A stretch of 37,716 bases of DNA from Exiguobacterium sp. (lineage in GTDB: Bacteria; Bacillota; Bacilli; Exiguobacteriales; Exiguobacteriaceae): NCBI RefSeq assembly GCF_020832205.1, contig NZ_JAFIFD010000045.1, positions 1 through 37,716 of the forward strand, read 5' to 3'. The notes under the pieces were generated by a model. That model was not told where the DNA came from, did not search any database, and saw only the letters and a program-made list of their open reading frames with translations. Both the position numbers and the translations under genes were made by a program. This document shows positions 1 through 37,716 of the stretch, one piece after another. The first letter of the stretch is position 1. Every line of letters begins with the position of its first letter.

Positions 1-73
1 AAGCCCTCGTGAAAGTGGGCGATGAATCGCCGACCTCTCTTTCGGGTATAAATACCTAAGGGAGGTGAACATC
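1..73 (+). mobile_element. Left-end region of the TnpB element
   Basis: The 73 bases before tnpB are rich in short inverted repeats. GGCGAT/ATCGCC lies near 18-34 and GGTAT/ATACC near 46-57, followed by the ribosome site. IS200/IS605-family elements carry subterminal hairpins at the left end, so this is read as the left end. The outer boundary and the target/TAM motif may lie before base 1 and cannot be fixed here. Confidence 0.55.
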
Positions 74-1264
74 ATGCTGAAGCATAAAGCGTATCAGTTC
101 CGGATCTATCCGACAACGGAACAGGAGATCCTGATCGCCAAGACGATCGGTTGTTCACGCTTCGTCTTCAACCACTTCTTGTCGAAGTGGGAAGAAACCT
201 ACAAGGTGACCGGAAAAGGACTGTCCTACGGCTCTTGTTCGAAAGAAATCCCTTTGTTGAAGCAACAGTTCGACTGGTTGAAGGAAGTCGATAGCACGTC
301 TGTGCAAAACAGCGTCAAACATCTGGTCGAGGCGTACGACCGCTTCTTCAAGAAGCAGAACGAACGGCCACGGTTCAAGTCGAAGCGGAACCCCGTCCAA
401 TCCTACACGACGAACGTCCAAGGCAAGTGCCAACTTCCCGAGGTGTCGATCGTCGGCAACAAGCTCAAGCTCCCGAAGCTGAAGTGGGTCCGCTTCGCCA
501 ACTCGAGACGGGTCGAGGGCCGTATCTTGAACGCCACGATCCGACGGAACGCCTCGGGCAAGTACTTCGTCTCCCTGTGCGTCGAGCAGGAAATCGACGA
601 GCTGCCGAAGACCGGCTCCACGATCGGCGTCGACGTCGGGCTGAGACGTTTCGCCGTCCTGTCCGACGGCACGGAGCACCTGGACGATCACGACTTCCGC
701 ACGCTCGAGAAGAGACTCGCCCGCGAGCAGCGCAAGCTGTCCCGCCGTCGGCTCATCGCCCTGGGCAAGAACATCAAGCTGTCGGAGGCCAAGAACTATC
801 AGAAGCAGAAGCGCAAGGTCGCCCGCATCCATGAGAAAATCGCCAACAAGCGTACCGACTTCCTGCACAAGGTATCGACCGAGATCGTCAAAAACCACGA
901 CGTCATCGGCATCGAGACGCTGCAGGTGAAGGACATGCAGCAGGACCGCCGGCTGAGCAGGGCCATCTCCGCCGCGGGCTGGTCGGAATTTTTCCGCATG
1001 CTCGCATACAAGGCGGACTGGTACGGGAAGACCGTCGTGAAGGTCGGGAGGACATTCGCCTCGAGCCAGCTCTGTTCGGGTTGCGGCCATCGACACAAGG
1101 ACGTGAAGCATCTCGCTTTGCGTGAGTGGACATGCCCGGGTTGCGGGACCCACCACGACCGAGATATCAACGCAGGAATGAACTTGAAATTAGAGGCTGA
1201 ACGTATCTTGGCTTCTTCAACCGTCGGGACGACGGGGTTAGCCTGGCCAGGTTCCGGTCGTTAG
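74..1264 (+). CDS. tnpB: TnpB, IS200/IS605-family RNA-guided nuclease
   Basis: A 396-residue TnpB (OrfB, IS1341 group), the RNA-guided nuclease ancestral to Cas12. The N-terminal helix-turn-helix/wedge part has the typical KHKAYQFRIYPT opening. The RuvC-like nuclease looks intact: counting from ATG 74, Asp187 in GVDVGLRRF, Glu281 in IGIETL and Asp364 in HDRDINAG. A zinc ribbon with two CxxC pairs lies just before the third carboxylate. The ATG at 74 is preferred because GGGAGG (60-65) lies 8 bases upstream; the in-frame GTG at 65 falls inside that ribosome site. No tnpA transposase gene is in view, so the element cannot move on its own by the known Y1 route. The length is normal for the family. 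The 3' end of the gene probably overlaps the guide-RNA scaffold. Confidence 0.95.
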   Translation: MLKHKAYQFRIYPTTEQEILIAKTIGCSRFVFNHFLSKWEETYKVTGKGLSYGSCSKEIPLLKQQFDWLKEVDSTSVQNSVKHLVEAYDRFFKKQNERPRFKSKRNPVQSYTTNVQGKCQLPEVSIVGNKLKLPKLKWVRFANSRRVEGRILNATIRRNASGKYFVSLCVEQEIDELPKTGSTIGVDVGLRRFAVLSDGTEHLDDHDFRTLEKRLAREQRKLSRRRLIALGKNIKLSEAKNYQKQKRKVARIHEKIANKRTDFLHKVSTEIVKNHDVIGIETLQVKDMQQDRRLSRAISAAGWSEFFRMLAYKADWYGKTVVKVGRTFASSQLCSGCGHRHKDVKHLALREWTCPGCGTHHDRDINAGMNLKLEAERILASSTVGTTGLAWPGSGR

Positions 1265-1323
1265 ACCGGATGACCCAGGAATCCTCCACCTCTTAGCGAA
1301 GCGTAGGTGGAGGTAGTTCAATA
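1265..1323 (+). mobile_element. TnpB element right end / omega-RNA hairpin
   Basis: Just after the tnpB stop is a perfect hairpin, CCTCCACCT (1281-1289) against AGGTGGAGG (1304-1312), followed by TAGTTCAAT. In this family the right end encodes the 3' part of the omega (re) RNA and ends in a TTCA-type motif, after which flanking DNA supplies the guide. By that logic the scaffold spans roughly 1150-1320 and the guide would be the following 16-20 bases, next to the neighbouring MNT stop codon. The exact end is inferred. Confidence 0.65.
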
Positions 1324-1332
1324 AGAATCACA

Positions 1333-1740
1333 TCATTCATCAAACACACTTCCCCTAGATTGAATATTGTTTAATATCATTTGGCGCTGTTCGTTCAACT
1401 CGGCATACATTCGATATGCTTTAATCCGTTGCCGAATCCATTCATTTTCGTCTTGCACGAGCAGAGGGATGCCCTCTGAGAAAATCTGCATGGCGAAGAT
1501 GGTGTCCACTTCACGGATGTCGATCAGGTCGACGTCTCGACCGCATAAGAGGGCCACTTCGTTCGCCAATGTGAAACGTTCATAAGGTGAGAGGCGCTTC
1601 TGACTGAAATATGCGAGATCTACATCACTGTCATCCCGTGCTGTTCCTTTTGCGAATGAACCGAACAACAAAATGAATTCCGCATCTGTCTTCTGTCGAA
1701 TCGTTTCGATGACCGTTTGGTTAATCACGTCAGAAACCAT
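1333..1740 (-). CDS. MNT-type minimal nucleotidyltransferase
   Basis: A 135-residue protein of the minimal nucleotidyltransferase (MntA/KNTase-like) fold. The signature GSx10DxD is complete: G27-S28 then D39 and D41 in GSFAKGTARDDSDVDL. A later acidic strand (DVDLIDI) can supply the third carboxylate. In type VII HEPN-MNT toxin-antitoxin systems such proteins AMPylate the HEPN toxin, but no HEPN gene adjoins this one, so a stand-alone role is possible. The start is the ATG at 1740, which has an AAGGGGGTGG ribosome site; an upstream in-frame ATG at 1761 overlaps a TATAAT box. The stop lies about 10 bases from the TnpB right end. Confidence 0.8.
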   Translation of the reverse strand: MVSDVINQTVIETIRQKTDAEFILLFGSFAKGTARDDSDVDLAYFSQKRLSPYERFTLANEVALLCGRDVDLIDIREVDTIFAMQIFSEGIPLLVQDENEWIRQRIKAYRMYAELNEQRQMILNNIQSRGSVFDE

Positions 1741-1759
1741 GTTCCCACCCCCTTCTCTC

Positions 1760-1789
1760 ATTATACGCCCTTAACGTTTCGTATAAACA
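1760..1789 (-). promoter_or_regulatory. Probable sigma-A promoter of the MNT gene
   Basis: On the minus strand a perfect TATAAT (1760-1765) lies 20 bases before the chosen ATG. A weak -35 (TGTTTA, 1784-1789) sits 18 bases further upstream. The -10 overlaps the rejected upstream ATG. Confidence 0.45.
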
Positions 1790-1811
1790 GTTGTTTTGCA
1801 CCACGAAAGGT

Positions 1812-1838
1812 TGAACCATATTCGGGTAAACAGTCGTA
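1812..1838 (+). promoter_or_regulatory. ECF (sigma-W-like) promoter of the yxjI operon
   Basis: TGAACC (1812-1817), a 17-base spacer and CGTA (1835-1838) resemble the ECF consensus TGAAAC-N16/17-CGTA. It lies 38 bases before the YxjI-like start. I recall B. subtilis yxjI as a sigma-W regulon member, which would fit. No good sigma-A promoter is visible here. Confidence 0.5.
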
Positions 1839-1875
1839 TAGAGAGAAGAATAATCAACGAATCGGAGGAATGAAC

Positions 1876-2370
1876 ATGAACACGCTATACATGAAACAGA
1901 AAGTGTTTAGTTTGCGCGGACGCTTTACCATTAAGGATGCCGACGAGCACGACATCTATTTCGTCGAAGGAAGCTTCATGAAGCTGCCGAAGTCGTTTGC
2001 CATCTCGGACACGAGCGGACGCGAGATCACGACGATCACGAAAAAGACGTTCAGTTTCTTGCCGAAGTTTTACGTTGACGTCGAAGGCGAAGAGACGTTG
2101 ACGATCTCGAAAGAGTTCACGTTCTTCAAACCGCGCTATACGATCGACGCGGCCGGGATTGAAGTCGACGGCAACTGGTGGGACATGGACTTCGAAGTGA
2201 AACAGGACGGTCAAGTCATCGGCAGCGTTCAGAAGAAATGGCTGACGTGGGGCGATACGTACGAGATTCAAGTCATGGACGAGAAGATGGAACATCTGCT
2301 CATCTCGATTGTCGTCGCCATCGACTGCGTCAAAGCCGATCAAGCGGCATCTTCAAGCGCCGCGACGTAA
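1876..2370 (+). CDS. yxjI: LURP-one-related (YxjI/DUF567) protein
   Basis: A 164-residue protein of the LURP-one-related / YxjI family, a tubby-like twelve-strand barrel fold. It opens with the typical MNTLYMKQKVFSLRGRFTI and continues with alternating strands and GxEI..I.KK repeats (residues 45-135). The biochemical role is unknown; tubby-like folds suggest membrane or phospholipid association, an inference only. ATG 1876 is chosen because GGAGG (1864-1868) is 7 bases away; the ATG at 1870 would be too close. It is the first gene of a tight operon with the Nudix gene 13 bases downstream. The ECF-like promoter upstream suggests induction by envelope stress. Confidence 0.85.
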   Translation: MNTLYMKQKVFSLRGRFTIKDADEHDIYFVEGSFMKLPKSFAISDTSGREITTITKKTFSFLPKFYVDVEGEETLTISKEFTFFKPRYTIDAAGIEVDGNWWDMDFEVKQDGQVIGSVQKKWLTWGDTYEIQVMDEKMEHLLISIVVAIDCVKADQAASSSAAT

Positions 2371-2383
2371 AGGTGAAGAAAAA

Positions 2384-2926
2384 ATGGAGCTATGGGACGT
2401 GTATACAGTCAATCGCGAGAAGACAGGACGGACGTGGGAACGAGGGACGCGCCTCGCACAAGGGGATTATCACCTCGTCATCCACGTCTGTATTTTCAAC
2501 ACAAACGGACAGATGTTGATTCAACAGCGCCAACCGTTCAAAGACGGGTGGTCGAACATGTGGGACATCACGGTCGGCGGCAGCGCAACGGTCGGGGATA
2601 CGAGTCAACAGGCGGCGATGCGCGAGCTCGAGGAAGAGATTGGGTTGAAACTCGATTTGGCGGATACGCGACCACACTTGACCGTCAACTTTGACGAAGG
2701 GTTCGATGACATCTATCTCGTCGAGGCGGACGTCGACCTTGACGAGTTGACGCTCCAGGAATCAGAAGTGCAAGCCGTACAGTGGGCGGACGAGGCGACG
2801 ATTTTGAACATGATTCGAAGCGGCGCGTTCATTCCGTATCATGAACCGATGATTCCATTGCTGTTTGCGATGCGAGGACAATGGGGAGGAATTAACCGTG
2901 TGGAAGCAATATCAGTGGATGAATGA
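2384..2926 (+). CDS. Nudix hydrolase
   Basis: A 180-residue Nudix hydrolase, expected to cleave a nucleoside-diphosphate-X substrate using divalent metal. The Nudix box runs from G66 to L88 (G-x5-D72-x7-R80-E81-L82-x-E84-E85-x-G87-L88). The first acidic position is Asp instead of the usual Glu, while the metal-binding RELxEE core is intact. The long N-terminal lead (WDVYTVNREKTGRTWERG) resembles the isopentenyl-diphosphate isomerase / YfcD branch, but the substrate cannot be named. It starts at ATG 2384 behind AAAGGTGAAG, 13 bases after the YxjI-like gene. The last 29 bases overlap the next gene, so the two are probably translationally coupled. Confidence 0.9.
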   Translation: MELWDVYTVNREKTGRTWERGTRLAQGDYHLVIHVCIFNTNGQMLIQQRQPFKDGWSNMWDITVGGSATVGDTSQQAAMRELEEEIGLKLDLADTRPHLTVNFDEGFDDIYLVEADVDLDELTLQESEVQAVQWADEATILNMIRSGAFIPYHEPMIPLLFAMRGQWGGINRVEAISVDE

Positions 2927-3470
2927 ACCGAGCGACGTGGAAATAACGGAACGACTGACGTTTCATACGTTGGCCGACACGGATTTTTGGCGCAACACGC
3001 ACTACGGGTTCAACCGGATGACGGCGCACGCCTTGTTGACGGACGTGTCAGCCGAACGCTTCACATGCCGCGCCACGATCGAAATGGAGCCGAGCCACAC
3101 GTATGACCAGGCCGGCATCTTGTTGTATGTGAATGACGACCATTGGCTGAAGACGTCCATCGAATTTATCCCGGACGGCCCGTCGCACCTTGGGGCGGTC
3201 GTCACCTCCTACGGCTACTCGGATTGGTCGACACGAGATTTCCCGAACGAGGACATAAGCGGACCGAAGACGTTCGAACTCGTCTATACAGACGGAGACG
3301 TCGAGGTGTTTTTCGAATACGGGGACGGCAGGCGTGAACAGTTGCGCATCGCCCATCTCCACGACGTATCGGCGTTACGCGTAGGACCGTACGCGTGTAG
3401 CCCTGACGCGAAAGCGGATAGTTTCAGCGTCACGTTCTCGGAATGGACCATAACGGAAGCATCGACCTGA
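2898..3470 (+). CDS. DUF1349 concanavalin-like protein
   Basis: A 190-residue protein of the DUF1349 / REE1 type, a concanavalin A-like beta sandwich related to carbohydrate-binding folds. It has the family's FWRNTHYGF, DQAGILLY, WLKTSIEF and LRVGPYACSP segments. No signal peptide is present, so it should be cytoplasmic. The start is a GTG at 2898 with GGGGAGGA (2883-2890) placed correctly, inside the end of the Nudix gene. It is the last gene of the three-gene operon and runs into an intrinsic terminator that includes its stop codon. The precise function is unknown. Confidence 0.85.
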   Translation: MWKQYQWMNEPSDVEITERLTFHTLADTDFWRNTHYGFNRMTAHALLTDVSAERFTCRATIEMEPSHTYDQAGILLYVNDDHWLKTSIEFIPDGPSHLGAVVTSYGYSDWSTRDFPNEDISGPKTFELVYTDGDVEVFFEYGDGRREQLRIAHLHDVSALRVGPYACSPDAKADSFSVTFSEWTITEAST

Positions 3471-3490
3471 CTCATAGGCCGATGTTTTTT
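3460..3490 (+). terminator. Terminator of the yxjI-Nudix-DUF1349 operon
   Basis: CATCGACCT (3460-3468) pairs with AGGCCGATG (3476-3484) with one mismatch and is followed by six T. The 5' arm overlaps the DUF1349 stop codon. Confidence 0.75.
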
Positions 3491-3524
3491 AATGTTTCAT
3501 TTTCATTTCACTTCAAGAAAATGG

Positions 3525-3554
3525 TTGAATCTAGGCATGTAAAAAAATTATAAT
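3525..3554 (+). promoter_or_regulatory. Sigma-A promoter of the GH16 glucanase gene
   Basis: TTGAAT (3525-3530), an 18-base spacer and a perfect TATAAT (3549-3554). The expected transcription start is near 3561, giving a 5' leader of about 110 bases that begins with two cre-like sites. Confidence 0.8.
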
Positions 3555-3562
3555 AAACGTAA

Positions 3563-3589
3563 CGAAAGCGCTTTCGGAAAGCGGTTTCA
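3563..3589 (+). promoter_or_regulatory. Tandem cre-like operators (CcpA or LacI-family)
   Basis: A perfect 14-base palindrome CGAAAGCGCTTTCG (3563-3576) is followed, sharing one base, by GGAAAGCGGTTTCA (3576-3589). Both resemble the catabolite-responsive element TGAAAGCGNTTTCA. They sit at +1 to +28 relative to the predicted start, a position typical of roadblock repression. A dedicated LacI-family regulator with a similar operator is the alternative reading. Confidence 0.7.
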
Positions 3590-3669
3590 ATATTGGCGCG
3601 TGGGTTCAGCGTAAAGGCAGGGACGGTTTGAGTGTGTCTGCCTTCATTTATGTCAAAGGAGGAATTTTG

Positions 3670-6066
3670 ATGAAGAAATGGGTAGCACTCGCACTCGCTC
3701 TCGGTACCGGTCTTGTCTTGTCAGGCGCACATGGCGCAGATGCCGCGAAACCGGAGAAGAAAGACAACACGAAATGGAAGCTCGTTTGGTCAGATGAGTT
3801 CAACACATCTGAAATTGATCAAACGAAATGGAACTTCGACACGGGGAACTGGTTGCTTGATAAGGATGGGAATCCAGTCGCACCAGGATGGGGAAACAAT
3901 GAGAAGCAATTTTACACGGACAAAAACGAAAACGCTTTCGTAAAAGACGGGAAGCTCGTTATTCGCGCTTTAAAAGAGCAGACGACAGACGAACTTGGGA
4001 CGTATGATTATACGTCGGCGAAGTTGACGACGAAAGGGAAGTTCAATCAAACGTACGGCCGTTACGAGATGCGGGCAAAACTTCCAATCGGTAAAGGGCT
4101 ATGGCCAGCATTTTGGATGCTTCCGGAAGATGACCGTTACGGTGGGTGGGCCGCTTCGGGTGAAATCGACATCATGGAATCGTGGGGCAGTCAACCAGAC
4201 AAAGTCGCCGGTACGATTCATTACGGTGAGACGTGGCCAAACAACAAGTATACGGGCAAAGACTATCACTTTGAAGAAGGCAATGGCATCGACAAATGGC
4301 ATACATATGCCGTGGAGTGGGAGCCTGGCGAGTTGCGTTGGTACGTCGATGGAAAACTGTATCAGACACAAAACGATTGGTACGCCAAAGGCTTGAACCA
4401 AGCGACGAAATTCAGTTACCCGGCTCCGTTCGACCAAAACTTCTATTTGATCATGAACTTGGCCGTCGGCGGCTGGTTTGACGGTGATGTCGATGAGACG
4501 ACCCCGTTCCCGGCTGACATGGAAGTCGATTACGTCCGAGTGTTCGATTTACAGAACCGCGACTATCGTCAGGCAGTGGAACCAGTGTACACGGATGAAG
4601 AAATCGTACTTCCAGATGGGGCAAAACAACCGTCTGAAGACGGCAACCTCGTTTACGACCAAGCTTATGACAAGCCGATTACGACCGTGACGAACGGCTC
4701 ACAAGCGCTCGACCCGACGTATTGGAACTACGTGGCGTTGCCGGACTTTGGCGGTGTCGGAACGGTTGACGTCATTGAAAAAGCAGGCTCACGCTTTGCG
4801 GACATTTCGATCAGTCAAGCCGGCAGCCAGCCGTATTCACACCAATTGATTCAAAACGTTGCGCTCGGTAAAGGCGGTCACTACAAAGTGACGTTTGACG
4901 CGAGCGCCGATTCGGCCCGCTCGATCGCCGTGAAAGTCGGCGGCGGACCAGACCGCGGTTACGCAAAATATTCGGATGAAGGCTCATTCGATTTGACGAC
5001 CGACGTGAAGACGTATTCGATGACGTTTGATATGACGGAAGACACGGACCTCGCGGCGCGTCTCGAGTTCAACGTCGGCCTCAGCACGGCGGGTGTCCAA
5101 ATCGGAAACGTCCGTGTCGAGCAGACTCCGCGCGAAGCGCTCGACCCGAACGCGACGAAACCGGCGCTCGGTGACGGCAACCACGTCTACAACGGAACGT
5201 TCGACCAAGGGGCGATGGACCGTATGACGTTCTGGCAGTTCGACCCGGGTGCGACGAAAGGCACAGGTACGGTCGATGAGGAGCTCCGCCACTTCTTGTT
5301 CAAAGCGAACCCGAAAAAAGGTGAGCCGGCAACGCTCGTACAAAATGGGATTCAGTTGCAAGAAGGACATGAGTACGTACTTCGCTTCAAAGCAAAAGCA
5401 GAACGCATCAACACACTTCAAGTCGGATTTGCAGGTCTAGACGGCGAAGCGTATACGCCGCTCCAAGACGTCGCGTTGACACGCGAGTTTGAAACGTTTG
5501 AAATTCCGTTCACGATGAACGCGGAGACGGATTTGTTGAGCCAATTGCGCTTCGTCCTCGGTTCGGCGAAAGGTGAGATTGCGATCGACGACGTGAAGTT
5601 GTTCGACGTGACGCCAATCGAGTTCGACCCGGCACCACTGAAGAACGGTACGTTTGCGGAAGGGTTGACGCATTGGGGCTCGTACGTCCACTATGACGCG
5701 CAAGCTTCGGTCGAGGCTGTGAATGAAGCAGCCCGCCTTGCGATTGCGAACGAAGGCCAAGAGCCGTGGAGCGTGCTGATGGAGCAGGGTGGTCTCGAGT
5801 TACATCCAGGCCAGACGTATGTCGTCCGCTTCGACGCTTCGTCGACAACCGCGCGTAACATGGAAGTGACGGTTGAGAACGCATCGTATACGCGTTACTT
5901 GAGCGAAATCGTCGCGCTCGGACAAGATGCGAAGACGTTTGAGTTCGAACTCGTCATGCCACAAAAAGACATGACGGCGCTCAAGTTCCTCCTCGGTCGC
6001 ACGGACGGTTCACCGCTCGGTGCGCACGATGTGATCATCGACAACGTGGAAGTGGCAGTGAAGTAA
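3670..6066 (+). CDS. Secreted GH16 endo-beta-1,3-glucanase (laminarinase) with three CBMs
   Basis: A 798-residue secreted enzyme expected to hydrolyse beta-1,3-glucans such as laminarin. Residues 1-26 are a signal peptide ending near ADAA. Residues 35-295 are a GH16 domain with the laminarinase signature GEIDIMES: Glu165 is the nucleophile, Asp167 assists and Glu170 is the acid/base. Three CenC-like (CBM4/9-type) modules follow at about 321-500, 505-660 and 665-798, each opening with an N-G/Y-T/A-F motif and ending with an IDNV/IDDV-like strand. There is no LPXTG or other anchor, so it should be released. The ATG at 3670 has AAAGGAGG well placed. It is monocistronic, under a strong promoter with tandem cre sites and closed by a terminator, fitting a catabolite-repressed polysaccharide-degrading enzyme. 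Confidence 0.93.
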   Translation: MKKWVALALALGTGLVLSGAHGADAAKPEKKDNTKWKLVWSDEFNTSEIDQTKWNFDTGNWLLDKDGNPVAPGWGNNEKQFYTDKNENAFVKDGKLVIRALKEQTTDELGTYDYTSAKLTTKGKFNQTYGRYEMRAKLPIGKGLWPAFWMLPEDDRYGGWAASGEIDIMESWGSQPDKVAGTIHYGETWPNNKYTGKDYHFEEGNGIDKWHTYAVEWEPGELRWYVDGKLYQTQNDWYAKGLNQATKFSYPAPFDQNFYLIMNLAVGGWFDGDVDETTPFPADMEVDYVRVFDLQNRDYRQAVEPVYTDEEIVLPDGAKQPSEDGNLVYDQAYDKPITTVTNGSQALDPTYWNYVALPDFGGVGTVDVIEKAGSRFADISISQAGSQPYSHQLIQNVALGKGGHYKVTFDASADSARSIAVKVGGGPDRGYAKYSDEGSFDLTTDVKTYSMTFDMTEDTDLAARLEFNVGLSTAGVQIGNVRVEQTPREALDPNATKPALGDGNHVYNGTFDQGAMDRMTFWQFDPGATKGTGTVDEELRHFLFKANPKKGEPATLVQNGIQLQEGHEYVLRFKAKAERINTLQVGFAGLDGEAYTPLQDVALTREFETFEIPFTMNAETDLLSQLRFVLGSAKGEIAIDDVKLFDVTPIEFDPAPLKNGTFAEGLTHWGSYVHYDAQASVEAVNEAARLAIANEGQEPWSVLMEQGGLELHPGQTYVVRFDASSTTARNMEVTVENASYTRYLSEIVALGQDAKTFEFELVMPQKDMTALKFLLGRTDGSPLGAHDVIIDNVEVAVK

Positions 6067-6076
6067 ATCACGACCG

Positions 6077-6111
6077 AAGAGTGGCGCGCACGACTGGCGT
6101 CACTCTTTTTT
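6077..6111 (+). terminator. Terminator of the GH16 gene
   Basis: GAGTGGCGC (6079-6087) pairs with GCGTCACTC (6097-6105) with one mismatch and is followed by T6. Confidence 0.8.
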
Positions 6112-6207
6112 GTACCTTCAAGACGATAAGGGTTCATGGAAAGTAATAGAACGTGCAGAAATGGGGAAAGATGAATTTGTTACAGTAGAAGAGATGAGGG
6201 GGATGCA

Positions 6208-7107
6208 ATGAAACCGACTCAACTTACGATTTCAGTCGATTCGCCGTTTGACTTTCACCAGTGCCTCACGTTTTTGCGCCGGTCGAACGCAGAAGTGATG
6301 CACGTGGCGACCGGCGACGCAGTATGGAAACTGTTTGATGTGAACGGACGCCTGTTGTTAGGTGAAATCAAGAAAGGGACCCAGGGCCTCGTCGTCACGT
6401 TCCCGGCAGATGACGTAACGAGCGAAGACGAGACGTGCGTGGAACGATACGTCCGCGAGTGGTTCGACCTCGACCAAGACGTAGCCGGCTTCGAACGTTT
6501 GGCGGAAACGCACGACTTGTTGCGGCCGCTCGTCCGAGAGTATAAGGGGCTCAGGTTGATCGGATTCCCTGACTTGTTCGAGGCGCTCGCCTGGGCCGTC
6601 ATCGGTCAACAAATCACGTTGTCGTTCGCCTACACGTTGAAACGCCGATTCGTCGAGCGTTACGGACGGGAGCGAGAAGTGGATGGTGTGACGTATTGGG
6701 CATTCCCGAGACCGGAGAACGTCGCTGAGCTGGCACCTAGTGACTTGCGAGACATGCAGTTCAGTATGCGCAAAGCAGAATATATCATCGGGATTGCTCG
6801 GGAAATGACAGCGGGCACGTTATCTAAACAACAGTTACGCACCTATTCCCCAGAACAAATTCAAGTCCGTTTGCTTGAACTTCGCGGTGTCGGCGAATGG
6901 ACAGCCGACTATGTGCGTATGAAATGTTTTCAAGACAAGACAGCTTTCCCAGTGACCGACGCCGGTCTGCATCAAGCGTTAAAGCATCATCTCAATCGAA
7001 ACGAAAAAGTGACGCTAGAAGAAGTATGGACCATCGGTGAATCGTTCGCCGGTTGGGAGGCGTATGCGACATTTTATCTATGGAGGTCTTTGTATGGAAA
7101 CGTATAG
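6208..7107 (+). CDS. AlkA/YfjP-type DNA-3-methyladenine glycosylase
   Basis: A 299-residue base-excision glycosylase of the HhH-GPD superfamily, expected to remove alkylated purines from DNA. Residues 1-105 match the AlkA N-terminal beta domain. The HhH-GPD domain spans about 120-295 with the helix-hairpin-helix LRGVGEWTADY (225-235) and catalytic Asp251 in FPVTDAGLHQ. The FExLxxxVIGQQI segment (124-136) is typical of AlkA/YfjP. There is no four-cysteine Fe-S loop, which separates it from EndoIII/MutY. It is transcribed alone; the ribosome site is GAGGGGG before ATG 6208. No Ada-type regulator gene is nearby. Confidence 0.92.
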   Translation: MKPTQLTISVDSPFDFHQCLTFLRRSNAEVMHVATGDAVWKLFDVNGRLLLGEIKKGTQGLVVTFPADDVTSEDETCVERYVREWFDLDQDVAGFERLAETHDLLRPLVREYKGLRLIGFPDLFEALAWAVIGQQITLSFAYTLKRRFVERYGREREVDGVTYWAFPRPENVAELAPSDLRDMQFSMRKAEYIIGIAREMTAGTLSKQQLRTYSPEQIQVRLLELRGVGEWTADYVRMKCFQDKTAFPVTDAGLHQALKHHLNRNEKVTLEEVWTIGESFAGWEAYATFYLWRSLYGNV

Positions 7108-7225
7108 ACTTGATGGCGTGAGCTAAATCGGAAGCGTCACGCATCATCCGACGGAACGGGGGCTTTGACATGAGAAACAATCACACGTTCAAGCCTAGTA
7201 ACAAAACATCTCACCCCCCATTTCT

Positions 7226-7290
7226 GGTACAATAAAGGAATCCTATCGTGACGTCTGGATCGACGAAATGAACTAGGATGATTCCCGTCA
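7226..7290 (+). promoter_or_regulatory. Extended -10 promoter and structured leader of the degV gene
   Basis: TGGTACAAT (7226-7234) is an extended -10 box; no convincing -35 is seen. The leader that follows has a long imperfect inverted repeat (GGAATCCTA near 7238 against TAGGATGATTCC near 7275), which could fold before the ribosome site. The rest of 7108-7225 holds only a short GCGTGA/TCACGC repeat. Confidence 0.4.
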
Positions 7291-7315
7291 CAGAGGAAAG
7301 ATATTTGGAGGTACT

Positions 7316-8179
7316 ATGATTAAATTACTAGCAGACTCAACATGCGATTTGTCAGATGAGATTTTAGCCAAATACGAGATCGGGGTCGCTCCGCTAATCG
7401 TGACGATTGATAACAAATCGTACGAGGACCGCGTCGACATCCAGCCCGATGATTTGTACGGAATGTTGGAAGCGCTACCGGAATTCCCGACGACGGCGAT
7501 GCCGAGTCCGGCCACGTTCATGAAGTTGATGGAAGACGCGGTCGAAGCGGGACATGACGAGATTCTTTGCATCTGTATGTCGAGCGGGACGAGCGGGTCG
7601 TATCAATCAGCGGTGCTCGGGAAAGAGTATTTCGAAGAGGCCCACCCGGACTCGCCCGTGAAGATTCATATCGTCGACTCGCGCTCGATGAGCCACGGGA
7701 GCGGTTGGCTGTTGATGAAGAGTGCCCAGATGCGTGAAGCGGGCGCCACGTTCGAAGAGCTCGTTGAGTTTAACGAGACGTATAAGATGAAAGTGAAGCA
7801 TTTCTTGTCGGTCGACGACTTGGATCACTTGATCAAGAGCGGACGCATCTCAAACGCGGGCGCCATCATCGGCAAGCTGCTCATGGTCAAGCCGATCATG
7901 AGCATGAAGGACGGCAAAGGTGCCGTCGTCGCCAAAGAGCGCGGCACGCGCAAAGTGCTCAAGCATTATACCGATCAGTTCGTGAAGCGCTGTGATCGCG
8001 ACATCACGAATTTCATCATCATCGGTTATACGTCGGACCAAAAGATTGCTGAGAACTTGAAAGCGAAAATCGAGGCGGAGACAGACTTCGATGGGGACAT
8101 CTACCTTATGCAGATGGGTGTCTCGGTCGGGACACACGTCGGTCTCGGTGCCATCTCGATGTTTTTTGTGGAAAAGTGA
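7316..8179 (+). CDS. DegV-family fatty-acid-binding protein (FakB-like)
   Basis: A 287-residue DegV-domain protein. Members bind a fatty acid in a central cavity, and FakB proteins present it to the kinase FakA for phosphorylation and entry into phospholipid synthesis. The family features are all present: DSTCDL at residues 7-12, the P-T-S/T-A-M-PSP segment (FPTTAMPSP), the SSGTSGSYQSA loop and the K-P-I-M core (LLMVKPIM), with a C-terminal GTHVGLGAISMFF. Length is normal. It starts at ATG 7316 behind TTGGAGG and is followed by an intrinsic terminator. No fakA gene is in the window, so the partner must be elsewhere. Confidence 0.92.
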   Translation: MIKLLADSTCDLSDEILAKYEIGVAPLIVTIDNKSYEDRVDIQPDDLYGMLEALPEFPTTAMPSPATFMKLMEDAVEAGHDEILCICMSSGTSGSYQSAVLGKEYFEEAHPDSPVKIHIVDSRSMSHGSGWLLMKSAQMREAGATFEELVEFNETYKMKVKHFLSVDDLDHLIKSGRISNAGAIIGKLLMVKPIMSMKDGKGAVVAKERGTRKVLKHYTDQFVKRCDRDITNFIIIGYTSDQKIAENLKAKIEAETDFDGDIYLMQMGVSVGTHVGLGAISMFFVEK

Positions 8180-8186
8180 AAGTAGG

Positions 8187-8213
8187 AAGCCGTCTCGAAG
8201 GAGGCGGCTTTTT
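8187..8213 (+). terminator. Terminator of the degV gene
   Basis: AAGCCGTCTC pairs with GAGGCGGCTT (one G-T pair) around a GAAG tetraloop, followed by a T-run that leads directly into the DnaA-box palindrome. Confidence 0.85.
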
Positions 8214-8214
8214 C

Positions 8215-8280
8215 TGTGGATAACGTTATCCACAAGCAGGGTCGGACCAGACGCGCTTGACCGAATAACAGTTATCCACA
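8215..8280. promoter_or_regulatory. Cluster of three perfect DnaA boxes
   Basis: TGTGGATAA (8215-8223) and TTATCCACA (8226-8234) form an inverted pair two bases apart, together a 20-base palindrome. A third TTATCCACA lies at 8272-8280. All three match the DnaA-box consensus 9/9. The first pair covers the stop codon of the histidine phosphatase gene and the third is inside its reading frame. No dnaA, dnaN or AT-rich unwinding element is near, so this is not an obvious origin. Titration or a transcription-regulating DnaA site is possible. Confidence 0.7.
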
Positions 8281-8699
8281 TGTTGTAACAAAAGCGCGAG
8301 CAGGTTGCCGTGTGTCACGAGAATCGTCGGACCGTCCGTGCGGTCGACGACGTCTAAAATCCGCGCGGTCGCGTCTTGTCCGGATTCAGCGCCGGGTAAA
8401 GCGAACGAGTTGTCTTGAAAAGAATGACGCAGCAACTCCAACCAATCCTCGCGAGGCTCTAAGGACAGGGTTCGTTCGCGCAGTTTCGGCTCTGTTTCAA
8501 TCGACAACTCACTCGCTGTGGCGAACGGTGTGATTGAAGCGACGGCCCGTTCGTAGTCGCTCGAGATGATGCGTGTGACCGGAACGTCTTGAAAGAAATC
8601 ACGGAGGGCGAGTGCTTGTCGTTCACCTGCTTCCGTGAGCGGGGCGTCTGGCGCCTGTCCGGTGGCGGAGCAGTGACGGATGAGATAGATGGTTGTCAT
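8226..8699 (-). CDS. Histidine phosphatase family protein (phosphoglycerate-mutase-like)
   Basis: A 157-residue histidine phosphatase. The N-terminal LIRHCSATG holds the catalytic His9 (RHG motif with Cys for Gly). Arg51 in DYERA, Glu75 and His130 in VTHGN complete the usual pocket. The substrate cannot be named; such small members act on phosphosugars, nucleotides or phosphoproteins. The start at 8699 has AAGGAGA. It lies 31 bases after the DUF2691 gene on the same strand, suggesting co-transcription. The 3' end is built into a DnaA-box cluster, and the C-terminus (WSDPACG) is rather abrupt. Confidence 0.85.
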   Translation of the reverse strand: MTTIYLIRHCSATGQAPDAPLTEAGERQALALRDFFQDVPVTRIISSDYERAVASITPFATASELSIETEPKLRERTLSLEPREDWLELLRHSFQDNSFALPGAESGQDATARILDVVDRTDGPTILVTHGNLLALLLQHVDNCYSVKRVWSDPACG

Positions 8700-8730
8700 G
8701 ATGGATTCTCCTTGATCTTGGGGATACTGC

Positions 8731-9192
8731 TTACCAAATTGTTAAACGCGTTCTCGTATCGTTCGTATCGGTCAAATAGGCGACGTCCTCATACCCGCAC
8801 GAGAGGGCATGCTGATAAAGCGACTCAAGCAGGTGTTCATCCTTGCAGTAGAGGTCGACGAACGTGGAGTCGATGATAAGGAGTGCGATTTCACAGTCGC
8901 TATCCATATACGCTTCGTATGTTTCTACGTCAGCGACAGGTCGTGTCGAAAATGCCTTCACGTTCACGAAGATGAGGTATTGCTCGCCATCATAGACCGA
9001 TTGGGAAAAGGTCTCACCATCGAGTACGGTCTGTTGAGGAAACAAGAGTCGTTCTAAACCATCATCTCCTACGATGTAAGATTCTTCACCGCCGACTAGC
9101 CACGTATAGCGTTCTATCTCGATCGGACGCAATAGTTCTGACAGATAGCGTCCGTATGCGTTTGGAATTTTGAAACTGACGCCACGTCTCAT
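8731..9192 (-). CDS. DUF2691 family protein
   Basis: A 153-residue protein that I match to DUF2691 by its opening RRGVSFKIPNAYGRYL, the WLVGGEESYIV segment and the YLIFVNVKAF strand. No catalytic motif or membrane segment is visible and the function is unknown. The start at 9192 is chosen because AGGAGAG lies 8 bases upstream; the longer frame from 9222 would place that ribosome site inside the coding region. It is first of a likely two-gene unit with the histidine phosphatase and divergent from mqo. Confidence 0.75.
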   Translation of the reverse strand: MRRGVSFKIPNAYGRYLSELLRPIEIERYTWLVGGEESYIVGDDGLERLLFPQQTVLDGETFSQSVYDGEQYLIFVNVKAFSTRPVADVETYEAYMDSDCEIALLIIDSTFVDLYCKDEHLLESLYQHALSCGYEDVAYLTDTNDTRTRLTIW

Positions 9193-9263
9193 CTTCTTTC
9201 TCTCCTTTCGAAAAAGTTTCATCGATGTTTTCCGTACTTAACCCTTATCATTCATCACAAAAG

Positions 9264-9282
9264 CGTTATAATCAGTATAACG
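9264..9282. promoter_or_regulatory. Inverted repeat in the mqo / DUF2691 divergent region
   Basis: CGTTATA (9264-9270) and TATAACG (9276-9282) form a perfect inverted repeat in the shared promoter region, overlapping TATAAT-like sequences on both strands. It may be an operator, but it could simply be overlapping -10 boxes. Confidence 0.35.
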
Positions 9283-9362
9283 ATTATAAACGGGACTGCC
9301 GATGAATGGGGATTTATACGGTGGTCTCACGCACAAATTCAGGGGAGAAGGATGGGGTTTTC

Positions 9363-10862
9363 ATGAGCAGTGTCCAAAAGAAAACAGACGTCATTTTGAT
9401 TGGTGCAGGAGTGATGAGCGCGACGCTCGGATCGCTCTTTAAAGAGCTCGTACCGGAGTGGGAAATCAAAGTGTTCGAAAAGCTCGAAAGTGCAGGGGAA
9501 GAAAGTTCGAACGAATGGAACAACGCTGGGACCGGTCACGCCGCCCTTTGCGAGTTGAACTATACGACTGAAAATCCGGACGGGTCGCTCGATATCTCGA
9601 AAGCGATCAACGTCAATGAACAGTTCCAAGTCTCGCGTCAGTTTTGGGCGCACCTCGTAAACAAAGGCTTGATTCAGCAACCGGAAGATTTTATCCGGTC
9701 GATTCCACATATGAGCATGGTACAAGGGGAGAAAGATATCCGCTTCTTGAAAAAACGTTTGGAAGCGCTAACAAATAACCCGTTGTTCGAAGGGATGGTC
9801 TTGTCGGACGACCCGACGCAATTGCGCGAGTGGATGCCGATTGTCATGGAAGGCCGGACGGTGGACGAACCAATCGCCGCCACGAAAATCGATTCCGGGA
9901 CAGACGTCAACTTTGGTGCGCTCACACGGATGTTGTTCGACCATTTGACGAACCAAGGCGTCGAGGTCAATTACAAACATAGTGTCGAAGATGTGAAGCG
10001 TCTGGCCAACGGCTTGTGGGAAGTGAAAGTGAAAGACATCGAGGCGAATACGATTGAGACGCACACGGCGCCGTTCCTCTTCATCGGTGGCGGTGGCGGC
10101 AGTTTGCCGCTCCTGCAGAAGACGGGGATCCCGGAATCGAAACACATCGGTGGATTCCCAGTGAGCGGCCTGTTCCTCGTCTGTAAAAACAGGGACGTCG
10201 TCGAGCAACATCACGCGAAAGTATACGGCAAAGCGAAAGTCGGTGCACCGCCGATGTCGGTACCGCACCTCGACACACGTTACATCAATAATCGGAAAGA
10301 GTTGTTGTTCGGTCCGTTCGCTGGCTTCACGCCGAAGTTTTTAAAAACGGGCTCAAACCTCGATCTCATCCAATCGGTCAAACCGTATAACGTGGTGACA
10401 ATGCTCGCAGCCGGCGCAAAAGAAATGCCGCTCACGAAATATTTGATCGAGCAAGTGCTCTTATCACATGACAAACGCATGGATGAACTTCGTGAGTTTA
10501 TCCCGACCGCGAAAAATGAGGACTGGGAAATCGTCGTGGCCGGGCAACGGGTCCAAGTCATCAAAGATACACCGCAAGGTAAAGGGACGCTCCAGTTTGG
10601 GACGGAAGTCGTCAGTGCCGAAGACGGTTCGGTCGCGGCACTCCTCGGTGCGTCGCCCGGTGCTTCAACGGCCGTCCACGTCATGTTGAAAGTACTCGAA
10701 CAATGTTTCCCGACCCGGATGCCGGAGTGGGAAATGAAAATTAAAGAGATGGTACCGTCATACGGTATATCACTTTCGGACCATCCGGAATTGTTCAAAA
10801 CGATTCATGAGTCGACAGCGATGGCACTCGGGTTGAAAGAGAAAGGTGTCGTCCATAATTGA
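9363..10862 (+). CDS. mqo: Malate:quinone oxidoreductase
   Basis: A 499-residue FAD-dependent, membrane-associated malate dehydrogenase (quinone), which oxidises malate to oxaloacetate and passes electrons to the quinone pool. The FAD-binding Rossmann motif [11 protein letters not shown] is at 13-23. The Mqo hallmarks [19 protein letters not shown], the [11 protein letters not shown] loop and the C-terminal [16 protein letters not shown] are present. Length matches the family. ATG 9363 has GGATGGGG upstream; a frame extending back to 9306 lacks a ribosome site. It is transcribed alone and ended by a strong hairpin. Confidence 0.97.
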
Positions 10863-10872
10863 ATGAATGAAG

Positions 10873-10911
10873 GCGAGAATACGAAAATATTCTCGCTTTT
10901 TCTTTTTGGTT
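10873..10911 (+). terminator. Terminator of mqo
   Basis: GCGAGAATA (10873-10881) and TATTCTCGC (10888-10896) pair perfectly, followed by TTTTTCTTTTT. Confidence 0.9.
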
Positions 10912-10918
10912 TTTACAT

Positions 10919-10950
10919 AAAAAAAAAGACCTCTTCGCACGGAAGGGGCC
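10919..10950 (-). terminator. Terminator of the carD-like gene
   Basis: On the minus strand GGCCCCTTC pairs with GAAGAGGTC with two wobble or mismatched positions, followed by a run of T (10919-10927 read on the plus strand as A). It stands back to back with the mqo terminator. Confidence 0.75.
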
Positions 10951-10952
10951 AA

Positions 10953-11468
10953 TCAAGTAGTGGCGACAGGTTCTTCGCTCAAATAAGCAGCAATTTGTTG
11001 ATCAATGATTTCTTCCGATAATTCAAGCGCGAGCGAAAGTTCTTTCACGAGGATCGTTTTAGCGTTCTCTAGAATCTTACGGTCCTGTTCATACAACTTT
11101 TTGTTCAACAAGAGGGCCTCGCTCTGACGGCGGGCAAGCGTGTTGATGACTTGAGCGATTTCGTGGCGGTTACCCGAGTGCACGACGTTCAAGAATTCGC
11201 GATTGCGGTTGTTCGGATGGGGATTCCATTCGACACCCGGCGAGCGGAACGATTCGAGGATCTCTTTTGCTTCTTTCGCTTCAAGGAGCGTCAACATCAT
11301 TACTTTGTCACTATCGACGGGGATACTGATTTGCAATTTCTGTGCGTTGTTGATGGGGTGGAGCGTGTAGTACGACTTCGTCTCACCCGCGACCGTCATG
11401 TCGGAAATGTCGTCGATGCGGCAAACTCCGTGGGTCGAATAGATGATTAAATCACCAGTTTTGAACAA
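10953..11468 (-). CDS. CarD-family transcriptional regulator
   Basis: A 171-residue CarD/CdnL-type protein. Residues 1-65 are the RNA-polymerase-interacting Tudor-like domain (FKTGDLIIYSTHGVCRI, with the PVD segment), which contacts the beta subunit. The remaining helical part is the DNA-contacting C-terminal domain. Such proteins stabilise open complexes at stress and rRNA promoters. I choose the TTG at 11468 as start because it gives the family's MFK-x-GD opening and has GGAAGAGGTG at the right distance; the GTG at 11475-11477 overlaps that ribosome site. Its promoter carries a perfect palindrome. It is separated from marR by a terminator, so it is independently transcribed. Confidence 0.88.
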   Translation of the reverse strand: MFKTGDLIIYSTHGVCRIDDISDMTVAGETKSYYTLHPINNAQKLQISIPVDSDKVMMLTLLEAKEAKEILESFRSPGVEWNPHPNNRNREFLNVVHSGNRHEIAQVINTLARRQSEALLLNKKLYEQDRKILENAKTILVKELSLALELSEEIIDQQIAAYLSEEPVATT

Positions 11469-11492
11469 ATCGATCACCTCTTCCTTTCATCA

Positions 11493-11522
11493 AGTATAGT
11501 AGTTCATGATGCGAAATGTCAA
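11493..11522 (-). promoter_or_regulatory. Sigma-A promoter of the carD-like gene
   Basis: On the minus strand a perfect TTGACA (11517-11522), an 18-base spacer and TATACT (11493-11498). The -35 lies inside the left half of a perfect palindrome. Confidence 0.75.
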
Positions 11523-11538
11523 CTAGGTTGACATTTCG
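11512..11538. promoter_or_regulatory. Perfect 12+12 palindrome; GlnR/TnrA-like operator
   Basis: CGAAATGTCAAC (11512-11523) and GTTGACATTTCG (11527-11538) form a perfect inverted repeat around TAG. The 17-base core TGTCA-N7-TGACA at 11517-11533 satisfies the GlnR/TnrA consensus TGTNA-N7-TNACA exactly. It covers the carD -35 box, which predicts repression on binding. The adjacent MarR protein is an alternative ligand. Confidence 0.6.
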
Positions 11539-11552
11539 TGGTAACTATGAAG

Positions 11553-11586
11553 GCAAAAAAATCCCTTCAAAGTGGTTGAAGGGATT
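11553..11586 (-). terminator. Terminator of the marR gene
   Basis: AATCCCTTCAA (11560-11570) and TTGAAGGGATT (11576-11586) are perfectly complementary; on the minus strand the hairpin is followed by T7. The stop codon is within the stem. Confidence 0.9.
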
Positions 11587-12016
11587 ACAGATTCCAATCG
11601 GATTGGAGCAGTTGTTGAAGTTGTTTGAAGGCATCTTCCCCGAGCGCATTGGCGATGTTTTGTTCGAGTTTCGCTTTGAGCGCCTCGTTTTGCTCGTAAC
11701 AAACCACGCCGAGTTCGGTCAACTCGATACATTTATCTTTTCGGCTCGTCGGATGGTCGGTGACTTTGACGAGACCTTTTGTTTGTAAGTTTTTGATGAG
11801 CTTGTGAGTCGCTTGGCGCGACACATGAATACCCCGTGTCACCTCGGCGATCGTCGGTCTCTTATTATAGATTCGGGCGAGCACGTACCATTCCGAATTG
11901 GAGATATAGATGTCGTGTTGGTCGTTCCAGACTTGTTCACTCACGCGCCGGATTTGATCGTAGCGCTCGGCGAGTAAATCAAGCAAGTGGGTCGAGCTCG
12001 TTTCGTTTGGAGTCAA
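11585..12016 (-). CDS. MarR-family transcriptional regulator
   Basis: A 143-residue MarR-type winged-helix dimer. The DNA-binding region lies at about 50-105: PTIAEVTRGIHVSRQATHKL is the helix-turn-helix and the wing follows (HPTSRKDKCIELTELG). The effector is unknown. TTG at 12016 is taken as start because GGAGGAG is 8-9 bases upstream; the frame stays open further back but there the ribosome site and promoter would be coding. No enzyme or transporter gene is in its operon, so the targets are unclear; its own promoter and that of carD are the nearest candidates. Confidence 0.88.
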   Translation of the reverse strand: MTPNETSSTHLLDLLAERYDQIRRVSEQVWNDQHDIYISNSEWYVLARIYNKRPTIAEVTRGIHVSRQATHKLIKNLQTKGLVKVTDHPTSRKDKCIELTELGVVCYEQNEALKAKLEQNIANALGEDAFKQLQQLLQSDWNL

Positions 12017-12050
12017 GTGAGCACTCCTCCATTCGTTTTTGTCGCTCCTA

Positions 12051-12079
12051 ACTATACAAAAGCGGATAAGAAGCGTCAA
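12051..12079 (-). promoter_or_regulatory. Sigma-A promoter of the marR gene
   Basis: On the minus strand TTGACG (12074-12079), a 17-base spacer and TATAGT (12051-12056). Confidence 0.8.
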
Positions 12080-12144
12080 TGCTCGTTCGTCTAAACTATG
12101 GTACGTTTAATATATAGGAGATGAATGACAAAGGAGGATGGAGA

Positions 12145-13230
12145 ATGGGTTTACGATTCCGTAAGAGTATTAAAATCGCGCCAGGCGTACGAATGAACGT
12201 CGGAAAACGAGGCGTCGGTGTCAGTGTCGGGACACGCGGGTTGCGGCACACGATCAACAGCAGCGGCCGATCGACATCGACGGTCGGACTTCCGGGTACA
12301 GGATTATCGTATTCAACGTCGCGTTCTTATAAGACATCGGCCCACCAACAACGAAATGAATTGGCAAAGCGTGAACGAGAGCAAGCGAAGCTGGCAGAAC
12401 AAGAACACGCCAAGCTTCAAGTGGAACTGTACGAAAATCGAATCGAACGGATGCGCACGATTCATCAAGAGAGCGATGAACCGGTCGATTGGAAAGCGAT
12501 TTATCATCAGGAGCCGCCGTTTGAAATCGACGGGATCGGACCGAACGAGCAAAGCGCCCGCGATCAACTGGAGTCCTACCGACCGAGTTGGATCGATCGT
12601 CTATTCAATCGAGAATCAAAGCAGAGACAACGTCTAGAACAAGACGTGCATGCAGCGGCTGAAGCTGACCGGACGCGTTATGAGGAATGGCGGGAAGCGA
12701 GAGAATTGGCGAAGCGCGTCCTACTCGGCGAAGTCGATACGTATTATGACGTGATCGAGTCGTTTCAGCCGTTCGACGACTTGCTCGAGTTTGGGAGCGG
12801 GTTCGAATGCAATGTCGCCTCACCGGAAATCGTGCAAGTCGCCTTCGATGTCAATGCACAAGAAGCGATTCCGACAACAGGCTACAGTCTCACAAAGACG
12901 GGAAAGCTTTCTGAACGTGCGATGACAAAGACCGCCTATTATGATCTATATCAAGATTATGTGTGCGGGGCGGCGTTGCGAATTGCCCGGGAAATGTTCG
13001 CGTTGCTACCGGTACAAGTCGTCTATGTCCAAGCGTATGAAAAGCAGTTGAACACGAGCATCGGTCATGAAGAAGATGTGTTGATCCTTACCGTCCAATA
13101 TGACCGCCAGACGGTTGAACAAATGAATATGTCACGGGTCGACCCGGCTGATGCACTTGAACAGTTCACGCATCGGATGAACTTTCGGAAAACGAAAGGG
13201 TTCGCCCCTGTCGAGATAATACAAGCTTAA
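12145..13230 (+). CDS. DUF4236-domain protein
   Basis: A 361-residue protein. Residues 1-58 are a clear DUF4236 domain: GLRFRKSIKIAPGVRMNVGK, then GVSVGTRG and the GLPGTGLSYS end. The middle (70-125) is a charged, probably coiled-coil helix rich in E, R, K and Q. The C-terminal 180 residues contain alternating strands and helices that I do not recognise. There is no signal peptide or membrane helix. ATG 12145 is favoured by AAGGAGGATGGAG just before it. The function of DUF4236 is unknown. No clear terminator follows: 13231-13332 holds only a weak GGAC/GTCC hairpin and the next gene's ribosome site. Confidence 0.85.
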   Translation: MGLRFRKSIKIAPGVRMNVGKRGVGVSVGTRGLRHTINSSGRSTSTVGLPGTGLSYSTSRSYKTSAHQQRNELAKREREQAKLAEQEHAKLQVELYENRIERMRTIHQESDEPVDWKAIYHQEPPFEIDGIGPNEQSARDQLESYRPSWIDRLFNRESKQRQRLEQDVHAAAEADRTRYEEWREARELAKRVLLGEVDTYYDVIESFQPFDDLLEFGSGFECNVASPEIVQVAFDVNAQEAIPTTGYSLTKTGKLSERAMTKTAYYDLYQDYVCGAALRIAREMFALLPVQVVYVQAYEKQLNTSIGHEEDVLILTVQYDRQTVEQMNMSRVDPADALEQFTHRMNFRKTKGFAPVEIIQA

Positions 13231-13332
13231 ATAGGGACTCATCATGCGTCCTTCTCTAATTAGATGACATCGTTCTCTTGCGTTTGTTAATCACACCGAA
13301 TCAAGGGAAAAGATGATGAGGAGGGGATGCTT

Positions 13333-14076
13333 ATGCCAACTAAAACCGACCATTTTCACGCATATAAACAAAAGATCATCGAATTGAAAGACTTAGAGGA
13401 AGAGACGCTGAAGAGTGACTTGTTCCTTTTTGAAGAAGATCCGGTCAAACCGCTCACCATTTATTATGCGCCGTTCGAGTACGTCAATCCAGATGCGAAA
13501 GTCGTCATCGCGGGCATCACACCGGGCTTGTACCAGATGCGCCAATCGTTCGAGGCGATTCGCGATTTGGCCGATGCCTCGGACGAGGAGGCGCTCCGGG
13601 CCGTCAAACAGCGAGGCAGTTTTTCAGGACCGATTCGTAAAAACTTGGTGACGATGCTCGATGATTTAGACTTACATCGTCACCTCGGTATTGAGACATC
13701 GCTCGATTTATTCGGAAAAGCGAACCATCTCGTTCAAAACACGGCCGTCTTGCCGTATCCGGTGTTCTATAAAGGGAAGAACTATAACGGCGCGAGTCCG
13801 GATCTATTGAGGACCGGTCTGTTCCGCCCTTATATCGACGGGATGTTCGCCGATGAGATGGCTTCAATCGAAGAAGCGCTCATCTTACCGATGGGCATCA
13901 ATGTGCGCCGTGCCATCGAGACGCTCATCGATCGCGGGATTGTCGCGAGCGAACGTGTCGTGAGCGGGTTTCCTCATCCGTCTGGGGGGAATGGGCATCG
14001 CCACCGAATCTTCGCGGAGAATCGCGATGCGATGCGTGCTCATATTGCGGAACACTTTAAGCGTCACCCGATGTGA
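13333..14076 (+). CDS. Uracil-DNA glycosylase superfamily-like protein
   Basis: A 247-residue protein with two motifs placed as in the UDG fold: VIAGITPG (about 57-64) where family enzymes have a G-x-x-P-G motif 1, and GFPHPSGGNGHR near residue 215, equivalent to motif 2 (HPSxxN). These suggest a nucleobase-binding pocket, but the usual motif 1 catalytic residue is not evident, so enzyme activity is uncertain. The spacing between motifs is larger than in standard UDG. ATG 13333 is used because AGGAGG is then about 8 bases upstream; ATG 13327 abuts it. It is transcribed convergently with the SLC13 gene, sharing a terminator. Confidence 0.65.
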   Translation: MPTKTDHFHAYKQKIIELKDLEEETLKSDLFLFEEDPVKPLTIYYAPFEYVNPDAKVVIAGITPGLYQMRQSFEAIRDLADASDEEALRAVKQRGSFSGPIRKNLVTMLDDLDLHRHLGIETSLDLFGKANHLVQNTAVLPYPVFYKGKNYNGASPDLLRTGLFRPYIDGMFADEMASIEEALILPMGINVRRAIETLIDRGIVASERVVSGFPHPSGGNGHRHRIFAENRDAMRAHIAEHFKRHPM

Positions 14077-14084
14077 ACGCATCA

Positions 14085-14117
14085 AAAAAGGAAGAATCGC
14101 GAGGATTCTTCCTTTTT
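14085..14117. terminator. Bidirectional terminator between UDG-like and SLC13 genes
   Basis: AAGGAAGAATC and GATTCTTCCTT pair around a small loop, with A-rich sequence on the left and T5 on the right, so it serves both convergent genes. Confidence 0.9.
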
Positions 14118-14120
14118 GCG

Positions 14121-15905
14121 TTACATGAACAGGACGTAAACCATCAACACCGAGACGATGAGGAAGAGCAAGCTCATGATCCCGCCGGCTTTCATGTAGT
14201 CAGCATTCCGGTAACCACCTGGTCCCATGATGAAGGCGTTCACTTGGTGCGTCGGCAAGATGAACGAGTTCGAGGCTGAGACGGCGACGAGAAGGGCGAG
14301 TCCGATCGGGTCCATACTGAACGTATCCGCCATCATGAGGACGAGCGGAACGAGTAAGACGGTCGCTGCGACGTTCGACATGAAGAGCGAGAAGAACATC
14401 GTGATGAGACCGATGATGAACAAGATGGCGAGTGTGCTCCATCCCCCGACGAGGTTGACGATGGCGTTCGCCGTATAAGCGGCCGCTCCGCTCTTCTCAA
14501 ACGCGGTACCGAGCGGAATGAGCCCGGCGAGTAAGAAGACGGTCTTCCAATCGATTGCTGGATAAATTTCTTCTTTTGGGATGACACCGAGCAAGATCAT
14601 GAGAAGTGCGCCTGTGAAGAAACTTAACGACAGCGGGAAGCCCATGAAGACGAGCCCGAGAGAGACGGCGATGGCGAACAGCGCCGGTTTTTTCTTGTTT
14701 TGTTGGGGCGCGAGTTCGGGCGCTTTCACGTCACTGAGCACTGCGACTTCGCGGCCGTTGCGAAGGTTGATCAAGTCTTTCCAGCTGCCATAGACGACGA
14801 GCTGCATCCCGGCTTCGAACGGGACTTCTTCAAGTTTGGTCTGCGTCCCGTCGTTTCCGACGATGGCGAGTGGTTCGAGACGGAAGTTTTTCCGGAAACC
14901 GATGTCACGGAGCGTCTTCCCGATAAACGGAGACGTCGGGGGGACGATAATTTCAGCAAAGCCGCTCTCATCTTCATTCTCAAGTGAGGCAAAGTGTTCG
15001 AGTTCAGGTTTGACTGTCAATTCATAGTCGACGGCAAAGCGGCTGACCGCCTCGTTTGTCCCGAGTATCGCGAGCGTCTGTCCTTCAGCGAGGTGGGTCT
15101 TGCGCCACGGACCATACATCTGGCTCGCATCTTCACGAAGAGCGAGGATGTTGATTCCGTAAGCCGACCAAATATCGAGTTGTTCGATCGTTTGTCCGGC
15201 GAGGCGGGTGTTGACGTCGAGCTCATAGATATCGGTCGTCAAATTATGCGTCTCTTGCATGAACGACGCGCTCGTCACTTGCGTCTCTCCGGACGCCTTC
15301 GGCAAGACGAGTCCACCAGCGAAGTAGAAATAGATGATTCCCGTCGCGAGCAAGGCGAGACCAATCGGTGTGACGGCGAACAAGTTCAACGCGTCGAACC
15401 CGGATTCGGTCAATAAGTCGTTCAAAATGATCAGCGGCCCCGAGGCGACCATCGTAAGTGTTCCACCGAGGATGGCGGCGAACCCCATCGGCATAATCAG
15501 TTTCGATGCCGGGATGTTCGCGTTCTTGCTGATTCGTTTCAGCGCCGGCAAGAACAAGGCGGCCGCCCCGATGTTCTGCATGAAAGCTGAGATCAAGCCG
15601 ACGGTCGTTGACGTCGTCGCCATGACGTTCTTTTCTTTGACACCGACACGTTTCGTGATGAATGCCGCGACCACGGTCATGATGCCAGAGCGTTCGACCC
15701 CGTAACCGATCAGCATGACGCCGATGACGGAGATGACCGCGTTAGAAGCGAATCCAGCAAACGCCTCGTTCGCTGTGATGACGCCGGTCCAAGGCAAGAT
15801 GACCATGATGAGTACGGCGACGAGGTCGGTCCGCAACTTGTCGGAGACGAAAAGGAAAATCGCCAACGCCAGCACGGCGAAAGTTAATAGGATTTCAGTA
15901 GTCAT
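14121..15905 (-). CDS. SLC13/DASS-family transporter with two RCK_C domains
   Basis: A 594-residue polytopic inner-membrane permease of the SLC13 / ArsB-NhaD (ion transporter) superfamily. Five or six membrane helices (1-205) are followed by a cytoplasmic insert with two TrkA-C/RCK_C regulatory domains (about 215-300 and 310-390). A second membrane half (about 405-594) contains the SNVAATVLLVPL and SNSFILPTHQVNAFIMGPGGY signatures. These proteins carry sulfate, dicarboxylates or similar anions; the substrate cannot be decided from sequence. It starts at 15905 with an AGGGGG ribosome site and is monocistronic. Length fits the RCK-containing subgroup. Confidence 0.88.
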   Translation of the reverse strand: MTTEILLTFAVLALAIFLFVSDKLRTDLVAVLIMVILPWTGVITANEAFAGFASNAVISVIGVMLIGYGVERSGIMTVVAAFITKRVGVKEKNVMATTSTTVGLISAFMQNIGAAALFLPALKRISKNANIPASKLIMPMGFAAILGGTLTMVASGPLIILNDLLTESGFDALNLFAVTPIGLALLATGIIYFYFAGGLVLPKASGETQVTSASFMQETHNLTTDIYELDVNTRLAGQTIEQLDIWSAYGINILALREDASQMYGPWRKTHLAEGQTLAILGTNEAVSRFAVDYELTVKPELEHFASLENEDESGFAEIIVPPTSPFIGKTLRDIGFRKNFRLEPLAIVGNDGTQTKLEEVPFEAGMQLVVYGSWKDLINLRNGREVAVLSDVKAPELAPQQNKKKPALFAIAVSLGLVFMGFPLSLSFFTGALLMILLGVIPKEEIYPAIDWKTVFLLAGLIPLGTAFEKSGAAAYTANAIVNLVGGWSTLAILFIIGLITMFFSLFMSNVAATVLLVPLVLMMADTFSMDPIGLALLVAVSASNSFILPTHQVNAFIMGPGGYRNADYMKAGGIMSLLFLIVSVLMVYVLFM

Positions 15906-16017
15906 TCGATATACCCCCTGTGGTATTGTCTGTTCTCATTATAGAGGGTGGAAGGGTCGGATGGGAAGTGAAACGTTCTTCACCATCCGTAAATAGACTT
16001 CAGACAAGACGCATCAA

Positions 16018-16046
16018 CTGACAACGGTCCTTTACTTCGCTAAAAT
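16018..16046 (+). promoter_or_regulatory. Sigma-A promoter of the metNIQ-like operon
   Basis: CTGACA (16018-16023), a 17-base spacer and TAAAAT (16041-16046). The leader is only about 40 bases long, too short for an S-box or T-box riboswitch. Confidence 0.7.
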
Positions 16047-16092
16047 GGGGTACGGGTATCACCAAGTTTTCTTATGGAGAAAGGGACCGTCT

Positions 16093-16839
16093 ATGATCAC
16101 GTTAACGAATGTACGCAAACAGTTTGGCCCCGACACGGCTGTCCGGGACGTCTCGCTGCACATTGATCGAGGTGACATCTATGGCATCATCGGGGCGAGC
16201 GGGGCTGGCAAGTCGACACTCCTCCGGTTGATGAATTTACTCGAGATGCCAGACGCCGGAACGGTCGAGATTGACGGAGCGACACTGACGTCACTCTCGA
16301 GACGGCAACTTCGAGAGAAGCGGCACGTCATCGGGATGATCTTTCAACAGTTCAACCTCGTCGCCAACAAGACCGTTTATGACAATGTCGTCGCCCCGCT
16401 TAAACTAGCCGGTCGACCGAAAGCGACGCACGAGGCCCGAGTGCTCGAATGTCTTCACTTCGTCGGGCTGGAGACGTTTAAAGACAAGTATCCAGCCCAG
16501 TTGAGCGGGGGGCAGAAGCAACGCGTTGCGATCGCCCGGGCGCTCGCGAACGAACCGCACGTCTTGTTATGCGATGAACCGACGTCATCGCTCGACCCGA
16601 ACACGACGGCCGAGATTCTTGGTGTATTGAAGTCAATCAACGAGCGGCTCGGGGTCACCATCGTCATCGTCACGCACGAGATGGACGTCATCAGACAAGT
16701 GTGCGACCGGGTGACCGTCATGGCGGATGGTGCTGTCTATGAGACGCTCGACCTCGTCCCAGGCGGGGTGCCGGCTATCGACAACAATCCGGCCTGGTTC
16801 GTCGACCAGCTGAAGAAGGCAGGTGAGACGGATGCCTGA
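16093..16839 (+). CDS. metN: Methionine-type ABC transporter ATP-binding protein, short form
   Basis: A 248-residue ABC ATPase that energises the importer encoded with the next two genes. Walker A GASGAGKST (34-42), Q-loop FQQFNL, signature LSGGQKQRVAIARAL and Walker B VLLCDEPTSSLD are intact. It matches MetN closely but ends soon after the nucleotide-binding domain. Typical MetN is about 340 residues, with a C-terminal NIL/C2 domain that binds methionine and inhibits transport; that domain is absent here. It starts at ATG 16093 with AAGGGA and overlaps metI by 8 bases. Confidence 0.9.
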   Translation: MITLTNVRKQFGPDTAVRDVSLHIDRGDIYGIIGASGAGKSTLLRLMNLLEMPDAGTVEIDGATLTSLSRRQLREKRHVIGMIFQQFNLVANKTVYDNVVAPLKLAGRPKATHEARVLECLHFVGLETFKDKYPAQLSGGQKQRVAIARALANEPHVLLCDEPTSSLDPNTTAEILGVLKSINERLGVTIVIVTHEMDVIRQVCDRVTVMADGAVYETLDLVPGGVPAIDNNPAWFVDQLKKAGETDA

Positions 16840-17494
16840 CGTGCTCGTGCAATATCAGACCGAGATTTGGCGCTCGATCGGAGAGACGTTCATCATGGTC
16901 GGCGTGTCGATTATCGCCGCCATCCTCGTCGGCTTGCCGCTCGGGACATGGCTTTACTTGTCCCGAAAAGGTCAGTTGCTCGAGAATCGGGCCGTCTTTT
17001 CCGTCCTTAACTTGATCGTCAACATTGTCCGGTCGTTCCCGTTTTTGTTACTCGTCGTGTTTTTGATTCCATTCACGCGGCTCATCATCGGAACAGCCAT
17101 CGGGACGGCAGCGGCGACGGTCCCGCTCGCCATCATCGCCATCGCCCATTACTCGCGTCTCGTCGAGCAATCGCTGTTAGACGTCCCGCGTGGCGTCGTC
17201 GAGGCGGCTGTGTCGATGGGGGCGTCCATCAAGGACGTCATCTTCAAGTTTTTATACGTCGAAGCCCGTTCTGGCCTCGTCCTAGGGCTGACGACGTCAA
17301 TCATCAGCTTCATCTCGTACTCGACCATCATGGGGGTGGTCGGGGGCGGCGGTATCGGCGATTTCGCCATTCGATACGGCTATCAACAGTTTAAGACGGA
17401 ACTGATGATGTACATGATTTTAATCATGCTCGTCTTCGTCCAGATGATTCAGTTCACCGGTACGACGGTGGCTCGGCTCATCGACAAACGCTAA
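16832..17494 (+). CDS. metI: Methionine-type ABC transporter permease
   Basis: A 220-residue permease with five predicted membrane helices and the binding-protein-dependent transport signature near EAAVSMGASIKDVIFKFLYVEA, which forms the coupling helix to the ATPase. It matches MetI in length and in the FIMVGVSI and NIVRSFPFLLLV segments. ATG 16832 overlaps the metN stop (ATGCCTGA), implying translational coupling. The substrate is probably D/L-methionine or a related compound, inferred from the whole operon. Confidence 0.92.
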   Translation: MPDVLVQYQTEIWRSIGETFIMVGVSIIAAILVGLPLGTWLYLSRKGQLLENRAVFSVLNLIVNIVRSFPFLLLVVFLIPFTRLIIGTAIGTAAATVPLAIIAIAHYSRLVEQSLLDVPRGVVEAAVSMGASIKDVIFKFLYVEARSGLVLGLTTSIISFISYSTIMGVVGGGGIGDFAIRYGYQQFKTELMMYMILIMLVFVQMIQFTGTTVARLIDKR

Positions 17495-17522
17495 TTACTT
17501 ATAGAAAGAAGGAAGAAAACTT

Positions 17523-18341
17523 ATGAAAAAATTGATGGCACTCTTTGTCTCACTCACACTCGTGCTCGCAGCATGCGGGAACGATACGGAAACGAACACG
17601 ACGGAAGCCCCGTCAAACGAGCCGCAGACGCTCAAAGTCGCCTCGCTCATCCCACCGATGACGGACATGCTTGAAATTGCGAAAGAACAGCTCGCCGAAG
17701 ACAACATCGAGCTCGAAGTCGTCGTCCTCGGGGACAACGTCCAACCGAATACGGCGCTCGCGGCAGAAGAAGTCGATGCGAACTTCTTCCAACACGTCCC
17801 GTACATGGAAGAGTTCAACCGCAGTAACGATGCGAATCTCGTCCCGATTGAACCGATTTACTTTGCCAACTACGGCGTCTACTCGAAAGACTATGACAAC
17901 ATGGACGATATCCCGGAAGGCGCGACGATCGCCATCGCGAATGATGTGTCGAACATCGACCGTTCGCTCTCGCTCCTTGCCCAACATGACGTGATCGAGC
18001 TCGGCGAGAAGAACGGCGCGTACTACACGCAAGCTGATATTACGGACAACCCGAAGAACTTCAAGTTCCAAGAAGTCGATTTGCTCATGCTCGCGCGCGC
18101 CTATGACGACGTCGACGCGGTCCTCATGACACCGGCCTATGCGGCACCGCTCGGCTTGACGCCGAAGAGTGACGCCCTCTTGACGGAAGGGGTCGAGAAC
18201 GACTTTGCGATCACGCTCGTCGCCCGTGAAGACAACAAAGACGATGAAGCGATCCAAAAACTCGCGGAAGCGCTCACGAGCGATGAAGTGCGTGCGTTCT
18301 TAGAAGAGAATTACGAAGAAACGGCAATTCCGGCGTTTTAA
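17523..18341 (+). CDS. metQ: MetQ/NlpA-family substrate-binding lipoprotein
   Basis: A 272-residue lipoprotein. The signal peptide ends in the lipobox LAAC with Cys18 as the lipidated residue, tethering it to the outer face of the membrane. The rest is a type II-like binding fold of the NlpA/MetQ family, with the typical VDANFFQHVPYME, the GVYSKDY strand and the IAIANDVSNIDRSL segment. The family usually has a P-x-N-R or ND-x-x-N ligand loop; NDVSNIDRS is here. It follows metI by 28 bases with its own ribosome site and closes the operon before a strong terminator. Confidence 0.93.
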   Translation: MKKLMALFVSLTLVLAACGNDTETNTTEAPSNEPQTLKVASLIPPMTDMLEIAKEQLAEDNIELEVVVLGDNVQPNTALAAEEVDANFFQHVPYMEEFNRSNDANLVPIEPIYFANYGVYSKDYDNMDDIPEGATIAIANDVSNIDRSLSLLAQHDVIELGEKNGAYYTQADITDNPKNFKFQEVDLLMLARAYDDVDAVLMTPAYAAPLGLTPKSDALLTEGVENDFAITLVAREDNKDDEAIQKLAEALTSDEVRAFLEENYEETAIPAF

Positions 18342-18345
18342 CGAG

Positions 18346-18377
18346 AAAAGATTGAGCCCACGCGGCTCAATCTTTTT
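18346..18377. terminator. Bidirectional terminator between metQ and the aldo/keto reductase gene
   Basis: AAAAGATTGAGCC and GGCTCAATCTTTT are perfectly complementary around a CCACGC-region loop, with a T-run on either strand. Confidence 0.92.
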
Positions 18378-19212
18378 AGTATTCTTTATATTCTCTTGGG
18401 TCTTGATCATCAATCCGTCCGTCCGGTTTCGTCAAGGCAGCGATGGTCTGCATCTCGTCTTCGGTCAACTCGAAGTTGAAGACGTCGAGGTTCTCTTTTT
18501 GGTGCATCTCGCTCGACGACCGGGGGAGCGGGATGACACCGAGTTGAACGTGCCAGCGCAAAATGATTTGTGACACCGTCTTGCCTTTTTGTTTAGCGAG
18601 CTCGGTGATCGTCTCGTCATGGATGACGGTCCGGGCACGGCTGAGCGGGCTCCACGCCTCAGTGATGATCCCTCGCTCCTTGTCGGCTTGACGCTGCTCG
18701 ACTTGTGAGAAGTAGGGGTGCATCTCGATTTGATTGATGACCGGTGTCTCACCCGTCTCCTCGATCAAACGGTCGAGATGCTCTGGCATGAAGTTCGAGA
18801 CACCGATAGAGCGGATCCATCCGTTCTCTTTCGCTTGGATGAGCGCACGCCACGCCTCGACATATTTGTCTTGCTTCGGGTTCGGCCAGTGTAAGAGAAA
18901 TAGGTCCCAGTAGTCGAGGTTTGCCCGATAGAGTGACTCGCGAATCATCTCGAGCGCGTCGTCATAGTCGAAATATTGACCGCGTAATTTTGAAGTCAGA
19001 AACAGTTGCTCACGCGGGATGCCAGATTGACGGACGGCCTCCCCGACCGCACCTTCGTTATCGTAACGGATCGCCGAGTCGATGAGACGGTAACCGTTAC
19101 GGATAGCGCTCGTGATCGCATCGACACCGTTCTCGCCTCGCAAATAGACGGTACCGAGTCCGATGGCCGGAATCTCGTAGCCGTCATGCAGTTTGATGGT
19201 TGGGATGTTCAT
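18376..19212 (-). CDS. Aldo/keto reductase
   Basis: A 278-residue NADPH-dependent aldo/keto reductase with a (beta/alpha)8 barrel. The catalytic tetrad is complete: Asp45 and Tyr50 in LIDSAIRYDNE, Lys75 in FLTSKLR and His108 in LLHWPNP. The cofactor segment LPRSSSEMHQKENLDVFNF near 235-255 is present. The natural substrate is unknown; relatives reduce methylglyoxal and other carbonyls. ATG 19212 has GAGGAGG; the frame extending to 19227 is less likely. It is monocistronic. Confidence 0.93.
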   Translation of the reverse strand: MNIPTIKLHDGYEIPAIGLGTVYLRGENGVDAITSAIRNGYRLIDSAIRYDNEGAVGEAVRQSGIPREQLFLTSKLRGQYFDYDDALEMIRESLYRANLDYWDLFLLHWPNPKQDKYVEAWRALIQAKENGWIRSIGVSNFMPEHLDRLIEETGETPVINQIEMHPYFSQVEQRQADKERGIITEAWSPLSRARTVIHDETITELAKQKGKTVSQIILRWHVQLGVIPLPRSSSEMHQKENLDVFNFELTEDEMQTIAALTKPDGRIDDQDPREYKEY

Positions 19213-19270
19213 ATAATGCCTCCTCATTCAAAATCCGTTCTCTTGTCCGCTATTCCACTTTCTCGGGGAA

Positions 19271-19282
19271 TCAAACGTTTGA
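19271..19282. promoter_or_regulatory. Palindrome upstream of the aldo/keto reductase gene
   Basis: TCAAACGTTTGA is a perfect 12-base palindrome about 60 bases upstream of the reductase start and about 27 bases from the -35 of the divergent gene. It is an operator candidate with no assigned protein. Confidence 0.35.
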
Positions 19283-19308
19283 ATCGGTCGCAGGAAGATA
19301 AACAAGCG

Positions 19309-19336
19309 TTGTATATTTTCCTATTTTTGTCATAAT
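19309..19336 (+). promoter_or_regulatory. Promoter of the small membrane protein gene at 19355
   Basis: TTGTAT (19309-19314), a 16-base spacer and CATAAT (19331-19336), just ahead of the GAGAGGTGA ribosome site. Confidence 0.55.
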
Positions 19337-19354
19337 AAATGAGAGGTGATGAGA

Positions 19355-19768
19355 ATGAAATGGTGGATCTTGTCTGGGATTTTAATGATTGGCGGGATGA
19401 TGGTCGTCAACGAGGCACTATACGGGAACGCAGCGGCTTTCGGTGTGGCCACAGGAATGATTGTTGCTATGTTGTTTGCGATGAAAAAGTTGAATTCGCG
19501 TCGGAGGCTACGACTAGGTGCACTGTTCGCTCTTTTGATTGGCAGCAGTGTCTATTTTGGGATACCGAATTATTCGATTGTCGAAGCCGAACGTAGTCTG
19601 AAAAAAGTACATGAGGATGTGACATATGTACACGATGTCGGAGTGGTGAATGAGGGGTGGAACCCATTCCAACCGAAACGTGTCTATGTATTTGAAATCG
19701 AGGCAGAGAGCCAAGTCCTATTTTTACCCGATTCAGGAGAAGTCATAAAAACGCGTCCTCCAATGTGA
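19355..19768 (+). CDS. Small membrane protein of unknown function
   Basis: A 137-residue protein with three hydrophobic stretches: residues 4-22, 27-43 and, after a basic KKLNSRRRLRL patch, 56-72. A soluble domain of about 65 residues follows (ERSLKKVHEDVTYVHDVGVVN to the end). I do not recognise a family. ATG 19355 is chosen by the GAGAGGTGA ribosome site, with an in-frame ATG at 19346 rejected as too close. The last 20 bases of the gene form part of the ahpF terminator of the opposite strand, so the two genes meet tail to tail with only 14 bases between stop codons. Confidence 0.75.
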   Translation: MKWWILSGILMIGGMMVVNEALYGNAAAFGVATGMIVAMLFAMKKLNSRRRLRLGALFALLIGSSVYFGIPNYSIVEAERSLKKVHEDVTYVHDVGVVNEGWNPFQPKRVYVFEIEAESQVLFLPDSGEVIKTRPPM

Positions 19769-19777
19769 GGACGCGTT
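19746..19777 (-). terminator. Terminator of ahpCF
   Basis: AACGCGTCCTC (19750-19760) and GAGGACGCGTT (19767-19777) pair perfectly; on the minus strand T5 follows. The hairpin overlaps the end of the opposing membrane protein gene. Confidence 0.88.
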
Positions 19778-19782
19778 CTCTA

Positions 19783-21306
19783 TTAGTTGCGAATCATATA
19801 GTCGAAAGCACCGAGTGCGGCTGTCGCACCAGAGCCCATCGAGATGATGATTTGCTTATAGGCGCTGTTCGTGCAGTCGCCTGCTGCGAACACACCTGGG
19901 ACGTTCGTCGCGCCGTGACGGTCAACGACGACTTCCCCGAAGTTGTTGCGTTCGACCGAGTCGAGCCAGTCCGTGTTCGGGACGAGACCGATTTGGACGA
20001 AGACGCCTTCGAGTTCGACGTGATGCGTCTCGTTCGTCTCGCGAGACAAGTACGAGATGCCGTTCACTTTATCCGTACCTGTGATTTCTGTCGTCTGTGC
20101 GTTCGTGACGACGGTCACGTTCGGGAGGCTGTGGAGACGGTCTTGAAGTACTTGGTCAGCCTTCAGTTCAGGAGCGAACTCGAGCACCGTGACGTGTTTG
20201 ACGATCCCGGCGAGGTCGATGGCAGCTTCAATCCCAGAGTTGCCGCCGCCGATGACCGCGACGCGTTTGCCTTCAAAGAGCGGGCCGTCACAGTGCGGAC
20301 AGTAAGCGACACCTTTGTTTTTGAACTCGGCTTCACCTGGGACGTTGACGTTGCGCCAGCGTGCACCTGTCGAGAGGATGACGCTCTTACTCTTCAAGAC
20401 AGCACCGTTTTCGAGTTCGACTTCAACGAGGTCGTTCTTCTCGAGACGCTTCGCGCGCTGAAGGTTCATGACGTCGATGCCGTACTCTTTCACGTGCTCT
20501 TCTAAGCTCGCGACGAGTTTCGGGCCTTCCGTGTAAGACGTGCCGATGAAGTTTTCAATCCCCATCGTGTCCATCACTTGACCACCGAAGCGCTCGGCGA
20601 CGATTCCTGTACGGATACCTTTACGAGCTGCATAAACGGCTGCGCTCGCGCCGGCTGGGCCGCCACCGATGACGAGGACGTCGTACGGGTCTTTGTCTTC
20701 AAACGCCGAAGCGTCCGGGCCTGTGCCGAGTTTCGCTAAAATCTCTTCGAGTGACATCCGTCCGTTGCCGAACGCCTCACCGTTCAAGAAGACGGTCGGG
20801 ACAGCCATGATTTCTTTCGCTTCCACTTCCGCCTTGAACGCGCCACCGTCGATCATCGTGTGTGAGATGTTCGGGTTGAGCACGCTCATGACGTTGAGTG
20901 CCTGGACGACGTCCGGGCAGTTGTGGCAGCTGAGGCTGATGTACGACTCGAAGTGATACGTGCCTTCGATGTTTTGAATCTGCTTGATCGCATCCGCGTC
21001 AACTTTCGGCGCGCGGCCGCTCACTTGGAGCAACGCGAGGACGAGTGATGTGAACTCGTGACCGAGCGGGATTCCTGCGAAGACGATCCCCGTCTCTTCA
21101 GACGGACGGCTCACGCTGAAGCTCGGTGTGCGTTCGAGCGTGACGTTCTCGACCGAGATGCGTGACGACATGCTCGCGAGTTCGTTCACGAGGTCGAGCA
21201 TCTCTTTTGAGACCGCGTCGTCTCCAGCGCTGACACGGAGGACGACGTCGCCCTCCATGAGCTGGAGATATTGGTCCAACTGTTGTTTAATATCTGCTTC
21301 TAACAT
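19783..21306 (-). CDS. ahpF: Alkyl hydroperoxide reductase subunit F
   Basis: A 507-residue flavoprotein disulfide reductase that moves electrons from NADH to AhpC. The N-terminal tandem thioredoxin-like domain (1-195) carries the redox pair Cys127-His-Asn-Cys130. The thioredoxin-reductase-like part (205-507) has the FAD motif [12 protein letters not shown], the second redox pair Cys336-Pro-His-Cys339, the NAD motif [12 protein letters not shown] and the C-terminal [10 protein letters not shown]. All known catalytic cysteines are kept and length is standard. It begins 12 bases after ahpC, in the same transcript. Confidence 0.97.
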
Positions 21307-21318
21307 GTAATCCGCTCC

Positions 21319-21882
21319 TTACAACTTGCCGACGAGGTCGAGGCTCGGGCGAAGTGTGGCAGAACCTTCTTCCCATTTAGCCGGGCAGACTTCGCCTGGG
21401 TTGTTGCGAACGTATTGTGCCGCTTTGACTTTGTTGACGAGCGTGCTCGCGTCACGGCCGATGCCGCCTGCGTTGATTTCAACAGTTTGGATGACGCCGT
21501 CTGGGTCGATGATGAACGTACCGCGGTCAGCAAGGCCATCTTCTTCGTTCAAGACGTCGAAGTTACGTGAAATTGTGTGTGATGGGTCACCAATCATGAT
21601 GTACTCGATTTTGCCGATTTTCTCTGATGTTTCGTGCCATGCTTTGTGCGTGAAGTGTGTGTCAGTCGATACTGAGTACACTTCGACGCCGAGGTTTTTG
21701 AGTGTTGCGTATTCGTTTTGAAGATCTTCAAGTTCAGTTGGGCAAACGAATGTGAAGTCAGCTGGGTAGAAGCAAACGACGCTCCATTGACCTTTGAAGT
21801 CGTTGTCCGATACTTCGAGGAATTCACCAGTTTGGAATGCTTGTGCTTTGAAAGGTAAGATTTCTTTTCCGATTAATGACAT
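21319..21882 (-). CDS. ahpC: Alkyl hydroperoxide reductase subunit C (peroxiredoxin)
   Basis: A 187-residue typical 2-Cys peroxiredoxin of the AhpC/Prx1 class that reduces H2O2 and organic peroxides in the cytoplasm. Peroxidatic Cys47 is in the FTFVCPTE motif and resolving Cys166 in EVCPAKW. The GGIG and C-terminal YF-type segments of decameric AhpC are partly present (GGIGRDAS). It starts at 21882 with AAGGAGGA and is first in the operon with ahpF. A PerR-like box overlaps its promoter. Confidence 0.97.
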
Positions 21883-21928
21883 TTGTATGTCCTCCTTGGG
21901 TGTTTACTCTAGTGGGATTCTATCTCTA

Positions 21929-21943
21929 CTAGAATAATTATAA
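21929..21943 (-). promoter_or_regulatory. PerR-like box and -10 of ahpCF
   Basis: The 15 bases match the PerR consensus TTATAATNATTATAA at 13 of 14 or fewer informative positions by hand count (two mismatches in the left half). On the minus strand it contains a perfect TATAAT -10 (21937-21942). Binding there would block ahpC transcription, giving peroxide induction. Confidence 0.7.
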
Positions 21944-21959
21944 TGTAATACTAACTTCA

Positions 21960-22188
21960 TATAACCAGCCAAAATTGTCAAGGCGTTTGCATGCTTGGTA
22001 AAATGTTGATATATCAACGTTAAATGGATAAAACGCATAGGTGAAGGAAAGAAAACGGTTACAATATAAACGTGTTTTTGTTTTCAATCACCTATGTGAG
22101 AAAAACAAAAATGGGTTGAATAGAAGGAACTTAATCGAAAAATAGTGAGATGATTCTCGTAAGAAATCATGACATTATCAATTACAAA
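21960..22188. other. AT-rich intergenic region with nested inverted repeats
   Basis: No gene is supported here. It has a plus-strand promoter-like TTGTCA (21975-21980), 18 bases, TAAAAT with an extended TGG, followed at 22012 onward by the 14-base palindrome GTTGATATATCAAC. Downstream, CATAGGTGA (22036-22044) and TCACCTATG (22088-22096) form a perfect inverted repeat. The second copy sits inside a hairpin formed by TTTTTGTTTT and AAAAACAAAAA arms. It may be a regulatory or small-RNA region, or the edge of an acquired island. Confidence 0.4.
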
Positions 22189-22221
22189 CAAAAAAACCTT
22201 AATCTGAAAAAGATCAAGGTT
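22189..22221 (-). terminator. Terminator of the HNH endonuclease gene
   Basis: On the minus strand AACCTTGATC pairs with GATTAAGGTT (one G-T pair) across a short T-rich loop, followed by T7. It overlaps the stop codon. Confidence 0.8.
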
Positions 22222-23011
22222 GCTGAATTGCATTTATGATGTGTTGATTAAATTCTACCCGATCTACACCTTTATGAAGACGAGCGTGGCAGTTTGGACA
22301 AACAGCCACTACTTGATCTGGACGTGATAAACCATCATCTGATTCTTTATAGAGAGAATGGAGTTCAAGATATGGACCTTCTTCTGTTTTGAAAGGAGCC
22401 GGTTGACCGCATGCTTCACAGCAGTTATTTGCTCGAGCAAGCACGTAGTAATGAAGTGCAGCTGTTTGTTCTCGAACTTGAAGTTTGCGAGCGGACGTAC
22501 TCAATCCCGTAGCGCGTTTTGGATCACGTGAAGCAATTTCTTCTAATTCTTGAACTGTTTTGTACTGCATAGCCAGTGAAAATTGATGAGCTTCTTCTTG
22601 AATGACGTGCAACGGTTCGAAGGCGAATACGATCACTTCACGTTGATTATGGTTCTTATCAATCCCAAATTGAATATCAAACCCAATTAAAATGAGTTGA
22701 TCGACAAAGCGGTAGTTGCCTTTACTCAGTGACTCAAACAAGTAAACATCTTCTCCGTTTTCTACGTGGTTGAGAAGTGCTTTGTTACCATGTGAAAATT
22801 GTTGATCTCCAACTTGTCCTTCTCCACTGTAATAGTAAAGTCCATCTTCTTCATTCCATCCGTTTTCATATCCAAATTCTTCGTCCATTCCACTATCGAA
22901 GATGAAGATGAGTTTATGTTTGTTCGGTGTACTAATTCCTCGTTGGCGACTTCCGCCGTAACGATCGTGAAGTTCAGAACGTTTGTATAATTTATTCTTT
23001 TCGAACAGCAT
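22214..23011 (-). CDS. ScoMcrA-like SRA-HNH modification-dependent endonuclease
   Basis: A 265-residue predicted type IV restriction enzyme. Residues 8-140 match the ScoMcrA-type SRA domain (RYGGSRQRGIS, then GYENGW-x6-YYYSGEGQVGDQQF, GNKALLNH and VYLFE), which reads modified cytosine. Residues 195-255 are an HNH ββα-metal nuclease with a CxxC (Cys198/Cys201) and CPNCH (Cys238/Cys241) zinc site. The motif reads LELHSL where most relatives have LEVHHI, so the second His is Ser218+1. Base composition is clearly more AT-rich than the genes on both sides, suggesting transfer. It is solitary, with no methylase or dnd genes. Start 23011 is supported by GAGGTG; upstream ATGs at 23023 and 23038 have poorer sites. 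Confidence 0.82.
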   Translation of the reverse strand: MLFEKNKLYKRSELHDRYGGSRQRGISTPNKHKLIFIFDSGMDEEFGYENGWNEEDGLYYYSGEGQVGDQQFSHGNKALLNHVENGEDVYLFESLSKGNYRFVDQLILIGFDIQFGIDKNHNQREVIVFAFEPLHVIQEEAHQFSLAMQYKTVQELEEIASRDPKRATGLSTSARKLQVREQTAALHYYVLARANNCCEACGQPAPFKTEEGPYLELHSLYKESDDGLSRPDQVVAVCPNCHARLHKGVDRVEFNQHIINAIQQP

Positions 23012-23074
23012 GCGGCACCTCATTCCTAAGAATTCCATTTATATAAATTGTATCACGTCTCTAATAGAATAAAC

Positions 23075-23103
23075 GAAAAAGACAGAGGTCGCCCTCTGCC
23101 TTT
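23075..23103 (-). terminator. Terminator of htpG
   Basis: On the minus strand GGCAGAGG pairs with CCTCTGTC around GCGA, followed by T5. Confidence 0.85.
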
Positions 23104-23106
23104 CAG

Positions 23107-24975
23107 TTATTCTGCCATCAATGCGCACACTGCATTCGAATAGGCGACCGGGTCTTCAATCGGTAACCCTTCGATGAGGAGTGCTTGCTGATAGAGCAAG
23201 TCGGTATACTGCTTCGCTTTCGCCTCGTCTTCTGTATAAACGCGCTGTAACGTCTGGAAGATGGCATGGTCGGCGTTCACTTCGAGCACTTTTTCGGCTT
23301 TCATGCCGCCGCCGTTTGGCATTGCGTTCAAAATCTTCTCCATTTCAATCGAGACGTCACCCGCGACCGTCAAGCAGACCGGGTGCGACTTGAGGCGTGT
23401 CGACGCGCGCACTTCTTTGACGCGGTCGCCGAGCTCGGCCTTCATGAAGGCGAACAAGTCTTTGTTGTCCTCATTGAGCGAATTTGCCGCCTCATCGTCG
23501 AGCCCAAGGTCACCGCTCGCAATTGACTTGAACTCTTTGTCGTCATACGACTGAAGCATCTTGATGGCGAACTCGTCGATCTCTTCTGTGAAGTAGAGGA
23601 TCTCGAACCCTTCCTCTTTCAAGCGTTCCGCTTGCGGCAATAGGTCGATGCGGTGAATCGATTCACCCGTCGCGTAGTAGATGTACTTCTGATCGTCTTT
23701 CATGCGCGCGACGTACTCTTTGAGCGTGACGAGCTTTTTCTCGTTCGACGAGTGGAACAAGAGCAAGTCTTTCAACTCGTCTTTCGCGGCCCCGAACTGG
23801 TCGTAGACACCGAACTTGATTTGACGGCCGAACGATTCGAAGAACTTCTCGTAGTCCTCACGCTCGTCACGGAGCATCTTCTCGAGCATGCCTTTGATTT
23901 TCGACTTCACGTTCTTGGCGATGACACGGAGTTGTCGGTCCTGCTGCAACATCTCCCGGGAAATGTTGAGGGAGAGGTCTTCTGAGTCGACCATTCCTTT
24001 GACGAAACCGAAGTAGTCCGGCAATAAGTCAGGTGACTTCTCCATGATCAAGACGCCGTTCGAATACAGTTCGAGTCCTTTCTCGAACTCTTTCGTATAA
24101 TAGTCGAACGGGACCGTCGATGGGATGTAGAGAATCGACTGGTAACGGATCGTGCCGTCGACGTTCAAGTGGATGTGTTTGAGCGGCTCGTCGAAGCCGT
24201 AGCGCTTCTCGTGATAGAACGCCTTGTAGTCCTCATCCGAGAGCTCGCTCTTCCGCTTGCGCCAAATCGGCACCATGCTGTTGATCGTCTCTTCTTCGAC
24301 ATAGTCCTCGTACTCTTCCGAGTCGTCTTTTTGGCGGTGTTTCGTCACGTCGAGCTTAATCGGGTAACGGATGAAGTCCGAATGTTTCTTGATAAGCGAA
24401 CGAATCTCATACTCTTCGAGAAACGTCGAGTACGTCTCGTCGTCCGAATCGGCTTTCACGTGTAACGTGATTTCCGTACCGACGTCCGCTTTGTCTGTCG
24501 GTTCGATCGTGTAACCGTCTGTGCCTTCTGATTCCCACAAGTAGCCTTGCTCGCTGTCGACCGAGCGGGTACGGACCGTTACACGGTCGGCGACCATGAA
24601 CGCCGAGTAGAAGCCGACGCCGAACTGACCGATGAGGCTGTGGTCTTCTTCCATCTTCGTCGCCTGCTTCATCGCGAGTGAGCCGCTCTTGGCGATGATC
24701 CCGAGGTTAGACTCGAGCTCGTCGGCCGTCATCCCGATTCCGGTGTCGCGGATGGTGATCGTGCGGGCATCTTTGTCGAGTTCGACTTTGACGAAGTAGT
24801 CGTCCTTGTTGAAGTCAATCGCCTCGTCCGAGAGGGCTCGGTAATACATCTTGTCGATGGCATCACTCGCGTTCGAGATGAGCTCACGGAGGAAGATGTC
24901 CTTATGCGTATAGATTGAGTGGACCATCAACTCTAAAATTCGTTTCGATTCGGCTTGAAACTGTTTCTTTGTCAT
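23107..24975 (-). CDS. htpG: Molecular chaperone HtpG (Hsp90)
   Basis: A 622-residue bacterial Hsp90, an ATP-dependent homodimeric cytoplasmic chaperone. The N-terminal GHKL ATPase domain has [14 protein letters not shown] and [11 protein letters not shown]. The middle domain (about 230-490) includes the family's [25 protein letters not shown] and [11 protein letters not shown] segments. The C-terminal dimerisation domain completes the normal length. ATG 24975 has AAAAGGAGA; an in-frame extension to 25032 would run through the CIRCE operator and is rejected. It is transcribed alone. Confidence 0.97.
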
Positions 24976-25002
24976 GATCGTTCTCCTTTTAATCGTTCGA
25001 TT

Positions 25003-25029
25003 TTGGCACTCTTGTAACGAGAGTGCTAA
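25003..25029 (-). promoter_or_regulatory. CIRCE element (HrcA operator) of htpG
   Basis: TTGGCACTC, nine bases, GAGTGCTAA: the classic 9-N9-9 CIRCE repeat with a single substitution in one arm (TTAGCACTC is consensus). It lies between the htpG promoter and ribosome site, so HrcA should repress htpG until heat shock. Confidence 0.92.
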
Positions 25030-25037
25030 CACTATTG

Positions 25038-25065
25038 ATTATCCTAATTTTTAGAAAGATGTCAA
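25038..25065 (-). promoter_or_regulatory. Sigma-A promoter of htpG
   Basis: On the minus strand TTGACA (25060-25065), a 16-base spacer and GATAAT (25038-25043), directly upstream of CIRCE. Confidence 0.75.
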
Positions 25066-25083
25066 CCCGGTTTAAACAAAAGA

Positions 25084-25112
25084 TTGACGGGGGAGGCAGA
25101 TTCGCATATAGT
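25084..25112 (+). promoter_or_regulatory. Sigma-A promoter of the structured RNA at 25119
   Basis: TTGACG (25084-25089), a 17-base spacer and TATAGT (25107-25112), divergent from the htpG promoter with 18 bases between the two -35 boxes. Confidence 0.75.
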
Positions 25113-25118
25113 TGAGTA

Positions 25119-25238
25119 CATGCGATGAGCTGGTCTATGTAAGACGGCGGACATTCCTTTTAGGAGCACGTTGTGGAGCGTGGTTCGACGCGGTAGACTT
25201 TTCGAGAGCACCTCTAGTGAGAGGTGCTCATTTTTTTT
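25119..25238 (+). ncRNA. Candidate small RNA or attenuator leader
   Basis: About 120 bases between a good promoter and an intrinsic terminator contain no credible open frame. Several short stems are visible: GTCT/AGAC (25133-25145), TCCT/AGGA near 25154-25165, GCGT/ACGC near 25178-25190 and a possible closing pair GTCTA (25133) with TAGAC (25194). The hexamer GAGCAC occurs both at 25164-25169 and in the terminator's 5' arm, so the 3' arm has two possible partners. I recognise no Rfam class. It could be an independent sRNA, or the leader of the now-deleted VOC gene that begins 17 bases after the terminator. Confidence 0.55.
25206..25238 (+). terminator. Intrinsic terminator of the structured RNA
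   Basis: GAGCACCTCT (25206-25215) and AGAGGTGCTC (25220-25229) pair perfectly around AGTG, followed by A then T8. Confidence 0.9.
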
Positions 25239-25254
25239 GCATATGGGGATTATC

Positions 25255-25308
25255 ATGAACCTACATACGATCCATCATGTGGCGATTATCGCCGAACTAC
25301 ACGAATAA
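25255..25308 (+). pseudogene. Deletion remnant of a YaeR-like glyoxalase (VOC) gene
   Basis: An 17-residue open frame, MNLHTIHHVAIIAELHE then stop. The first 13 residues match the start of YaeR/SMU.1112c-type VOC metalloenzymes (typically ...IHHVAII-S/A-D-Y), including the metal-binding His region. The last residues ELHE-stop match the usual C-terminus (DPDGLP-LELHE). Both gene ends appear joined in frame, with about 110 codons missing between. GGGG 7-9 bases upstream could be its ribosome site, and the intact gene-end terminator follows directly. A true short peptide gene or chance match is possible but less likely. Confidence 0.6.
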
Positions 25309-25332
25309 AGCCCCTTCATGCGAAGGGGCTTT
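25307..25332. terminator. Bidirectional terminator after the VOC remnant and tetR
   Basis: AAAGCCCCTTC (25307-25317) and GAAGGGGCTTT (25322-25332) are perfectly complementary around a four-base loop. Each strand has a short U-run. Confidence 0.85.
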
Positions 25333-25334
25333 CG

Positions 25335-25961
25335 TTATGGGCGCACATACGACAACAGCATCTCTTTTAACACCCGCTGCTGGATGAACGGCTCGATGTC
25401 CTCCTCTAAGTAGCTGATGTGCGACTTCAAGATGATATTGTTGCCGAACGTACCGAACGCGTTGATGATCGTGACGACTGTCGCCTTCACGTCCAGGTTA
25501 TCTCGAAGCGACCCGTCCGTTTTGCCGTCTTCAATGAGCGGTTCGAGCGTCTTCATGATCTCACATTGCAATTCGATGTAATCATCGATGTCAGGTAATG
25601 GGGTCGTGACGAAGGAAGCGTAACTTTCAAACGCCTCACGGAACCGCGAGTGGTTCGTCCGCTTCATTTGTTGGTCGAGCAAGTAATCAAGGATCGCCTC
25701 GAGTCGCGTATAGGCGTCGCCAGGCGTTGTCGTCAATTGTTTAAACGTTTCAAGTGTCGGGGCCAAGTTACGTACAGCCGCGGCAACGATCAGTTGGTCT
25801 TTCTTTGGGAAGTAACGGAACAGCGTCGCGACGCCAATTTCGGCCGCGTCGGCGATGTCCTGCATTTGCACACGCTCAAAGCCGTCTTTTAAAAATAGGA
25901 GTTCGGCTTGCTCGATGATGCGATTCAATCGTTCTTCTTTGTTTTGTTGTCGTTTGTTCAT
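25335..25961 (-). CDS. TetR-family transcriptional regulator
   Basis: A 208-residue TetR/AcrR regulator. The N-terminal helix-turn-helix (about 10-57) contains the standard FERVQMQDIADAAEIGVATLFRYF-like segment with GVATLFRYFPKKDQL. The C-terminal helical ligand and dimer domain resembles TetR_C members of Bacilli. It is divergent from an SDR gene with a 21-base palindrome between them, so it most likely represses that gene and itself. ATG 25961 has AGAGGTGA. The ligand is unknown. Confidence 0.9.
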   Translation of the reverse strand: MNKRQQNKEERLNRIIEQAELLFLKDGFERVQMQDIADAAEIGVATLFRYFPKKDQLIVAAAVRNLAPTLETFKQLTTTPGDAYTRLEAILDYLLDQQMKRTNHSRFREAFESYASFVTTPLPDIDDYIELQCEIMKTLEPLIEDGKTDGSLRDNLDVKATVVTIINAFGTFGNNIILKSHISYLEEDIEPFIQQRVLKEMLLSYVRP

Positions 25962-26011
25962 ACGATCACCTCTTTGTTGTGTAGCTATTATACCGTGCCG
26001 AGGCAATTTCG

Positions 26012-26040
26012 TTGAGATTCAAATGTGCATCAACTAACAT
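26012..26040 (+). promoter_or_regulatory. Promoter of the SDR gene
   Basis: TTGAGA (26012-26017), 17 bases, TAACAT (26035-26040). The -10 lies in the left half of the TetR operator palindrome. Confidence 0.55.
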
Positions 26041-26051
26041 AATGATAGTTG
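26031..26051. promoter_or_regulatory. TetR-type operator palindrome
   Basis: CAACTAACAT and ATGATAGTTG flank a central A, matching as an inverted repeat in 9 of 10 positions. The site lies between divergent tetR and SDR genes and overlaps the SDR -10. Confidence 0.7.
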
Positions 26052-26076
26052 GACTATCGAAATAAAGATTGGGGAC

Positions 26077-26832
26077 ATGAATATGCGTTTACGAGGGAAA
26101 GTAGCGGTCATCACAGGGGCAGGCAGTGGCATGGGCGAATCGACAGCGAAGCTGTTTGCGAAAGAAGGGGCGACGGTCGTCGCGACCGATATCAATCTAG
26201 AGGCGGTGACGCACGTCGTCGAGGCGATTCGAATGATCGAGGGCGAGGCGCTCGCCATCCGTCATGACGTCACATCCCGCACCGATTGGGAGAACGTCTA
26301 TGACGAAGTGCAGGCGACATGCGGGAAGCTTGATATTCTCGTCAACAACGCCGGTATCGCGCTCGCTAAACCGTTTTTAGAGCAGACGGAAGAGGACTGG
26401 GCCCGGACATATCGCATCAACATCGATGGCGTCATGCTCGGGACGCAATATGCCATCCCGCTCATGGAGGTGAACGGTGGCGGTTCGATCGTCAACATCT
26501 CGTCCATCTCGGCGCTCACCGGGATGGCCGGTGCCGGGGCTTATACGGCCTCAAAAGGGGCGGTCCGATCACTCACGAAAGCGGCGGCCGTGGATTATGG
26601 GAAGCAAAACATTCGCGTCAACTCGGTGCACCCGGGTTATATCGTGACACCGATGAGCGCACCGCACATGGAGCATCCGGACTATAAACAACACTTCTTG
26701 AATCAAATCGCCTTGCCGCAGCTCGGTCAGGCCGAGGAAGTGGCGGCAGCCGTCTTATTCCTCGCGTCGGATGAGGCGAACCACATCACCGGCATCGAAC
26801 TCCCGGTCGACGGTGGCGTCACGGCGAAATAA
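26077..26832 (+). CDS. Short-chain dehydrogenase/reductase (SDR)
   Basis: A 251-residue classical SDR oxidoreductase. The cofactor motif TGAGSGMG is at 13-20, with the NNAG strand at 90-93. The catalytic Ser143, Tyr156 and Lys160 (YTASK) are all present, and the C-terminal GIELPVDGGVTAK is typical. An Asp at the end of strand 2 (VVATDIN) favours NAD(H). The substrate, an alcohol or ketone, is unknown. It is controlled with the divergent TetR gene. ATG 26077 is kept, although the ATG two codons later is also possible. Confidence 0.93.
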   Translation: MNMRLRGKVAVITGAGSGMGESTAKLFAKEGATVVATDINLEAVTHVVEAIRMIEGEALAIRHDVTSRTDWENVYDEVQATCGKLDILVNNAGIALAKPFLEQTEEDWARTYRINIDGVMLGTQYAIPLMEVNGGGSIVNISSISALTGMAGAGAYTASKGAVRSLTKAAAVDYGKQNIRVNSVHPGYIVTPMSAPHMEHPDYKQHFLNQIALPQLGQAEEVAAAVLFLASDEANHITGIELPVDGGVTAK

Positions 26833-26841
26833 TAGGATTGT

Positions 26842-26875
26842 GGATTTAGTTCTTATAGGGACTAAATCCTTTTTG
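26842..26875 (+). terminator. Terminator of the SDR gene
   Basis: GGATTTAGT (26842-26850) and ACTAAATCC (26861-26869) pair perfectly, followed by T5. Confidence 0.85.
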
Positions 26876-26937
26876 CCTTTCACGTGTGAGAACTCCTATA
26901 CTGATTAGAAGGTGTTTTCACATGAAGGAGGGATTGG

Positions 26938-27567
26938 ATGAATTGGTATTTAGATGACGTGCGCGAGTTGCACGAGGCTGCACCGTATACGTTTTACATC
27001 CCGAGCGAAGAAGTGCTCCGTCAATTGAAAGTCGGTGACTTAGTAAAATTGATTTTTACGAACGAACATTCTTCGCCTGATGGATATCGGGGCGAACGGA
27101 TGTGGGTGAAAATCACGGAAATCAACGGCGATCAATTTGAAGGTGTGCTCGACAATGAGCCATATTATTTACCGATCCAAGTGGGCACCGAACTTTCATT
27201 CGGGATGGAACACGTCTGTCAGACCGAGTATGAGGAGCCAGACGGGGATAAATGGGATTATTACACGGATACGTTCGTGATTGTCAGTGCGGATGTGTTG
27301 GAACGAGAAGAGTTTCATTTCATGTTGCGGGATGAGCCGAACGGGGAAGGGGATTCAGGTTGGTCGTTCTTGAGCGGGTATGAAGACGATGCATATTTAA
27401 GTGATACGGATAACTTTCTCGTCGTGTCGATTGGAGTCGTGTTGAATATCGATGACTCAATCCTCCCAATTCTCCAACAGCCACCGCTTTGTGCGTATGA
27501 ACGGGACGAGGAAGGGACGTTTCAAGAAATTCAAGACTACGATTGGGAAGGCTATTTGAATGGTTAA
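26938..27567 (+). CDS. DUF2314-DUF2185 two-domain protein (immunity-protein-like)
   Basis: A 209-residue acidic protein with two recognisable parts. Residues 20-95 resemble DUF2314/YegJ-like domains (GERMWVKITEINGDQFEGVL, then EPYYLPIQVGTELSF). Residues 110-205 resemble DUF2185 (FVIVSADVLERE, FMLRDEPNGEGDSGWSFLSG, AYLSDTDNFLVVSI), a domain also found in polymorphic-toxin immunity proteins. No toxin gene adjoins it, so an immunity role is speculation; solitary copies are common in Bacilli. There is no signal peptide. ATG 26938 follows AAGGAGGG. Confidence 0.75.
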   Translation: MNWYLDDVRELHEAAPYTFYIPSEEVLRQLKVGDLVKLIFTNEHSSPDGYRGERMWVKITEINGDQFEGVLDNEPYYLPIQVGTELSFGMEHVCQTEYEEPDGDKWDYYTDTFVIVSADVLEREEFHFMLRDEPNGEGDSGWSFLSGYEDDAYLSDTDNFLVVSIGVVLNIDDSILPILQQPPLCAYERDEEGTFQEIQDYDWEGYLNG

Positions 27568-27594
27568 CAAAAAGGAGCTTGCGCTCCTTTTTGT
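27567..27594. terminator. Bidirectional terminator
   Basis: ACAAAAAGGAGC and GCTCCTTTTTGT pair perfectly around TTGC, serving the convergent DUF2185 and membrane-protein genes. Confidence 0.9.
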
Positions 27595-27921
27595 CTACTC
27601 TAAAATCCCGACGAGCTCCATGACGAGCAGAACGAACAATCCCGAACCGAGGACGGCGGCGAAAAATACGAGCACGGCGTACTCTTTTTGTTTCAGGATC
27701 GCCCACCAACCGGTCACGAACGCCCCGAGTCCGAGTGCGGAGAACGTGGTCATATAGCTGAGCCGAAGCATGTGTGCCGTCGTATCACTCCATAATGTCG
27801 ACGTGAATGTCGTGTCGAAGTTGTCGAGCAAGAGGAACGGTACGTACATGGCGAGGAACAAGCCGATGAGCAGGATGGACCACTTTCCGACCGAGGTGCG
27901 GGGAAACAAAGCGCCATTCAT
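27595..27921 (-). CDS. Small three-helix membrane protein (paralogue of 32664-32975)
   Basis: A 108-residue integral membrane protein with three hydrophobic helices (about 14-33, 55-75 and 82-105) and no known domain. It shares GKWS near the N-terminus, an ALGAFV-x-G motif in the second helix, an E-x-x-V/S-V-x-VFF motif and a final LG-x-x-x-x-LVM/LFVIM helix with the protein encoded at 32664-32975. They are therefore paralogues. Function is unknown. The start at 27921 has AGAGGTGA. It stands alone, convergent with the DUF2185 gene. Confidence 0.8.
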   Translation of the reverse strand: MNGALFPRTSVGKWSILLIGLFLAMYVPFLLLDNFDTTFTSTLWSDTTAHMLRLSYMTTFSALGLGAFVTGWWAILKQKEYAVLVFFAAVLGSGLFVLLVMELVGILE

Positions 27922-28039
27922 GACGATTCACCTCTTTTCCGTGCCAAATGATCTGTATCCATAGTATTCCCGTTTTCATGGATAAGACGTCTCGATTTGG
28001 TGAAATGTCATGGTATAGTCAGAAAAAAGAGGTGAGTGT

Positions 28040-28462
28040 ATGGTACATCAATTTGAGTTGAGACGGGTTTGGGAAGATGATCATATGTTGGAAGTCGCCT
28101 TGACATTGAAAGGGGAACGATGCGAGGCGACAGTGACTGATTACATCACGGAAAAGGATATCGAATCGCTAATTCCTCTAATCAAAGCGTTCAATAAGCA
28201 GAACGGGAAGTTGTCGAAGATATGGATTCTCGATGGCTCATTCGCGTACGTGGCCATGGCGTTCAAACTTGCCAACAAACGGGGGGCGATTCGAGTGAAC
28301 GTATCGATGAAACAAATGGAGCAAATGGAGGACGATTTCGATGAGATGCAAGCAAGCTTCTCCTTTATGACGACGATGGGACAGCTCGATGACCTGAGTG
28401 ACCAGGTGACGTCTTTTTTAAGAAACGAGACCGATCTCGTCGAATCGCTCCGACCAGAATAA
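28040..28462 (+). CDS. Conserved-looking cytoplasmic protein of unknown function
   Basis: A 140-residue soluble protein, not recognised. Strand-helix alternation (VALTLKGERCEATV, DIESLIPLIKAF, KIWILDGSFAYVAMAFKLANKRGAIRVNV in separate segments) suggests a small alpha/beta fold with a loose STAS-like look. The C-terminal 50 residues are Met- and acid-rich helix. No catalytic motif is evident. AGAGGTGAG precedes ATG 28040 and TATAGT at about 28014 could be its -10. A strong terminator shared with rluF follows. Confidence 0.7.
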   Translation: MVHQFELRRVWEDDHMLEVALTLKGERCEATVTDYITEKDIESLIPLIKAFNKQNGKLSKIWILDGSFAYVAMAFKLANKRGAIRVNVSMKQMEQMEDDFDEMQASFSFMTTMGQLDDLSDQVTSFLRNETDLVESLRPE

Positions 28463-28493
28463 AGCAGCCTGAGAACGTCTCAGGCTGCTTTTT
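28461..28493. terminator. Bidirectional terminator
   Basis: AAAGCAGCCTGAG and CTCAGGCTGCTTT pair perfectly around AACGT, with flanking U-runs on both strands. Confidence 0.92.
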
Positions 28494-29202
28494 AGTACCA
28501 TTCTTTCGGTTCGTAATTCAATTCGCGGAACAACTGCTCGCGCTCTTTCTTCGACAGGTCGCGCCACTGTCCAGGCGGGAGCTTACCGAGCGTGATGTTC
28601 ATGACACGGACACGTTGAAGGCGATACACCTCGTAACCGAGCTCTTCACACATGCGGCGGATTTGGCGGTTGAGGCCTTGCGTGAGCGTGATGTTGAAGT
28701 CGAACTTCGACAGTTGGTGCACTTTACACGGCAACGTCTTTTGTCCGAGAATCTTGACGCCGGCTTCCATCTGTTCAACGAACTCCGGGGTGATTGGCTT
28801 ATCGACCGAGACGATATACTCTTTCTCGTGCTCGCCCTCTGCGCGAAGGATCTCGTTGACGATATCGCCGTCGTTCGTCATCAAGATGAGTCCTTCCGAC
28901 TCTTTATCGAGGCGGCCGATATTGAAGATACGGAGCGGGTGGTTGACGAGGTCGACCAAGTTACCTTTCACTTTCTTCTCGGTCGTGCTCGTGATGCCGA
29001 CCGGTTTATGGACGGCGATATAGACGTTGTTACGGGCGACACGGGCGACCGATCCGTTGACGAGCACTTCGTCCCCAGGCTTCACTTGGTCGCCGATTTT
29101 CGCTTTCTTCCCGTTGATGGTGACGCGTCCTTCTTCGACGAGACGGTCGGCTTGGCGACGGGACGCCTTGCCTGATTCACTAATAAATTTGTTGATACGC
29201 AT
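28492..29202 (-). CDS. rluF: 23S rRNA pseudouridine synthase, RluF/RluB type
   Basis: A 236-residue RsuA-family pseudouridine synthase. Residues 1-48 are an S4 RNA-binding domain ([20 protein letters not shown] at the start). The catalytic domain follows, with Asp99 in [11 protein letters not shown] as the nucleophile and the family motifs [38 protein letters not shown] and [12 protein letters not shown]. The [10 protein letters not shown] segment and length point to the RluF (U2604) branch rather than RsuA; the exact rRNA target is inferred. It is transcribed alone. Confidence 0.9.
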
Positions 29203-29255
29203 GGTTACACGTCCTTATGAAATGATACTTCACTATACCGCATTTTAAGGGGGGA

Positions 29256-29909
29256 TCACAATTTTTGTCCGTTAGGCGGATGGACGCGCGTGATGCTGCC
29301 CCAGAAGTTGAACTCGTTGAAATCGATGTACCGGATATCTTCGGAGCGGTTGTCGAGCACTTCGAGCAAGACGAGGTCAGCGTAGCCGGGCTTTTTATAG
29401 ATGATATAGCCGATTCCCGTGACAGAATGATTTTTATAAAACCCGTTCGCCATGTTCAAGATGAACGGACGATTGGCGAGGAGCTCACGCTCGAACGTCG
29501 ACCATTTCCAGAGATAGCGGGAACTGCCGTGACCAGAATAGCCGTATCGTTCCCACAGTTTCGTCACGATTGTACTGATGCGTGTCGGAGGGGTCCCTTT
29601 TTCGTCTTTGAATTGATGCCGAACGGCGATGTCCCGCACATCTTGTTGGATCACGAACACGTCCTCCGGGATGTTAGGATAGCCATGGTCCCGGTAATAG
29701 CGGAAGATTGCCGTGATCGAGGTGAGGGTACAATTATTCTTCGCCCCGTTAAACGTTCGTTGCAACAGGGCCGGTACCCCATCGATTCGTTTTTCTTCTT
29801 TCACGGACCAATGGCCGTGATAACGGTCATCTACATAAACTTGTGGGTTGATGATTCCGGCATAGCCTCTCTTTGCGGTCTCGAGTTGTCCGGCAAAATG
29901 GTCCTCCAC
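29256..29909 (-). CDS. Peptidase C39-like (papain-fold) protein
   Basis: A 217-residue protein with a C39-like cysteine-peptidase layout: Cys60 in NNCTLTSITAIFRYY as the nucleophile, His in KNHSVTGIGY and Asp in EVLDNRSEDIRY. The region between fits the papain-like fold. No signal peptide, ABC-transporter domain or GG-leader peptide gene is seen, so a cytosolic or non-classical role is likely. The start GTG at 29909 is supported by AAAAAGGAGGGG; the frame stays open upstream to 29987, but those residues would be encoded by the promoter and terminator region. A TATAAT (29932-29937) lies just before it. Confidence 0.72.
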   Translation of the reverse strand: MEDHFAGQLETAKRGYAGIINPQVYVDDRYHGHWSVKEEKRIDGVPALLQRTFNGAKNNCTLTSITAIFRYYRDHGYPNIPEDVFVIQQDVRDIAVRHQFKDEKGTPPTRISTIVTKLWERYGYSGHGSSRYLWKWSTFERELLANRPFILNMANGFYKNHSVTGIGYIIYKKPGYADLVLLEVLDNRSEDIRYIDFNEFNFWGSITRVHPPNGQKL

Positions 29910-29942
29910 GGTCGACCCCTCCTTTTTCTTTATTATACAAAC

Positions 29943-29977
29943 AACGCCTCTTCTCAGGTAATACGAGAAGAGGCGTT
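29943..29977 (-). terminator. Terminator of the YjiH-type transporter gene
   Basis: ACGCCTCTTCTC and GAGAAGAGGCGT form a perfect 12-base stem. On the minus strand a GTTGTTTGT tract follows, so it is T-rich but interrupted. Confidence 0.75.
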
Positions 29978-29983
29978 CTGTCG

Positions 29984-31360
29984 TCAAAAGACCAAGTGAG
30001 CAATCCCGACAATGATCGGGAGCGTGATGAACGTCCGGAGCAAGAAGATGAGGACGAGGTCGAAGAATGAAATTGGCAGTTTCGAACCGAGGAGGAGTCC
30101 CCCGACTTCTGACATGAAGATGAGCTGGGTAACCGATACGGTGGCGATGATGAAGCGAGTCATCTCGCTCTCGATGCCACTACCGAGGACGGCCGGTAAG
30201 AACATATCGGCGAAACCGACGACCATCGTCTGGGCGGCGGCTTCCGCTTCCGGTACTTGGAGCAACATCAAAATCGGTTCGAACGGTTTACCGAGAATCG
30301 TGAAGAGCGGCGTGTACTCCGCGATGACGAGCGCGATCGTCCCGACGGCCATGACGATCGGCAAGATGCCGAGCCACATGTCGAGCACGTTTTGGAAGCC
30401 ATCTTTTACTGTGGCGACAAAGCTCTTGCTTGAACGTGATTTGAGCAACGCTTGGCGAAGTGCCCATTTTGGCATCGCCACGTTCGCCGGTACCGGCTCT
30501 TCCGGTTTCAGTTCGGTTTCTTCGTAAGGTGTGTCCGCCTTCTTCGACAACGGATAGATCCGTGGCATGATGAGCGCGGCGACGACACCGGATACGACGA
30601 TAGCCCCATAATACTGTAAGAAGTAGGCGTCGAGTTCCATGTACGACAAGATGACGATGGTGAACGTGATTGAGACGACCGAGAACGTCGTGGCGATGAC
30701 AGCGGCTTCCCGCTTCGTGTAGTAGCCGTTCTCGTATTGTTTCGTCGTCAACAGGATTCCGATTGTCGCATCTCCGACCCAAGACGCGAGCGAGTCAAGC
30801 GAAGCCCGGCCCGGCAGTTTGAAGAGCGGGCGCATCACTTTGATGAGCATCGTCCCGACGAACTCGAGCAGACCGAAGTTCAAGAGGAGCGGAAGTAACA
30901 TCCCGGCAAACAAGAACGTCGCGAACAAGATTGGAATCAAGTCATAAAGCAATAGTCCGCCTGTATACTCGGACGTGATCATCTCTGGTCCGATGACGAG
31001 AAGCGTCATCACTCCGGCGATGAAACCGACGACCCGCATCCCGAACCAGAACGGTGTCACGTTTAACAGTGAGTTGAAGTGCGGCCGTTCGAGCACGAAC
31101 GCCGGTTTAGCCAAATACGTCCAAAGTGAACCGAGCACCGAGATCCCCATCATGATGACGGCGAGCGTCGGTACGATTCCCCCGATCAAGTCGATCAATT
31201 GGTTCGATAAGAAGGCGACCGGGATCGTGAACCCGTCGTCGGTCGGAATCGGTACGATGAAGAACATGAGCCCGATTAAAGATGGAATGATAAATTTCAA
31301 ATAGTCGTTGGACGTGAATGATGTCCCGTCCTGGCCAGGCCTGTTTGGTGTTTGATTCAT
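29984..31360 (-). CDS. yjiH: YjiH-family membrane transporter (nucleoside-recognition Gate domains)
   Basis: A 458-residue polytopic membrane protein of the YjiH family, with about ten hydrophobic helices. It has two Gate-type nucleoside-recognition segments: LDSLASWVGDATIGILLTT-like in the first half and MVVGFADMFLPAVLGSG in the second. A charged cytoplasmic loop at about 270-315 separates the halves. The transported substrate is unproven; related Gate proteins handle nucleosides or metals. It starts at 31360 in MNQTPNRPGQ with a GGGG-type site upstream and is monocistronic. Confidence 0.85.
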   Translation of the reverse strand: MNQTPNRPGQDGTSFTSNDYLKFIIPSLIGLMFFIVPIPTDDGFTIPVAFLSNQLIDLIGGIVPTLAVIMMGISVLGSLWTYLAKPAFVLERPHFNSLLNVTPFWFGMRVVGFIAGVMTLLVIGPEMITSEYTGGLLLYDLIPILFATFLFAGMLLPLLLNFGLLEFVGTMLIKVMRPLFKLPGRASLDSLASWVGDATIGILLTTKQYENGYYTKREAAVIATTFSVVSITFTIVILSYMELDAYFLQYYGAIVVSGVVAALIMPRIYPLSKKADTPYEETELKPEEPVPANVAMPKWALRQALLKSRSSKSFVATVKDGFQNVLDMWLGILPIVMAVGTIALVIAEYTPLFTILGKPFEPILMLLQVPEAEAAAQTMVVGFADMFLPAVLGSGIESEMTRFIIATVSVTQLIFMSEVGGLLLGSKLPISFFDLVLIFLLRTFITLPIIVGIAHLVF

Positions 31361-31457
31361 GTTGTTTACCCCATTTCCCCGAGAATGTAGTGGACCGCTC
31401 GCGTGTCCCCATCACGTCTGCGGCATCATGCTATGAAGGAATAACGTCTTCCCATTC

Positions 31458-31487
31458 ATTATAGAGAAGAAAAACGATGACAAGCAA
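31458..31487 (-). promoter_or_regulatory. Promoter of the YjiH-type gene
   Basis: On the minus strand TTGCTT (31482-31487), 18 bases, perfect TATAAT (31458-31463), giving a leader of about 90 bases. A GCAAC/GTTGC inverted repeat (31484-31498) overlaps the -35. Further upstream at 31506-31524 is a small GTCTTTT hairpin with a minus-strand T-run. Confidence 0.6.
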
Positions 31488-31629
31488 CAACTCGTTGCAA
31501 TTTTCTGAAAAAAGACAACCGTCTTTTGAGCGTCCGACTCGTATTCTTTTCTTCACTTTAGTATGATGACGGCGAGTCTTACAAATCCGAGATATTCACC
31601 ATATATACTATAGAAGTGGAGAGATGGAC

Positions 31630-32622
31630 ATGAGATTAAGTGTACTCGACCAAGCACCGGTCACGTCCGGGCATACGTCAGAACATGCCCTAGCAAGCGC
31701 GGTCGAGCTCGCGCAAGTAGCGGAAGAGCTCGGCTATCATCGAATGTGGATGGCGGAACATCATGGAGGCATGTCGTTCGCGAGTTCGGCGCCGGAAGTC
31801 GTCAGTGCCTATATCGCGGCCAAAACAGAGCGGATCCGCATCGGATCGGGCGGCATCATGATGATGCATTATTCGCCGCTCAAGATGGCTGAAGTGTTCA
31901 AGACGTTGAGCGCCCTCGCTCCTGGTCGAATCGATTTCGGCGTCGGTCGGGCGCCGGGCGGGGACGCCAACGCCATTTACGCGATGTCACAAGGGCAGAA
32001 GCCGATGATGGACGGGCTATACGAAAAACTTGAGACGACGCTCCAACTCATCAACGATGAGACGCCGGAAGAACGATGGTATAAAACGACGCCAGCCGCA
32101 CCGACCGGGGTGACGCTTCCCGAGGCGTGGCTCCTCGGTTCGAGCGGGAACAGCGCCGTCCAAGCCGGACGGATGGGTGTCGGCTACTCGTTCGCTCAAT
32201 TCTTTAACGGAGAACTGAGCACCGATGCGCTCGATGCGTATCGTCATCATTTCCGTCCGTCCGCATTTATGGAAAAGCCCGACATTAACGTGACGTACCT
32301 CGTCACGACGGCCGAGACGGAGGAAGAAGCCGAATATTTGGCCCGTCCGTCCGACTTGTCCCGTTTGTTCTTGATGCGCGGTCAACTTCGTCAATTATTG
32401 AGCCCAGAGGCGGCGCACGAGTATCCGCTCACCGAGGTCGACAAAATTCACATCGCCAATAACCGGGCGATTCACCTCGTCGGGACGCCGAAACAAATCG
32501 CGACCCAGCTCCAAGAAGAAGCGGAACGCTATGGCTTCGATGAGGCGATGATTTGCAGCATTCAACATCAACAGTCCGACCGGTTAAACGTCTATCGCCT
32601 GCTCGCAAAAGAATTACTCTGA
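31630..32622 (+). CDS. Luciferase-like (LLM-class) flavin-dependent monooxygenase
   Basis: A 330-residue single-component bacterial-luciferase-like monooxygenase (TIM barrel, FMNH2-dependent). The opening LSVLDQAPV, the YHRMWMAEHHGG segment, RIRIGSGGIMM and the RIDFGVGRAPGGD loop are the standard signatures of this subgroup, often annotated MsnO8-type. The substrate is unknown. ATG 31630 is preferred because GTGGAGAG (31616-31623) then lies 6 bases upstream; the ATG at 31624 directly abuts it. It is monocistronic, with a shared terminator downstream. Confidence 0.9.
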   Translation: MRLSVLDQAPVTSGHTSEHALASAVELAQVAEELGYHRMWMAEHHGGMSFASSAPEVVSAYIAAKTERIRIGSGGIMMMHYSPLKMAEVFKTLSALAPGRIDFGVGRAPGGDANAIYAMSQGQKPMMDGLYEKLETTLQLINDETPEERWYKTTPAAPTGVTLPEAWLLGSSGNSAVQAGRMGVGYSFAQFFNGELSTDALDAYRHHFRPSAFMEKPDINVTYLVTTAETEEEAEYLARPSDLSRLFLMRGQLRQLLSPEAAHEYPLTEVDKIHIANNRAIHLVGTPKQIATQLQEEAERYGFDEAMICSIQHQQSDRLNVYRLLAKELL

Positions 32623-32623
32623 C

Positions 32624-32660
32624 GAAACGCTCCTTCTCTCATATCGGGAAGGAGCGTTTT
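32624..32660. terminator. Bidirectional terminator
   Basis: GAAACGCTCCTTC and GAAGGAGCGTTTTC pair with a loop of about ten bases and flanking U-runs, between convergent genes. Confidence 0.9.
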
Positions 32661-32663
32661 CAA

Positions 32664-32975
32664 TTAACGGAACAGTTGCATGATCACGAACAAGGCGACG
32701 AGTCCCCCGAGCGACATGGTGAAAAAGACGGCGACCGAGCGCTCGTGATTGCGAAAAATCGTGTACAAACCGACGACGAAAGCGCCGAGCGCGGCAGTTA
32801 AAGCTGCCATCGACACGACGGTCGCCCACGTGTTGTCGAAAAGTGCGTTAACGTTGAACGGCTGGCCTGACTGGACGATGAGGGTGGAAACAATCAAGAG
32901 AAGAAACACAGCGAGCAACAATCCGACCGACCATTTGCCGGGCCGGGTCTGTGGGTAGACGTTTCGACTGAGCAT
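32664..32975 (-). CDS. Small three-helix membrane protein (paralogue of 27595-27921)
   Basis: A 103-residue integral membrane protein: GKWSVGLLLAVFLLLIVSTL opens the first helix (13-35), the second contains ALGAFVVGLYTIF (about 60-75) and the third is the C-terminal LGGLVALFVIMQLF. It shares layout and motifs with the 108-residue protein at 27595-27921. The N-terminal 12 residues (MLSRNVYPQTRP) are cytoplasmic-type. Function is unknown. It starts at 32975 behind GAGGTGA, convergent with the monooxygenase gene and divergent from the large cyclic-di-GMP gene. Confidence 0.8.
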   Translation of the reverse strand: MLSRNVYPQTRPGKWSVGLLLAVFLLLIVSTLIVQSGQPFNVNALFDNTWATVVSMAALTAALGAFVVGLYTIFRNHERSVAVFFTMSLGGLVALFVIMQLFR

Positions 32976-33028
32976 GATGGTTCACCTCGCTTTAGGACTG
33001 GATTCATTACTCTTTACCCGATTTTTAG

Positions 33029-33060
33029 GGAAAACGTTGAAAAACGTTTTCCCTTTTTTG
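33029..33060 (+). terminator. Orphan plus-strand terminator upstream of the cyclic-di-GMP gene
   Basis: GGGAAAACGTT and AACGTTTTCCC pair perfectly around a short A-rich loop and are followed by T6. No plus-strand gene ends here; the nearest upstream plus-strand gene already has a terminator at 32624-32660. It could stop a short unannotated RNA, insulate the next promoter, or be an operator (GAAAACGTTTTC-like). Confidence 0.65.
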
Positions 33061-33071
33061 AAACGGTTTTG

Positions 33072-33100
33072 TGAACAAAGCGAGTTAAAAGTTCTACACT
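33072..33100 (+). promoter_or_regulatory. Promoter of the cyclic-di-GMP gene
   Basis: TGAACA (33072-33077), 17 bases, TACACT (33095-33100), 31 bases before the ATG. It is a moderate match to sigma-A. Confidence 0.55.
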
Positions 33101-33131
33101 AGAGGAAACAGACATTGCTTGGAGGTACAGT

Positions 33132-36100
33132 ATGCAACAGATGAAGGCCGACCCGCATTATTTATTCGATGTATTCGTTCATTTGTATCGCATGGTTTTT
33201 TTAATGGAAGTGACGCCAATCGGATATCGTTACGTCCGTGTCAGTGAGCAAGGGAAGCTCGCTTCGATGCTGCCGGACGATGTGGCTGGCCGTTACTTGC
33301 ATGAGATGTACTCGGCCGACGTCGCGGATGAACTGATCACGCATTACGATGCGGTGACCGCGACACGTGAACCGGTTTATTTCATGTCGAAGATGAACAT
33401 CGAATCGAATACGGCCCGTTTCGCCTCATCTGTTCTCATGCCGCTCGAAGACAAACGAGGGGAGGTTCGGTACGTGCTCGGTTTGACGACCGATTTGTCG
33501 GAAGAAGCGGAAATGAAACTGTTGTCGAGTATTGAGCATATCGATTATTTGACGGGTATGCCGAACTTGATGAAAGTGAAGCTCGAACTCGAGAAGCTGT
33601 TCACACAAGAGAGCGGACGTGAACTGACGAGCATCATCCGACTGCACATCAACCGCTTTAAAATCGTCCTCTCGCTTCAAGGAATCGAGCAGTCGCATCA
33701 ACTCATCAAAGACATGACGCGCCGTCTGTCGGACATACTGCCTGTAGGATCGATCATCGGACGTGTCGACGGAGAAGATTTTATCGTCGTGTTGCCGCAC
33801 ACATCGATTGAGACGGCCTATCATCACGGGGAACGCTTGCTTGCCGCCATCGCAGACTATACGTACGAGGTGGCCGAGACCGAATTCGCGCTTTCGGGCT
33901 GCATCGGGCTCAGTGCCGGGTACGAGAATGCGGACCGTGTCATCATGAACGCATCGACAGCATTGCTCGAGGCGCGACAGGCCGGAAAACAGATGATTCG
34001 GGTATATGAGAAAGACGATTACGTCCAACATTATATCGATGAGATGACAATCGAGATGGAACTCGTCAAAGGACTGAAAGCGAACGAGTTGAGCGTCGTC
34101 TATCAACCGCGCGTCAGTTGTCATGACGGGACGGTCCATTTTGAGGCGCTCGTCCGTTGGCGCAGTGCCTCCCTCGGGAACGTCTCACCGGAAACGTTCA
34201 TCCGGATCGCTGAGAAATCACTATTGATCGAGGACGTCACGGGTTTCGTCATCGAACAAGTTTGCCGGGACGTGATCGAACAGCCAGACGTATTCAATGG
34301 CCGCCGTGTCGCCATCAACGTCTCTCCGGTCGTCTTCCGCCAAACGTATATGCGTGATGTCTTGACCGTTTTGACGTCGCACGGGCTGACATCGGATCAA
34401 TTCGAGTTTGAGATCACGGAGCATACGCTCATGCAAGAGCCGCTTGTCGGCATTCAGACCGTCGATTATTTGAAGACGAAAGGGTTCCGCATTCTCATCG
34501 ATGATTTTGGCGTCAGCTATTCGTCGCTCAACTATTTGAAGATGTTTGACATCGATGGGATCAAAATCGACCGTTCGTTCATTAGTCAGCTCGATAAAGA
34601 CAACGGCTTAAAAGAGTACGAGATCGTCAAACTGATCATCTCGCTCGCTAAAAAGTTGAACCTCGAAGTCACGGCCGAAGGGGTGGAGACGGAAGAACAG
34701 TATCGTGCCATCGAACGGCTCGGATGTGACGAGGTGCAAGGTTATTTCTTCAGTCGGCCACTGGCGCGAACGGACGTCCAAGCCGCCCTCGACGCGCTCG
34801 AACACCATTTCGCGGCGTTGCGCCACGATGCGTCGGGACGCCAAGAGGCGATCACGTCACTCGACGAGAGCGAGACGGAACGGTTGAAAGCGATTCTTCG
34901 CCTCGAGATCTTGCATTCGCCGCGTGAAGAACGTTACGACCGAATCAGCCGGCTCGTGGCGAAGACGCTCGACATGCCGGTCGCCCTCATCTCGATATTG
35001 ACGACGGACCAACAGTGGATCAAGTCGTGCCAAGGGGTAGTCCTCGAGCAGCTGCACGTCGATCGTAAGTTCACACTGTGTGATCGCGTCGTGCTCGGCA
35101 AAGAAGCGCTCGTCATCGAGGACGTCGAGTCGTCCGAGTCTTTAAATGACAATCCGCTCCTTGAAGGAATCGGGTTTTATGCCGGGGTGCCTCTCATTAC
35201 GCGAAGCGGTCACGCCATCGGAACGCTCTGTGTCACGGACGAACTGGCGCGAACGTTTGACAGAGAGGCGCTGCGGACGCTTGAAGATTTCGCACGTTGG
35301 GTGATGTCTGAAATCGAACTGACGGAACAGACGAGAGCGGAGACACGGCGTCAACAGACGCTCGAATCGCTTTACGAAGTGACCGCGCTCCATGCTCCGT
35401 TCCCGGAAAAGCTGAAACGGATTCAGACGGTGTTGAGGGAGTGGCTCGGTTATTCTCATGCCGTCGCGTTTACAGTGGAAGGCGGCTATCACTCGATCTC
35501 TTCAGACGGGAACACGTTACTCGAGTGGACAGATGAGCGTCTCCGCCAAGTCGAGGCGCTCGTAAAAAGCGGGCATCAGAAACTAGGACGGACTGAACTG
35601 GTCATCGATGGCGTCGAACTCTCCGCCATGATCAGCTTGCCGCTCGTGAATGAAGGGAAAACGTTCGGTTGGGTCGTCTTTCTCGCCGAACATGGAAGTC
35701 TTGAGGACGTCGTCGATCAAGTCGCGCGGCAAGAGATGACGGACACGATCTTGCTCGTGACGCGTTGGATGGAGAACGAGATTCGACGCGAGCGCAAGCA
35801 TCAAGAAGTCATCGAACTCATCACGAAGGACGGGTTGACGAAGCTTGGAAACCGCCATTCACTCATGACGGATTTGCGTCAAAAAATGAACCGAAAACAG
35901 GCCGTCGCGCTTCTGTTCATCGACTTGGACGACTTTAAGCGAATCAACGACACATACGGACATCTCGTTGGGGATGAAGTGCTCATCGAAACGGCGAAGC
36001 GAATCCGTTCGTTCAGTCGCTTCCATGAAGGAAAGGCGTATCGCTTCGCTGGAGATGAATTTTTAATCGTCATCGAAGGGGAAGCGGGCACGCTTGAAAA

Positions 36101-36320
36101 TGAGGTGTTTGAACAGTTGACGGCCTTGATTTCCCAGGAAATGTTGGTCGGCGACGAACTATCTCTCCAATTGTCGGCGAGCATCGGAGTCGCTTATTCG
36201 ACGACAGAACTCGCTTCGCTCGATGCGCTCATCCATCATTCGGATGCGGCGATGTACGTCGCCAAAAACTGCGGGGGCGACGGATTTTACGTATATGACT
36301 CATTTCAAGAGTACGACTGA
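33132..36320 (+). CDS. PAS-GGDEF-EAL-GAF-GAF-GGDEF cyclic-di-GMP turnover protein
   Basis: A 1062-residue cytoplasmic signalling protein. Domains in order: PAS-like (about 10-125); a degenerate GGDEF (135-295) whose signature is DGEDF at 213-217; an EAL phosphodiesterase (305-560) with E338-A-L, Asn396, Glu427/Glu430, Asp457-Asp458, Lys478 and Glu516/Glu519 all present; two GAF-like domains (588-735 and 742-880); and a C-terminal GGDEF (888-1055) with AGDEF at 973-977, expected to be active. No canonical RxxD inhibitory site precedes it. It could both make and break cyclic-di-GMP under separate sensors. No membrane helix is seen. ATG 33132 has TTGGAGG. It looks like two ordinary proteins fused. 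Confidence 0.9.
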   Translation: MQQMKADPHYLFDVFVHLYRMVFLMEVTPIGYRYVRVSEQGKLASMLPDDVAGRYLHEMYSADVADELITHYDAVTATREPVYFMSKMNIESNTARFASSVLMPLEDKRGEVRYVLGLTTDLSEEAEMKLLSSIEHIDYLTGMPNLMKVKLELEKLFTQESGRELTSIIRLHINRFKIVLSLQGIEQSHQLIKDMTRRLSDILPVGSIIGRVDGEDFIVVLPHTSIETAYHHGERLLAAIADYTYEVAETEFALSGCIGLSAGYENADRVIMNASTALLEARQAGKQMIRVYEKDDYVQHYIDEMTIEMELVKGLKANELSVVYQPRVSCHDGTVHFEALVRWRSASLGNVSPETFIRIAEKSLLIEDVTGFVIEQVCRDVIEQPDVFNGRRVAINVSPVVFRQTYMRDVLTVLTSHGLTSDQFEFEITEHTLMQEPLVGIQTVDYLKTKGFRILIDDFGVSYSSLNYLKMFDIDGIKIDRSFISQLDKDNGLKEYEIVKLIISLAKKLNLEVTAEGVETEEQYRAIERLGCDEVQGYFFSRPLARTDVQAALDALEHHFAALRHDASGRQEAITSLDESETERLKAILRLEILHSPREERYDRISRLVAKTLDMPVALISILTTDQQWIKSCQGVVLEQLHVDRKFTLCDRVVLGKEALVIEDVESSESLNDNPLLEGIGFYAGVPLITRSGHAIGTLCVTDELARTFDREALRTLEDFARWVMSEIELTEQTRAETRRQQTLESLYEVTALHAPFPEKLKRIQTVLREWLGYSHAVAFTVEGGYHSISSDGNTLLEWTDERLRQVEALVKSGHQKLGRTELVIDGVELSAMISLPLVNEGKTFGWVVFLAEHGSLEDVVDQVARQEMTDTILLVTRWMENEIRRERKHQEVIELITKDGLTKLGNRHSLMTDLRQKMNRKQAVALLFIDLDDFKRINDTYGHLVGDEVLIETAKRIRSFSRFHEGKAYRFAGDEFLIVIEGEAGTLENEVFEQLTALISQEMLVGDELSLQLSASIGVAYSTTELASLDALIHHSDAAMYVAKNCGGDGFYVYDSFQEYD

Positions 36321-36381
36321 GAATGGATCGGCAGACGAACGTCAGTCTGATTTGGTCCAACTAGTGAGGAGAGGATTGGAT

Positions 36382-37242
36382 TTGCAGAAGTTAGAGAGAC
36401 ATTCACCGCGTTTTTGGTACATGACACCTGTCGCAGAGACCGATCGGCCGATTTTAGGAGTGGTCGTCGGGGACACACACACGTTGTTGATCGACGCCGG
36501 CAACTCGGAATCCCATACGAACGCACTGCTAGACGCCTTGGCCGAGAACGGGTTGGCCCGTCCGACAATCGTCGCCTTGACACACTGGCATTGGGACCAT
36601 ATTTTCGGCCTTTCGGCGTTGCCTTGGACCGTTTCGATTGCGAGCGTGGAAACGAAAAACAAAATGGAACGGCTACTCCCGTATGAGTGGGATGACGCGT
36701 CGCTTGATGAACGCGTCGCGAGCGGGATCGAGATCCCGTTCTGTGCCGACGCCATCCGCCTTGAGTTTGGGGAAGCACGTACGATGCGCGTCGTCATGCC
36801 GACTTTAACGTTCGACGACTCGCTCACACTCGATCTCGGTGGCGTACATGTCATGTTGAAGCATGTCGGCGGTGACCATTCACCGGACGCTGTCGTCGCG
36901 TACATCCCGGAAGAGAAAGTGTTGTTCCTAGGAGATGCGCTTTACGCCAACTTATACGCTCCGTCTTGGCGGATGACGGCGGAGGAGACGCTCCGGTTGC
37001 TCGCCTTGCTGGACATGTTTGACGCGGAAGCGTACGTTTGGTCGCACGGCAGCGTCGCATCTCGTGCGGAATATGAGAAAGACCGTAATGTGCTGCGCCT
37101 ATTGGCGACCATCACGATGGATTTCCCGGGAAATAAACAAAGAATAACGGCTCAATACGAACGCCTGACAGGTCGTGCGGTCGAGGAAGAAGAAGAGGAA
37201 CTCATCACGTTCTTTGTGAACGGATCAAGGAGGGACGCATGA
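36382..37242 (+). CDS. Metallo-beta-lactamase-fold hydrolase
   Basis: A 286-residue MBL-fold hydrolase. The metal site HxHxDH is complete (His68, His70, Asp72, His73 in THWHWDH), followed by the GGDHSPD His, the FLGDALY Asp and the final WSHGS His. The substrate is unknown; relatives include glyoxalase II-like and lactonase-like enzymes. The start is a TTG at 36382, chosen because GAGGAGAGG lies 7 bases upstream and longer frames would overlap the end of the preceding gene. It follows that gene by 61 bases and overlaps the GNAT gene by 4, so the last two are coupled. Confidence 0.82.
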   Translation: MQKLERHSPRFWYMTPVAETDRPILGVVVGDTHTLLIDAGNSESHTNALLDALAENGLARPTIVALTHWHWDHIFGLSALPWTVSIASVETKNKMERLLPYEWDDASLDERVASGIEIPFCADAIRLEFGEARTMRVVMPTLTFDDSLTLDLGGVHVMLKHVGGDHSPDAVVAYIPEEKVLFLGDALYANLYAPSWRMTAEETLRLLALLDMFDAEAYVWSHGSVASRAEYEKDRNVLRLLATITMDFPGNKQRITAQYERLTGRAVEEEEEELITFFVNGSRRDA

Positions 37243-37679
37243 TGGAAATCGAGCAGATCGTCGTAGAAGACGAGGCGTTCCAACAGTTTTTGACGGAGCG
37301 TCTGCGCGCCTTCAACGACATGCACTCGGTCCATCATCGTGACATTCGGAACGCCGACGTCCCGGTCGTCCAATTCAAAGTGGAGCAAAACGATGAAGTG
37401 ATCGCCGGATTGTTCGGGAGCGTTTATTGGGGGTGGTTCGACCTCGACCGGTTATGGGTGGACGCGGCTCACGCCGGTACGGGTATCGGAACCCGGCTGC
37501 TTCAGGCAGGGGAACGTGAGGCGACCGTTCTCGGTGCGACCCGAGTGAAACTGACAACGTTCTCGTTTCAAGCGAAGACGTTCTATGAACGGCACGGCTA
37601 CGAAGTCGCGGGGGTGTTGCGCGACTATCCGCCGGGTGCCGATTATTACATGATGACGAAACGTTTGACCGACGTATAG
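37239..37679 (+). CDS. GNAT-family N-acetyltransferase
   Basis: A 146-residue acetyltransferase. The acetyl-CoA loop is HAGTGIGTRLL (78-88), following the LWVDAAH strand, and the C-terminal KTFYERHGYEVAGVL completes motif B. The acceptor is unknown. The ATG at 37239 overlaps the MBL stop codon (ATGA) and is preceded by AAGGAGG, indicating translational coupling; the second ATG at 37242 is nearly equivalent. A terminator follows, ending the unit near the window edge. Confidence 0.9.
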   Translation: MMEIEQIVVEDEAFQQFLTERLRAFNDMHSVHHRDIRNADVPVVQFKVEQNDEVIAGLFGSVYWGWFDLDRLWVDAAHAGTGIGTRLLQAGEREATVLGATRVKLTTFSFQAKTFYERHGYEVAGVLRDYPPGADYYMMTKRLTDV

Positions 37680-37686
37680 AAAAAGA

Positions 37687-37713
37687 CGACTCGCGCGAGT
37701 CGTGTGTTTTTTT
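37687..37713 (+). terminator. Terminator of the MBL-GNAT unit
   Basis: ACGACTCGC and GCGAGTCGT (37687-37704) pair perfectly, followed by GTG and T7. Confidence 0.88.
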
Positions 37714-37716
37714 AAA

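What the first reader, a model, noticed from the sequence alone, without database searches (positions are those of the whole stretch)
25119..25308. Structured leader RNA with terminator placed right before a gutted gene
A sigma-A promoter, about 120 bases with several short stems, a perfect terminator with T8, and then 17 bases later a start codon: the order of a transcription-attenuating riboswitch. The ORF after it now has 17 residues. GAGCAC occurs both in the body and in the terminator's 5' arm, so alternative pairing is possible. I recognise no known class. If it was the VOC gene's switch, it may sense a dicarbonyl or related metabolite; if independent, it is an sRNA that outlived its neighbour.
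Basis: partly seen in the sequence, partly recalled or inferred. Interest (0 to 1): 0.62.

Follow-up and report, generated by a model that had tools for sequence, protein, structure and literature searches.

The report
A known small RNA, BsrF
The structured RNA in front of the broken gene is a copy of BsrF, a small RNA already known from Bacillus, and not a new metabolite switch for that gene; the gene beside it was lost and the RNA stayed.

Summary
The anatomy described is real: a promoter (25084-25112), about 110 nt of structured RNA, a 10-bp terminator with T8 (25206-25238), and 17 bases later a 17-codon ORF. But the RNA is a known class. Window 25122-25229 matches the whole model of Rfam RF01411 (BsrF) at 60.2 bits, cut-off 50.

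It is single-copy and present in 19 of 19 genomes held for the genus. The neighbouring VOC gene is intact in 12 of 19, just after the RNA, and absent as an intact gene in 7 of 19, which all keep the RNA. The window's RNA is identical over 108 nt to three relatives with an intact VOC gene. In 134 BsrF loci outside the genus the downstream ORF is opposite in 73, same-strand in 54, uncalled in 7. Three helices covary in 60 diverse sequences (0 of 500 shuffles as high).

So it is best read as a free-standing small RNA, not the VOC gene's riboswitch. The 17-residue ORF is an in-frame internal deletion of VOC. I found no conserved target and no clear CodY box. Ordinary: a new member of a known family.

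The parts
25084..25112 (+). sigma-A type promoter of the RNA: TTGACG, 17 bases, TATAGT
   Evidence: TTGACG at the matching place in 19 of 19 genus loci, read by eye
25122..25229 (+). BsrF small RNA gene (Rfam RF01411), whole model 1-113; transcript start inferred from the promoter at about 25118-25120
   Evidence: covariation
25122..25131 (+). 5' segment GCGATGAGCT, unpaired in the centroid fold (partly paired in the minimum-energy fold); proposed pairing or binding segment
   Evidence: identical in 23 of 24 fetched model-found loci outside the genus (the 24th, L035, has GCGATGAGCA); fold
25206..25238 (+). intrinsic terminator (10-bp stem, T8), end of the RNA
   Evidence: a hairpin followed by a T run found in 155 of 157 BsrF loci by a crude scan
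25256..25309 (+). remnant of a VOC/glyoxalase gene: first 13 and last 4 codons, in-frame internal deletion
   Evidence: the intact relative in L016 matches Pfam PF00903
25003..25029 (-). CIRCE-like inverted repeat in the upstream region of the divergent htpG gene (motif name recalled)
   Evidence: read
23107..24975 (-). htpG (Hsp90), divergent neighbour; an ORF with the same start lies beside the RNA in 19 of 19 genus loci
25335..25958 (-). TetR-family regulator, convergent neighbour

Best explanation
It is the Exiguobacterium copy of BsrF, a free-standing small RNA of about 110 nt, with its own promoter and its own intrinsic terminator. Shown here: family membership, conserved secondary structure, conservation independent of the neighbouring gene. 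Inferred: that it is transcribed as such and acts in trans, most likely by pairing its near-invariant 5' end (GCGAUGAGCU), and perhaps the UGUGG hairpin loop, with target mRNAs. I found no target. CodY activation is reported for BsrF in B. subtilis by citing papers and is not shown for this genome.
For: Full-length RF01411 match, 60.2 bits against a cut-off of 50, E 8.9e-9 over the window; one copy in the own genome; over the cut-off in 19 of 19 genus genomes and in 53 of 398 genomes sampled from the class, own genus included (54 at E <= 0.001; 17 of 145 genera). Of 14 named control genomes only B. subtilis matches. Of 19 loci drawn from the 119 found by DNA pattern, 18 pass the RF01411 cut-off; L158 does not. 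Covariation in 60 diverse sequences: 88.6% of cells paired, 15 of 19 pairs with double changes, score 0.488 against 0.205 in shuffles, 0 of 500 shuffles as high on any of five measures, 0.03-0.06 when slid by 1-3 columns. In the genus the RNA is 96.6% identical on average, the core promoter 84.5%, the stretch downstream 65.5%. VOC present or absent makes no visible difference to the RNA. Outside the genus the downstream ORF is opposite in 73, same strand in 54, uncalled in 7 of 134 loci; 150 downstream proteins fall in 77 clusters.
Against: No transcript was seen. No conserved target was found: the one convincing start-site match to the 5' segment in this genome (ackA) is kept in only 2 of 19 genus genomes. 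CodY-like boxes are not clearly enriched upstream of the family: 12 of 155 loci with at most 3 mismatches, 6.6 expected, and at least 6 of the 12 are Exiguobacterium rows. The other genus of the same family has no match in 19 of 19 genomes. The score in this genus (55.3-63.4 bits) is lower than in many other genera (up to 110.6 bits). The first codons of htpG are nearly as conserved within the genus (95.0%) as the RNA (96.6%), so identity in the genus alone proves little. 54 of 134 loci outside the genus do have a same-strand downstream ORF, and 12 of 19 genus genomes have VOC directly behind.
Confidence: 0.93

Rival explanations
1. A transcription-attenuating riboswitch or leader for the VOC gene, sensing a dicarbonyl or similar metabolite, now orphaned.
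For: Promoter, structured RNA, terminator and start codon in that order. In 12 of 19 genus genomes an intact VOC gene starts about 20 nt after the terminator stem. GAGCAC is in the body in 18 of 19 genus loci.
Against: 7 of 19 genus genomes lack an intact VOC gene and keep the RNA. Outside the genus the downstream ORF is on the other strand in 73 of 134 loci, and among the 25 largest flank clusters shown the only one that I recognise as VOC is the Exiguobacterium one. The alternative pairing has predicted probability 0.0. Not clean: a shared 6-mer between body and terminator 5' arm is seen in 20 of 121 distinct bodies outside the genus (9.7 expected from mononucleotide shuffles); 12 of the 20 are AAGACG, at the UAAGNCG segment, and none is GAGCAC.
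Confidence: 0.03
2. A double-purpose RNA: BsrF as a trans-acting sRNA which, in the species with VOC, also lets some transcription read through into VOC, so that VOC follows BsrF's promoter.
For: The VOC start codon lies about 20 nt after the terminator stem, and in the window scan no promoter-like site on that strand lies between the BsrF promoter and the ORF.
Against: No transcript data; the terminator looks strong (10 bp, T8). The promoter scan is a crude consensus scan, run on the window only, not on a genome with intact VOC.
Confidence: 0.2
3. Chance fold of a promoter plus a terminator left over from the lost gene.
For: The promoter pattern alone is at chance level (3 found, 2.4 expected) and the single-sequence fold is only moderately better than shuffles (z -2.11).
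Against: Family match, presence in 19 of 19 genomes, covariation.
Confidence: 0.005

Closest known systems
BsrF (SR2) small RNA of Bacillus subtilis, Rfam RF01411
   Same: Whole covariance model matched over the cut-off; same three helices, 5' GCGAUGAGCU, UAAGNCG, UGUGG, own terminator.
   Different: Lower score than many other copies; different neighbours (htpG and VOC or TetR here; a table in PMC3574147 puts the B. subtilis gene between yobO and csaA, passage seen); no extended -10, while 116 of 134 loci outside the genus have one; CodY control not shown here.
Terminator-type riboswitches and attenuators
   Same: Promoter, structured RNA and terminator ahead of a coding start.
   Different: No conserved downstream gene, no supported antiterminator, RNA kept without the gene.

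Membership tests
BsrF, RF01411 | Score above Rfam's gathering threshold over the whole model | tested here: met
   60.2 bits against 50, model positions 1-113 of 113
BsrF, RF01411 | Consensus helices P1, P2 and the inner hairpin, supported by compensatory change | tested here: met
   A2, 60 sequences including the window: 0 of 500 shuffles as high. The inner hairpin is in another register in the Exiguobacterium row of this alignment (my reading)
BsrF, RF01411 | Free-standing intergenic gene with own promoter and terminator | tested here: met
   by sequence only, no transcript
BsrF, RF01411 | Transcription activated by CodY (reported for B. subtilis; passage in PMC3574147) | tested here: inconclusive
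   A codY gene is in this genome. The best upstream box has 3 mismatches to the recalled consensus; 12 of 155 loci have 3 or fewer, 6.6 expected
BsrF, RF01411 | Discrete transcript (a peak of 93 nt is listed for SR2/BsrF in PMC3574147) | not testable with these tools
   needs RNA-seq or Northern
Terminator-type riboswitch | Conserved association with a downstream gene or pathway | tested here: not met
   No intact VOC in 7 of 19 genus genomes; 150 downstream proteins in 77 clusters, mixed strand. Pathways of the downstream genes were not assigned
Terminator-type riboswitch | Alternative antiterminator pairing | tested here: not met
Other antiterminators were tested only through shared 6-mers
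Terminator-type riboswitch | Ligand binding | not testable with these tools
   in-line probing needed

The most novel reading that the evidence does not exclude
In Exiguobacterium BsrF shares a regulatory interval of about 145 bp with the heat-shock gene htpG, including a palindrome that has no other exact copy in these genomes, and in most species also feeds read-through transcription into a VOC gene: a small RNA tied to heat shock and carbonyl stress rather than to CodY alone.
Probability: 0.08. Interest if true: 0.4.

Novelty: new member of a known kind. Interest (0 to 1): 0.15.

Why it matters
It settles the finding: no new riboswitch class is needed. What remains useful is the wide comparative set (131 distinct 92-nt cores among 157 loci), which marks the conserved segments (5' GCGAUGAGCU, UAAGNCG, UGUGG) of an sRNA for which I saw no target that I could confirm in the passages I read, and shows that the RNA is kept when its neighbours change.

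Tried and rejected
Riboswitch for VOC: rejected on context, conservation without the gene, and absent alternative pairing. The body/terminator repeat test was not clean: 20 of 121 distinct bodies outside the genus share a 6-mer with the terminator 5' arm, 9.7 expected from mononucleotide shuffles; 12 of the 20 are AAGACG from the UAAGNCG segment. I read this as incidental, but did not prove it.

Target search: the complement of the 5' segment, AGCTCATCGC, occurs 13 times in the own genome (own gene included; reversed control 7). The script printed 12 of the 13; the last, L165, was read and lies inside what looks like coding sequence. One lies just after a convincing start codon, in ackA (gene named by me from the NAGSSSLK motif, no family search run); some other places touch short ORFs that I took as spurious. 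The ackA match is present in 2 of 19 genus genomes and in 0 of the 11 sister-genus loci read, of 19, so I rejected it as a conserved target. Genus-wide matches (list cut) were not followed gene by gene, and pairings with mismatches or G-U were not searched.

CodY box: consensus recalled; 12 of 155 loci at 3 or fewer mismatches, 6.6 expected from Markov-sampled shuffles (part of the row listing was cut from view, the totals were shown).

RNAalifold on the first MAFFT alignment of 18 gave only 8 pairs. The structure was laid by hand, after the Rfam consensus and by looking at the new alignment, so its advantage over slid versions is partly built in. I built no covariance model of my own.

Downstream strand: a first count gave opposite 85, same 65, none 7 of 157, but it missed VOC where an ORF ran through the RNA; one search recounts with starts allowed only after the RNA (ORFs of 70 codons or more, crude calls): outside the genus opposite 73, same 54, none 7 of 134; inside it (23 rows, 4 of them duplicates) opposite 6, same 17. 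The 77 clusters of downstream proteins still rest on the ORF choice.

Literature: searches. One search lists 5 papers holding BsrF, subtilis and sRNA; I saw passages of four and not of the fifth. The primary paper (Preis et al. 2009, PMC2725614) is not held, so CodY activation is taken from citing passages. No held paper holds both Exiguobacterium and BsrF, and none holds RF01411. One passage (PMC4634765) equates BsrF with SR1, which it says represses AhrC translation; another (PMC2784878) lists bsrF and SR1 as different RNAs, and PMC3574147 calls it SR2/BsrF and lists SR1 apart.

Rows dropped: of 162 loci, 157 passed my motif filter; L035 is a true model hit with a changed motif; L084, L126, L136 and L138 carry the motif without the rest. 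Of the 35 model hits outside the genus, 24 were fetched. The 119 pattern loci were checked with the Rfam model in a sample of 19 only: 18 pass, L158 does not.

Full report
The observation. The promoter, the structured stretch, the terminator with T8 and the 17-codon ORF are present at the given coordinates. The promoter pattern alone is at chance level (3 found, 2.4 expected); the fold is moderately better than shuffles (z -2.11, 4 of 200). Taken alone these would be weak.

What it is. cmscan of the whole window at Rfam's gathering thresholds gives one match: window 25122-25229, plus strand, RF01411 BsrF, 60.2 bits (cut-off 50), E 8.9e-9, model 1-113 of 113 (alignment). It is single-copy in the own genome. 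All 19 genomes held for the genus, the own one included, have one copy over the cut-off, 55.3-63.4 bits. Of 398 genomes sampled from the class, 54 match at E <= 0.001 and 53 pass the cut-off, in 17 of 145 genera. The other genus of the same family has none in 19 of 19; a looser motif scan with 2 mismatches finds only two scattered hits there, both in one genome. Of 19 of these 119 tested with Rfam, 18 pass the BsrF cut-off.

Structure. On 60 diverse BsrF cores, the window's included, three helices (19 pairs) laid after the Rfam consensus are paired in 88.6% of cells; 15 of 19 pairs show double changes; covariation score 0.488 against 0.205 in shuffles, 0 of 500 as high on all five measures; sliding the partners by 1-3 columns drops the score to 0.03-0.06. 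The structure was placed by hand on this alignment, which favours it over slid versions. RNAalifold on an earlier alignment of 18 found only 8 pairs. The 5' GCGATGAGCT is identical in 23 of the 24 model-found loci fetched outside the genus; the other, L035, has GCGATGAGCA.

Context. In 19 of 19 genus loci an htpG-type ORF lies divergent to the RNA (Pfam HSP90 for the window's copy). An intact VOC-type protein (Pfam PF00903 in L016) is encoded about 20 nt after the terminator stem in 12 of 19. The other 7 (G000, G003, G006, G010, G013, G014, G017) have only distant relatives elsewhere (at best 38% identity), and all keep the RNA. The window's ORF reads MNLHTIHHVAIIAELHE, the start and the end of the VOC protein with the middle gone in frame. 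The window's RNA is identical over 108 nt to L010, L011 and L012, which have an intact VOC gene. Within the genus the RNA is 96.6% identical on average (lowest 91.7%); for comparison the first htpG codons are 95.0%, the next htpG stretch 87.0%, the core promoter 84.5%, the stretch downstream 65.5%. Outside the genus, 134 loci: downstream ORF opposite in 73, same strand in 54, uncalled in 7 (crude ORF calls). The 150 downstream proteins picked fall into 77 clusters, the largest of 10. Some loci are the same contig found twice; 157 loci hold 131 distinct cores.

Mechanism. I take it as a free-standing small RNA acting in trans, most likely through its conserved 5' end; this step is inference. 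A search for perfect complements of that segment gave 13 places in the genome, one just after a convincing start codon (ackA), not conserved (2 of 19 in the genus). Papers that cite the primary work say BsrF is activated by CodY in B. subtilis (passages in PMC3574147 and PMC4634765). This genome has codY, but CodY-like boxes are not clearly enriched upstream of BsrF genes (12 of 155 with 3 or fewer mismatches, 6.6 expected; at least 6 of those 12 are Exiguobacterium rows, two of them duplicates). So CodY control here is open.

Alternatives. The attenuator reading fails on context, on conservation without the gene and on the pairing test. A weaker version, read-through from BsrF into VOC in the 12 genomes that keep it, is not excluded. 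The shared 6-mer test between body and terminator gave a twofold excess outside the genus (20 of 121 against 9.7), mostly AAGACG (12 of 20); none of it is GAGCAC.

Verdict. A new member of a known sRNA family beside a deleted gene.

Noticed in passing
window 25042-25056 and the matching place in L001-L019: A 15-bp palindrome TCCTAAWWWTTAGGA lies in the spacer of the htpG promoter, between BsrF and htpG. It is exact in 14 of 19 genus genomes, where it has no other exact copy; in the window and four others it is imperfect. None in the 19 sister-genus genomes. It may be the site of an unknown regulator.
   Followed up: partly
window 25003-25029: A CIRCE-like repeat stands before htpG, which suggests HrcA control of htpG here (motif recalled, read).
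   Followed up: no
genomes G019-G037: The other genus of the same family lacks a BsrF match in 19 of 19 genomes although the own genus has it in 19 of 19: a loss or gain at genus level, or divergence past the model.
   Followed up: partly
L063: A record titled Chryseobacterium sp. ISL-80 holds BsrF (97.7 bits) with flanking proteins that cluster with those of a Mesobacillus record, L045, and of L023; it looks mislabelled.
   Followed up: partly
window 25256-25309: Clean in-frame deletion of the VOC gene leaving 13 + 4 residues.
   Followed up: yes
L118 positions 123-752: Two T-box leaders in tandem in a Virgibacillus halodenitrificans record.
   Followed up: no
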